From Boletus sp. NGJ (lineage: Eukaryota; Basidiomycota; Agaricomycetes; Boletales; Boletaceae), in contig JAGTXK010000226.1 in NCBI GenBank assembly GCA_019096195.1, positions 124,001 through 188,000 on the forward strand: 64,000 bases of DNA, read 5' to 3'. Below the pieces are notes generated by a model that ran no database searches, was not told where the DNA came from, and saw only the letters and a program-made list of their open reading frames with translations. The translations under genes were made by a program, and so were the position numbers. Within the stretch, counting starts at the first letter, position 1; each line of letters starts with the position of its first letter. This document shows, one piece after another, positions 1 through 64,000 of this stretch.

Positions 1-655
1 GCGTGTGATGGGGCATGGACGGATGGGCTGAGGGTGTGCAGACAGGTGAGGGTGAGGCGGACGGGGATGAGGATGGAATGGAGGAGTTTAATGGGACCTG
101 ATCATCATTATCAAGGTCTTGGGGGTGCTTCATGGGGTAAAGTGAACAGAAAGAGAAGCGAGATAAGACGTGCGCTGGCTGACCAGAGCGGCGCCTGAGA
201 TATGTGACGGTGCCAGTGAATGATGAAAGAAATCGATAGAGGGTCGCTTGAGCAAGCTGTAAGGAGATGGCTCAAGCACTCTGGGAGTACTCGAGGATCA
301 CAACTTCCACTTTGCAATTCCATACATTGTCATACCAACTCGCCTCCTTAATCAACCTCATGAAAAATTCTCTTCTGACATGGCAACAAATGACACTGAA
401 CGGCGATGATCATTGCAACTGGACAACAATCTGACTAGAACGGTCACTGAAATCAGCCGACAGAAAACTAGCCCTGCCTGAGCAGTCATATGACATGCAA
501 TCCCAAAACACGGACCAGACAGCAAAATCAAAACCTTTACTAATAAGAATATCAGACTAACGGATAGCATGCACAAGTTGCCAAACATGGTACAAGGTGA
601 ATACGTGCAAGTTCGACGGCGATGGTGATGGTGTTGAAGGGAATGGATTTGGCGA
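1..655. other. Window edge, no gene recognised
   Basis: This stretch lies beyond the stop of the YABBY-like gene that ends at 656. Short open frames exist on the minus strand, but none has family motifs, a splice pattern or a composition I can defend. It probably holds the 3' untranslated region of the gene at 656-988 and intergenic DNA. A terminal exon of a gene lying mostly outside the window cannot be excluded. Confidence 0.4.
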
Positions 656-988
656 TCATGTAGCAGCCGCCCTAGGATTCTCCTTTGCCTTCTTCCAGTT
701 GGAAGTGGCAAGCTTGAATCTGTTCAGAGGTAAGGATCCGTCAGTGCCAGACATCAAACGTGCTCACCTCTCTTGATGAGGCATGTCAGGGTCTGATTCC
801 TTCAGCCGTGCCATTTCAGATTGCATAAATTTATTAAAGGCACTGAGCTTCTTCCGTCCACCACCCCCAGTCGACTCTGCGGACAGGCTGGGTTACGGCC
901 AACAGAATGATGATGACTGCAAAAGAGACGAACTCGTTTTCTTCGGCGGCTTCTCTGCTGCTGTCTTTCCTTCTGTTGCACGGGGCAT
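656..988 (-). CDS. YABBY-like HMG-type DNA-binding protein
   Basis: A small protein of about 80 residues starting at the ATG at 986-988. The first exon is Lys/Ala rich. After an intron near 860-930 the reading becomes GGGGRKKLSAFNKFMQSEM, followed by ARLKESDPDMPHQERF. A second intron then leads to KLATSNWKKAKENP and a stop at 656. The pattern of Phe-Asn-x-Phe-Met, Pro-x-Met-Pro-His and a Trp-Lys near the end is that of the short fungal proteins related to the HMG-like helix of plant YABBY factors. Such proteins are thought to be nuclear and to bind DNA. The exact border of intron 1 is uncertain, because a donor GTTCGT is the best fit but not a consensus site. The family call is fairly sure; the target genes are unknown. 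Confidence 0.7.
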
Positions 989-1804
989 CGCTGCGTTCTG
1001 AGTGCGAGGGTGACTACCTGGATTTCGTAGACTTGGGAAATTTTGAACCCTAGAGCGCACAGACCAGCCACAGGGGCGGTTCCGAACACGACGAGCACAC
1101 AATAAACATTGTCGATAATTTGAGAAATGAAGGGAAGGACTAGTGGCTGAATGCACAACATACCTTTATGTCTTGAAAAGCGGAAAGAGGATGAGGAATT
1201 GAACCAAGTTGTGACTGACTATGGAAGGGTGGAAAGGTTCATGTTGGCTCGCGTTGACCGGACCTTATACGAACACTTGAATTCAAGTTTGGCGGGCCCT
1301 CTCGAGGACCCGCTGGGAAGGACCCCGGACACACCTTGTAAACCAACCAACCTCATCGACGCGTTGCAATCGGAATATCCGTCCGTTTTAGAGGCGGTCC
1401 AATGAGAACGAGGCAACGTGTGGGGCCAGCTCGCGACCGATGGCTGTCCCCCTGGGATTAGTGAGTAATCGCATAACGTCCTCGTCTGGCCAGCTCAGAG
1501 TCAGCCTAGTAACTGCCGCATTAATTGAAGGCAGGGCCGCCCAATTGAATGTCTCCCCATTCTATTGGTAAGTTCGGGGTCTGCTTCTCAAAAGCCCTTC
1601 AAACAGACGTGCCGCCGCTTCTCGTTGATCATCATCAGATCCGGCGCTCAAAAGTTGCTTCTCGTTCCATGATGGACACCGAGTAATAAATTCGCGGGAA
1701 TCCTGTAGATTAGACAGCATCGAAGAGAACAGGACGAATCAAATATTACACCGCGTTGCCAACATCTCCGGTGGGAGTCGACACGCCATAGTTGAGCCTA
1801 CGTT
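989..1804 (-). other. Unresolved spacer with coding-like minus-strand frame
   Basis: Between VPS33 and the YABBY-like gene the minus strand has a protein-like frame at about 1735-1410. It includes SREFITRCPSWNEKQLLSAG and later TRLTLSWPDEDVMRLLTNPR, both in one frame but separated by a single in-frame TAG. A good intron end (TCTAATCTACAG) precedes the first block at about 1713. No family is recognised and no complete splice model removes every stop. A decayed gene, a non-conserved small gene, or chance are all possible. The plus-strand frame at 1151-1405 is also open but has no motif. Confidence 0.25.
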
Positions 1805-4493
1805 TCACTTTCCAGGCCCTCTTCTCTCATCGTTGGCTAAACTCTCCACCAAACTTGCACCGCTCACGATCCCAGTAGTGGCAATCAAGAATTTCCGACC
1901 TGCGTTAGTCAATGCACATGTTTCTCAGACGTATGTGGAACACAATCTGTACCTTTGTTTTGCCGACTGACCCATCTCAGAGCTGCGATTTCGGTATACG
2001 TACACCCACCAAGGAAAAATACGACCGTCGTAGTTGGTTGCTCATGAGGTCGAACTGGAAATCATGTGGATACTCAGGTTATCGAGGTTATTAACAACTA
2101 CACTTACGAAGCGCAGAAATAGATGGAGTCTCCGGTCCTGTCCCACTGGGCATCTTTTGCACGATGTCGAACGTTTTTCCCGGAATGGCAGATAGTACAT
2201 CTTCGAAACCTTTCCAACCGACAATAGGGTGCGCAAAGAGTTTCTTGGAGGTCGAACCTTTCCCCTTTCCGTCCCGGTCATCCGCACTGGCCTTCTCCGC
2301 AGGATTGCTCATGACACCGCTCTTTTGCGCAACACATTGTACTAGCCGAACGCTGATTGGCGCATAACCAGAGTATACGTAACTGATATCATTCTCGAGC
2401 TCTTCCAGAGCCTCCGGGTTGTCATCGATCAGGAGACGTAGAGATTTGCGCACAGTGGTAAATGGCAGCTTATTCGGCGCAGCTGTGGACGCAGGGGGTG
2501 GGGTTTGTAGGAGCACGGAAAGGGGAGATGCAGACAAGGAAAGCAAAAGGGGCAACAGATGATACCCGTAAGCCTTTGGAAAGGGACAAAATGAGCGAAA
2601 GAAAATGGAAAACCAAGCACCAGTCCTTGCCTGGAGAAACTCTTTCTTCGCATTCTCCAGCAGGCGAGTCTTGATACCGCCAATGGTTATACCCGCAAGA
2701 CAAAGAAGTCTCACAACAGTTTGCATATCTGCCCCCTGTGCAATCATCTCCTCGATAGTGTTGATCTGCGCTGTGGTCTCGTACGAAGCAAGAAGGTCTT
2801 TGGGGATCAGAAGACACTCGAAGGTCAGCAACACATGGCTTCAATGCCAAATCACTTACTTTGCTGTATTTCCAGAGACTTGTTAAATAGTTCTGTTCGT
2901 GTCTGTGGGACCAACATCTCCGACAGACCAGTGTCTAAAATCCGATATCGAGAGCGATGGCGATACAAAGCATGGAATTACTCACGTAGCCTTAGAGCCT
3001 CATGTTCTGTTTTCAGTCCACCCAGCTTACCAACAAAGTCACGGAGCTGCGCTACTGTCTTGGCCTCTAAACGAGCCTATGTGGTGCATGGGACAGTGTT
3101 CATGGCCTCGAGAGTAGCCTGCTCACTTTGTAGTCCTCGTCAATCCGATGCGCAACGCGATTCAGTCGTTTACCAACGGAGGAGAAATTCAAGTCTCGCA
3201 ATTCTGCGAATAATGGATCCGTAGACGCGGACAAGATATGTTTCTTCGTCTTCTCATTTGTGACTGGTGTTATAGTTGCAGATGACTGCGAGGTGCTTGG
3301 ATTCATCGAGCCTGGTGCGGATGGTGGGCTCAAGAGGCTCAGAGGAAGTTCGACCTGAGCTAAGAAGGATTGAGGACATCAATTAGCTGCCAGCATGCAC
3401 ACACTCACAGTTCTTTATGCCGATTAACTCATCAACGAGACCCTCGTATGTTAACTGAGTCAGTAATGGGGTGATCATGTCAACATGTCGATCCAAGATG
3501 ATCAGGGAGTCAAACGGCGCGGGTGGATTCAGCGAACCAGCAGAGACTGCTGGCTGTTCGGGAAGAGGTTTTGTTAAGAGCACAGCAAGTTTCTGCTTCC
3601 AAAATTAGTCCGGTGAACAGGGATCTGATTATATGGGCCATCACCGAAGCGTAATCTCCTTTCCCAATGATGCGGGGAAAGCGACTGAATGTATGCTGTA
3701 GAGCATCCAAGGCCAACGCCGAGTTGTATATGATGGTCTCATCGCCATCCTGTGAGGAAGGTCAAGGACAAAATCACACACAATTATCCCGGAGGATATA
3801 TTTACCACCCATAGCTCCTTGAATGCACTGTCGTGTTCGAGTGAAATGACATCCTCCTCGGTGGGTATGAACTGCAGGTTATACGATGAGATGGTCAAGT
3901 CACCAAGTACACCTTCCTCCTCCAGTATACGAGAAACAAGAGTCGAAGTTCGGGGGACGAGGAAGAGCGTGTATCTATACTTGTGAGATTCCTTAGAAGA
4001 CCTCTTGATTTGGTCTGACATTTGTCGGTAGAGATGGTGTACAGAAGCGGACATCACTGACCCGCGATTATTTTCACGTATTTGATGAGAGGTCTGCAAA
4101 GATAAATCACATTTGTGGTAGTCGAGGTCAAAGGGCCGGGTTCGAGCCAGAACATTTTGTCGACACCATGGTTCTTTCAACTGATCAACATTAACACGAT
4201 GTGCGCTCAGAACGAAAAACACCTTCAAAAGCGCGACCTCCGTAACGAGTCCCAGGGGCCCGGCAAGGGCTGAGTCGAGCACGAGCGTCTTCGCGCCATT
4301 TACCTACGATGAATCTGTGAGGATGAGCGCGGTTACGAGACATGGAGAAACTTGCTGAATTGAGAGTATTCACCAAAGCCCTCTTCGCCGCGTCTTTCAG
4401 CACCTGAACGTCCAATGTTTGCTCATTGTCGCGTTCGACGCCTGATATAGACTGGATATCTGCAGAGGACCCGGGCGCGGAGGTCGCTGCCAT
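1805..4493 (-). CDS. VPS33: Vacuolar sorting protein VPS33 (Sec1/Munc18 family)
   Basis: The SM-family subunit of the HOPS and CORVET tethering complexes, which binds SNAREs for fusion at endosomes and the vacuole. The start at 4493 gives [10 protein letters not shown] and soon after [20 protein letters not shown], a typical VPS33 N-terminus. Later exons give [20 protein letters not shown], the family hallmark [20 protein letters not shown], a middle block [20 protein letters not shown], and the C-terminal [20 protein letters not shown] with [11 protein letters not shown] before the TGA at 1805. About ten short introns are needed; the product is about 650 residues, the usual length. It shares a 145-base divergent promoter with NTE1. 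The Rab5-like gene of the CORVET pathway lies 22 kb away. Confidence 0.93.
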
Positions 4494-4638
4494 TACAGAG
4501 TGCTGCAACACAGCCACGAATTACAAGCCCGTTTGCCGCACTGCGTTCGACATGTAAAGACATCTCAACACAAGTACTACTTACCGATCCTTTGATTGCA
4601 GTGCCGTCTGGTGCTCTTGACCTTGAACTGCGACCACG
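4494..4638. promoter_or_regulatory. Divergent promoter VPS33 / NTE1
   Basis: Only 145 bases separate the start codons of VPS33 (minus) and NTE1 (plus), so the two genes must share or overlap their core promoters and 5' leaders. No TATA box is evident. Confidence 0.55.
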
Positions 4639-7600
4639 ATGGAGACACCACCTCCCGTTCCAGAATACGATGGCAGACACCCTCTTCTCTCCCTCTTGTC
4701 GGCATGTTTCTGGGTAACCTGTATGTCTTTCACTTTCATGCGATCAACCTTGAAGAGCCAAACAAATCTTACCTAGTGTGGATGCTTTCGTGGGCCAAGT
4801 CGCTCATCACTTTTGCGACTATTTCGGTTCCCCGCCTGATATACTTTGTGCTCTCGTATTCCATGACGCTGACGGTCAGCTTTTCCTCGATCGCGCATGG
4901 GCAAGTGCTGACGTGCTACTCTTTTTAGCTCAACTTCTGGTCCTTTGCATGTCTCTTTGCCGCGTCAGCAGTCGCTTTGTACTACTGGATTCGCTTGCGA
5001 TATCTCAATACCTACTCACAGCTCAAAGAGCCGCCGCTCGTCAAACCAGATGTCAATGCCCTCCATCCAGACGTGAATACGACAGAACCACCGCCAGCGT
5101 TCCACAATTATCTGGACGACTTCCTGCAAGCCGTGCGCGTCTTTGGTTTTCTTGAAAAGCCAGTCAGTATCACCTCTTCTTAGCTGTGTTTCTTCATCTA
5201 AATATATCCAGGTTTTCCACGAGTTAGCTAGGCATCTACAGACCAGACGGCTTATTGCAGGAGACAGTATCTCACTCGACCAAGATCGGAATTTCTATTG
5301 TGTCATAGATGGTACCGTCCAAGTATTCGGGAGAACTGGCCAGACGTCTCTACAAAATGGTTCTTGGGACGACGAAGATATGAATGGATATCAATTAATC
5401 AATGAAGTTGGGAGTGGAGGCACGCTGTCCAGTCTTTTCAGCATCCTCGGTTTGTTCACAGACGAGATCAAGTTGAGTTGGCAGGAGGACGCGCGCCACA
5501 TACCCTCCTCGAACCCTCCCACACAGTCAACTCTTCCGCAAAAACATGCCGGACGGATGAGTACGGACGTATCATCTCTCGATCTTGAATTTGAGCAACC
5601 CTTCCCCACACCTCTGTCCCGCAACCGGACGGCGTCAGTTTCATCCTCGGGATCAACAGCTCACCCGGTGGGGTCGGTGCCAGATATAACCCACTTTCTC
5701 CCGAATGAACCCTCGCCCCCGCGGTCAGATTCCATCCAGCAACATCAGATCCATCATGGCCATGGCATCGTTGGACGGGCGACAGAAGATAGCACACTTG
5801 CAGTTATCCCAGCCGAAGCATTCCGAAGAGTCACCAAGAAGTTTCCGAAAGCGACAGGTCATATTGTACAAGGTAAGTATTATCAGTCGAACATCGCATC
5901 CCGAGATAACCCTTTCGCAAAAGTAATTTTGACGAGATTCTCGCGAGTAACTTTCAATGCGGCCCACAAATACCTAGGACTGACGACGGAGGTCCTCCGC
6001 ACTGAGAAGGCAATCAACGAGATCGCATGTCATCCATTACCGGATTCATTCTACGCAGGCGGCGGACTACATTCTTTGCGTCAACGCTTCGATGATGTCG
6101 CCGTCCAGGAATCCGACTCCGAGAGTGACTATTTCAGTCATGATCCCTCGCCATCCGTATTTTCTTCTAGTAAAGTTAACAGCAGCGCCAGCACGGGTTC
6201 AAGAGAAAGGCTCGTAGAAAGTCCCATAGGTCCCCTACCCACGCGCGCCTTCCCTCTTCGAGCGCGCCAGCAAGTCCAAGCGGGTGACCTCCTTACTTCA
6301 ATCGGTCATGGGAGTGACGGTTATAGATTTTACTCCCGTACTTTAAGCATCCTGAACACGCCTCGTGTTGCCGCTTCTAAGCACATCTCATTCACAGCCA
6401 ATCTCCCAGGGGACGAGTTCGACCTTCGCGATGAAGTCATGTCCTGCATTGCCAAATCCATTGGATTGTTACAACCTCCCATTAGTGAAGAAGAGTCTAT
6501 CGAAGCCTCACCAGCTTTTCCACCTTTCGATGCATCAAAGTCACCTTCGGGGATGTTTACGTCTTCCTTTGGATCACTTTCTCTTCTAGATACTGGGGAT
6601 GACACCATGTCTAGTGCAACCGGGAGTTCTTCGAATGCCAACGGCTACATGAGTGGCTTAGACAATGAAGTAGAGATCCTGTTCTTCTCTGCTGGCTCCA
6701 CCCTTGTGAAAACGGGTGAACGCAACACAGGTCGGTGTTTTCTAGTAATGGATGCCGAGAGTCTGATAGTCGAGATAGGTTTATACTACGTCATCGAGGG
6801 GTTCCTGGACATACTCCTTCCAACGGAGACGCAATATCCTGTTCCTCCCAAGACATTGGGTTTTGATACAGACTCGATGTTCACACATGATCAAACAAGG
6901 TCAGATGGTAGTAGGCGGGAGACCCGCAAACTTCTCTTCACTGTAAAGCCAGGTGGCATTGCAGGGTATCTCGGTATGTACCACCTCGTCATGTGAGGCC
7001 CTCGACTAAAGTGGTACCAGCTTCGCTTTGCAGTACACCCTCTTATGTCGACATCCAGGCCAAGACAGATACATACGTTGGCTTTTTGCCTGCGAAAGCT
7101 CTGGAACGGTTGTTGGAGAAGCGACCTATCGTCCAGCTGACGCTCGCAAAGAGGTTGATTTCCCTGCTTTCTCCTCTTGGTATGCTTGTTCGCAATCGAC
7201 CACCAGAGAATATTTCCTAACCTGACCCCAGTACTGCAAATCGACGCCTCGCTTGACTGGATGCAAGTTAGTGCCGGCCAGGTACTTTGGAGGCCACAGG
7301 ACGTCAGCGACAGCTTTTATATTGTCATTAACGGGCGATTGCGTTCCATAACCGAGGGAGAGAATGGGAAAGTGATAATTACTGGTGAATATGGTCAAGG
7401 AGACACGGTTGGAGAGCTTGACGTGATCACCAACTCGCCGCGCCGAACAACGATGCATGCTATACGTGATTCGGAGCTGATCCGTATGCCACAAACCCTT
7501 TTCAATGCGATCACCTCGCGGTGAGTCAACTTGCAGACGGGGCTCCAGTCACGCTGACCTGTTCTTTCCAGCAATCCTCGCACCACTGCACAGTATGTTG

Positions 7601-9970
7601 GGACATCAGAACTACGCTGACGTGCTCATTGAATTCCCAGGCTTCTCCGTACCATTGCATCCCGGGTACGCGATGAGGTGGATGCAACCTCGAATGTTCA
7701 TCGCCCAAACACAGCGATCGAACTAGGCCGGAATAACACAAATCTGAAGACCGTAGCCATTTTACCTGTATCTCGACATATACCAATTGACACATTCGCA
7801 CGGAAGCTCAAGGCAGCATTGGAAGAGATGGGTGTTAGAACATCTTATCTCAACCAAGCTTCCGTTTCGGGGCACCTCGGACGGCATACCTTCTCCAGAA
7901 TGGGAAAACTCAAGGCTGCGGCGTGGCTGGCTGATCAAGAACAGAGATATCATACCGTACTCTATGTTGCTGATTCACCCGTCAATAGCCCCTGGACGCA
8001 AACATGTATTCGACAGGTAGGCACAGTTCATCGGTTCAGAACACGCTGCTCACGCTTTTAGGCGGATTTCGTTATGGTTGTTGGTATGGGGGATGACCCG
8101 AGCATCGGGGAATATGAACGCCTCTTATTCTCCATGAAGACTACCGCTCGGAAGGAGCTTGTACTACTCCACCCAGAACGATCGGTTGCCCCTGGATTAA
8201 CAAGGGAGTGGCTCAAGGTCAGTACATCCGAAGTCTAGGATGCCAAACCTCCCCACACAACGTATTATACAGAATCGACCATGGGTTCATCAACACACCC
8301 ATGTCGAACTGCCGGTGGGTGCTATATCACCGTGCGTCGCGGAGTCTTAATTATCCAAAAAATCAGGGTCTTGTCTTGCCCCTGGCCAAGGCATCTCCCC
8401 CACAAGACCCTCAAGCGGTCGTTGCATTCAAGAACCTGAAGGATAAAGTGCAGAATGGCATTCAAAGGTACAGAGGCGTGCGAGCACATGCACGCCCTCA
8501 ACGTCACCCCATGGTCAACGATTTTTCGCGACTAGCCAGGAAGCTTTGTGGTAAATCAGTCGGCGTTGTGCTTGGGGGCGGTGGTGCGCGTGGGTTGTCG
8601 CACATCGTAAGTGAACGTGTTACCATCTCCATGGAGATGCTAATTTTGACTTCCTCGTGCCTCAGGGTGTCATCCGGGCCTTGGAGGAACGAGGCGTTCC
8701 AATCGACTACATTGCCGGAACAAGTATAGGGTCTTTCATTGCTGGCCTTTATGCACGCGACTGTGACATAATCCTCAGTGCAAGTCGGGCAAAGCAGTTT
8801 AGCAGCCGAATGGGCAATATCTGGAGAATGCTATCTGATGTCACTTATCCGCTAGTGGCATACACGACGGTAGGTGTTTTCATACTGAAGACAAGACTCT
8901 GGATAATTCTTCGAGCAGGGACACGAGTTTAACCGCACGATATACAAGGTAAATAACTGCACTCCTCCACGAAGCCATGCTAAGCTATCTCAGGCTTTCT
9001 ACGATCTTCACATTGAGGACATGTGGCTCCCATACTATTGCAATACGACCAACATTATGACGTCGCGTATGGAGATACATGAGACTGGTTATGCTTGGAG
9101 ATTTATCCGTACGTTACCATGCTCCGTGTATGCTATCCCCTCATACCATTATTTCATCAGGTGCATCCATGACTCTGGTTGGCTTGTTGCCCCCATTGTG
9201 TGACAATGGTAGCATGCTCGTTGATGGCGGCTATCGTAGGTTTTCCATTCTATTCTTCTTCGTGCTCGGCTGACCTGGTTTTTCGCGGCTAGTTGACAAC
9301 CTACCTGTAAGTGATGAGAGTCGCGTTCCCAGGCTACTGTGACCCTTTCTTGGACCAGGTATCGACCATGTTCTCCATGGGAGCGAGTGTTGTCATTGCA
9401 GCGGACGTTGGTTCCGTAAGTCACCCTCTCACGTCGAAACTGCACTTGTACCTCATTCCACGCCGCAGATTGAAGACAACTCACCTCGAAACTTTGGCGA
9501 TTCGTTGTCGGGATGGTGGCTCGTCCTGAACAGATGGAATCCTTTCTCGAGCGTGCACAACATACCGGCGATACCCGAGATACAGAGTCGATTGGCATAG
9601 TGAGTTTTTTTTCTTTTCGTCACGTTCTCTTACACGGGATGAACTTCCGTTCAGTGTATCGAGCGTCCGGACGCTTGAAGAAGCCAAAGTCACTCGTGGA
9701 TGTTTGTATATGCAGATGCCGGTTCAGGAGGTAAGCGAGCGTTTATGACGCAGGGTCGACGATGCAATGTATTCATCCGTTCGACAGTATGGTACCCTTC
9801 AGTTCGGCAAGTACGACGAGATCGCGAAGAAGGGGTATCAGGCGGCAGTCGAGATACTGGACCAGTGGGAAGATGAAGGGAAGCTGCCGAGCCTGACCAT
9901 CGACGGCCCGAATGCAGAGAAGGGTAAAGCTGCGAGGAAGGGAAGGAGCGCGAGACGGAATTCGGTATAA
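4639..9970 (+). CDS. NTE1: Lysophospholipase NTE1 (patatin, cNMP-binding domains)
   Basis: An ER-bound serine esterase of the neuropathy-target-esterase family that deacylates phosphatidylcholine and lysophosphatidylcholine to glycerophosphocholine. The start at 4639 gives [12 protein letters not shown]. An exon-intron series then yields two N-terminal membrane segments ([20 protein letters not shown] and [15 protein letters not shown]). Cyclic-nucleotide-binding-like domains follow at about 5210-5880, 6660-7200 and 7235-7520; the last contains [12 protein letters not shown] and [10 protein letters not shown]. The patatin domain shows the oxyanion motif GGGGARG at about 8575, the nucleophile elbow GTSIGS at about 8718 and the Asp-Gly-Gly of the catalytic dyad at about 9222. 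The stop follows RSARRNSV at 9970. About 18 introns are needed for a product near 1,450 residues. All catalytic elements are present. Confidence 0.93.
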
Positions 9971-10435
9971 CCCCGCTGGGTGGCGACTTTATCTTTATTT
10001 TCTTCGCATCACTGTTTTGATTTCAAGATGACTTATCTATGTAGTTGGCTAGGTGACACATGCTGGGTGGAGTTGGAACATACAATGTTTCTGTCGCAGC
10101 GCTATCTTGTAAACTAAGGATGCAAGCGAGAGCTTTCGAACGCGGACAGTATATGCAGCAAGAGCAAAATCGTGGATGAGGCACAAAATGCAATCGCTTT
10201 CGATGGTAGAACAACGGGAAATAAATAGTGAACAATTAATCAATAATAACGGATATGCTGCAGAGGAACTGTACAAACACATCGACGTGCGGGCTGGGGT
10301 GGAGTGGGAAGACACAAGCGATGACAACGAGTGCATACATGATCACAGAACCGAAGCTAGCACATCAAGGGGGACTGATGCAGCGTGTCAGTGGAGAAGC
10401 TCCGCCACGTGAACACCCATTACGCACCTACATGC
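9971..10435. other. Convergent spacer, no gene
   Basis: The 465 bases between the stops of NTE1 and the triple-homeodomain gene are AT-richer than the flanks. They should hold both 3' untranslated regions. Nothing else is seen. Confidence 0.5.
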
Positions 10436-12628
10436 TTATTGAACAACATGCTTATGGAAACTCAACAACAATAGCGCATCCTCGATTTTTACACCGGAAT
10501 ACGTCACAGCGTCCACACTCAAGTCGTAATCGCTGGAACCATTGACGGGCGCCATTCCGACGGCCTTTCTGAATTCCTGGAAGGCGGACGACGGCTCAAC
10601 GAGGCCCATGTCCATGGGCTCCATTCCGTCAGGGACAGGAGGATGCGACCTTGACCGTTTGTTGGGGGGTGGTGATGATGATACGTCAGTAAATGGGGTC
10701 ACAGCTTCTTGGTATTCCTCCTCGCTCCGCTCATCCATCTCCTGATCCACGATATCCTCGCAGACAAGGTCCATGGTGTCGTCGTCGTCGTACACGGAAG
10801 ATCCAGATGAGGCATCGTGTTCGTGGGGATTGGTACTGGCAGCGGAAGCTCCTGGGCGCTTTCTGCGCTTGCGAGCGTTCTGGCGAACATTGCGGAACCA
10901 ATTCGTCACCCTGCCAATATCCCTAGAAAATGATCAGCGAGTCGTTCTGAGACTGTTAGTGATACACTCACATGCCAATCTCTAATGCGAGCGCACTTCG
11001 CTCTTCTATTGAAGGCGTCAACGTCCGATGGAGCAGTTTCTTGAGTGCATCAAGCTGATGAGGTTCTGGACGAGACCGCCGAGGACGTGAAAGTCCATCC
11101 TCGGTCCTGGTGCCCTCACTACTGTTATCGTAGTGTCGACCTTCATCGATGTGAAGGTCCCTCGGATCCCTAGCGTAGGGTAGGATACTTCTTCGTATTC
11201 GGGGAGAAGACACCCGAGAACTTAATGAAGGAGGCAGTGACATTCTACTCCGAGGGGTAGAAACTTCGCGGAAGCCATCGCCCCCGGCGGACGAGAGTTT
11301 CAATGAAGCAGCACGAGAATCGTGTTCAGGGATCATTAATGAAGGGTGGTGGGATCGAGGTGGGAGAGGAGGGTGAGACACGTGTGATGATAACAAGGCA
11401 TCAGCAGGGTGTCGCTGCGCCGGATGTGCAGAAACATCTGGGGTAGAGGAAGACTCTTCTCTGTGCTTCTTTGCTTGACTGCGTTGGTTCTGAAACCAAT
11501 TGGTGACGCTTTGCAAACGCCTAGGCGAGAGCACCTCAGCTCCACAAACAAGGAGCGTGTGCAAGAAGACATACATGCCAATTCTGTCCGCAAGTTGCTG
11601 TCTATACTGGCGCGTGGGATGGTCATTAATAGCATAAGCACGACGGAGTACCTCTGCCTGTTCTGGGGACGTGCGCATTCTTGCTACCTCGTTGCGACCC
11701 CTCCGGGACGGAAGACCATCATTCTCGGACACGAAACGGCTATCCGTATCGGGCAGCATGTGGTCCGAGTCAGCATTATGTAAGGGAGGCACAGCCCCCG
11801 TTTCGGGATCATGCCCACGATGGTGGGATAATATGAAGCGATCCTGACTAAAGAACTCGGATGGACCAGCGAAAAATGAACTCTCGAGAACAGGTTCTTG
11901 TACATTGTTTTGGCTGTGGGACACATTAACGTGGGGGTCGGCGAGAATATGGTCATTGAGATGCAGATCCTTCTGTCTGGATCTGCGAGTGGATGAGGCA
12001 TGAGAGCGAGGACGTGATGAGTGCTGTGAGAGCTGTGCTGCGGGGACAGGGGGAGTGGAATTAAGCAGGTTTGGTATTGAGGGCAGATTGGATGGGAGTG
12101 GTTGTTTGGACGATTTTTCCGGTGGTACCGAATCGTTTGTAGCGGAAGTTGAATGTTCGACTGGGGATGTCTTGTTTCGCTTCTTGGTGGAGGCACGCTT
12201 GTTTTGAAACCAAGCATTGACTGTCTTGGTCTCCCTGGATGATTGTGACGATGGGACGTCCAGGGAATGGTACCCGACTTGATAAGAAGGCAGGCATGGC
12301 CAAAAGAGGGTACTTACATTCCAAGCCTCTCAGCGAGCTCGGTGCGCTCCTCCAGGCTAGGGTGCTCATTTCTGTCAAATAGTTCGTTGAGGGCGGCTAG
12401 CTGTACTGGACTGTGGCGATGACGAGGTTTCTTGGAAGAGGTCTTGTCTGGGTTGTCAGGGTCATGTGGCTTGTCAGACCTCCTGGTAGATGGCTTTTCC
12501 TCCTCGACAGACGGTCTGTCGTCGTCCACATCGAATGCGGTGCTGTAGGGAGGAGGAGATGGGGGAGACCTGTGATGTAGGGACTTTTTTGCGGTGTGAG
12601 GCGAGGAGGGAATTTTGTGCCGGTCCAT
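10436..12628 (-). CDS. Triple-homeodomain protein
   Basis: A predicted 668-residue nuclear protein with three separate homeodomains, at about residues 66-125, 281-345 and 468-528. Recognition helices read VNAWFQNKRASTKKR, VTNWFQNQRSQAKKHR and VTNWFRNVRQNARKRRK, so the WF-N core is kept in all three while the fourth and sixth positions vary. Linkers are Ser/Pro-rich, and the C-terminus is acidic (DDDDTMDLVCEDIVDQEMDE), as in activation regions. Removing just three introns leaves a reading frame without stops. Each intron splits the Met codon that follows helix 2 (Met 104, 324, 507), always in phase 2. The start at 12628 (MDRHK) was chosen; the open frame extends upstream to about 12700. DNA targets are unknown. 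Confidence 0.85.
10923..10971 (-). other. Phase-2 intron in homeobox 3
   Basis: A 49-base intron with donor GTGAGT and acceptor CTAG. It splits the Met codon at the end of helix 2 in homeodomain 3, between EIGM and DIGRVTNW. Confidence 0.8.
11521..11574 (-). other. Phase-2 intron in homeobox 2
   Basis: A 54-base intron with donor GTATGT and acceptor CCTAG. It splits the Met codon between RIGM and RLQSVTNW. It has no in-frame stop and is a multiple of three, so retention would add 18 residues inside the homeodomain without shifting the frame. Confidence 0.8.
12235..12317 (-). other. Phase-2 intron in homeobox 1
   Basis: An 83-base intron with donor GTAAGT and acceptor CCAG. It splits the Met codon between RLGM and ETKTVNAW, the same place as in homeoboxes 2 and 3. 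Confidence 0.8.
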
Positions 12629-13368
12629 GGGGTGGTCAGAGGAGAAAAGGAAAGTCAAGCTTGCGACATGACAAAGGCTCTGTATATCGAGCTCTGGCAA
12701 TATTCCATATCGGCACCTTTTTCAACAACTCTGTGCCAAGGGCTCAATATTCACACGCTCGCTGATCGAGCCGTATCCAACATCCAGTACTTGTCCCGCT
12801 CTCACCCAGCTGTGCTCCCGTACAACACCCACAGCGCCCGTCTCTGGACGTCTCCGACAGTCGAGGTCATGAAGCTTAGCGATTGCTATCTGATGTGAGA
12901 GCGGGACTCTTGTCTCACATCACCATCATGTGTGTCTGCTTGCCGCACTCGTGCACCTCTCATATCCGTGTTCTATTCTCCCTTGGATCGTCTTGACATC
13001 GATTTAGTTCGGTGCCCGGATTCGGCGATGGCGGCTGTAGAACGGCTTGCTGTCCCATGGCAGAGTTGGTGCTAATTAATCAGAGTCCGCCCATTTGCGC
13101 CCTGAGCAATCCTAACGTTAAACGAGAACGTACAAATACATTGTATGGTAGACGTCGACATAACGTAACGTGACTGTACAGTACACAGGACTTTTGTCAT
13201 CCCCATGCTGCTTAAAAATAAGAGTCTGTGCAGTCGCTAGCATCCACGGCAGTGAGAGTATACGGGGTATTTATACTCGTAATGAGAATTTCATCTCCAT
13301 ATGGTTGCCTCGTGGGGTAGGTCTGGGCTTTGAAACGTGTCACAAGCATCTAACCTACCGAAGCTAGC
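12629..13368. other. Spacer between homeodomain gene and pantothenate kinase
   Basis: About 740 bases. Both neighbours are on the minus strand, so this holds the homeodomain-gene promoter and the 3' end of the pantothenate kinase transcript. The short plus-strand frames at 12490-12898 have no motif and overlap the 5' end of the homeodomain gene. Nothing convincing is seen. Confidence 0.45.
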
Positions 13369-15319
13369 TTACGAGCAATTGACTGTCGGCGATCCCCCTT
13401 GCATTGTCTCCGCGTCAATGTTCTTGATCCATGCACCGATTGCGCCTCTGCACAAGTGTCAATCTGAATGTGAATCGCACCAAGGACAGCCACAACGGAC
13501 GCACAAGAAACCTTCATGTCTCAGAAAGAGTGCGCGCTTCCTACCCTTGCTCCAGAACCGTATAGCATACGAAAGGGTGGTGATAGTAGTCGCATGTCCT
13601 ACAACGACATGAGCCCACCGACACACCCACAGTAATCGAAACGCACCGCGAATAAAACATCCCCCAAAGTAGATCCTGTCCAAGCCGTACTTCTCCGCGT
13701 TCATGTATCTAGATACCGGGCCCGTCAGAGAATCCCAAACGAGGTCCATGAACAGCCACCACGAACGCAATTTGTCCAATGTTGTTCGACACTGCATAAA
13801 GCAGACTCCTGCTAAGGTCTTCTGCCTTGAACGTCCCGCGTTCACAACCGTCTTTCCCCTCGCCGGTATGCTTAAAGACTTTGCCAAACGAGCTCGCGAT
13901 CGTCGTCGATTTAAGGCCGAGCTTGGTGTAGTCCGTCCCGTAGATATCTCCGACAAGCATGTCTACCGTTGCATTATCCCCCTTTTCTGACAGAGCCAAC
14001 ATCTCTGCCAAGCAAAATGAAGCCCGGTCGGCAAGCAATCAGAGATAAGCATTACTTACCATCAAACGTTCGGGCAGGCGTAAGCAGGCTTAGCAAACCC
14101 CACAAGGTACCGCCACCCAAACTCGTTCCACTCACACGCTCAAATGTGCCATCTGCATCGACCTTGATGATGGATACCCCTGATCCGATGTTGACGAGCA
14201 AACACGGAAGATGTGCCGAAGGCTCCCCACTCTCAAACGTGACCGTATACTTTGGCGGATTGGGCGATGGACGTTCAAGCGCAGCCTGATTGGCAGATGT
14301 CGAGGACGTCGTCCCGCCAGCATCCGCTGTACATTTTGTGATACCTGGGTGGGAGAATTCCGAGATGAGCTCGTCCGAAAAGTAGTACACCTCCTCTGGG
14401 ATCATGGCCATGAACTTCATCCCTTCGATCAGGCACTCCATTTCATCCTCGCGCCGAAATTCGACCAAAAGTTCCTTCTCAAACAGCTCCCCAAATTTGT
14501 GCGCCCCCCCTCCGGTCGCCATGATGTTGACCCCCCGGCGCATCTCCTCAATGGAGACGCCATTGGCAATAGCAGAGCGGCTTATGAGCTCGGAAATGAA
14601 CGTGATAAGGCCGGATATATTGGAGGTCTCGAAGCGCTCAAAGTTGATGGAACCACCAGGGATGTGATGGACTCGCGTTGTGCGCTGGAGGATCGTGGAG
14701 CGCAGCAGGTCGGTGTCAAGAGTATCGTAATTGCCATTCACATGTGACTCGAGAACGAGGGGGGTGAGAGTGCCGTTACGTGTGTGAGAGGAACTTGGAG
14801 GAATGGGCGGCGAACGTGACGGGACTGGGCTTGAGAATGGCGAGCCTGCACTCGAGCTGGGGAGACTGCTCGGTTCAGAGGAGCTACCTTGGGTCGCAAC
14901 AATGGACGGTGAAGGTGGCACCTCGGGTGAACGAGTGAAATAGACTACTTTGGCAAGGGAGCCCCCAATCTAGAAACAACAAAGATCAAAGTTCGCGGGT
15001 ACGACGACGACGGGGAAGTGAACGCACGTCGACAGCGATATGAGAGACTGGTTCGATGTAGTTTGGAAGGTATATTCCTCTACTGTCTCGCGTCTTCAAT
15101 AAGGCACCTATCAGGGAGCCGAACCGAGACCATTCAAGCAACACGCACTTCAGGGGATTCCTCTGCTAGAATGACGGCGCCTCTGGTATTGACATGGATG
15201 ACCTTTGGGGTGGGCAAGGGTGGGGCTGGCATGGCCGAGGATGCTGAGCTTGCCGCTGCGGTCCTGTATTTGGGGTCCCGGCAATGACTCGCGGAGTGCA
15301 GTGGATTTGTCACCGCCAT
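13369..15319 (-). CDS. Pantothenate kinase (eukaryotic type II PanK)
   Basis: Catalyses ATP-dependent phosphorylation of pantothenate, the first step of coenzyme A synthesis, in the cytosol. Key blocks in order: RGIYLPNYIEPVSHIAVD, then across an intron IGGSLAKVVYFTRSPE (nucleotide-binding start of the fold); INFERFETSNISGLITFI; IMATGGGAHKFGELFEKEL; LLVNIGSGVSIIKVDADG; RVSGTSLGGGTLWGLLSLL; GDIYGTDYTKLGLKSTTIAS; SRSLLYAVSNNIGQIAY; and the C-terminal LFLRHEGFLGAIGAW. A low-complexity Ser/Pro insert follows the first block. The stop TAA is at 13369. The start is uncertain: ATGs at 15319 and 15232 are in frame. The first intron fits best with an unusual donor (GTGTTG), or the N-terminal exon is read differently. 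Confidence 0.88.
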
Positions 15320-15637
15320 GGCTACAGTACTTTGCAGCTCAATGAGCTTGATGGAGACTTTCAATAAATATATGGCTCGGACAAAATGATCAAAGGCTTG
15401 GCTGATGTATGAAGCCAGTGCTTGCGAAATGCCATCATGTGGCTTATAAGAGGTGTCTTGGCCTGTCTCGGTCTTATTCAGTGATGCGTTGGCCAAGTCT
15501 CAGAGTAGTCGTACAACCCTGTGAAGATTGGAACCAGGATATAACCTCTCCGGCGCTCGTGCGACCGAGCAAATCCGTGTCATCTGCGGCATCAATTTGC
15601 TATGAGTCCAACTACTTAGTCTAGTGTATATACATCA
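15320..15637. other. Spacer between pantothenate kinase and SEC21
   Basis: About 320 bases between two minus-strand genes. It should hold the SEC21 3' untranslated region and the PanK promoter. No other feature is seen. Confidence 0.4.
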
Positions 15638-18600
15638 TCAACCGCTGATGGCGGATACGATCAAGGCGCATGCGCTCTCTTGTTCTGCACGAACACCGAG
15701 CTCTAGAGTAACACCTTGTCCTTTCGAGAACGTCATCCGACATCTTACAAGCGCCTTCCCACCTCCGCCTGCGACCAACCCAGACAGCTGGAGCGTGTGT
15801 ACCGATGCGGAACCTGGTGTCTCAGTACCTCCCAGCGGTTCCATGTTAAGGATATCGATGATCGAGTCGCATGCAGCTGTGGAAGTCGGTGAGAGCGTAT
15901 ACCACGATCAGGATTGTCAATAGTTGCAAACAGCACACAAAGGAACATGGTTCGACGCACCTTTGATACTTTCCATAGCAGTGAGGGAGAATGTCTCAGT
16001 GGCGATTGCACCCGAGCGCAATCGATCCCACTCCGACGAGAACGAGGAATAACTCGGTATTATGTAGTCCCCACCAGCTGTAAGCTCCACCTCCTCTAAT
16101 TGGTATTCGTCTTCGTATCCCTCGTCCTCGGGTTCCCCCGTCGTAGGATCGAGTTCCTTACTGATGAACTTGAGGGCGCATTGGAACGAAGCCGTGACAT
16201 ATTCCTCCGGCGAATCCCGCGTAAAGGACACGTAGACAATACTCGGTGAAGTTGATGCTGAGAGTGTCGGCACAGTGAGAATAAAATCTTCTGTCAGTCC
16301 TGACTCTGTTTGAGGCTGCATGACGACGGACACCTGCTCCAACACGGTATCGGGAAGGGTATTCGATACATTGAACTGCTCCCGAATCAGTATCGTGATA
16401 ATTTGGAGATCATCCTTTTCTGCTGCGTACCTGAAATACGATATGCTCTTTGAATATGTGCTTCACACATGTCACCTGGTATTCAGTCTCTGTCTCAGTT
16501 AGCTGTGCCGGTTTCGCACTGCTGTTCAGAACTGGGCCATAGTCTGCCAATTCGGTAACTTCGGCAAGCTGTTGTGCATATGTGGACTGCGTCTCCGCAG
16601 CAGTCGGAGGCGGCGGCGATGCGTTGATTCTGGTAGGCACAGCGATTGTATCCAAGGTGCTTGGACCTTAAAAACATCTCGTAAGGTGGTCTCCTATCAT
16701 ACAGATTGATATTGTCTTACGGCTCGCTTCTGCTGCCAACTGAGCGCGGCTGATTTTCGGTATTGCAGACGAGTCAAACGGTTGAATGGCGGCGGCGGAA
16801 TCGTTAACGTATGCAACAAGTTTCGATTCCAATGCTGCCAGAGAGAATACCGATTCTATCCAAAGTGACCATCGCCCATCGTGGTTCTGAAAAAAAGCGG
16901 TGAAAACATACCTTCTTTCACGTACGCATCTGCAAGTGGCTTCTCCTTGAAAATCCTCACATACATGGCTGCACGGTCGCGAACCTCGTCGTCAACATCA
17001 TCCAAGCACCTTACAGGAACAATGAGTCGTACTCAACCAAAGGTTACAAAGACTAACCTGCTGAGCAAAACACCAACACTGCGACGCAGACCAGCATCAA
17101 TCGCGTTGACACCGAATTTGGCAAGACTCGATACAGCAGCAGCGCGGACAGTTGCGTTCTCCAATACCACGCGGTTATAAATATACCGGATGTACTTTGT
17201 GGGTTGAGGAGCCTTTGGTCCCTCGACGCCGAGCAGATAGAGGATGCGGACGGAGAGTTTCGTAAATTCGCAGTCTTCGATGAACTCGCACAAGTGTGAA
17301 AGCGCTTGTTCCTTGCAATCCACGATGTACTTGATCATATCGAACATGGCTTCCACGACCGCCCGCTTGAACTCATATCCACCCTCGTCGCGCAAAACAC
17401 CCGATAGAAAAGCGAGCATTGATACGTGCTTGGAAGGGAACTTGAGACAGAGAGAACGGATGGCATCGACGACGATGACTTTGAACTCGTCGCTGATCTC
17501 CGACATGAAACCTGTAATCTGCTTCATAAGGCGATCAACCGAAGCTTCGTTTCCGGTCTGGAGAAATATTAGCACTTAAATTACTGACGGTGGAGTATAA
17601 TCACACCTTGAGAAGTGTAGTGATAGCATACGTGGCAACACTCCTGTTGGGGTCGGCAATGAGATTTTCCAGGTCCACATTACAGGCAGCTACGCTTGCA
17701 GGGTGCGTCAAGGCAAGTGCAGCGAGGGTACGGGTCGCAGCGAACTTCAAGACCGGTTTGGGGGATGAAAGGAATAATTGTAAGACTGCATGGGCACATT
17801 AAAAAAAATTACGATATTAGAGGGGAGAAAACAAACCTGCGATAGGCTTGGTCAATTGTGCAGCAATCACGTGTTTCATCTCGCAGATGGCACGGGCGGC
17901 TTCAAAGTTCACCATGTCGCTCTTATGCCGTAGCCAACCATCAAGCAGATCAAGGATCTGCTTTTGTATGCTTGGATAGCGGTAAGATCCAGACACTTGA
18001 CGGTTCGTGGCGAACTACGTACTTTGGGTCTTCCTCCATAACTTTGGCAGCATACCGAATCAGCATACATAGAGCCATCGAGTTCTTCAGCGTCGTGCCC
18101 GCGCCAGATTTGCCGCCGCCAAGTTGTTGAATCATCTTGGTGATTGCCATTCTATCTTGCTGGCGAATGAGGTAGAGTAAACCAAGAGCATGATACTGGG
18201 TGATGTAACTGGTCGATGGTATAGGCTGATATCCGCTGTTCGAGGAGTTTGAGGATCCAAAATTCAAATAACTCCCTGAAGAGCCACTAAATAGAGAGGG
18301 GGACGACTTCGCGTTGACTGCTTCCTGAACCTCGTTGACCCATCGTTTCACTACGTCTTTCGCATGAAGGAAGAGGTGGTAAGAGGAGACCAACGCAGCG
18401 GATGATATAGAGGGTGTCCGATCAACGATAGCGGCCTTGAAGAAACGCTCAACCCCTTGGGCCATGGAAGGCTACAGAGCGTGAGTCGGTCACTATAACA
18501 TCAAGGAATTAGCGCCTCACATCGACAATTCGGCACAATGCACGGATGGCATTCGGTCTGTAAATGACCTCGGAGTTGGGCTGCATGTCTTTCATGATAC

Positions 18601-18963
18601 TGCTCGTAACCATGATCACATCTTCTGCTGTAGTAGCGAGTTCCTTGATCGCGAGGTAAACCATCTGCCTCAACGCGCTCTGTGTAGCACATGATTAACG
18701 TTCCCCAAGCCGGCGCGCATCACTCAACATACATCTTTGTGCTGGAACAGTTTGGTGGTGCCAAAGAACAACGTAGTGGCCTCCTGCGAGCTGAAACTCT
18801 CGCCAATATAAAGGAGGTAAACAATCCTGGTGAGGAGGGCTCTACACTTGCGCGGGCTGATGGGCGAATCATTGAAGACGCGGGCTTCCTGGATGATTGT
18901 GGTCTTATTGTTGTAGTAGGAGCTGAGGCCGCTCTCCTCTTCTTTTTTGGACATGTAAGCCAT
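15638..18963 (-). CDS. SEC21: Coatomer subunit gamma (Sec21)
   Basis: The gamma subunit of the COPI coat, needed for Golgi-to-ER and intra-Golgi transport. The N-terminus [12 protein letters not shown] leads into [20 protein letters not shown] and [20 protein letters not shown], hallmarks of gamma-COP. A long HEAT-repeat adaptin trunk follows ([34 protein letters not shown] region near 17860). After a Pro/Ala hinge near 16560-16750 comes the appendage domain ([20 protein letters not shown]; the last exon contains [16 protein letters not shown]). The stop TGA is at 15638. The product is about 900 residues, normal for the family, with about a dozen introns. An in-frame ATG nine bases downstream (18954) could also be the start. 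Confidence 0.93.
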
Positions 18964-20630
18964 GGCAGACGATGGTGAACGACCCGTGCCCAACGTTGTG
19001 CTCAGCGCGCTGCACTACGTGGTCAAAGGTGGGTTTTTTATTGACACTTGTTTGGTCGGTATAGCCCGCTGTTTGGTAGCTTTTGCAATCGAGCCTACAA
19101 TCGTACTTGCTGTACTATGTCTTTGGGCGGGCTCTAGTGAATGGCAAAATGCTTCGACATGGTTTGATCATGCACACGCGTGCTCGTTATGGTTGGCTAA
19201 CCGAGACAACTAGATTGCCGCTTCTGCGGTCACCATTCAAGAAGCCCGTGAGACTGACCATTTTCAATCACTTCAAATATTGCAACACCGGCTTATGTAG
19301 TACAGCTTCAGGCTGTTCTAAATACCGTAATATGTAAGGTTGGCGTCACGGTGCGTTAAATGACTCTATGGCTCGACCTGTGATGATTGCAGTCTGCAGG
19401 CCGCAGGTTAGGTGGGTCATTTGATTTGTCAATGTCAATGTCGTGGTGAAACTAACATAACTCTTGTTCCCACCTTACCTATCATAGTAGGATCCACCCG
19501 GTGGCACGACCCTTGTCAACACACTACTTACCTATCCCGGTTTTTAGAGTTCCATTAGTGTTTGGAACGTGTATCTTTTCCTTACGACACGGGGCAACCT
19601 GACACTATCGAAGGTGCATCGTGGATAAGTTTTGACACAGAATGTAAGCCCGTCCTCTCTCGGATCGAGAATGTCACTCTTCAATCGGTTTCATTATCAT
19701 TATACCTGATACGAGTAACCCCGGATCCCGCCCTGGGCCAAAGGGTGGTCATACCCGATATACCATCAGGATTCAGGTGAGTCAACGTGGTTCTGTGGCG
19801 TAGCGAGGAACCAGCGGAGTCGTGGAGCATAATCCTTGGACGAATGGCAGGAAGGCACTTGCTTTCGCGCCGCCATCTTCCTCGCTGGTGCACAAGCAAC
19901 GCAACAGAGTTCCTATATTCGCCCTCCTATTCCCCCGCTGATCACCCTATCTTCGCTATCGTGCCACGACGAACCCTGGCTTCGCATACCAGCTTGCACG
20001 TGCAGTTCTTTTTTCCCACAAGAGGTTTTCCCTTTGTCTTAGTATCAATGCAACCCGACAGGATTAAGTTAGCGCTGTGGCCAGAACAGTGCCACGTGTC
20101 TTCGCCAGTCGCTCCCACCGCTCTCGCCTACCGCTCCAAAATTTATCAATCATTCTTCGTTGCAGTACGTTATCTTCTCTTACCGCCTCTTCCCCAGGGC
20201 GGGCTTTCAGGTTTCGTTCTTACCTGGAGCATCGACCCGAGAGGGATCCAAAGCGGTACAGATTCGAGGACAGTAATCCAGTACTTGCCTCATCTCCGGC
20301 GACTTCACCACGAGTCGCCCTGATCGTGCGCCAGCAAGGAGGTAACAAGGGTAGCAAGTTAGGCCGTTCCTGTTCTACCCTCGGCCACCGTACGACCTCC
20401 AATGTAGGTTCGCGCAGGTTGCTGTGCCATATGCAAGCGGGTGCTCGACTATTTTATTTTTATAGATGTGAACTAGATATATGAGATGTAAGTATGTATC
20501 ATGCATAATAATATCATACAATATGCTCCGAGTACAGTACACTAGATGTAATGCTGAACAATCCGCGTCGAGAAAATGCAAGCACCAAGAAAGTGCACCC
20601 TGCCGACATCACTTGAAACGAGAACGGAGA
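18964..20630. other. Long spacer, no supported gene
   Basis: About 1.67 kb upstream of SEC21 and downstream of the methyltransferase gene. Plus-strand frames occur at 19562-19780, 19787-20323 and 20077-20484. They overlap one another in different frames and none has a family motif. A possible intron (GTACGT...CCCCAG, about 20165-20199) lies within them. The ATG at 18962 opens a plus-strand frame that overlaps the SEC21 start head to head. I see no convincing gene, but a short lineage-specific gene at about 20050-20480 cannot be excluded. Confidence 0.4.
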
Positions 20631-22058
20631 CTAGTGTCTCTTGCGGGCATAAACATTTTGTAACAAGACGTAAAGCGGAGTGACCGCCTCGTCGAGCTCT
20701 GCGTATGCGTTGCGTTCCATAGCGTCGACAAACTCTTCCGAAAGGCCATGGCCGAGTAGGAGTGGCCGACCAGACTTGAGGAATGCCTGCAGAGAAAATA
20801 AAAATACGACCGATGATTCTGGGGCATATGTTACTCACCTTGAGATCCTCCCTCAGGACCGTCCCAACCTCGTTCCAAAATTGTGTTTCTGGATCACTGC
20901 CGCGCATCCAGGGAGAACACGGCACCCAGTACTCCCGATACACGACATCCTCGAATGCTGGGTGATTTGATATCCATTCGTGCAAGTGAGAGGATGCATC
21001 TGCATCGCCTCCCCGTTGCTTGACTGCACGATTTGCATAGGACATCCAAAGGGGTGTCCATGGAGGGTGGAAGGATCCGGCGGGAGGGAGGATTTGCTGT
21101 TTGTCGAACCCTGCGAAACTGAACGGAAACTCGGTAACTTCTACAAGACCACCCGGTCGGAGGACATGACTTATGTGGTTAATGAGACCTTGGTAGTCGC
21201 GGATCTAATGATATACAAATAAGAGTTTTTTTACTGTCGAGAGGCGAGAGAGAGCAGCTTACGCCCGAGGAAATAAGCTGGCAATGGACAACGTTGAAGT
21301 CACCGTAAAAATGTTCCAGACCAAGGTTGATATCGTCAACTTCGCTTCTATATCAAGGGACAATGTCTGGGACGCGAAAGAGAGGGTGTGTGCAGTCTCA
21401 CCTGCAGTTTTGGGGCATAGACCTGCCTATGGTCAAGAAAGGTTAGATAAAATGAATGACACATAAGCTTACAAGGACTGCATGGGAGCGAGATCAACAG
21501 CTACCGCACTGCAATTAGGGAACTCTCTCGCGATGTCCATTATCCTGTGTGCGGTGATAAGCGCATGACAGTGGTACCAGGAGGTGTCGGCATACCAGCT
21601 GCCGCTTCCACAGCCGAGATCAAGGACAGCCTTGACCTCGAAGTCATCGTCGGCCATTATTTCCGGAAAAGGGGGTGGATACCTTCCGACTACTTTGCAG
21701 AAGACTTCATGCTGTTTGTCTTTGAGATGGATGAGGAAAGGGATGGGAAGAAGGGGTGGTTGAACGGACCGAGGCGTTCTAGTTCCTCGTCGTCTGCTGG
21801 GAGGCGGTAGACGTCGGAATAATTGTTGAGGCCCCTGCCGTACTCTTGGCGGTAAGCCTGTGCGCGCATGGAGCTGGTGAATGAGAATACGGAAGGGGTA
21901 GGGGATGGGGAGCGCATGGATTGGTCGACGGATGTCCTGGAGGTAGCGACGCTTGAGTCGAGAGACATTTCGGTGTAGCGATCTGAGTCGTCGTCGCTGT
22001 CTGTGTCGTCGGAAAGGGAGTAAGGATTAGCAGACATTGTGGAGGACAGGGTGAGCAT
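20631..22058 (-). CDS. Class I SAM-dependent methyltransferase
   Basis: Probably transfers a methyl group from S-adenosylmethionine to an unknown acceptor. The long N-terminus is acidic and Ser-rich (SLSDDTDSDDDSDRYTEM). It is followed by YRLPADDEELERLG, a block typical of the large LaeA/TAM-like fungal methyltransferase group, and motif I VLDLGCGSGSW at about 21610. The next exons give DIAREFPNCSAVAVDLAPMQ (motif II with the acidic end of strand 2) and LRPGGLVEVTEFPFSFAGFD (motif of the beta5 region). The C-terminal exon reads AFLKSGRPLLLGHGLSEEFV and ends RKRH at 20631. Domain order and length (about 350 residues) suit this group. No biosynthetic cluster surrounds it, so a role in secondary metabolism is not indicated. 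The ATGs at 22058 and 22037 are both possible. Confidence 0.8.
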
Positions 22059-23051
22059 GGAATGGATGAGTATAAATATTTGAGAATGGTAGTTTTGAGG
22101 GGGTCGGCGGACATGGATATTGCTCCGTCATTCACACTCGTGCCGCTGCAACCGCGTGAATACGAATTGGCAGACCCGAGGACCACAGGGCCAGCGTCAG
22201 TCACATCCGCTACCGAGTTTCTTCCTTTCACCGCTGGAATGAACGTCGGTCACAGCTGCTCTCTTCAACCAAGCTTTACGTGAACACACACCTTGAAGGT
22301 TTGACCCAGAAACTGTCGCAATATCCACGACGGGAGACGCACCACGGACTCGGGTTTGTTGTCGCATCTCCGATGCCATCAAATCTAGTTATCCTAGCTG
22401 CGAAACTCCGACTGTCGCACTCGCTTGCAATGTGCGCTCTTGTCCTGCCATTAATCCTTTACATGTGCATGGTATCATCCTACGCGAATACCTTGCGAAC
22501 GAGTTGCTTGTGATGCTGTAACCACCAAGTTATAGACATTCACCCAATCGGGAACCAAAACACGACAGTTCCTGGCGAGTGCAACTCAAAACTCGCCCGG
22601 GCTTGCCCTTTGACTGCCGGAACTTACGTGTCCCTGCTAGTGATTATTATTACAGTTCGGTCCGAGGTGCAGTATATACTTTTCTGACGGGCTTGAATAA
22701 AGCCGCTCTTGGTTCCAACCAATGCTCCTTTTGATGGTGCCGGTTTTCATCCCCTTTTGCTCGTGCAATGCGGTGTCGGATCACACATCCGAGTGGGTGG
22801 GGGGCTCCAATTCCAAAAGACCGGCTAAAACCCCGAAGAGGAACCTTCCAGATTGGAGCAAGAACGAGATGGACACAAAATGTGTTGTTGGGCTTAATCT
22901 GCGGCGGACATCGCTCAAAAGGGCCGCAGAGATGCACCCTCGCAAGGTTTAAACAGCGATACATCTTTACAACGCACGGGAAGAACGGAGGGTAGGGTGA
23001 TCCATTCCACGAGTACTCCTCGATTAAACTAAAATCACCTCTCGTCTCTGG
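22059..23051. other. Spacer, no gene
   Basis: About 1 kb between the methyltransferase start and the IST1-like stop, both on the minus strand. Short open frames in all phases lack motifs. It should include the methyltransferase promoter and the IST1-like 3' untranslated region. Confidence 0.45.
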
Positions 23052-24244
23052 CTAACGCTTTTTCAGTTCCTGGAAACGACGTGCCAAAGACTCAAAGTCC
23101 TCCTCGGGATTCTCTTGACCAGACGTCGCAGCGCCGTTTGATTTGTTGCTAGTCTTCTCTTCCTCCTCTTCCGTCGGTGGAAGGTCAGGTAGTTTAGCAA
23201 TACTCGGTCTCTCTTCCGAGTAGCTTGGCAGGGACTCCTCCGCAGCTTGGGTTTGGTCCTGCAACAGACCTGTGAGTACAAGAATGAATGCTCGAGGTAT
23301 TACCAACCAGTTTGCCCGCCTCATCTTTAGCGACCGCTTGGTTGCTGGAAGCTGTCCACTTGCCCCCATATGCCTTGCTTATCTCCATCAGATAGCCATC
23401 GACTAGTTGGGCCGGCGGTGTTTCGACCAATAGCTTCTTCGCCACCTTGTAGTATCAAATTATGGTGAACAAATTGAGGGTCGTCAACGCATGACGTGCT
23501 TACTCGGTCGCTCACACAATCTCCGCGGTTTTCTAGTACAGCTGTGGAGAACTCTCGGCTGTACTTTTGCACGAGGAGTTCACGCAGTACATGCAATTCT
23601 TCCGAGTGATGCGAACAATCAGTTGATGACTGGAAAATGGAAACTTGCCTTACCTTTTACCTCGGTTCTCTGCGCGGCGTAAATAATGGCACAGACTCCC
23701 TCTTTAATACCCTGATCAGGTTCGCGCGTGCTATGGAGAGATGTAAGAGGAACTACACGGCCGACGGTATACTTTCGGTGTACTTACTCACTTTTGATCA
23801 AGTAATCCGAAGCGCGCTATCAGGAGCTCACAGTAGAGTTCTAAAAGCTCCAAGAGTTCAAGGTTGATATCTTCATTGATAACTGACAAGGAAAATGACA
23901 GCGTGCGTGGTTGTCAGACGTGACATGCTCTTGCGAATTTAGATCAAGACGCACTTGCTTCGACCTTGATCCGCGCGCTCTCAATCTTTCCCTTTTCTAA
24001 TAACATTGCAATGTCGCGACGAGAACTCTTAGCCTGCGCTTCCTTTTTCTGTTGCATTGTCCGGAGACGTTGAACGGAGAGTCTAGATCATCCAACAATG
24101 TCATGAGGTCAAGACGTGCATCTCCGCAACAAAAGGCCCACCGAAGTTGCACCTGCACAAAACGAGGGGACACTAAGTGCCATATCACGAGTGGGAAATG
24201 GGCCATACCTTGGCTTTGGTGGAACTCCATGTAGGGGTAGGCAT
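23052..24244 (-). CDS. IST1: IST1-like ESCRT-III regulator
   Basis: IST1 proteins bind the Vps4 ATPase and ESCRT-III and modulate multivesicular-body sorting at endosomes. The start at 24244 gives MPTPTWSSTKAKVQLR, and after two short introns LSVQRLRTMQQKKEAQAKSS and RRDIAMLLEKGKIESARIKV, the classic first helices of the IST1 domain. Later exons give LHVLRELLVQKYSREFSTAV, then ENRGDCVSDRV and LVETPPAQLVDGYLMEISKA. The C-terminus is Glu-rich (LPPTEEEEEKTSN) and ends in a coiled stretch FESLARRFQELKKR at 23052, where MIT-interacting motifs usually sit. At about 300 residues it is the usual fungal length. Its domain is close to that of VPS33 and Rab5 in cell biology, but they are not co-transcribed. 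Confidence 0.87.
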
Positions 24245-24824
24245 CGTCGAGAGTGACAATGTGGCACACAGCAGCTCTTTACTATACTGACGCACACTTC
24301 CCGGAACGGTCCGATATGGGCGACACCGCCAAAGCTATTTCTCATCCAAACTGCTCACCCTCAACTGGCAAGCGACCGTTGGTGCAAGTCGACTCGCTGA
24401 ACCCAACGATGCTGCACTGTGGCCCAACTCGCTCTTTTGACGCTTGCGATGCTACTGAAATCCATCCAGATTGTTATGACGATTCCCTCAGTGCGGCCTT
24501 AGGGGCCGGTGCTGGTGCCATTCCCGAACCCCGACAGCAAACGAAACACAAGTATGTTTTGAACTGAATCCTTGGTTTGGAGGCTGTGTTCTATCATCGC
24601 TGTCGTAGGGTCATGGCAACAGCGTTTCGGACTTGGTGCCCCAGTCTGCAGGTTAGCATGACGTGGCTTTGTGTCACGCACCCCGACGCTCGTACTGGTA
24701 TATACGTGGTAGGTGCGAACAATTGGGGTTCCTCCACTCGTTGGTGGATGCACTAACGACATCACCGATCTGGGGTGGAGGATAACTGAAGATTTCGTCG
24801 CAAGGATAAAGTGCGCATCACGGC
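24245..24824. promoter_or_regulatory. Divergent spacer IST1-like / SH3-RasGEF
   Basis: About 580 bases between two divergent start codons. It presumably carries both promoters. The minus-strand and plus-strand frames in it are short and motif-free. Confidence 0.4.
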
Positions 24825-26535
24825 GTGCCCGTGGTCGAACGGCTCTTCTTCTTCTTCAGAGATATGTCGAACTTGCTCGACGCCCTCCCACTTCGACAGC
24901 GCAACCCGCTGCGTATTTCAACTGACTTACCTCTGTTCACGGGATATTCGCCCGATTCTTCATCCAGTTCGCCCGCCCCTACCAATCAGAACATCACTTC
25001 TTCTGGGATAGCATCGAGCACGGGATATCCTCAGTGCTTCTTTCATGTCCAGTGCATGCACGACTTCGAATCTTCGGACCCGGTCCATCTGCCCTTCCAC
25101 AAGGACGAAGTGTTGACCATCATTAAACAGGAACATTCGGGATGGTGGGCAGCTATGCGGCCTCAAGGGGATCGGATTGGGTGGATACCGGGCTCGTTTG
25201 TCCATCCATTGGATAGGAGCAAGATCGTGGAGTGTCCGGACGAGACACCATGGCCGTACGAAAGTAATGACCCCCCTCTCTCCGTCGATCATGATCCATG
25301 GGTTCTTGTTCCTGAGGATTACAGAGTATGTTGTCAGATGTTTCTGATGCCAGATCACTGAAGCATTTGGACAGGCCCTATCGTCCCAGCTCGTAACGCC
25401 AACAGATCTCGTTCTGTATGACGGCATGGGAGAAGTCTGTGTCCCTCCAACACCCGAGAGCCCCGTTCGTTCGGATCCATCATTACTGTTTACTGCAAAT
25501 CCTCCGTGCGAAGTGGATGATCAAGCACCACTCCTTTACTTGACGGCGCCTGTTAGCTTGGATGAAATCGCACCGGACCTTATTTCTAGCTTGGATATCC
25601 AAGATTGGCTTGTGGCTTTCAAATCGGTTGCTGCCTCCCAAGAGGGTACTTATCATCACGACTGCACCCAGGGCCAATTGCCAGCAAGTCTTCACCTGGC
25701 ACGCCCTAATCAGGGCATTCCGGACATTAATTTGCTCGATCTCACAATTTGGGGTCCGGACAATTTGGCTGAACAGTTTTGTGTGTTGATGCACACTCTG
25801 TACGCCACCATCCGTCAACATGATTGTCTTGATTGGATAACGGGGCGTACAAGTACCGACGTGACAGGGTTGCAGCAATTTTTTGACACCCACGACCACA
25901 TCGCTTCGTGGGTACAAAGATCTGTCCTTGCGTACCACGATATGACGCAGCAGACCGAGGCGCTGGACTTTTGGATCAGGGTTGCAGAGGTGATTGGTCA
26001 TTCATGTTTTTGACAACCAGCATGCAAATTCATATATCTCAACGTTGAGCAGAAATGCCAAGCGCTCCGTAATTTTGATTCGCTATGCGCGATCATCTTG
26101 GCGCTGTCTGGATCTTCTTTATCCTCACTCGGGTCTGCTTGGGCACGATGCGCCCAAAAGCAGACCTTTGTGATGCTACGTAACATGCTTGATGTTTCAA
26201 ACAAGTTCCGTCATCTCATGAACATCATGGACTCGGCCAAGGGACCGTCCGTACCGTTCATGTGCAGATATCTGGACGGCATGAAAGAGCTTCATGTAGC
26301 GTGCTCCAGTAACCCTCCTCGCCCGTCAGGATATGCCACAGAGGTGGGTTCAAGCAGAATCGCGGTTTCAAATATGCTACGTCATCAATCGTCGCCGTAT
26401 GATTTCAAAACCACGAAACTTCATACGTATATCGGCTTATTGAGGACGAGTTACGGTAGGGACTCAAAACTTGGGGACAGCCGAGACAGCCAATGGTTAT
26501 CCGAAGTTGATGCATTTAGTATCATAGAGAATTGA
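24825..26535 (+). CDS. Compact SH3-RasGEF (Cdc25-like) protein
   Basis: A candidate Ras-family nucleotide exchange factor of about 530 residues. An SH3 domain lies at about residues 65-125: ALYDF is replaced by CMHDFESSD, followed by HSGWWAAM and GWIPGSFVHPL. After the intron at about 25327-25374 comes a linker region (PLLYLTAPVSLDEIAPDLIS) and then a RasGEF-like catalytic domain: NLAEQFCVLMHTLYATIRQH, HIASWVQRSVLAYHD, and across a second intron FWIRVAE/KCQALRNFDSLCAIILALSG. The end reads VPFMCRYLDGMKELHVACSS and stops at 26535. Cdc25 proteins are usually over 1,000 residues with a distinct REM domain and a longer catalytic C-terminus, so this is a shortened or diverged member. Exchange activity is not certain. 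The start may be the ATG at 24864. Confidence 0.75.
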
Positions 26536-26716
26536 TTTGCCTAGCCACAGAACGTGACATTGATCAACCATTCGTGTTGACATCGATAACATCCGCCATA
26601 TTATTATTACCCGGGTTCAGCATGTCGCAGTGTGCGTTATGTTACATGTGGAGTGTGAGAGGGAAAAAGTCAACATGGAGCCTGCGGAGAACAATGGGAC
26701 GAGACAAAGCTTGCGA

Positions 26717-27720
26717 CTAGCAGTTGCAAGTCTCCCCGCCGTTCTGAGAAGTAGCCTGCCTGTTGAGATCCACACCCTGCCGTGCTCCTCCAGAAGGACC
26801 ACCGCGAGACCCGCCCGTCCGCGATGATGGCGGTGCGGTAAGCGGTAGTTTCTTGGCTGTGGTCGCTCAGTCCATGGTGAGGGCAGAAAATCTCTTTACG
26901 TACCAATAGCTGTAAATATGTCGGCTACACCCTCTCCTGACTTGGCACTCGTTTCGCTCCACATCAAACCTTCTTCCTCCGCGTACTTTTGAGCTTCTTC
27001 CTGCGTGACCTGGCGACGTGCAGCAAGGTCAGCCTTGTTTCCGCAGAGGGCGATCACTATAGATGGATCGGCTTGACGTTGGAGTTCCCTAATCCAGTTC
27101 CGTGCCTTCTCGAGAGACGACGCCTGAGTGATATCATATACTACCACTGCACAATTTGCATTGCGATAGTACATAGGAGCCTGTATTCGAAGTACTGCTT
27201 AACCTTACTTTGAGAGTTTGGAATGAAAAGGACGTACGAGAGACTATCAAAGGATCCAAGCAACCATCAGGTGCCTCGTTTCATTGCACTAAAAGTGCTA
27301 ACATACCTTGTATCGTTCTTGACCTGCTGTATCCCTGGAGAATAGTCAGCTATCAAGACGAACCACTCGAGTTAAGAATGTACCAAATCTCGAACTTAAC
27401 TGTCGTTTGATCATCTAGTGTAACGGTCTGTGTCAAGAACGCAGCTGTAGGAAGGCGGGTTAGTGGCGAGAGTTGGGAAACAGGTTCCGAATAAGCACAC
27501 CGCCGATAGTGCTCTCTCGGTAGTCATCGAATTGGTCCTTGACGAAGCGCAGGACTAAGCTGTTGCAAGATGCTTGAATGCTGGCGCCACAACGAAATGC
27601 CCCACCTTACCTAGACTTCCCAACTGCCGACTCGCCTGACAGGAATGAATGAGAAAACATTTAGGAAAGCGACGAGAGTGCATACCAAGCAGAACGAGTT
27701 TGAACTGGAACTGTTTTGAC
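26717..27720 (-). CDS. Rab5-family GTPase (Vps21/Ypt5)
   Basis: The early-endosome Rab that recruits CORVET, which contains VPS33. The start at 27720 gives MSKQFQFKLVLLGESAVGKS, with the P-loop GESAVGKSS split by introns. The switch I region follows (FDDYRESTIGAAF), then the effector-side WDTAGQERY, MYYRNANCAVVVYDIT, the guanine-specificity motif GNKADLA, and ETSAKSGEGV. The C-terminus is rich in Gly/Arg and ends NGGETCNC, a double-cysteine type prenylation signal, at 26717. Seven or so introns, several placed close together in the first 60 codons. At about 215 residues it is full length with all G-box residues intact. STIGAAF matches the Rab5 subgroup rather than Rab7. Confidence 0.93.
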
Positions 27721-28070
27721 ATTTGTCGCGGTCAGGAAATGAAGGGCAACGCGGTGTATGCGGTGCAGAGCCGCAGGCCTGCGTTTGGGGGAACGGTAGC
27801 TTATATAACCTGCTATTCCCACGGGTGATTGGACATGTGCAAAATTTGCACCCAGCCCTCGACTTGCTCGCAACCGCCATCACCGTCGTTCCCTGCATTT
27901 GCTCCTTGTCCTAGGCTAAGCTACACCGTCCAAGAAGTTTCTTCAGTGTCGTCACCAGCACACATTTCTCTCGCCATTTCAGTTCTCTTCGTCTGCTAAG
28001 CTCGCCTGCTCAGTACCAGCCTCCTCGGTTTCGTCCTAAAAAGGACAGGAAAGAAATAAAAAAAAAGGAC
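27721..28070. promoter_or_regulatory. Divergent promoter Rab5 / Mei2-like
   Basis: 350 bases between divergent start codons. A purine run of about 19 bases directly precedes the ATG at 28071. No other feature is seen. Confidence 0.4.
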
Positions 28071-30849
28071 ATGAATCGTCATCATCCTTACGGTGGTGGA
28101 GCCTATGATGGTGGCCATAGAAGAGGTGGCACTCCCGGCGGGCCAGGACCTGATAGATCCTACAATCACAGAGGCGGCACTCCACGTGGGAGAGGATTCG
28201 GTCGCGGTCGAGGCGTTTTTCATAGTGGCTACGACACTGGTCCTTCCAGTTCCTCTGACCAAAGTCAACATCAAGTCGACGTCAGCCCATACAATAGCTA
28301 CGATACGGGCACTCAAGACCATTTCTATCAAAATGGAAGTGGTAGTTATGCAGGTGCAACTCCCGCCACTCAGTACAATGCCCAGAGCACGTCAGATGGT
28401 TATACTCAGGGTTACGGCAATTTTGAAGGTGCGCTTGAAATTGAGACTGAACATACAGTGCGAATATAGGCAATTATCATACGTCGTCGCATCAGTTGAG
28501 CCGCAGTTAAAGCGGGGTAAAACTGGCAACTCCACGTTGCATTCTTTGCTGGGTATTCTTCTGGTGGCTTAGCATTAAGAGCCTTCGTCGCGAGCTTTAA
28601 GCTATTCATTAGCGAAAGCAGTGAAGTTGGACATTTCAGCAAAATCCCAGGAAATGAGTTTGCCAAGTGTCTTCCGTTCATTTCATCACGTCCTGGGCGC
28701 TGCGATGCTTTGAGTTTCCCCAGGGAATTTTGTTCGTACTCTGCGACTCGATGCGCTACGTGCCTCGTTCTGCCTCGCCGCCAACTTACTTGGTTTTCTG
28801 CCTTCGGAAGCTCTTGATCTCACCCGTATCAATCCCTGTTAGAAGTCTCCGACGCCAATTATGACGATGGAGGCTTTGATCGAACTCCTCGAAGGAATAT
28901 GCGCCGCGAACGTGATGACAAAATTCATGATTCCATTATTGAAGAACGCATACAGCGCGAACGACCTTGTCGCACGCTTTTTATCCGGAATATCAAGGCA
29001 AGTCACTATTGAGTGCGAGGGTCGTTTTAAAACTTGCACTGTCCGTATATGCTCGTACTGACAGTCTCAAATTTCTTAGTACGAAACTAATAGCGAAGAT
29101 GTCCGTCGTTCGTTTGAAGAGCACGGTGAAATTAAAACCTTTTTCGATCTTGTTTCCACGCGCGGGATGGTGTTTGTTACCTATGTAAGTCACCTAAAGT
29201 GGAATTCTGTATGTTGCTGAGAACTGTCTGTTTAGTACGATCTAAGGGCTGCTGAAAGGGCCAGGGAACGCCTACAAGGCTCCGAGATCAGCGGTCGACC
29301 TGTGGGTTGCTGTTTCAATGTGCGGGTCTGGGTCTGACCGAAGACCTCGGGGTTACAATTAGATTGATGTTCATTATTCGCTACCACGAGATGATCAGAA
29401 ACAAGGGGGCGACCGAGAGAAAAATCAAGTGAGCCGTCCGTTTACTATGTCTGTGTATCCTCTGAATATCGAGTTAGCAATACCAGGGCTGTCTCATTGT
29501 GACGCTAAAAGATTCTCGTCAAATAATTGACGACAACGAAGTGCGACGCAAATTCCAACAATTCGGGGATGTCAAGTCCGTAATGCCTGTTGGAGATCGC
29601 GCAGAGTACGTGACCCCTCATATCAGTTACTTCCTAGTTACTCACGTTTATTCTAGTCAGCGATATGTCGAATATTACGACATGCGGGTAAGGTGCCATG
29701 CTTCATCGTTCACTGTCCAGCTCACACTCCAGGCTAGAATTGCGATGAAGCCTTCGATCGGTTGCGTCATCAAGGTTTGCAAGATGGTACCATGGATATC
29801 ATCTATGCATGGGAAGAGTCCGAAATGACTGGTCCAGCCACGCAACGGTAGAATTTTTATCAATTCTTACGGAACATTCATTGATGCAAGTTGTACCTTA
29901 GCCGTGAGCCAAGATATGATGGCGGCCGGGACTATGAAGACAGAGGTCACGGGTTCCGAGGTCGTGGGCGTGCCCGAGGCAGAGGTCGTGGCCGAGGTTA
30001 TGATGACGGTTGGGACCGTCGAGACGACTTCAGAGATCGTGAAAGACGAGGCTTTGACGATGATTCTAGGGGTGGGCGTGGTGGTGGCCGAGGCTACGGT
30101 GGTGATAGAGGCGGATATGGTGGGGACCGTTTTGATGCGCGTCCGCCCTATTCTGCTGGCGGCAGTTACAACGAACCGACAAGCACGACAACTACTTACA
30201 ACCAACCCCCTCCCGGACTTGCTAGTTCGCAGGTATGTCTCCGTCACTTTTGCACGCATGTACCATCCCTTGATAAGACATAGACACCCGAGGATCGCTT
30301 GGAACAAGCCAGAAGGGTGCAGCAGTTGTTGGCTGCATTGAAGCAGCCCCAAACTGGAACCGCGCCTCCTCTACCTACCCAACCAGCGCCCCCCACGCTC
30401 CAAATGCCACCAATGGCACAGCCACCGCCTAGCGCAACTTCGTATTATCCCCCTCCATCAATGCAACAGCCAGCGCACTCGTATGCGGCTATGCCTACTC
30501 AAAGCATGAGTCCCTATGCACAAATGCCACCACAGACCCAAACGCCACAACCAGGACAAGGACCCCCCGGAATGGGAACCCTTCCTCCTAACATTCTTGC
30601 GCTACTTCAACAGTCGTCGAGCCAGCAACCTCCGCTAGTACCCCAGCAGTCGTCTGCCCCCGCAGTATGGAATGCCCCCGCCCCCTCCACAAATGATGTC
30701 ACCGCCTCCTATGTCAAGTCTACCTCCTGGTGCTCCCCAACCGGGCGGCCCGGGATATCAACAACTGATGGCTTTCCTTGTAAGTCATCCATTTGTTCGC
30801 CTTTTTCTTCCTGACGATTTGCCAGCAGGCGTCTCAGAAACGGGGTTAA
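28071..30849 (+). CDS. Mei2-like RNA-binding protein (two RRMs, RGG, Pro/Gln tail)
   Basis: A probable RNA-binding regulator. The N-terminus is Gly/Arg-rich (MNRHHPYGGGAYDGGHRRGG). RRM1 starts CRTLFIRNIK and, after a GC-AG intron, continues YETNSEDVRRSFEEHGEIKT then RGMVFVTYYDLRAAERARE. RRM2 is LIVTLKDSRQIIDDNEVRRK with QRYVEYYDMRACEEAF. The phrase INVHYSLPRDD-like (IDVHYSLPRDD) between them is typical of Mei2-like proteins. An RGG region (about 29900-30130) and a Pro/Gln/Met-rich tail follow. The third, C-terminal RRM of true Mei2 is absent. Near 30657-30661 (a run of five C) the frame must move by one base to reach PPPPPQMMSPPP and the final exon ending at 30849. Middle exons at about 28440-28860 are uncertain. 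Confidence 0.82.
28998..29079 (+). other. GC-AG intron in the Mei2-like gene
   Basis: The donor is GCAAGT and the acceptor TTCTTAG, phase 0, 82 bases. Splicing here joins RTLFIRNIK to YETNSEDVRR and restores RRM1. No GT donor nearby keeps the frame: the nearest, GTCACT four bases on, is out of phase. Confidence 0.75.
30657..30661 (+). other. C5 run at a one-base frame slip (Mei2-like gene)
   Basis: Upstream codons read QQSSAP and downstream codons in the next frame read QYGMPPPPPQMM. With four rather than five C the frame would be continuous. The only intron that would do the same is 28 bases long, which is implausibly short. Confidence 0.6.
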
Positions 30850-31928
30850 ACTGCACATAAGCTGGCGTATGTCGTGTACATTGAGAATCATTTCCCTCAG
30901 CTATTGGATCTCTGCGGCAGACACTCGTTGCTTGTCGTGTAAATGCTCTGTAGTACGCTATCCTTATGAAATTCGTATTTCTTCGTCTGTTCATTGACGA
31001 GCATCTACCCCTCTGGGACATGGTTACCGTCGTAATGTTCATTATACTAGTATACTTTCCATTCTACTCGCGTATCGTCTTGATCGTCGGGGACAGTAGA
31101 ACCAGAACCCCCCGAACGGATAAATTACCTCGGTTCCGCTGTACAGACACCGCGATCTCGAACAGCACGCTGGCCCGACTGACAGATCTGAGCGATGCGG
31201 CGCATTTTGGGAAAACGCCAGCCTTGACGCCGGTACATCCACCCTGCACGCCTTTCTCGTCCTCGTCCTCGCCTCGCAACCTGGGGTTGCGTTTCAAACT
31301 GCCAAAGGGGCAAGTCCTTCGTCTCCCCGTCACACCAGCAACGGGTTCCTGGGGACCCGATCTGCCTATCGAAGTCTTCTCGTCACCCGTTTCACTGACG
31401 ACGACGACGATCGCATCGCGATTCGCGCAAGTAAGTTACATGACGTTCCGCAGTACCACAAACATGTAACTTACCAGCCAAAAAAAAAAAGGCCAGGTCA
31501 TGATGCTTGCAAGGTCCGTCGGATGGCCCGGGTGATCCGGCTAACGGCGTCGAGTTATATCCAGGCAGTTGTGCCCATGAGCTGCTTCAGTTAACACCGT
31601 CTTTTTCTCGAAAAGGTCTCGCTTTCAGGAACGCGCGCAATTGAGCGCTCCACATGCGTTTGTTCGTAACCAGCCAACAGTGACATGTGACGGCGGTAAT
31701 GTAGACCAAGTATAAGGGCAGATACGTACATTATGGCCGTCGGAGCTCCGGTGCATCATTGCATCAACGTTCAAACGCTCACCGAATTTGCTTTTAGTCC
31801 GCAGTCGAGATAACGTTCAATTTCAACACCATAGGCTGAATGACAAATGTTGTAAATGCTATTTGATTGAACAAAAAAAAAAAAAAAACTATCTTCTACG
31901 TTGTGTCCAGGTATTGATTCATTCCACT
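30850..31928. other. Spacer between Mei2-like and NRAMP genes
   Basis: About 1.08 kb between convergent genes. Its first half contains the doubtful gene at 30966-31594 listed separately. The second half (31595-31928) holds an A-run of about 17 bases near 31870, and I see no gene there. Confidence 0.4.
30966..31594 (+). CDS. Hypothetical small basic protein
   Basis: Unrecognised. Two exons, 30966-31430 and 31478-31594, are joined by a 47-base intron with a strong donor (GTAAGT) and acceptor (TTACCAG), phase 0 on both sides. They would give 193 residues. The N-terminus has a hydrophobic stretch (MVTVVMFIILVYFPFYS), the middle is Ser/Pro-rich with GLRFKLPKGQVLRLPV, and exon 2 opens PKKKRPGHDACK, which resembles a nuclear localisation signal. 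The start could be the in-frame ATG at 31020. Evidence is the matching frame across a good intron only, and antisense frames are also open, so this may be non-coding. Confidence 0.32.
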
Positions 31929-34016
31929 TCACAACGTGGCCAATGCGTAGACATTGGCCGCGACGATGATCAGCCACATAACATACCCAATGGCCATCAC
32001 TATCTTGCCACTGCTAAAGTCAACCACTCCATCCTCGGAATCAGCTTCCTTGTCTCTCGACGCATCAATATGGTCGATCGCATGGAGCGAAGGGGGACCT
32101 GGAGGGATTTGGGTTGGGGACGCAGACTCGGACCGCCGCGACTTGACTGACATGATGCGTGATGAAGACGTGAGATAGAGGAGCGGAATGATAATGAATG
32201 GAAGAATGATGGACAAGACCACCTGAGTCGCGACTAGCAATGTGTTGATACCATTCTCGCCTATGACGGAAGCGACTATGACGGAAGGGATAAGCCCAAG
32301 GACGCGAGTAATAAGACGGCGAAGTGTGGGCTGGGGAAAAGCTATCAATATTCGTGGGGAAGCCAGGTGAGGAAAGTATTACCGAAACTTTCCAGCGCAA
32401 AAAACCTTCTGAGACGCTCTGACCAGCCACGATAGCCACGATGGACGCACTTTGACCTGAAGCAAGCAGGGCCAGAGCGAATAGAAGAGCGGCACCTATC
32501 TTCCAATCAGCAAGTGAGCATCGTGAGATGAAATACACTTGCCATTTCCGATGCTATTCTTAATTAGTGAATGAGCATCGAACAGGCTTGCTGGAGACTC
32601 GTTTCCATAAGCTCCCGAGTTATAATAGAAAACGGCGCTCGAGATAATGAGGATCCTGTGGCGAAGTGAGCAGCGCTGAGCAAGCTGGTCTCTTTATACT
32701 TACAAGGAATTAATAATAACGGCAACACTCATCAAGCTTGCTGCGACGTCAACCATGCCGTGGTATATGTGCGATTTGATAAAGCCGAGTTTATTGTTCT
32801 CCCGATCAGCGTGTGTCTTGACACTCGGCGGATAGCTGGTCTCATCCGAGCGGGAAATACTGAACAGCCTTCTCCAACTGAATAAGCGTCGTATGGATCC
32901 AAGCATACGCTGTGACAACGTCATCTGATGCGGAGATGGCGTCTGCGAAATTTTCGGCAGCTCTCGCTCCGAGTCTTTTGCCAATCGGTCTTGTGTTGCG
33001 AGATGAGATCCAAGGAAGAGGCTGTGTGGCATGACGGTAGCACCCACGATCCCCACAGCTAAAACGACGATGGGCGCTCTAGTAATCGTGCGGAAAGATG
33101 TGGTGCACATACAGGTATATAGAGAACCGCTTGCGAAAAGCTCTTTGGACGGAACAAATCCGCGAAAAGCATCTCCCCAATTGATGGTTACTTTTAGATA
33201 AAATGATTGCTATGCAGATGAGTGTAGCCAGAACCTTGAGAAGGATTCAGACATCTCATCGAGAGAAGATGAGTTCTTACACACCAAAGCAGCAATCAGA
33301 CCTTCGAATAATTTCACCGGTCTGCTCTTCAATGGATTCTCGATGGCAAGGATCAGCATAACATCAGTGGCGGTCAAGAGGATGGTGAACCACAGTGGGA
33401 GCGCAGGAAACAGAAGAACGAGCGCGATTGCAGATCCCAGCATTTCCGCTAAATCAGTGCAGACGATGGCGAGCTCAGCAAGAAGGTAAAGTGGGTAGAG
33501 AACACCCCATCTCCACAATAACTTGTGCCGCGGACGGTCGTGAAACAACAGGCGACAATGTGAAGCAAGGTCTGCGGATTTTGAAAATTAACTTTTAACC
33601 GCACAAGCGACGAAAGAATTTACCGAGTCCCGTTACAACCCCTAAACGGGCTGCAAGCACCTGTGAAATGGATTAGAAATGACGGCCTGTGGTGAAATAA
33701 GCATGCCAACCTGCAAGAAGCTGGCAATGATGCCAGCGAGGAGAACAGTGAACAATAAGCTGTACCCATACTGAGAGCCAGCCTGCAGATCGGTCACCCA
33801 ATTCCCGCTGGAACAACATCAATCCATCGTTGGCATGACGAATGGACATATAACTCACGGGTCGAAATAGGCTACTGAGCAAACGATTCCTACGCCTGTG
33901 TGCTTGGTGGCATGGTGGTACAGCCGCCAACCGACGCGATCAAGTTTTATAGACCACCCAGTGCGGCGGGTGGGTTGGCTTGCTTCAGCTTCGGTCGGAA
34001 CCACAGCTACTGACAT
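31929..34016 (-). CDS. NRAMP-family divalent metal transporter (Smf-type)
   Basis: A proton-coupled importer of Mn2+/Fe2+ and related ions with about 11-12 membrane helices. The start at 34016 gives MSVAVVPTEAEASQ, then VGIVCSVAYFDPGNWVTDLQ. That holds the family's helix-1 metal-binding motif DPGN. Further helices are YPLYLLAELAIVCTDLAEML and LPLWFTILLTATDVMLILAI. The helix-6 motif reads VGATVMPHSLFLGSHL, the form usual in fungal Smf proteins. A hydrophilic loop (SDETSYPPSVKTHADRENNK) precedes helix 7. Later helices include SGQSASIVAIVAGQ and VVLSIILPFIIIPLLYLTSS, and the end is VAANVYALATL. About 550 residues, all signature residues present. Whether it sits at the plasma membrane, endosome or vacuole cannot be told. 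Confidence 0.92.
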
Positions 34017-34177
34017 TGCGTCCAGAGAAAAAGATGAAAAGTGCCACCCTATATAACCCCAGGAAATTTTTGGATAACATGCAAAGCAGGCCACAAGCAG
34101 GACGTTGGAGCGTGGAGACTTTGATACGGTCAATGTCCGCGACTGTACCCGTGACGAACACGCGGCGTTCCAATCTA

Positions 34178-35755
34178 CTACTGTACAATGTTGCCTCGCT
34201 CACTGGAATCAAACACACCGCCTTTTCCAAGAACGGATAATTCCTCATCGCCGAGCAGACACGATGCAAACGCCTGCTTAGATCTAAACTCTCTAGCTAC
34301 TGCGACAGCTGCAATAGCCACGTACCTCCAATTCTTCCTTGCTTATGGTGGTCGTAGACTTTTTAGCCTGAGATGATGCCGATTGGTGGGCTAAAGTTGT
34401 AATCGAAGTGGGTCCGGACGTGTCTCCAAATAGCAACTTGTTCCTGCCACTTGGCTTTGCTGCAACTAATGGGGCAGCATTGATTCGTGGAGGCGAAACC
34501 TCGTGTAGGACTGGAGAAGCAGAAGGATTGCCCCGGCCCGCATTTTTCTCGTTTCCCGAGTGCTGTCGTCTTGGTCCTTTGTACAGGCAATTTAGCGTTG
34601 CCGATGCTCGTAACGGCCAATTCTGCAAGCTCGTCATCATTCAAGAGGCCATCCGCGTATGCCTGAATTGGTCCAATTTTAACCACAGAATGCGATTTCA
34701 CACAGCACAAGTTACCTTGAGGTCGTCATCCACTACTTGGATTGGTTTAACAGGTTCGACACTCTGCAACACTTCTTTCTCCAGCTTTTCCCACTCTCGT
34801 TCTGGGACCACCGGCATGGTTGCACCAAGGTTGGCAAGTTGATCAGCAGCCTCGTTGCCTTCAATTCCGACGTGACCGCGAACGTGTTTGAACTCGACTG
34901 TCTGAGACGTCTTCCGACGCGCATGAAGAAGCGCAGCTAGGTATTTGATGAGCGCGCAGTTCTTCACTGGTTTCCCGTCGGCAGTTTGGAAGCCGTTTCT
35001 CATCCACTTGAAAATCCACAACGACACACCTAGTCGGAACATATTGAGTGTACGAATCAGAAGAGAGTGGGGGCAACTACATTGAATGGAGTAATTGGAA
35101 TCAGTTTTGATCAAAAGTCGGCGTTTCAGACGCGGAGTCGTTTCCAGTATACGGACGATTGCCTGTATGCGGGGTCAGTTGACGAGGGATGGCCAAGGTG
35201 GAGAGCTAACGATGAGTTCTGCCCGGTTGTTCGTCTGATCGCCAGGACATCGCTCTGCAATGTTCCTGGATGTGTGTTGTAGTACGTTTTGGCGCGCACA
35301 CGGAGGACATACCTAGGGTCACCATGACCCCACCACACTCCGATCCCAGCGACGGAACCAGCTTGTCCGTTCCCCTTGCAAGCGCCATCGCAGTAGACTA
35401 TGTCACAGTCTCTTTCGTCGTCAGGTGTCGAATGGGCCACCTGGACGGTCCTTGTGGGTACGCTTGGCCCGGGAACGACGGCAGCTCGACTTGTGGATTC
35501 GACTGGTATCACACCGCGGAAAGGAGACGTTCGCACTGCGCTGGGTCTAGCAGCCATGAACTCGTTTGCTTCAGCCTCTGTGCTCAGTTTCTTGTAGAGT
35601 GCACCTGCGAAGCCTTTGACCTGAGCCTCACAGTCGGCCCTAGTAGTGGTCAACGATGGCGAGCATGGTCATATCTGTGCATACCAGGAGAGATATATTC
35701 CAGGCACTCGACCTATTCGGACAGCAAAGTAGCCATGCTTGGAGGCTTTGGGCAT
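34178..35755 (-). CDS. Ribonuclease H1 with C-terminal extension
   Basis: Degrades RNA in RNA-DNA hybrids. The start at 35755 gives MPKASKHGYFAVRIGRVPGI, then across an intron W/ADCEAQVKGFAGALYKKL, the N-terminal hybrid-binding domain. The catalytic domain shows DIVYCDGACKGNGQAGSVAG (first Asp), NNRAELIAIVRILETT (Glu), LIKTDSNYSIQC (second Asp) and HVRGHVGIEGNEAADQLANL (His and last Asp), so DEDD is complete. Beyond the usual end are three more exons: AYADGLLNDDELAELA, a Ser/Thr-rich piece reached through a 52-base intron with a CTAAAT branch site, and AFASCLLGDEELSVLGKGG before the stop at 34178. The first and last resemble each other. About 400 residues. The extension's role is unknown. Confidence 0.88.
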
Positions 35756-36102
35756 TAGGGTGTCCTTGGGTGCCCTCGTGTAGCGATTTCTCGTTGGCAA
35801 TACACGGGAGATGCGGAAGGAGAGATAAGATGGGGCCAGACTGTAGACCTAACCTTGGTCTAGGGTCCAAGCGAACTCTAAATTTTGCCTTGTTCCAATA
35901 CGAGGTTGTGCTGGGAAAGTGTTGTCAGGGATTCCGTCTCCTTGTCCGCATTCGGTCGCTCCCTTGTACTCGCATTTTTGTGTGTATCGTATATAACATG
36001 AATCACCTCGTCGCCAACAGCCCAGCCCGTTGCTCGACGACATCCTCTGCACTACAAAGTTTGCCTCATTCGCCCCATCCTCGGCGACGAACAGCCTTAA
36101 TC
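35756..36102. promoter_or_regulatory. Divergent spacer RNase H1 / small protein
   Basis: 347 bases between divergent start codons. It carries the TATATAA element listed separately. No further gene is seen. Confidence 0.4.
35990..35996 (+). promoter_or_regulatory. TATA-box-like element
   Basis: TATATAA about 107 bases upstream of the ATG at 36103. If it sets transcription to begin about 30 bases further on, the in-frame ATG at 35998 would lie outside the mRNA, which favours 36103 as the start of the small protein. Confidence 0.45.
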
Positions 36103-36327
36103 ATGTCTTCCTACAACTACGCTGCCTCCCCTCAATCACCCACATTCGGCTTCTTCCCATCCGCACCCTCCGCACCCCATGCATTCTCTACCCTACACGG
36201 GAACCCGCGTGACTCCCACGCGATGTACGCTGCGCTGGGCTCTTCCATGGGCTTGCAGTCGAGCGGCTCGCAGTCTCACAACGGCGGGGGCAGCTTCAAC
36301 CCTCTTAAGAAGCTCTACAGGAAATAA
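36103..36327 (+). CDS. Small Ser/Ala/Pro-rich protein, 74 residues
   Basis: Not recognised. A single-exon frame begins MSSYNYAASPQSPTFGFFPS and ends SFNPLKKLYRK at 36327. It has no signal peptide, no membrane segment and no cysteines. It is rich in Ser, Gly, Ala and Pro, with a basic tail, and is probably intrinsically disordered. A TATA-like box lies upstream and the context ATCATGT is a fair start. An upstream in-frame ATG at 35998 would add 35 Arg/Ser-rich residues. The neat high-GC reading frame bounded by a promoter element argues that it is real; function unknown. Confidence 0.5.
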   Translation: MSSYNYAASPQSPTFGFFPSAPSAPHAFSTLHGNPRDSHAMYAALGSSMGLQSSGSQSHNGGGSFNPLKKLYRK

Positions 36328-36595
36328 ATCTAATCATGACTGTCACGTGTCGGATATCCAAGACTGTATCATAGGGGAGGTAAAGGAGACGTGAAGATCG
36401 CGTTGGAGTGGATGAGGATGCTGGACAACCATCTCCATGTTATGACTCTTCGACATTCTATCTGTATCCAATTATTGCATAGAACCCACTGTATCACTGA
36501 ATTGTTTCACCTGTCTGTCCTTGGCCCGGTCCGGCAAACTCCGCGCAGATCACCACTTGTCCAGTGAACTTACTCTTGCACTTGACCCATCCGAC

Positions 36596-38100
36596 ATGGC
36601 CCCGTCTCGAGCGTCCCAGTCCAGCAACATCAACACTGTATACACCCTCTCCCTCTTCTCAGAGTACAATCATACCCTCGACTCCCTCCCCCTCGACCTC
36701 TCACGCAACTTGGCTGACCTCCGCGAGCTCGATGCCGTCCTGTCCTCCTCCATGGCCTCCATCATCATGAAGATCACGAATCTCACCCAAGTCATCCAGG
36801 ATGGCGCCTCCTCCAAGCAGCAGCGTCTCATTCTCCTCGCAGACATCGCAGAAGAGGCCGCCCGTCTCAAGCTCGGCGGCGAGGACAAGATTCGTGTCGC
36901 CTGCCAAGCCGCAGACAGCCTCAATGGCCATATAGACCACATGCGTCTCCTTCTGGGCCAGATCCCCTCCTTCGACATATCCGTCTTGAACCGCAAGACC
37001 ACATACCCGCATATCTCCACTCGCTCATTCATGCCCATGCCTGAAAATTCGCGTCGTAAGAGAGGAAACTATACCTCCATTATGAATTCAGCCCCAGACG
37101 TCAGCCCCGCAAAACGCAAGCGGAACACTCGAGACGACGATATTGACATTACCGGCAAGTCCCCACGCAAGGACAACAAATTCGGGGACACAGGACCATC
37201 GAGGTCTCGCAACGGTGCACGCTCGAGAAAGTACGTGTATCATTTATGCTATTCATCCGTACTTGACGCCCGCTCTCCAGACCAGATCGCGCACCGTCCC
37301 CTACCGAGTCTGTCCTTTCAGTCACGTCACATATCCCACCATCAGCGTCTCAACCACAGGCCTCACGTGCCTCGGCACATCCCGGCCGCGGCGGCAACAC
37401 TGCGAACAAAAGAGCGAAAACCCAGGCTACCTCTCAGCCATTTGATGATTCCCTCCCAAACGGTCCGGCCGTGCGTAGAGACGTCTTTCCCGGGCCACCG
37501 GCCGCATCGTCAAACCACCCATCACTCCCCTTGCCGTACGCGAATGGCGCCAACGGTCTGCACAACTATGACATATCCAATGGTCATGCAATGGCAAACG
37601 ACTGGTCTGGACCCCCACCACATGGCCAGTTGGAGGGACCAGGCATGCCTGTTACGCGGAACACGCACGCTGGTCTGCCAATGGGTCCTGTTACCGTGAT
37701 GACGCCTATCTTACCCATGGGACCGGCAAACGATCATCCAGCGAGTGTGGCAGCAGACACGGCTACAGAAGCCGGTGAGGGTGAAGGCGAAGGCGATGAT
37801 CGGACGTACTGTTTCTGTGACGGTGTAAGCTACGGACAGATGATCGCATGTGACGACGACGACTGCGAGCGGGAATGGGTGCGTCTTTACCTTGCATATT
37901 GTTTATCGGACACCATCTGACTGCGGCCCTACCTCTAGTTTCATCTCAATTGTATCGGCGTCGCGTCGGTCCCGGAAGGGTCGTGGTTCTGCGATGTGTG
38001 TAGAGCCAAGCAAAAAAATGCCAGGCGCGCTGCGAGGGGAGGCAAAAAGCGCGTTGGTGGCGGCGCGCGTTCGGGCGGGAAAGCCGCGAATAACTCTTGA
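36596..38100 (+). CDS. ING-family PHD-finger chromatin protein
   Basis: ING proteins are subunits of histone acetyltransferase or deacetylase complexes and read H3K4 methylation. The start at 36596 gives MAPSRASQSS and the ING N-terminal helix block: FSEYNHTLDSLPLDLSRNLA, LRELDAVLSSSM and LGGEDKIRVACQAADSLNGH. A long disordered basic linker follows, crossing an intron at about 37231-37281. The C-terminal PHD finger reads YCFCDGVSYGQMIACDDDDC, EREW, then across an intron FHLNCIGVASVPEGSWFCDV and C. All C4HC3 zinc ligands are present, including the aromatic cage residues Tyr and Trp. The tail is basic (RAARGGKKRVGGGARSGGK). Length is about 460. Whether it is the NuA4-type (Yng2) or Rpd3-type (Pho23) member cannot be decided. 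Confidence 0.9.
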
Positions 38101-38451
38101 CACTTTGTACTCGAGTATCTTCCGTATGTATGGTCGCCCCGTCTTGTTATTTACTGTAATCACGGATTGTTTATGGTCACTGCCTCGACCAGCCTGGTAG
38201 GAAGGCGCGCTTCCCGGAAAAGCCGTGGCGAAAAAAAAAGAAAAAGAAATACATGGCGCACAAATCTCTTGAGTCCTCGCGTCCCCATGTTCCTAGCGAA
38301 ACCCAATGATATTGCGAGAGGTGATGTTACCTGGGTGCTGTACAATAAAAAGTCATATACATAGTAAAGTAGCTCAGCGCCTTTTGGATCCGCGACTATC
38401 ATCCAAGCCTGGTGAGATACGACGCTTCCTAATCGGCGTGTCAGACGACAG
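38101..38451. other. Convergent spacer ING / FIP1
   Basis: 351 bases between two converging stop codons, including an A-rich stretch at about 38226-38250. It should contain both 3' untranslated regions. No gene is seen. Confidence 0.5.
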
Positions 38452-40571
38452 TCATACAATATTGTAGTCATAAACGACTCGCCTGCTATGTCCACGATCT
38501 TCCGGCTCCCGCGATGGCGTCCTCGTACTGCCGTCCTTGGCAGTACCACCATAATCCAAACCCTCAACCGCAGGGGCATTCCCATCTCTGTCCTTGTATC
38601 TATTTTGATTTCGAGGCCCAGTTGGAACACCGGGAGGTAACGGGGATGCTGGTCTAGCAGGCCCTTGCGGCGCTAATTCGGAAAATAGATCAAGAATGCA
38701 CACCAACACTTTGTAAAGATAACGTACGACCATCGTATCTGCCTCTCCCGCGACCAACAAGTCCGCCTCGTCCACGTAACCCCTGCGCCATCGCCCTCCC
38801 ACGAAACTGTACTGGAGGAGCACCACGACCAACATGTCCAGGTGTTGGAGTGGGTCCTTGAACAGGCGTCTGCACTGGGACCGTCACGGGAGTCGTGTTG
38901 CCTTCCATGCCACCGTACATCCCCTGTCCCATAGGTCCTTGCTCCTGCTTAAGAACGACGCGTGACCGCGTGAACGCCACGGATTTCATTATGTGTAGCT
39001 AGAAGTAAGAGGGACTCATCCATACCTGCATACCGTAGTCAGCATTCATTCCTATCCCCATCATGCCTGGACCTGGACCACCTCCAAATCCGTCCTGCAT
39101 GCCCATCTGTACACCCTGTTCGGGTGTACCATTCGCCACGACAGGTCCAACGGAACCGGGTCCTGGGCCATCTTGCATCATTGGGCCTCCTCTCTGCATC
39201 TGCAAACCCAAGTCACCGTTCATGCCCATGCCCATTGGCATGTTCATTGCTCCCATGCCAGACATGTCCATCATGGGGTTCATTCCGACATTGGGACCCA
39301 TCATGCTGGCATTCGAGTTGCTGTTCATCATTGCATTGGCACCAGTCATCACCATCGTACGCAAGTCGGGAGGTAACGCTGTGAGTTGGTCCTCTGGCAT
39401 GGCTGCAAAGTTCTACGTGGCAGGGTCAGCCTTCGTGGATGTTAACCTACGATCGTCGGATACGCACGAGCACGTTTGTTTTGAGTACATTTGCGAGCTC
39501 CCCTAGATCCCGTCTCCTGTAACAATATGCCTCCCAGGAGATTTCATCGAACCCGTAGTTAAACCAGTCGCTGATATCTGAACCCGGCCGACGCCATGGC
39601 TTTTCGGCCATTGCGCTGAGATCGACTTCAAGGATTGAACGACCATCAAGGATACCGGGTAAATCTGGATTTATTGAGGGGTGTGAAAGGGGAGCAGGAG
39701 CAGGAGGGAGTGTAGATGGGTCTGGGCCTTCTTCTGGGCGAGTATCTATGGTGGAAGATGGGGCAGTAGGGGGTGCGGAAGGAATGGGTGGTGGAAGCGG
39801 TTTTGCCGGGACACCTCGCTCGTGAGGGGTGTATTCCGTGGTGAGTTGTGAGGGTAAAGCTTCAAAGATGTGAGCACAAAAGGTATAAACTAGGAGAACT
39901 TTTATACGTTTACTCGTTTGGGTTGTAGGACGGGACTGAATTGACCGCCCTGCGGCATTCTGTTGTCTACGCTTGAATTAGTACCAGGCTGGAAGCCAGG
40001 AGAGAGAGGGCATATGCTCACCGGAAATCAAGGGAGCGTGAAGTTGGTTCCATGATGATTTCGATATCCTGGCAATAAACTCTGAGCACGCATATCGAGG
40101 CTGTCATGCAGTACATACGTCCTCATCGCTCTCTTCCTCCTCCACAACGCCATTTTCTCCGTTTTCTTCTTCAATTTCCTGTTCGTCCTCGCCAGGTGGC
40201 GGACCAAACGGGGGCTCTTCCTCGGCCCTGGCTTCCAAGTTCTCGAGTATGCCATTGGACGGCTTTACCGCCTCGACTGGGACACTGTAACAGAGGCTTT
40301 AACAACAACCAGGAAGCTCACGCACCCAAGAAAACTCACGGTTGCGACACTGATGATCACACGCAGGAGCAGAAATGTTAAAAAAATTGATGATATTGAG
40401 CGAACAAAAATACAGCAGACGAAGACTCGTTTTCGGAGCCCAAGTTTGAGCTGTTCTTACCAGAGGTGACCACCACCGTCGCGCCCGTCTCACCGTACAG
40501 AAAGGCGTCGTCGTCGTCCCTGGTATTGGTCGAGTCAATAAATGCAGTTGTGCTAAAGAACGGACGGACAT
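38452..40571 (-). CDS. FIP1: Pre-mRNA polyadenylation factor FIP1
   Basis: FIP1 ties poly(A) polymerase to the cleavage and polyadenylation factor. The N-terminal part has the acidic opening DDDDAFLYGETGATVVV, like the DDKFLYG of yeast Fip1, followed by EEEPPFGPPPGEDEQEIEEE. The hallmark Fip1 motif is at about 39480-39610: EKPWRRPGSDISDWFNYGFD, then EISWEAYCYRRRDLGEL and LPPDLRTMVM downstream. The next part is Met/Gly/Asn-rich (GMNPMMDMSGMGAMNMPMGM), and the C-terminus is RGG-like and Pro-rich, ending RRVVYDYNIV at 38452. The true start is unclear. The frame of DDDDAFLYG has no in-frame ATG nearby, so the ATG at 40571 is a placeholder and an upstream exon or a frame error is likely. Confidence 0.85.
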
Positions 40572-40724
40572 TGGACTCAGCACTTCCCACCCACAACGAA
40601 TACGAGTGAATACACCTCGAAGTAAAGAGACAAAGCCCGCGTGACTAAAAGTCCATGTGACTCCGTGACTTGTATTACTGCCACGTGCCACGCAAACGAG
40701 TGCACGGGCTCGAATTCTCTTCCG
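40572..40724. promoter_or_regulatory. Divergent promoter FIP1 / uL10m
   Basis: Roughly 150 bases separate the presumed starts of FIP1 and the mitochondrial ribosomal protein gene, so they should share a promoter region. If FIP1 has an additional upstream exon, its 5' end would overlap the other transcript. Confidence 0.4.
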
Positions 40725-41588
40725 ATGCTCATGCTTGCACCTCGTCTTGTCTCCTCGACACCGCGCTTCCTCGCCCGCGCGTATGTCGTCTCCATCGAGC
40801 CCCCCGTCGTCTACGACAGAAAACCCGTCCCTCGTCGCTACGGCGACCGCAAAACACATCTCTACAACCAGTACACCCGCGTGCTAGCCCAGAGCACCAA
40901 CGCACCCGTCATATTCCTACAGCACAAAGAGTTTAACGCGCGCAAAATGCAGGACCTCCGGCGAGAGATCGAGCTCGCAAGCGCCCGATTCGCACCCTCC
41001 CTCGCCTCGCCTTCCCCATTGCCCGTCCCTGCAGAATCCCCGACGCTCACGGTCATGCGAACGTCCATCTTCGGCGTTGCTTTACGCGACTGTGCGCCCA
41101 TAGACGCGGACAAGACTAAACAGATTGCAAAACTTGTCGAAGGCGGCCTTGCTGTCCTCACGCTACCCTCACTCAGTCCACCGCAGCTAAATGCCATCAT
41201 CCGTGCCATCGACCGCGTAGTCCCTCCGAAGAAGGCACAGGCAAAAGAAGCGGAGACAAAACCCAGCAAGGGGAAGGGGAGAGAAGACGATTCGGATTGG
41301 ATTCCTGGGCGCCCGGTCCCAAGGGTCAAACCAGTGTTGTCGCCCGAATTCAGGGTTATGGGTGCATTCATCGAGGGGCGCGTGTTCTCCGCTAGCGGGG
41401 TCAAGGATGTCGCAAAATTACCACCCCTTGACACTCTGAGAGCTCAGATTGTCGGATTACTCAGTACACCTGCGATGCAACTCGCGGCAGTACTCAGCGA
41501 AGCAAGTGGAGGCAAACTGGCAAGGACACTGGAGGGGTTCAAGAAGGGACTGGAAGAGGGACAGAGCACAGAGGCACCACCATCGTAG
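40725..41588 (+). CDS. Mitochondrial large-ribosomal-subunit protein uL10m
   Basis: A single-exon gene of 287 residues. The N-terminus MLMLAPRLVSSTPRFLARAY is an Arg/Ser-rich mitochondrial presequence. The body carries KTHLYNQYTRVLAQSTNAPV then IFLQHKEFNARKMQDLRREI, which matches the L10 start where fungal MRPL11-type proteins have a Tyr-x-x-Leu, Phe-Leu-Gln-His and Leu-Arg-x-Glu pattern. Later SGVKDVAKLPPLDTLRAQIV, GLLSTPAMQLAAVL resembles the L10 segment that closes the RNA-binding domain. An insert of Lys/Glu/Pro-rich sequence (PSKGKGREDDSDW) sits in the middle. A longer upstream reading from 40641 exists, but the MLMLAPRL start gives the better targeting peptide. Unusual for this window, it has no intron. 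The antisense frame is also open but has no motif. Confidence 0.8.
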   Translation: MLMLAPRLVSSTPRFLARAYVVSIEPPVVYDRKPVPRRYGDRKTHLYNQYTRVLAQSTNAPVIFLQHKEFNARKMQDLRREIELASARFAPSLASPSPLPVPAESPTLTVMRTSIFGVALRDCAPIDADKTKQIAKLVEGGLAVLTLPSLSPPQLNAIIRAIDRVVPPKKAQAKEAETKPSKGKGREDDSDWIPGRPVPRVKPVLSPEFRVMGAFIEGRVFSASGVKDVAKLPPLDTLRAQIVGLLSTPAMQLAAVLSEASGGKLARTLEGFKKGLEEGQSTEAPPS

Positions 41589-41652
41589 CATCGACTGGCA
41601 TGCTTACATTTATAATTTTATCTTACTCCAACAACCGAGAACCACTGAGATG

Positions 41653-42701
41653 TCACTCTTGCAGACAAAACTCCCAGGTCCTCTCCTCTCCTCCTTCCCC
41701 TGTCTTCCCGTGACCATGTGCTCTCTCACCTTTTGTCATTCTGTGCTCGTAGCCTTTCCACACGTCTCTGTGGAACACAAATGACCGCAAAAGTTTGTAC
41801 CGTGGGTTAAACTCTTCGCCGATCCTCGTGGACTTGGAGGGGGACTTTGCCAATCGGGGAATATCCCTGAGGAGGCGTCAGCTATGAAAGCAGACTCTGA
41901 ACGGAACATACCATGCAGTGTACGGAGAAACGTTTCGGAGTGTGATCAACACCGTTCCTCTCTCACCAGTGGCTGCGGTCGGTGCCATGTCTATATCAGA
42001 TCCAGAGATGTCATCTTCCTGGGGTTCGTCGTCGTCGCCGTCATCCTGCTGTTTGCGTTTGCGGGTAGGATGAATGACTGGTATGGGTCCATGTGTCAGG
42101 CAGTGTGGTGCAGAACGAAGAAAGTCCAGTATCAGACGCTGGTTGGATAGAATGTTCCTGTCTTGGTCGGTGATACCCTTTCCTTGACAAGCGGGAGAGT
42201 GAATTAGACATACGAACCGTCGAATAATCGCATACCTGCATGAGGAAAGTTCCAAACGATCCGATCCCAACGCCTTCCCTTCAAAACAGAATGTTTCTGT
42301 AACTTGGTCGCATCGATTCCAAACAATATTCTAGCACCGCGTTGCTTGATGCTGTTCACGATGGCTTCCGCGTCGGGGTATTTGGAGAAACATTCTTCTT
42401 CCGAGTCGTATGAAGTCGCTGTGACGTTCGCGGGCACGAGATGCTCCAGGGGCGACGGGGGATCTACAATGAGCGCCCGAGCAAACGAAAAGTTTCCTTC
42501 TCCTACGAGGAGGATCTTGTCGGTGGGCTTGAACGGAATAGTCGGTGGATGAAGGGGTCTCTTGTCCGTTGCACCATTCTTTGACTGCTTTCGCTTCCGT
42601 TCAGCGACTTTGACAGCGTGTTCTACCTTTTCTTTGGCTTTCAATCTGGATTGTTGTGATTGAAGCGTCGCTTTCAGCGATGTTTTCTTCTTGTGACCCA
42701 T
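41653..42701 (-). CDS. BMT5: BMT5-like 25S rRNA (uridine-N3) methyltransferase
   Basis: A nucleolar Rossmann-fold enzyme of the DUF2431 family that methylates a uridine of large-subunit rRNA. The start at 42701 gives MGHKKKTSLKATLQSQQSRL, a Lys-rich nucleolar-type leader. The catalytic domain follows: KILLVGEGNFSFARAL (SAM-binding loop, GEGNFSFA is the family hallmark), NVTATSYDSEEECFSKYPDA, then RILFGIDATKLQKHSVL and WDRIVWNFPHAG. After an intron it resumes KGITDQDRNILSNQRLILDF, then an acidic insert (DDGDDDEPQEDDISGSDID) and GTVLITLRNVSPYTAW. The last exon, RSFVFHRDVWKGYEHRMTKG, ends at 41653. The product is about 300 residues, and the key motifs are intact. Confidence 0.9.
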
Positions 42702-42858
42702 ATGTGCGGTTCGACTGATTTAGTAGTGAGGCGGTTGTTTGGATCTGAAGCTGTTGCCAAACAGGCGCGTCATGGTGGACACGTCTGCATTAATATTGTG
42801 GCAACCCACCCTCGACTAGGCTCACGTCGCTCATTCTACCAACACTGTTCTAATAGAT
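42702..42858. promoter_or_regulatory. Divergent promoter BMT5-like / YSY6
   Basis: 157 bases between divergent start codons. There is no TATA box in a useful place. The two genes probably share the promoter region. Confidence 0.45.
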
Positions 42859-43159
42859 ATGGTGCGTTTGTTGTATTCATGTTCTTGCCGTGACTCTGAA
42901 AGATGTTTAGCCTACCCAATTCGAGCTGCGACACAAGAACGCCCAGTTCGCCAACGCAGTCAAGGCGGGCAAGAAAGCAACCAAACCTTCGCGACAGGAG
43001 CAGCTATTAAAACGGAACCCAGTTAGCTTATGGGCTCTAGGTATAGTTTTGTTTGTAGTTGTAGGCGGAGGCAAGTCTCTGAATTAATGATCACGCATCG
43101 TTCTCACCAACATTGGCTCTTCAGTGATGTTCGAACTGGCCAGAATATTGTTCCTGTAA
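42859..43159 (+). CDS. YSY6/RAMP4-type ER membrane protein
   Basis: A 65-residue tail-anchored protein of the SERP/RAMP4 family, which sits beside the Sec61 translocon and helps in ER stress. The start codon at 42859-42861 is followed at once by the donor GTGCGT, so exon 1 supplies only ATG from the coding region. Exon 2 gives PTQFELRHKNAQFANAVKAG, KKATKPSRQEQLLKRNPVSL and the membrane segment WALGIVLFVVVGG. A second intron, 43071-43124, has GC-AG borders, and exon 3 gives VMFELARILFL before the stop. The KNAQFANAV, Lys-rich stretch and NPVSLWALG fit the family (KNAKFAKNV, SPIGPWLLG). Length is normal. The start is inferred because no other ATG fits the frame. Confidence 0.83.
43071..43124 (+). 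other. GC-AG intron in YSY6
   Basis: The donor is GCAAGT and the acceptor TTCAG, 54 bases, phase 1. It joins VVVGG to VMFELARILFL and preserves the hydrophobic anchor. Using the GT three bases inside would shift the frame. Confidence 0.75.
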
Positions 43160-43276
43160 ACATCGAGTCCTGCTAGAGGGCGTCATATTTCAGTATTCTA
43201 CTCCGGATTGGCCCACACTATGACATATAGGTTGTCGTTCACCGCATACTTTATGGGGCACGTACTCTATCGTAAT

Positions 43277-45198
43277 TCAACTATCTTCCTCAATATCGGC
43301 CCCGGAGTTACTCGCCGTTGCGCTGATACTCATGCTCTGGCTCCTTGCACTCGTCGCCCCGCTGCCTGCTACTCGCTTGCTGCCAGTGGCTGTGTTGGAT
43401 GGACCGGCTTCCTCAACGCCTTCCATAGCATCACCCTCGAGTTCCTTTTCATCAATCTTGACCTCGTCACCCGCCCAGATTCTTGCAGTGGGTTGCCAGA
43501 TCATAACAACATTGTCCTCAGACGTGCTTCCCGCTGTCCATTGTTCACCTACGCCAGGCGCCCAGGAGAAATCAGACGGTCGTGCAGTGTGACCTGAGTA
43601 AATGAGTCATGAGCTCGCATGATGCCATGGAATGGGTGTCGAATGACTTGCCCCCGTGGATAAACATGAGTTCTGGTGGTCCATCTTCCTGGTCATCAGG
43701 TGTCTGTTCGACCCCAATCTGCGCAAGGTCCCATATGTTGATACGTCTGTCACTCGATGCGGAGGCGAATACTGATGCAACGTGAGGTGACCACGCGAGG
43801 TGCAAGACCTCGTCAGTGTGTGACTCAAAGATATGAACTCTCTTCGAGGTGTTACGGATGTCGTGGAGGGCAATGGTCTAGAAAACATGTAATGGTATAT
43901 GCAAACAGTTACTGGAACAGTTTCTGAGACCGACCTTGTCTGCGCTGCCAGTGATAAGGAGGCTTTCCTGGGCAGGATTAAAGGCACATGCAAGGATTTC
44001 TCGGTCGTGTGCCTGGACTTTTGTAGTTGCTTCTGCTGGAGATCGGGTGTCCCACCTAGCATAGCAGGCTATGCATAAGTACACACATGGAAAGACTCCA
44101 GAACGAATGAGTATACACACAAGAGAAGGAGCTTGTCATCACCGACACTTGCGAATACGTTTTCTCTCGTTGGATGCCAGTCAACGTCCTGGCACGCGAA
44201 AAGGTCAACGCTAGGAACAAATAGGTCGATGATGGTGGGCCACCTACCCCAACAACAGAGGTGTGGCCTTTGTAAATAGCGGTGGGTTCAAGGGTGTTCC
44301 TCGCCTTGGTGTACGAATTTATGTCCCATAGGCAAACCGTCATATCCTCAGATGCACCGAGGATATGTCCTGCTTTGACTGGGTTCCACGCAAGCCCGAA
44401 TCTACACTCGTCAACCCTTCAGTAAACACAAGACGTGAATCAATCAACATACCCTTCCTTTGTCTGACCAACGAGCTTGATATCCGGCTTACACACACCT
44501 CCCCGCTCTGGCTCACTCGAATGCTTTGTTCGATCAAAGATAAATACCTCCCCAGATACCGCTTTCGTGGCGATCAAGTCTGGATTCTGCGGCATGTAAC
44601 GCGCCCGGTTCACTTCGCCCGCATGATTGATTTTTTGTATGATTTGGATTCGTGGTTGGGGTGGGATGCTGTGTCCGCCGAGTTCGCCGCGCTCATCGTC
44701 ATAGTCGCTGCGATCGAGCTTGTCTGCCAAGGAGCCGTCGCGTATTGGTATATGCACGTTGGCAATTTGAAGGTAGTCTTGTGCTTGGCCAGAGGTGTGT
44801 GTGCCGAGAAGCAATCTGTGGACGGTATAGGGCTTGTTTGGAGGGCTGTAGAAGGGTTCGTAAACGGGAGGGAGCCTCGAACGAGCCAAGACGCACGATT
44901 CTTTGTCTGGGAACCACTGGCATGTCAGACTTGGCCAGTCCAGTGCGTGTGTGATGACTAGATCATACAGATACGGCGCGTTCTTCTTCCTGGCGAGGAA
45001 AAACGTGCCGATAAGTTCACTGCACGGTAAGATGGGATGGAGTTGCTTACCATGTTTTGTACTCCTGCGAGAGTGAATCGGCTTGGATCTCAACGCTCAA
45101 CAGGGAATGTCAGGGAAACAAACCTCGTTTATCAGTTTGTTCTCCTCTTCGGCAGCGAGGTCGTCTTCCATATCCTCATCTTGCACCGTTGGTTTCAT
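43277..45198 (-). CDS. RBBP4/Hat2/Msi1-type histone-binding WD40 protein
   Basis: A histone chaperone subunit shared by acetyltransferase, deacetylase and chromatin-assembly complexes. The start at 45198 gives MKPTVQDEDMEDDLAAEEEN, then KKNAPYLYDLVITHALDWPS, LTCQWFPD (the family's N-terminal helix and first WD-like blade). HSIPPQPRIQIIQKINHAGE, VNRARYMPQNPDLIATKAVS, and VFIFDRTKH follow. WD repeats then give YGLAWNPVKAGHILGASEDM, DVDWHPTRENVFASVGDDK, WDTRSPAEATTKVQAHDREI and LHLAWSPHVASVFASASSDR, INIWDLAQIG, then ELMFIHGGHTARPSDFSWAP. The last blade is VVMIWQPTARIW. A Ser/Ala-rich acidic tail ends at 43277. About 500 residues, with 5-6 introns. All blades are present. Confidence 0.93.
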
Positions 45199-45500
45199 TT
45201 CGGAAAGAACTGATGATGAACTTTGAAACTTTGAAGTGTCGGAACAAGGTAAACACAAGATAGGCCTTTTTCGGTCAACACGCGACGCGTAGGATCAAGA
45301 AGCCATGCGCTCCCGATTCCCGAACTCCGATGAACAAATACACGCGTTCTCGCAACTCTCATAGTGTCTATCTAGTGGATTCACGGAGTGACCAAGGAGA
45401 GTATGTCTCTCAACAAGCTAGCAGCTTTCTACCTTGCTCGACGGAGAGAGCGTGTTCTCTAGCAAGGTATATTGATGACGAGACGGACGAGACGAAAACT
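45199..45500. other. Spacer upstream of the WD40 gene
   Basis: About 300 bases between two minus-strand genes. It should include the WD40-gene promoter and the 3' untranslated region of the ATP synthase gene. No other feature is seen. Confidence 0.4.
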
Positions 45501-45958
45501 CTATTGATACTCCTTTTCCCATTTAGCAAAAAGTTTCTCCAAATCAAATCGTGGGTCCTCTGGGTCTGTGATCACTGTAACACAAGCGTGCTCAGAAATG
45601 CAAAATGGAGAGGGAACGAGCGTAGTTGGGAACTCCCAACCGTTTAGGCAGAAAAGAGGACAACGTTACGACGCCAATAACTGAAAGTATGACTTACCAC
45701 CGTCACCCTTGGCGCTCTTTTGACGCCATGCATCCTTGGCTTGTACTATTAGTTGTTCGCGGCGATGGACCGCGTGGTGTTCCTTTTCTTGGTCGTGAGC
45801 TTTTTGCAGTGAACGATGGTGGTAGATGCCGTAGACGATGCCCGACGCCAAGGCTGTATAACGGGCAACCTATAGCAAGTTTTGCATGGAGCCAAGATAT
45901 TAACCGGTGCTCGGAGCTGGTTCGTAGAGGTTTACATACGTTCAAAGTCGACGACATG
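45501..45958 (-). CDS. ATP synthase subunit e (Tim11/Atp21)
   Basis: A single-span inner-membrane subunit of mitochondrial F1Fo-ATP synthase that promotes dimer formation. The start at 45958 gives MSSTLN; after a 92-base or so intron it continues VARYTALASGIVYGIYHHRS, which holds the GxxxG dimerisation motif (GIVYG). The soluble part, LQKAHDQEKEHHAVHRREQL, IVQAKDAWRQKSAK, then crosses another intron to DPEDPRFDLEKLFAKWEKEY and Q before the stop at 45501. It gives about 81 residues, the usual size, with the short helical C-terminus of the fungal protein. No targeting peptide is needed in this family. Fully consistent with a working gene. Confidence 0.87.
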
Positions 45959-46654
45959 ACAAACACGGAATTGTCTATGAAGAGTTTTGGAAGAAAGAGA
46001 GACGGTTACAGCACTGAGCGGCTACCTAAAATCAGCACCTTCGTGTAACTAGAACTCGTCTGAACCAACGTACCTGTGGTGGGAGAACTTGTCACTCGGG
46101 TTTCGGTCAAGTTGGAGGGAGGCGGAGCAAGTCGGTGTCTCTTTGCTGACTAAGCAGATGCCGGAACGTCACTCGACCTTTTGCTCAGACAACGGACGCC
46201 GCCAGAGCAGATTGACAGTAACTCCTAGGGATAAAGCAGGCAACGTTCAGATATGAGTGGAATAGATTTCTATCAACTCGTCGCGATCTCGACCTGACCC
46301 ATGGTAAGCGCGTGAGCTCGAGCAGGCGTGACAATCTGCACTATCCGCAAGCCATACGACCATCCAAGTAACTGTGATTGTTCATTCAGGCTCAGAGTGC
46401 CGCAATCAAGACGTGTTTTGAGAGGTGTGTCGTTCGCAGCCTCCGATATGAACTTGACCACACCCCACCACCTGTGTGAGAAAAAATCGCGAATCGACGC
46501 GCTACGTGGAGTGTGTTTGAATGTACAGGAACTGAATTGGCACAGGCCGTGAGTTCGCTGATCACGCAGTTTCAAAATTTCCAAGACTCGGATTGGCCCC
46601 GCTTTGTATCTTCAAGTCTACCCGAACAACCCTCCGAAGCGATCCCAGCCTACC
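45959..46654. promoter_or_regulatory. Divergent spacer ATP synthase e / Ies4-like
   Basis: About 700 bases between divergent starts. A minus-strand frame at 46273-46584 reads FISEAANDTPLKTRLDCGTL in part. It has no recognisable motif and no splice partners, so I do not call it. The plus-strand frame over the same bases is also motif-free. Confidence 0.4.
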
Positions 46655-48018
46655 ATGGACGACGACGTGGACATGGATGCTCCCCAAATCTCCACTTTGC
46701 GCGAGGACCCTACACCACCACCCCCGCGGGGCTCAAAGCTCAGAGTCAAGTTGTTGGTCGGCGACAAGAAGGCCAAGAGGAAATCTTCGTCCCCGAGCGC
46801 TCCCGCCGCGGCGCGGAAGAGCATACCACAGAATCAGGCTGAGCCGCAACCCAAAATTGAAGAGGAAGTCGATGAAGAAGATGAAGAGGACCAGCTGATT
46901 GATGATGATGAACCAGCCCCGTCCATCTCCGCACCGGTTGCTAGTGTATCAACGGGAACGAAACGCAAAGCACCACCAAAGAAGCCATCACGACCCCGCA
47001 AGAGCGACAAGCAGGACAAGGAGGATAAGAAGCCCGATGGTGAGTCACGTCCCCATTTTCTTGACGTCGTCGCTTGCGGGACCAAACTATCATTGCTAAT
47101 AGAACCTCGAGAACCTCCGGATAACGAGGACGGGCAGAGTGTCAGCGCGGCTGCTCTGCCCGAGAAACCACCACCCAAGAAGAAGGCAGCACCACGCAGA
47201 ACCACAGCAGCGTCCAAGCCCAAAAGCAAAGCACCCCCAAAGTATGTTGCTGTCCAGCTCTCCAGAAAACAAGTCTTATATTTTCCGTAGAGGAACCAAG
47301 GCTCTGGCAGTCCCTCCCACAGAGGACACCGCGATGAGTGAAAGTAAGTAAAGGTCGTCACTGTAACTGCTGTCTTCTCAAAACATTACCAGCGCACACA
47401 ATCACGGCTCCGTCTTCGCCATTACCCATTTCACGCGCTGCATCCCCTGAACCCGAGGAGGTCGAGCCGCCTCCACCTCCTGTTCCTGAGCAACCAGGAG
47501 AGAGCGCACACCTCCCCTTACCAGTGTATCCCCTCCCTTCGAAACCTTTCCCGGTTCAGCCACCCCCGAAAATCGGAACAGGTTTTGCGCCAGTGCAACC
47601 TTTGGACCGAAGCGGTGCTAAAGTTCGTCAGTGGAGAGTTGCAAACCGTGAGATCCGAGGCATTGCAGGGGGTCGTTGGTTTGCTCGCTCATGGGTCGGT
47701 GACAAGGAGTCGGACTTGGCGACTACCGTAGCGATGGCTTCAGCATCTACCACCGCGAGAGTAGCAGATTCGGACAAGATTGCCGTTCCGAAATCAGTCA
47801 CTTCTATATCTGCGCCTGCACTAGGCAAGGCTGGCAAGTCCAAAGCGACTCGTGGCTCTGTAGGGATATCAGCAGCACCCTCTCGTTCAGGATCTATCGT
47901 ACCAGAGCTACACACCCCTAAGGCACCCTCGAAGATGCGCAATATCATAACTGGTCCTGCATCTGAAGCCGGTGACGAGCCTGCTCCGGAACCCCCTAGT
48001 ATATCTACGGTGTCATAG
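46655..48018 (+). CDS. Ies4-like INO80 complex subunit
   Basis: Probably the small Ies4 subunit of the INO80 chromatin remodeller. The start at 46655 gives MDDDVDMDAPQISTLREDPT, then SKLRVKLLVGDKKAKRKSSS, where the family has a short conserved strand Lys-Leu-x-Val-x-Leu near the N-terminus. Long Lys/Pro-rich and acidic linkers follow (IEEEVDEEDEEDQLIDDDEP; TKRKAPPKKPSRPRKSDKQD), with introns at about 47040-47100, 47239-47289 and 47345-47392. The conserved C-terminal core is GAKVRQWRVANREIRGIAGG, RWFARSWVGD; Ies4 proteins end with a similar Trp-x-x-x-x-x-x-Ile-x-x-Phe-x-Gly-x-x-Trp pattern. The tail is Ser/Pro-rich and ends at 48018. Disorder makes family assignment less certain than for the other chromatin genes here. 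Confidence 0.6.
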
Positions 48019-48215
48019 ACGTGGCTTTTGTATTCGTTGTTTCTCCATCCCCACCTGTACATTATTGATTTTATTGTGCACGCTTATCATATTCTTGATT
48101 ACTACTTCCATACAGTCATGTTCCTCCATTCATCTGCCATTTGAACGTGTGCTGGGTTACCTAGCCTCCGGGAAAACACAAGGGCCAGGACCACTTAGCA
48201 GGCGGTCGATTGGAC

Positions 48216-49885
48216 ATGCTACTTCACCGTAATCACCGGTGTTCGGTTTTTACCTTGTTCCACTGGCCACGGCAGTTCTCCAACAGAACATTAGCGAATA
48301 CCCTGCTCTTGTGCTCGTTCGCACCAAAAGAAACGCAAGGACGAGCCTTCCACTCCTCTGGTGCTCAACGCAACTCCAGCATAATTGCGCATCCGACTTC
48401 CCCTCCAAATGTACACCCATTCGTCAGAGGCCCATTTACGATACTCTTTTGTGGACGCGACTTGTTCTCGTGTGCGGTATTCAAGGAAGTTCACAACGCA
48501 AAAGGTGAGTTTTTCAAGAAGGTCAAACACGTCGGGGACACGTAAAACTTGAACCAAGAGTCATTCGCTCTGAATGCTGGACCGCTGAGATTTTTGTCTC
48601 CCGTACATAGCACCTAAGAATTGGGCTAGGGACTCGGCTGACATTCCATACAGACGTTTGGGACAGTCTCCACATAGTCACGAATCCTGATGCAAGGACT
48701 GGCCGCAGAGGTTCGAGATTAGACGTATGTGAGTTTGGCTTCCCTATACATTGCACGCTCGCGGCTCATTGATCGTAGCACCGCTCAAGACGGTCGGGGA
48801 AACGCTGGGTGTACCGGTGCACACAATACCGGAAGACAAGGTTGCGTTCAGAAAGTGGCTTGTAAGTTTGTTGTTTCTGTGCATTGCATACGTGTGCATA
48901 GCAGTGATTTTTCTCCTTATAACAGCCTCCCCCTCCCTTTACTTCCCCTCCTGACAGTCCAAGCTTCCAGAATGTCTCACACCTTCTCATTACAGCTTCC
49001 TTCGGCCGTATCCTCCCTGGGTCTGTTCTTGGCCTTTTCCCCGGTACCCAACGGTTGAATGTTCACCCGAGTCTGCTTCCGGCATATCGTGGACCTGCAC
49101 CGATCCAGCGCACGTTGATGGCTGGTGAACGAGAAACCGGCGTGTGTGTCATTGAGATGGGTGAGGTGAGTCGAAGAGCAGGCAAGCTAGTGGATGCGGG
49201 TGGTATCTATGCCATTGAACGGATGGTGAGTAGTTGATGGTCCCTGCGTTTAAGTTGATGACTTTACAGCGTGTGCCCTGACAGTACATACCCGAAGGTG
49301 TGAGTTTCCCTCATATGCAGGACATCCTTGCTGCATCAGGCGGAAAGCTTCTGGTCAAAGTCCTGCGTGACATGCTTTCAGGAAACGTGAGGTCTTCTTT
49401 TACTTTGTTCACGCTGTGATACTAAACCCGTGACACTCAGACCCAAAGCAAACCCCAGGGGGCAGTGACGTTAACCACCCCTTCTGCCCCTCCCATCACC
49501 GCCAGAGACTCGGCCATCCACTTTGCATCCCAAACGGCCCTTACGGTCACCCGACTGGAACGCGCCATCGGGCATCAACGTAGTCTCACAGTGGCACCAG
49601 CTCTTCCCGACGGACGCGGAGTGGCGATCGCAGGGTTTGCAAGTGATACCAAACAAACTTCGACCTCTGCCACCTGCGACATCCCCCGAAGGCGAATGTC
49701 CGGGTACGGCCTACTACTCACGCAAGACGAGATCATTGGTTGTGAAATGTGCAGAAGGGACGTGGCTGAGTGTGGAGAGGCTGCAAACGCAAGATAGAGC
49801 GATGTTGGAGGCAAAGGAGTGGTGGAACGGGGTGCAGGGGATGGGATGGGACCAGGAGGGCGTGTTCAGATTCAAGACTAGTTGA
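48216..49885 (+). CDS. FMT1: Mitochondrial methionyl-tRNA formyltransferase
   Basis: Formylates Met-tRNA for initiation of mitochondrial translation. The ATG at 48216 opens an Arg/Ser-rich targeting leader (MLLHRNHRCSVFTLFHWPRQ), then FTILFCGRDLFSCAVFKEVH starts the formyltransferase fold. Introns at about 48504-48652, 48717-48780 and 48860-48951 lead to HLLITASFGRILPGSVLGLF, then GTQRLNVHPSLLPAYRGPAP, which holds the catalytic NVHPSLLPxYRGPxPI segment, and IQRTLMAGERETGVCVIEMG. The C-terminal domain gives TRLERAIGH and, in another frame, PEGECPGTAYYSRKTRSLVV, KCAEGTWLSVERLQ, ending at 49885. The frame must change by one base near 49570-49610; a 46-base intron could do it only by removing the conserved RLERAIGH. 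About 430 residues. Confidence 0.83.
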
Positions 49886-50043
49886 CTTGCTTGTAATGTT
49901 ATGTCACGGTTGTCACCTGTGACGACTGCTAATTCGAGCCAAATAGCTCGCAGGCCAAGTAAGTCGCGCAAGCGCAGGTCGCAGCTTGTCGTCCTCTTTG
50001 GCTTCGCTGGAAAGTCAGTGTGATCCGCCTCGTTCGAGGCACA

Positions 50044-53000
50044 ATGTCTGCGAAGACCGTCGCTGTAAAGGAAGCTGATGCCAGGTCACACGCAACGAGA
50101 TCCGCTCAGCCATCCACCAAAACCGGTGAACGGGGTGAGCCTCCCTTCTCGTCGCTTAAGCGAACTGTTGGTTAGAAATAACCCCCAAGCAGCAGCGGCC
50201 CAGCAATTGTTTTCCTCCGACCCCAAGTACAAAAAATACACACAACAAGTCGAGAAGTGCTTGAACGCCTTTGACAACGTCCACGAGTGGGCCGACTGTA
50301 TAGCATTCTTGAAACAACTCCTCAAGGTGTGTATGCAGGCGGGTAATAGGTCTCGATGACTCACCGTTTGCTCTAGACCTTCCAATCTTACCTCCAGTTC
50401 AAGGAGATCCCATACAAACTTATTGTAGCCAAGCGCCTCTCCCAGTGCTTGAACCCCGCCCTGCCAACTGGGGTGCATCAACGCGCTCTCGATGTATACA
50501 TTCACATCCTTTCGGTCCTCGGAGTGAGTATCTTGACATGCGGACAACTCCGTATCCTGACGAGAACACTTCAGACCGAAGGCCTGAAACGCGACCTTCC
50601 GCTCTGGTCCTCAGGGTTGTTTCCATTCTTCGAGTATGCGTCTACATCAGTAAAGGTTTGATGACATTTCTGTCTCCGTCTGTCCTGGATCTGAATCAGA
50701 CTGGCCAGCCCACCCTGCTCAACATCTACGACACATATTATCTACCACTCCAACATGATCTACGACCTGTGATGAAGTCATTCATCCTCGCTCTACTTCC
50801 CGGGCTCGAGGAGGAAACAGGTGAATTTTTTGACAAGGTATGAGCTCTTCCTCTAATCTACGTACTATGTGATTGGATCATGAATAGGTGTTAGGTCTTT
50901 TGGACCGATTATCTGGGACAGTATCACCGGTATTCTTTATGCAAAACCTTTGGCTCGTCATGATCACAATGTCGTCCGCTCGGGGTACAGCGCTCAACTT
51001 TTTGTCGCGACGTCTACCACGGCTAAACGCCGACGAAGGTGAGCAAAAAAACAAATGCGGTACCTTTCTGTTGCTATATCTGTTTCAGACGTCACTGTCA
51101 TTGTCGGGAGCGACATCGGCTTGATGATCAGAGCTTTTGCGGCTGCACTGGAAGATGATAACCTTTTGGTCCGCAGGAGTGCCTTGGATATGTTACTGCA
51201 GACAATGCGTATTGATAGCGCAGCCATTAGACGAGCTCAGCCTGAAGATGCCACGATACTCATGAAGGCAGCCATTGGTGTCGTCCTGAGGCGCGACTTG
51301 TCGCTGAACAGACGGTTGTTTACTTGGCTATTGGGACCTGATGAGAAGAGTGAAGTTCAGTCTGCGTATCTTCGGCAGCACGCGTTACAGCTTCTGAGTT
51401 CTACGCTGAAAGTGAGAATTCCGCTTTGTTTTTAGGCGCCTCTGACTTGTCCCACTAGAGCGAGATGTTCGCTCCTTCTGGAGAGTACTCTGAGTCACGC
51501 CCCTTCAAGATCTTCATCTCCCTCCTTGACAAGTGGGAAATTGGCTCTCTGCTTACCGAAGCCCTGATATACGATGCCCTCAAAGCCCTCCGTCAGCATT
51601 TGACAGCTGAATCAGAGACGAGAGAAGATGTATGATTTGCCTATGTTTTTATCTATTTCTGTTGACGTCCTGCATTGTGCAGATCACCATGACCGCAAGC
51701 ACCTTACTGGAGGCTGCGGAGCCTAGCATACTTTGGAAACATTTGCTCAAAGCCATATTAAGCGCTATCAACTCCAGTGAACATCAACTAGAGGTATGCT
51801 AGAGGGTTGCATTCAGGCTTTCCCCCTGACACAGTGTTCGCTAGGCCATCAGTCTCACGTTATTCCTTCTCCGTTCTCTTCCCGTGCAAGATGAGGAAGT
51901 GAGAAGCATCCATCTACCTGTGATTTTTGCAGCTTTGATGGAAGCACTACTTGTGAGAGCTTAGACTGCTTCAGCTTTGCACATCTGACGCGGTCCAGGT
52001 TGACATCCAGGAAGACTCGTCCCGTATTGTCTCACCCGCGGTGCGGGAGTGTTTCATACTTCAAGATGAAATATTACGACATTTTCCCCCCGGAAGCTCT
52101 GCAGCAACGTCCAAAACTAACAGATTCATCGCAGGAATCGACGCTCAGCCCCTTAGCATTCGGTTCCGCTTTTTATGGTCTTGAAGTCCCCACTTCCGTC
52201 TCCCGTAACAATTCAGCCACGCCTTTAGTTTCTGTTGTCGAACATTCGTTCGCGTTCAGTCAAATTTGTGCGCAGGTCGCGGTTCGGCAACGAGTCGTCA
52301 GTTCATCTCTGAGGACATCATACTCGCGTGTTCTGTCGTTGCTTGGAAAACTCGTCGAGTTCGCTGAAAAAGCTTCTGACGCCTCATTGGAGATTTCTTG
52401 GAATCCATCGACATGGGTTAGCGACGTTCTAGATAGTCTGGATGTTGAGGTCAGAATTTTTGTGCCTGATTCACACTGTAGGCTCAGCCTTATTTTCAGA
52501 GCATCGATTTTAATCTGGTGGACAGCTGCATTTCTATTCTTGTATCACTTCAGCGGTCGTCCAAGCTTGTTCCGAGGTTCGTGCCTGACCAAAGACATGT
52601 AGTCAGTCGGATGGTGAAGAAGGTCAGTCATATTCTCTCGTTTAGCTCTCATGGGTTTCTTGACCATATTTGTAGCTCTTCAGGTTTTTGCATCAGGACT
52701 TCGCAATTTTCCACGTTCGTGCTGTCAGCTTAGTGTGGGCATTGGAATCGTCCACTGGCCACCACCTCGTTGAGTCTATTATCGCCCAAAGTATGAGTTC
52801 TCCAGAGCCTCGCATTGCTCACGACGCTCTTGAAGCGTTTGGTGTTCTTTGGAGATTAACGGGTGAGTTTAACTTTGGACAAGTAAGCGGAGACGCTGAA
52901 TTTGGTCGCATCACAGATGATGATAATTTACCTGGATTCCGTTTCAAAGTTCCATTGATGATCGTTCTGGAAACACTAAAGCACGATTGTCCTACCTCAC

Positions 53001-56000
53001 GTCGTGTCGGCGAGACTTGGATGAGATGTAGCCTCAGGTCTTATATACGGTACATGCTTACGAGTACTGGTTTCTGTGGGCGATGTTGACCATGCGGATC
53101 TTACAGGGTACTGGAGCCACTCCTCTACGACTTACTTGATCCTAAGATTCGACGAAAGCCCACTGCGGTAAAGATCAAAGGCAAGGAGATCCGCGGGTAC
53201 ATTTACGAGCAAAAATTCGACCAACGCTATGTCCACCACCTCCTTGAGATCCTACATTGCATTGTCCAATTCGGTGGGCAGGGATTCACAAAAAGTGCCA
53301 GAAGTGCTCCGATCAAGCGAATTCAATACCAGCCACTGGTGCAGAGAATGGAAACTGGTAATTAACCCCTTCGCTCTCAGTTTTTAGGTATATTCATCGC
53401 TCATTCAGCACCCTTCGATCCGAACGCCAGTTTTTTGGACATATTGATCGACCTATTGTCACGGTATGCGTATACACCTTGCAATTCCAACTCCTTGAAT
53501 ATCTTCTTACTTTTGTGTAGATTCATTCAGTCAGAGCCGAAAGAGCAGAACGCACCAACAATGGAACCTTTGAACACCATGATTCAGTCCATATCTATTG
53601 AGATATTGCAAGCCATCATCGCTCGTGGAGAGGTCGATCATCTCACTCTCGAGACACTGGAGCCCATTACCATCGGAAAATTGTACCTCTTCGTTCATCT
53701 GAAACGCCTTGACCTCCAGAACAAGCTCCTCCGCATTCTTCATTCGTTGATCTCAGCTTCTATAACTCACGTCGCTCAGACGAACGCCGAAGAGCAAGGC
53801 AGTTCTGAAGGTTCCCATATACCCGGGAAGAAAACATACACAGTTAACCCCCTTCTGACGCACACGCTGATGGATGGAATTGCCTTGCCGCACAATCGGC
53901 CTGTACAACAACATTGGCTTGACTTTGTGCTTATGGCCATTCCGCAATTCCAACCCGCACTTCAAGGGATGATCACTCCCTTGGCTGATTGTGTCTGCAG
54001 ACAGCTACGATCACTCCTGAACGATGCGGTTCGAGCTAATCAGCCGAGTTCGTCGAGTGCAATCGCGGGCATTGCGACCGATGCAGAGTTCGTCATGTTG
54101 CTCAACACGTTGGAGCGACTACTTGTCTTGGGCTTGGCGAACTATCCCGAAGTGACGCAACAGGACGAGGATACTCCAATGCAAGAGAAGACTGGCGGCG
54201 AAAGTAGTGGCATTCTCGGCTATGTCTCGAATGTGTTTACTGGTGAACCCACATCGTCCTTGGAAGACCAGGCTACAGTGAGTCTATCTCACTCGGATAG
54301 TTGGGTTTCATCTCAGTCGTGCAGGTCCGCTCTCCTGGTTTCCGTTCGTTCAATGAGGGTGTTCGCGTTTTATTCGCGATATGGGTTAATTTTATCTGGA
54401 CTAGCCCAAGTTTGAGGCGTTCCGAAGATGATTCGCTAGCGTTGATCTATAGTCGAACGCGAGTTCGTGGTCGGAGGGTACTGGAATACCTCTTCCGCGC
54501 TTATCCTTCGGAAGTTCTGGAGGGAATGGTCAGTTGTTGGGATCGTGATCTTCACGCTAGGAACTCCAATCCGGCCGAAATTTCCGCATTTGAGCTAGTC
54601 GACATTCTCATCGCAAGCGCTCATTCTGCTGTGCATATGATATGCGAGAGCATAACCATTCGGTCATCAAGTGGTTCTGAGAGAAGTCGGAGATATATGA
54701 ACCCTGATGTGTAAGTGTAGCTGACAATAGCTTGTACGAAAACTAATGAACTCGCTTGCAGGTCTGATGTCACGTTATTCAAGTTCCTAGAGCAATACCT
54801 GTCACGGTTAGAGGGACCCTTGGCTCTTCAGGTTTGGGGAAGGTTCATGCAGCTGGCGAAGGATGTTGCTTCCAACATTCGGGAGTTCCGCATGCAAGTC
54901 TATCTGACTCTTAGGTAGGGTGGGCATCCGGTTGACTGATTACACCATTCACGGGAGTTTCACAGGTGTCTTTGCGTACTAGGTGATAAAGTTACCCAGA
55001 CCACGGCCATGGATGACAAGCGAATCAAGAAAGACCTCCAAGAAACATTTGGAAAGCTCCTTGACGCAAGCGTGACCTTTGTCGGCCGGACCACAGAGCC
55101 TTCGAGTTGGATAAGACGTGCGACGAAGGAGTCTTTAATGAACGGTAGATCATCACCGGCACCTCGTGGAGGTGAGAAAAACTCGACAGTGAGACATTCC
55201 GTGTACTGAGGCAAAATCCCAGTTACAGATCTGAAGGTGAACGAGAAAGCCAACTCTAGCGCAGTGTCGTTGCAAGACAACGCCAGGCCGACATGGGGAA
55301 ACGAGCTACCGTCCCAGGTGAGGGTATGCATTGGTAATGATCCGATACAGGGCGCTTATGTTTGAACAGATCCTCGATTTTGTTGCGACCACTGCGGTTC
55401 CAAACTTGCGGAAATTCCTTGTGGATAACGACAGAATAGCAAGCTCCTGCAGTAACATTGTGTACTACATTATCAATCCAGCTCTGAAGGCGAAGTCGCG
55501 GTAAAACTTACTTCTTCAACCTGGCGGCAATATCTGACTCGCACACAGCCCATTGGATTTGGACAACACCGTAGTCGATATTATAGCGGAGCTCACTAAG
55601 CTGCCTCCCGCACTCAAGGTTTGGCGCGCATCGGTTTCCGATATCCTATATGATACTCGGTTGTTTCAATCCAATTCTGCGGTTGTTCTCAAATGGAAAC
55701 CAATTATCAAAGCCCTGTTTGACTCAGACAAATCGTCGTTTGGCGAGCTGCTAGGTATGTTTGGTGTCTTCACCCGTTGCGCATTCTCCCCGAATTCTTC
55801 TAGGTCGCATTGCTACTGCGCCATCCACCAATATCTTCGTCAACCGGGAGAACGAGATGCTGGTTCGGTCCCTCAATTTACGACGGCTGTCACTCGTCCT
55901 GTTCGTTGGGGAGAAGAACCATTTCTTGATTCAGTTACCCAGTGTACAAGAAAAATTGGTTGACACTCTGCGCAACGTTTCCTCCCCCATAGTGCAGAGC

Positions 56001-56763
56001 GAGGTGTTCTTGTGCATTCGTGTGCTTCTCTGCCGCCTCTCGCCGCACAACTTGACCAGTTTCTGGCCGGTCATATTGACTGAACTGGCAAGCATTCTAC
56101 TTGACGCTTTTTGAATCTCCTCATTTACCAAATCTACAGTATCGGATTTTCGAACAAATCATTGTGGCCGTGCCTGCAGATGAATCCGAGGATCTCCCTC
56201 TTGTTCTGTCTGCGAGCAAATGCCTGGATTTACTCCTCACTCTCCAAACCCCCGAGTTCCAAATGTATGCCTTGTGGTTCTTTTGGACACCTTGAATCCG
56301 CTGACACATCTCAGACACCAGTGGATATTCGTAACCGACACGGTCGATGCCGTGTTCCGCCCAGATGACTGGAATCCCGAAGCCATGTTCGACCAACTCG
56401 CAGAAATTGTCGGCAGCCTTCCTATCCCGGACCCTCGGGTAAGTTTACCGCGATCGCACATTATGTTTTGTCGAGATGTTCACCATGTTGCTTTTCTTGT
56501 AGGAGCGCACGCGATCAAAGAATGGCCACGTCGCGTTTCCATCCATCCCTGCTTCTGTCAGCCTTGCGTCGACGGCAGCAACAAACGCGATGCGGCGGCC
56601 CATGCTGAACACATTGCGACAGATTGACTCTGTTCGCGATCTGAGACCCTTCTTCTCCCACGTGAGCATCTCGACGTACGAGAGCGTGTATGCCAGCGGG
56701 GGGAATGTCGACTGGGAAGCTGTAGAACAAGGGTTGTTGGAGGATATGTTTGATGGTCGATGA
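50044..56763 (+). CDS. DOP1: DOP1 (Dopey) leucine-zipper-like protein
   Basis: A giant cytosolic scaffold that works with Mon2 and a flippase in Golgi-endosome traffic. The family N-terminus reads SSDPKYKKYTQQVEKCLNAF, DNVHEWADCIAFLKQLLK, then VAKRLSQCLNPALPTGVHQR. The middle has DLRPVMKSFILALLPGLEEE, DVTVIVGSDIGLMIRAFAAA and YIYEQKFDQRYVHHLLEILH; the C-terminus has LTSFWPVILTEL, HQWIFVTDTVDAVFRPDDWN and DLRPFFSHVSISTYESVYAS, ending at 56763. About 30 short introns give about 1,650-1,700 residues. A run of six C at 52086-52091 throws the frame by one base inside the block LRHFPP/EALQQRP. At the 5' end, MSAKTVAVKEADARSHATRS (from 50044) would join the rest only if a run of four G at 50133-50136 were one shorter; otherwise 50078 is the start. 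Confidence 0.9.
52086..52091 (+). other. C6 run at a one-base frame slip (DOP1)
   Basis: Reading into the run gives ECFILQDEILRHFPP. The next frame carries on with EALQQRPKLTDSSQ. One C fewer would make a continuous family-like block; no splice site lies near enough to explain it. Confidence 0.7.
56088..56139 (+). other. GC-AG intron in DOP1
   Basis: The donor is GCAAGC and the acceptor CTACAG, 52 bases, phase 0. It joins LTSFWPVILTEL to YRIFEQIIVAVP. A GT donor 18 bases upstream would also be in phase but would delete VILTEL, which the family conserves. Reading through hits a stop. Confidence 0.65.
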
Positions 56764-57029
56764 TCGTCGACGGCAGGTTTTGGACATGGTCCGTACTGGA
56801 CTAGTAACTACTACGTACATCTTCGTCTTCCGGTTACCCCCTTTTCTTTCTTGCGTTTCCCATTTCTCTTTAGGGACGTAATCTTTCATCCGACTTGTAG
56901 AACCCAGAATAGCTAGTCCGAAAATGCAAGCATGGAGACATGGAGGTGAGGGTATAGAAATGTGTGTGCGATTTTAGACTATAACATGGAAGCGCAACTG
57001 CATGAAATATCGACGGGTGCATATAATGA

Positions 57030-58382
57030 TTAAAAGTCGCCCCAACTACGCCGGAATTTGTACTGCATACGTTCCTGGGTGTTAGCGGTCCATCTGCGTC
57101 CCGCTCAGCCCGAGCATATTCTCGTACCTTGTATGGGAGATTTTTTCTGTGAAACACGGTGAACATTGAGGACACGTTGGGCCCGCTCAGACCACAGTAC
57201 TAACCTCATCCTCTCGACTGGCGACTTGGGCTGCTTGTAGCCTTGATCGCCAGCACCCCACTCGGACTGGTTCTCCGTCTCCTTTTCGATATCCTTGTAC
57301 TTGACGGCAGGGTCTTGCTTGGGCACGCCTCGCGTTATCTTTGGTCTGGGTGCCGACTCTGGTTTCGCGGGGTGTTCCTCGTGCGAGCGCAAGGCTTCTT
57401 CGACCGTGATGCCTTGAAACTTGGCCTCGCGTTCGGCTTCTAAAATCTCAATGTTTTCGTGGTGGCCAAAATGCTCCATATCTTCGGGGTGGTTGTACGC
57501 TTCGTCCGTTTGCGTTTCAGGCGTCGAATGGAATTGCTCTAGGATGGAACAAGGCAAGGGTGTGAATTGAGGGGACTTGGATAGCCGTGGTGCACAGCGG
57601 GACGCCTCCAGGGAACGTACCTTCGTGGTGGAGAAAGAACTCTGTCGCCAAAGGCCGGTTCATGAGCGTTTCGGTGGAGATGGATTTTCAAAAGACGCAC
57701 CGCTCTCGACGTCATAATGGTGCCCCTCGGCACCGATGTCATCAAAAGAAGGGAGGCCCTTGAACCCAGCTGACGCAAACTCTTCAGGGGGTCACTTTTC
57801 CGTCTCCACTCTTGTCCATGAGCTTCAGGACGGTGTCGACGATGTGATCTGCCTTCTTCTGGTGCTCGGTCTCGTCCTTGGAAGACGTGAGATGAGTAGA
57901 ACAAGACAAGGGAGGGGTTACCTTGGATTTCTTTTGCGAATAAACGTGGTGAACGCCGTAGATGGCCTCTATTTCTTCGCGGTCCCATACTCCGTCTCTG
58001 AGGGGCCAAACGGAATCAGTACAAGGCAGGGCTGCGTTTGCAGGGATTTCACCGGTTCAGGTCGTGTAGTTGGAAGAAGCTCTCGAGGTCGAACGAATCT
58101 CTGCGAATCCGGACATGTGCTCAGCGCCGATTTCACGGAGGGAAGAAAACGGAGATGGTATACACACATGTGGTGTTCAGAAGCCATCTGTAAGGGAACG
58201 GAGATGTCAGAAGCGCGCGCGAACGTTTGAGATACTCGCCCGAAATCGGCATAGGGACGTACATGACGGACGGCATACTCAGCATTGGCGAGCTTCAAAT
58301 TTTCGCCAGCGTCGCCGTGGTCACCGTGCGCGGTGACCAGAACTGCGAAAAGGAGGAGGGATATTGCCGCGAGAGGTTGCAT
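57030..58382 (-). CDS. Nucleobindin/Ssp120-like EF-hand secretory protein
   Basis: A calcium-binding protein of the secretory pathway. The start at 58382 gives a signal peptide MQPLAAISLLLFAVLVTA with cleavage before HGDHG. After introns the mature part reads YAVRHMASEHHIDSFDLESF then FQLHDLNRDGVWDREEIEAI, the first EF-hand (loop D-N-D-V-D-E), and VLKLMDKSGDGKVTPEEFAS, the second (loop D-S-D-K-T-E). A charged helical region follows: HFGHHENIEILEAEREAKFQ and KQDPAVKYKDIEKETENQSE. The end is PVERMRKNLPYKERMQYKFR and RSWGDF at 57030. Eight introns are needed. A run of five G on the plus strand at 57787-57791 adds one base just inside KVTP/EEF; with four the frame is whole. About 255 residues. 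Confidence 0.83.
57787..57791 (-). other. C5 run at a one-base frame slip (EF-hand gene)
   Basis: On the coding strand, five C in GTGACCCCCTGAAG give a stop right inside the second EF-hand loop. With four C the text is GKVTPEEFASAG, the normal loop. Confidence 0.75.
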
Positions 58383-58627
58383 GAAGAGTCGCAGGTTTGA
58401 GAAGATGACGAGGTCTTGCCTTGACTCCAATAGCGGACCCCGACCACCCTCCTTGAAACACTACAACTTTAAACGCATCAAGATGATTTCGATTACGTGC
58501 ATCCGATAAGTAGTCTCTATAAAGTGTCTATGTTGGAATGGTGCAAGGAATCTGGTTCCAGCAATGCGATGCGCAGTCGCGAGTGTTTTACTTGCATGGT
58601 ATCTGAGCGAGCAATGTCCCGGCATAC

Positions 58628-60212
58628 TCACCACCCTCGCCTGACAACACCGTCCGTCAACGCCTCCAACGCCTCCCTTGCCTCGCTCGCGGGGAGTACC
58701 CCAAGCACCTCCCTCGCCTTTTCTGCATATGCTTGGGCGAGATCGCGTGTACGGGAGACGCCGGATGAAGCATGGATCAGTGACAGAGCCTATCCGAGTG
58801 GGTGGGAACGTCGTCGACAAAGAAGGGCAGTGATGTACGACACTCACCCGTTCGACATCCCCATCATGCTTGAACCCACGCGCGATGAGCGGCTCCAACT
58901 CGGGATACTCTTCAGCGGCGTACAGCACCGGACCAGTCGCAAGGCCTAAACGAAGATCTGCCCCTGAGCCGGGCTTTCCAAGAGCTGTCGAGGACGAAAA
59001 ATCCAAAATATCATCGACAAGCTGGGCACGCGTCAGATTATCGGATCGGAAACAGGATCTAAACGATAAACGACCCACTTGGAACGCAATGCCGACATTC
59101 CGCCCATAGGCGTATGCGACCTCCTTCCAGACCTCTCCCTCTCTGCAACCCCCAAGAACAACAGCAGCCCGTGCACCTTTCGCCATCAGCGACGCGGTCT
59201 TGAGATACGTTTTCTTGAGGTACGTATTCCACCTATCTGGGCAGGGCGCCTCCGCGCGCGAGGGTTGTGCAAGTATACTTGATATGTCGATCTCACCGGA
59301 CGGGGGTGGATGCGATGAGGACAGCGCGTCGACGTTGGTCCGAGCGCCAGTCCCTTTCATCTGCAAAATCTCGCCTTCGACCAGGTTCGCGATCACGCTC
59401 GCGATCAACTCGACGACTTCGCTGTCTCCCAGTCGAGAGAGTGCTGCACTCGCTCTGCCGAGCAAAAAGTCACCACCAAGGACAGCGAGCTTGTTGCCAA
59501 AGGCAGCTGGCGCAGAAGGCGCGCCGCGTCGGAGGTCAGACTTGTCAATGACATCGTCGTGAAGGAGGGATGCTACGTGTATCATTTCGACTATCTGAGC
59601 GAGACGTAGTTGAGTGGGGAGCAGTGTGTGCGCTAGTTGGGGTAATGAGACGGCAGGCTCGGCGCAGAGAGACGGGGGCGGTGAAGGGTAGGCATTCGTT
59701 GGGGGAGGTCGGAGGTCAAAGGGAGAGTTGAACGAGGCGGTGTGGTCTGGCATGGAAGGGTTAAAGTCGTTGAGTACGTCTGGACGCGAGAGAGGTGCAT
59801 CAAGCTGCTCGGCACTAAGACGGGAGTGTTCTGCAGACCAGTGTTTGAGAGGGAAATGTGAACCGAGACCATTCGTGGCACGGGAGAAGAGGAGGACGAG
59901 GAGGGGGCGCAGCTGTTTCGAGGGATGGTGGAAGTAGTACGAGGCGATCTGGGAGAGAGTCGGGTGGGATGAACCGAGGAGATTGAGGAGCGATGAGCGG
60001 ACGTGGGTGATCTCTGCCTTGAGCAGGGCATGTGGGTCGACCGTCTTCGAGGATGAGAGCGGCGAGGAACGCGCATGCGACGACGACGCGGACGGCTGAG
60101 GCGTTGCAAAGGCACTTGCAGACTGGCGACGCGCATGTCGTGCCAGTCGCGGGGATGTGAATGCGGGACGAGACAGACGAAGCCCCGACGTTGCACTCAA
60201 CCACGTCGACAT
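58628..60212 (-). CDS. COQ1: Polyprenyl diphosphate synthase COQ1
   Basis: Builds the long prenyl tail of ubiquinone in the mitochondrial matrix. The start at 60212 gives MSTWLSATSGLRLSRPAFTS, an Arg/Ser-rich presequence that continues through RLARHARRQSASAF. The family blocks are SSLLNLLGSSHPTLSQIASY, YFHHPSKQLRPLLVLLFSRA (substrate-binding Lys/Arg), IHVASLLHDDVIDKSDLRRG with the first Asp-rich motif DDVID, LAVLGGDFLLGRASAALSRL, and after an intron LVDDILDFSSSTALGKPGSG with the second motif DDILD. TYLKKTYLKTASLMAKGARA lies between. A Pro-rich insert (RPPPTNAYPSPPPSL) breaks the N-terminal half, as in many fungi. The end is VVRRGW at 58628. Both catalytic motifs are intact; about 490 residues. 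Confidence 0.93.
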
Positions 60213-60335
60213 CGTCGTCGTCGGTCGTCAACGTAAAATTTCGAAGGCTGGTGCAACTGTTTCGGGTGGCGTATATAAACGTGTCGCGGACTCCGTACTA
60301 CTCCCTGCTCTCAACTATCACCTATTTTTTACAGT
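60213..60335. promoter_or_regulatory. Divergent promoter COQ1 / zinc-finger gene
   Basis: 123 bases between the divergent start codons. A GTATATAAA-like stretch (about 60270-60278) could act as a TATA element for the plus-strand gene. Confidence 0.45.
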
Positions 60336-61665
60336 ATGGATCCATATCACTGCTCAGAAACGCCGCCGTCGCCACTGACTGACTTGCTTGACAACTGTGG
60401 GTGGATAAAACGGTGGTTACTCCCTGTCACCATAACATCTCGAGGCGATCTGACACTATCTACCCATCTCGAATTCTTCCAGTCGAATACGATTCAGTCC
60501 ATGTCGTTGCCCACACAGGGAGCGCAGGCTTTCCCAGCATCAGCCACAGCTCCAGTCGAGGCAGAAGCGCAAGAACGTGCATGGACACGTCCAAGGACGA
60601 GGCGGCAGAGGATGAGATACCACCCCTACGCATTACCCGACCTATACCACCCCCATCGGTAAACTTCCGATCCACGCCTCGACCTATGGCAGGAGTGGTA
60701 TGTATTAGTACGCTGATTGAGAGTGTTGTGGCTGATCGCTTGTTACTGTGTCTTTTTTTTGAAAGCAGGTTCGGTGACGGAGGATTCGCCGTCACTCCCT
60801 CCTAGACCGATTAACTACATGCCCGTCACGCCCCCGATAATCACGACGCTCGCTGTACCGGAACAGGTAGCGTCGGAGGGATATGAAAACGGTGCGTGTG
60901 CATCCCCTGCGAGGCATTGCCGCTTCTAATCTCAATCACAGTAGAACACGCCGCAGAGGACGAAACGTCTGCGCGTCGTCGCGCGATTACAGAACGCACG
61001 GACGTCTTGGAGGTATCCGATTCGGGGGACCGCCACAGATGAACCCGCTCTCCCTGCTGCGGGGTTGCCACCTGCGTCGGCGAGGCAGGAGGACAGCGAG
61101 AGCGAGGACGCCATGCCTCCCGTTCCCGTCCCTGCGCCCCCGCAGAGACACCCACCCACTCGTAAACCATCACCCGTGCCACGCACGACGCCCGACGCAG
61201 ACGCCTCGCTCTGCAGCGGCCCTCCCCACTCCGCCGCCGTGTATGACGTCGCATTCGCCTCCTGGTCGGCCTCCGATTCCGATGATTCCGGCGGCGTTGT
61301 TAGGGAGCCAGCCCAGTGCCGCGACGGGGTCGAGCTCGAAGTCGATTCCGCAGGCGTCGCATCCTCAGCCCCTGCGCCTGGACCGTTACCGCTGTTGCAA
61401 TTGGGTGACAAGCCAGGGCCGGATCTGTGACCGTTACGACTTTGCCGATCACGGTATCGTTGGTCCAGACAACGCACAACTGAGGTGTCGCTGGATCAAT
61501 TGCTTTTCTGAAATGAAGAAGGAGAGCTTGACGAGGGATGTCCAAGAAAAACACCTCAACCTCAAATCGACGAAGATTTTATGCGTAGAGTGCCTCACAA
61601 AGTTCATTAGTGAATGTAGGGAAAACACTCGTGATACTATTTTCCACGAATCTTCTATCATTTAA
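60336..61665 (+). CDS. Disordered protein with C-terminal C2H2-like zinc finger
   Basis: Not assigned to a named family. Proposed exons: MDPYHCSETPPSPLTDLLDN, an intron at about 60397-60481, EYDSVHVVAHTGSAGFPSIS, then Pro-rich and acidic disordered parts (ITRPIPPPSVNFRSTPRP; DSPSLPPRPINYMPVTPP; EHAAEDETSARRRAITERTD; PASARQEDSESEDAMPPVPV). The C-terminal part is Cys-rich: RYRCCNWVTSQGRICDRY, LRCRWINCFSEMKKESLTRD and VQEKHLN. The Cys-x4-Cys...His layout with KKESLTRDV resembles basidiomycete C2H2 fingers (KKDSLxRHV). A run of five G at 61024-61028 shifts the frame: one G fewer would join VLEVSDSG to TATDEPALPAAG. A further frame change near 61260-61310 needs an intron. A DNA-binding regulator is likely but not shown. 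Confidence 0.55.
61024..61028 (+). other. G5 run at a one-base frame slip (zinc-finger gene)
   Basis: Five G after GTATCCGATTC. With four, VLEVSDSG continues into TATDEPALPAAG without a stop. The alternative is a 26-base intron, too short to be likely. Confidence 0.6.
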
Positions 61666-61783
61666 ACCCGTCGCTACCCCGGTCTTTGACTCTTTGTACA
61701 CCCATCTATTCGGCTTTTACCTACTAGTTCTATCCCGTGCGACACTCTTCGCCGTGTGACTCTTGCATTCTTCTGGGAGTGTA

Positions 61784-62643
61784 CTAGTAATATTGGAAAG
61801 ACGAACTCGACGAATGTCTATGTACTTCAAAACTCGTAGCAGCGACCGTCACCGGTTCACCCCCCTCCCAGGCGATGTTGCCGTGCTCCGCGTCCGACTC
61901 TTGCTGCTCGCCGGCGTGATTGCTGTCGTACCCATCATCCCACGATGTTTGTTCACAGACGGCGCAAGAAACGTTGCCAGCTTGCGTCCCTGTACATCAT
62001 TGAGTGCTATCGCAATCGCAACCACCACAGCACACTTGCCTTGACGCGCATCGCATCCCAGTCCGCCTCCAGCGTCCCGTTCACCGCGAGTAACAATAGT
62101 GGTTCCGTGCCTTCTCCAGACACGCTCTCGTCTTCGACGGCCAGTACGAGAATCCGTCCAAGCTGTCAATGTGGACGCGTAGTAGTCGTGTAGAGTACCG
62201 ATCGTCAATGTAGAACACCTCTTTTCGTCCCCCACTCGTGAACTCACCTCGCTCTCGACGGTCCCCTCTGCTTCCTCCCTCGTCTCGGCCCACACCTCCG
62301 CCCCAAGCCCAGCCGCCATCCGAATCTCATCCTTGGACCTCTGCGGTGCAGATCGTGTGCGCGTCTCTATGCTGGCAACACTACCAGGTTTAGAACCGTA
62401 TGGTGTGCCGGAGCTCAATGACCTATTCGACTTGATTGAACTCGGGCTGGAAGGCGTCGCACCAGCCCCTGAGATGATGGAACTACTAGGACTGGATTGC
62501 GATCCGTGCGCGAAGCTCTCTGCGCTCATCTGAGAGGCATACGACACCAGCGCGCCTTCGGGTGTGAACAACAGCGCAGTATGTATGGACGGTGGAGAAA
62601 GCAGTTGGGAGAGGTAGGTGTGCAGAGTGGGGAGGATGAGCAT
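61784..62643 (-). CDS. LAMTOR2/roadblock-like protein
   Basis: Probably a roadblock-fold subunit of the Ragulator/EGO-like scaffold that docks Rag GTPases on the vacuole. The start at 62643 gives MLILPTLHTYLSQLLSPPSI, then HTALLFTPEGALVSYASQ, where animal LAMTOR2 has TLLLNNEGSLLAYS. A Ser-rich insert of about 55 residues follows (SSPSSSIISGAGATPSSPSS), then IRMAAGLGAEVWAETREEAE. After an intron, LGRILVLAVEDESVSGEGTE, PLLLLAVNGTLEADWDAMRV, KA completes the fold. The last exon is either an acidic tail (WDDGYDSNHAGEQQESDAEH) ending at 61784 or, with a GC donor, a basic tail ending at 61849; the first uses a canonical GT donor. Assignment rests on the fold-like pattern and is moderate. Confidence 0.6.
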
Positions 62644-63063
62644 CTTGCTAGTTGGTCAGATTCAAGAGCTTGTCACTGATCGCCAGATACATTCGGCAAG
62701 TCGAGTGGCGTGTACCGTCGACGCGTACGGGGAGTACAACCACACATTTGACCCGTGGAGAACACCATACATTCTTTTCATCTCCCAGCCAAAACCAGGT
62801 AGACAAAATGCTACGGAAACAAGTGATAAAGCCAACATATCGAGATACGCGAGGTGAGAAGAAACAAAGATTAAAAAAGAGAGGTGTCGTCAATTGTCGG
62901 CACGCCCTACTCGCAGCGGAATGTTAGGATGGATCGGGCAATTCGCATCCAGAAAGGCCGAACACGAAACGCCATCCAGTGTCCTCCACGCTTTACACCA
63001 ACCCACACCTCTCCCATTCCCCTTGCCCAACGGTCAGATTTTGGGGTGCACATACGGAGCCGC
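62644..63063. other. Spacer between roadblock-like gene and calnexin
   Basis: 420 bases between two minus-strand genes. It should include the calnexin 3' untranslated region and the roadblock-gene promoter. No other feature is seen. Confidence 0.4.
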
Positions 63064-64000
63064 CTACTTGCGCTTCTTCACAGGGCTCTCCTCCTTTTTC
63101 TCACCACCCGCAGGGGCAACGGGTGCCGTCTCGTCCTTCTTGTCGTCTGGCGTAGGCGCATCCGTCTTCTTCGAGCTTGGTTTGGCGATGGGCTTCTGGC
63201 CAGCGCCAACCAACCCGAACAAACCACCCAACAGGATGAAGAACGTAACGAGAACTCCAAGCAATCCAGCAGCAGTCTCGGGGTGGGACGTGACGGCACC
63301 AATAGGGTTCTCGCGGGCGTCCTCGAGGAACACACCGATCTTGGCACGTACGAATCCAGCAGGGTCAACAGCGAACTCAGGAATCTCGGACTCTTCGACG
63401 TCAGGAGTCGCCTTCGAAGCTGCTTCAAGGGCGTGCTTCACACCCCATGTTTCCTCACGCAGAGCCTTCGCATCACCAATGGAGTGTCCGACGTAGATGT
63501 TGTCGAAGAGGATGTCTTCAGTCATGGTCCAAAGCTCAATACCGACACCACCCTATGCATAAAAATATAATAAGCACAAGAACACGAACAGAGACCATGA
63601 GAGGACGCACAATTTTGTTGAGGTGCTTGACCGGCTCGAGGTCCTCAAAGTAGCCAGGGTTAGGGATCTTACGGGGTGCCCATTCGCCTTTGTATGCTGG
63701 GTTGTCAATCATAGGCGCGTACCACTTGCCCTTGTATTTAGGGTTGGCCTTGAATGGACTATCAAGACAATTCTATGCGTCAATGTGGGGTAGACGAGCC
63801 GACAAGGTTGCGTACCGTTTCCATTCACCACAGCCAGGTGCCTCATTACATGCAGGGTTGCGAACAGTGGGTGCGATCCAATCACCGTCCTCCTCATCAT
63901 CCCATTCCTCGGGCTTCTCAGCATCTGAAAGATTGTTAGACTCATCACAAGTCTCCTACAGACTGAAACCGCACCGGGGTCAGGGATACTCTCGGGCTCG
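63064..64000 (-). CDS. Calnexin, C-terminal part (5' end outside window)
   Basis: The lectin chaperone of the ER membrane, which holds monoglucosylated glycoproteins for folding. The window contains the end of the P-domain repeats and the C-terminus: [43 protein letters not shown], then across introns [60 protein letters not shown] and [20 protein letters not shown]. The Cys pair in NEAPGCGEW is the conserved P-domain disulfide region. One membrane span ([20 protein letters not shown]) is followed by a cytosolic Lys/Pro-rich tail ending ESPVKKRK at 63064, a basic ER-retention type ending. The 5' exons with the signal peptide and lectin domain lie beyond 64000. Confidence 0.93.

Follow-up and report, generated by a model that had tools for sequence, protein, structure and literature searches.

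A bolete gene encoding three homeodomains with a shared intron position, and its possible origin from tandem single-homeobox genes

INTRODUCTION

A gene in the Boletus sp. NGJ window (the whole stretch of DNA that was analyzed, 64,000 nucleotides, within contig C45) raises the question of how a fungal protein could have come to carry three homeodomains, each split by an intron at the same place. Fungi usually have less than a dozen homeobox genes, according to excerpts of a review (PMC4901127). The original prediction was that an intron-bearing homeobox had been duplicated repeatedly inside a single gene. Here, the gene was rebuilt, its domains were compared with the other homeodomains of the genome, and the possible origins were weighed.

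RESULTS AND DISCUSSION

One reading frame connects the three homeodomains

The rebuilt gene model comprises four exons and three introns, as follows.

10436..12628, minus strand: whole gene, with the ATG at 12628 and the stop ending at 10436; four exons, 668 amino acids, three homeodomains
12318..12628, minus strand: exon 1, N-terminus and front of homeodomain 1 (HD1) up to position 40
12235..12317, minus strand: intron 1, 83 bp, phase 2 in Met104
11575..12234, minus strand: exon 2, back of HD1, linker, and front of homeodomain 2 (HD2)
11521..11574, minus strand: intron 2, 54 bp, phase 2 in Met324, without an in-frame stop if retained
10972..11520, minus strand: exon 3, back of HD2, linker, and front of homeodomain 3 (HD3)
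10923..10971, minus strand: intron 3, 49 bp, phase 2 in Met507
10436..10922, minus strand: exon 4, back of HD3, acidic stretch, C-terminus, and stop (gene model and charge scan)

All three introns have GT..AG borders, and each cuts a Met codon after the second base. With W48 as the numbering anchor, Met104, Met324, and Met507 correspond to homeodomain position 40 in all three domains. Thus, the claim of an identical phase-2 intron in these codons was borne out, as was, by this model together with Pfam, that of a single 668-residue protein with three homeodomains.

In mononucleotide shuffles (n = 5000), exons 1, 2, 3, and 4 were open in 145, 2, 0, and 3 cases, respectively, and all four were jointly open in 0/5000, so the exon frame is not a product of chance. 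One gene is the simplest reading because exons 2 and 3 each start within one homeodomain and end within the following one. The single-transcript reading is drawn from sequence, and contig C130 offers an example of neighboring single-homeobox genes in tandem, which would suit a misreading of two or three separate neighboring genes as one. However, the internal exons are single open frames that bridge two homeodomains, the spliced frame contains no stop between the domains, and the shuffles never reproduced the joint frame. Separate genes were rejected because each internal exon covers parts of two domains in one frame, and we regard them as very improbable. A single transcript across 12628-10436 is a strong inference.

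An open frame (12329-10968, minus strand) runs through intron 2. The 54 nt of this intron are divisible by three, and its retention would lengthen HD2 by 18 residues at the junction of helices 2 and 3. An intron 2-retaining isoform with a broken HD2 could thus be produced.

The gene is flanked, one on either side, by pieces of two other genes found as profile matches, both of which are possible synteny anchors.

8615-8932, plus strand: patatin-like phospholipase piece (PF01734)
14052-14969, minus strand: Fumble/pantothenate kinase piece (PF03630)

Features of the three homeodomains

Pfam placed three PF00046 stretches in the 668-residue protein, with an E value of 4.8e-42 for the whole protein.

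12180..12433, minus strand: HD1, residues 66-122, with A47, Q50, N51, and A54; split by intron 1
11460..11690, minus strand: HD2, residues 286-344, with N47, Q50, N51, and S54; split by intron 2
10862..11087, minus strand: HD3, residues 469-527, with N47, R50, N51, and Q54; split by intron 3

When scored singly, the spliced HD1, HD2, and HD3 reached 68.7, 55.2, and 45.0 bits against a curated PF00046 cutoff of 22.9, covering 57, 55, and 57 of the 57 model positions. In an unspliced six-frame profile search, HD1 gave 36.8 bits (model positions 1-39) and HD2 gave 26.5 bits (model positions 3-39), and HD3 was absent at E ≤ 0.001. Since the unspliced matches were partial or missing, it is the splices that complete the homeodomains.

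The recognition helices read WFQNKR in HD1, WFQNQR in HD2, and WFRNVR in HD3, as claimed. R5, W48, F49, N51, and R53, which are DNA-contact and core residues of homeodomains, are kept in all three domains. The residues at positions 47, 50, and 54, which tune the bases read beside the core, differ among them (A/Q/A in HD1, N/Q/S in HD2, and N/R/Q in HD3). HD1 and HD2 are separated by 161 residues and HD2 and HD3 by 124. The most acidic 40-residue stretch lies at residues 540-579, with a net charge of -16 in a charge scan. Pfam at E ≤ 1 found no zinc fingers in the protein, and an NCBIfam search gave nothing near the cutoff.

TALE homeodomains are marked by a three-residue insertion in the loop that joins helix 1 to helix 2 (excerpts of PMC3360767). 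Membership in this class was rejected: HD1 to HD3 align without internal gaps to the non-TALE rows, and for each of them the PF00046 score is well above that of PF05920.

The position-40 intron marks a family of four genes

The genome searched was a 32.8-Mb assembly of 141 contigs. Profile searches of the contigs placed PF00046 at 12 sites and PF05920 at 7, with three common to both, and HD3 was added by its own sequence. At least 17 homeodomains in about 15 genes were detected in this way. A phase-2 intron at position 40 is present in 6/17 of these homeodomains and is common to 4/15 genes, the carriers being HD1, HD2, and HD3 together with three single-homeodomain genes, C130A, C130B, and C11. 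Their introns lie at 121023-120975 (C130A, 49 bp), 119763-119689 (C130B, 75 bp), and 59344-59210 (C11, 135 bp), and in each case the joined sequence is a full homeodomain.

None of the other 11 of the 17 detected homeodomains has the position-40 intron. Introns were located near position 52 in C129, in the W48 codon in C3, and after position 46 in C107, positions given by our own reading; the GT..AG borders and lengths of these introns were verified. Four HD2-type mating-like genes stay open across a Met40 codon and on to W48, and the profile matches of three HD1-type mating-like genes and of the TALE gene C35 are contiguous across the position-40 region.

A Met at position 40 occurs in 9/9 aligned homeodomains, those of C129, C3, and C107 included. 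Each domain therefore offers a similar local site, as would be expected if introns had been gained independently at one place, for example with the Met codon as a favored insertion site. On the other hand, C129, C3, and C107 have Met40 and no intron there, the four HD2-type mating-like genes remain open through the same codon, and six identical gains in four genes are less simple than inheritance. Independent gain is thus extremely unlikely. Judged by its distribution, the position-40 intron is a marker of a homeobox family in this genome.

C130A and C130B are arranged in tandem at C130:117500-123000, head to tail in the same orientation. The stop of C130A is followed by the first Met of the C130B frame after 320 bp and by a later Met after 428 bp. 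C130A, C130B, and C11 resemble HD1 to HD3 in carrying the identical phase-2 intron, and 20-28/59 homeodomain residues are identical between the two sets. They differ in having one homeodomain each and a LEWAC motif (located after the homeodomain in C130A and C130B, and read by eye in C11), which was not found in the three-homeodomain protein.

Contigs C130 (68000-77000) and C132 (1000-10000) both carry HD1- and HD2-type homeodomains that we take, by their features, to be those of mating-type genes. C132 is a short contig (11.9 kb) and may represent another haplotype or an additional sublocus. A mating-type identity was rejected for the three-homeodomain gene, which lies on C45, as the presumed mating-type homeodomains are on C130 and C132.

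Relationships among the domains

Inside the three-homeodomain gene, identity is 23/59 between HD1 and HD2, 25/59 between HD1 and HD3, and 22/59 between HD2 and HD3. Identity to C130A is slightly higher, at 26/59, 27/59, and 28/59 for HD1, HD2, and HD3, respectively, and both HD2 and HD3 have their highest identity to C130A. For HD1, the highest identity is to C3 (28/59), the gene whose intron sits at W48.

A first tree was built from 10 of the 17 homeodomains, with three HD2-type mating-like domains, the three HD1-type domains, and the TALE domain left out. For a second set, the remaining long mating-like row was also left out, and the nine rows were analyzed under two models. All trees rest on 59 columns; the 10-row tree has no starred branch, and the 9-row trees have no branch at ≥ 95. 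The groups {HD2, HD3} and {HD2, HD3, C130A} were defined post hoc, once the first tree was known.

In the 10-row tree, a constraint uniting HD1 to HD3 lowered the likelihood by 6.73 log units (AU p 0.118), and in the 9-row trees their monophyly gave AU p values of 0.24 and 0.057 under the two models. Both best 9-row trees grouped HD2 and HD3 with C130A (support 74/82 and 64/75), and C11 and C130B joined next, which brought five of the six intron-bearing domains together and left HD1 elsewhere. A clade of all six was absent from the best trees but was not rejected, with AU p values of 0.439 (10 rows) and 0.37 and 0.306 (9 rows). On the question of a tree of the three domains, then, these data neither support nor reject the monophyly of HD1 to HD3; in the best 9-row trees HD2 and HD3 fall with C130A, and HD1 falls elsewhere.

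Six comparisons among linkers and termini and three upstream comparisons gave no significant similarity, the best score being reached in 228/1000 shuffles. Linker or unit similarity was accordingly rejected as a trace of duplication. The C-terminal tail showed marginal similarity to C130A and C130B (scores reached in 138/5000 and 196/5000 shuffles) and none to C11 (2116/5000), all for stretches chosen by eye. This likeness was dropped as support, being an eye-based resemblance with weak shuffle results. A pattern scan of viral contigs for relatives returned five pattern matches and no relative.

Origin of the three domains

Descent of HD1, HD2, and HD3 from an intron-bearing homeobox is supported by the shared intron, and this part of the original prediction stands. 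The placing of the duplications within the gene does not follow: the position-40 intron cannot show duplication inside one gene because three single-homeodomain genes have it too, and that inference goes further than a shared intron allows. The data are explained at least equally well if single-homeobox genes lying in tandem were joined.

Two copying events of an intron-bearing homeobox inside one gene, with rapid divergence of the domains afterward, would be a possible history, although we give it less than an even chance. The identical site and phase of the introns in HD1, HD2, and HD3 agree with it, and the monophyly of the three domains was not rejected in any of the tests above. Yet the same intron occurs in three single-domain genes, identity inside the gene (22-25/59) is no higher than that to C130A (26-28/59), the linkers lack significant similarity, and C130A is placed with HD2 and HD3 in both best 9-row trees.

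We consider it somewhat probable that the three-homeodomain transcription factor arose by tandem duplication of a single-homeobox gene, after which neighbors were joined into one reading frame. A single-homeobox member with the position-40 intron would first have been duplicated in tandem, and neighboring copies would then have been joined, by analogy with what was proposed for the mammalian DUX genes. The presence of the intron in C130A, C130B, and C11 and in none of the 11 others speaks for joining, as do the head-to-tail arrangement of C130A and C130B and the proximity of HD2 and HD3 to C130A, both by identity and in the best 9-row trees. Several observations speak against it. The trees are weak and do not separate joining from within-gene duplication. 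HD1 does not group with the remaining five intron-bearing domains in either of the best 9-row trees, and its best identity is to C3. In addition, the linkers have no significant mutual similarity and show no trace of former gene ends, the LEWAC motif of C130A and C130B is missing from the three-homeodomain protein, and the similarity of the C-terminal tail is marginal (C130A and C130B) or absent (C11).

Comparison with known multi-homeodomain proteins

Like the protein described here, members of the mammalian DUX family (DUXA, DUXB, DUXC, Duxbl, and DUX4) carry several homeodomains. According to excerpts of PMC3004920, the homeoboxes of intron-containing DUX members are split at equivalent positions, sDUX, a relative with a single homeobox, has an intron at the equivalent location, and an origin of DUX by the joining of tandem copies was proposed. 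The intron likeness concerns equivalent sites among DUX members. DUX proteins have two homeodomains, whereas the fungal protein has three on linkers of 161 and 124 residues. The best solved-structure matches of HD1, the one domain searched, were DUX4 chains (6e8c, E value of 5.5e-14); this match covers the homeodomain only and likely reflects general homeodomain similarity. We infer that the fungal gene and DUX are of independent origin.

The animal ZFHX and ZHX proteins also combine multiple homeodomains in a single polypeptide: ZHX has five of them plus two zinc fingers (excerpts of PMC2893186), and Zfhx2 has three homeobox domains with 18 zinc fingers (excerpts of PMC3534046). In contrast to these, the fungal protein gave no zinc finger in Pfam at E ≤ 1. 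Among mushroom-forming fungi, Hom1 and Hom2 of Schizophyllum commune are homeodomain regulators that act in fruiting and growth, as stated in excerpts of PMC5428507. The likeness drawn here is that of homeodomain regulators in a mushroom-forming fungus.

The phrases two, three, or multiple homeodomains are absent from the accessible portion of the review of fungal homeobox genes (PMC4901127). No fungal multi-homeodomain protein appeared among the matches listed from excerpts of the open-licence literature, a scope that mostly leaves subscription journals outside, or in the available passages of PMC3360767, PMC3998117, PMC6529522, PMC11121360, PMC11508405, PMC6596325, and PMC3438059. Where "double homeobox" or "three homeobox" occurs in passages of fungal papers (PMC3360767, PMC6596325, and PMC3438059), double mutants or gene numbers are meant. 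This lack of described examples is weak evidence that fungi have none, and databases may contain annotated ones.

Proposed function and wider meaning

The protein is a predicted transcription factor with long linkers between its domains and an acidic stretch after them. DNA binding is most likely because R5, W48, F49, N51, and R53 are retained in all three domains. The domains may work as separate beads on their linkers, and the protein would most likely bind as many as three A/T-rich half-sites whose spacing can vary; the reading of a composite DNA site is plausible. Residues 540-579 fit an acidic activation region, through which the protein would activate transcription. DNA binding and activation, like any developmental role of the protein, are predictions.

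On a reading that we rate as less probable than not, the gene would be a fungal counterpart of DUX that arose independently in mushroom-type fungi by the joining of tandem intron-bearing homeobox genes and whose product reads a composite site. If so, domains with A47/Q50, N47/Q50, and N47/R50 would together read a site beyond any single-homeodomain protein there.

A shared intron position among repeated domains is not in itself proof of duplication within a gene. Multi-homeodomain proteins are known from animals, and the three-domain fungal gene is a variant of that kind. The four-gene family to which it belongs includes a tandem pair (C130A and C130B) of a kind that could be an intermediate. 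With an intron that marks the family, the gene is a compact example in which the gain of DNA-binding domains by a regulator can be put to the test.
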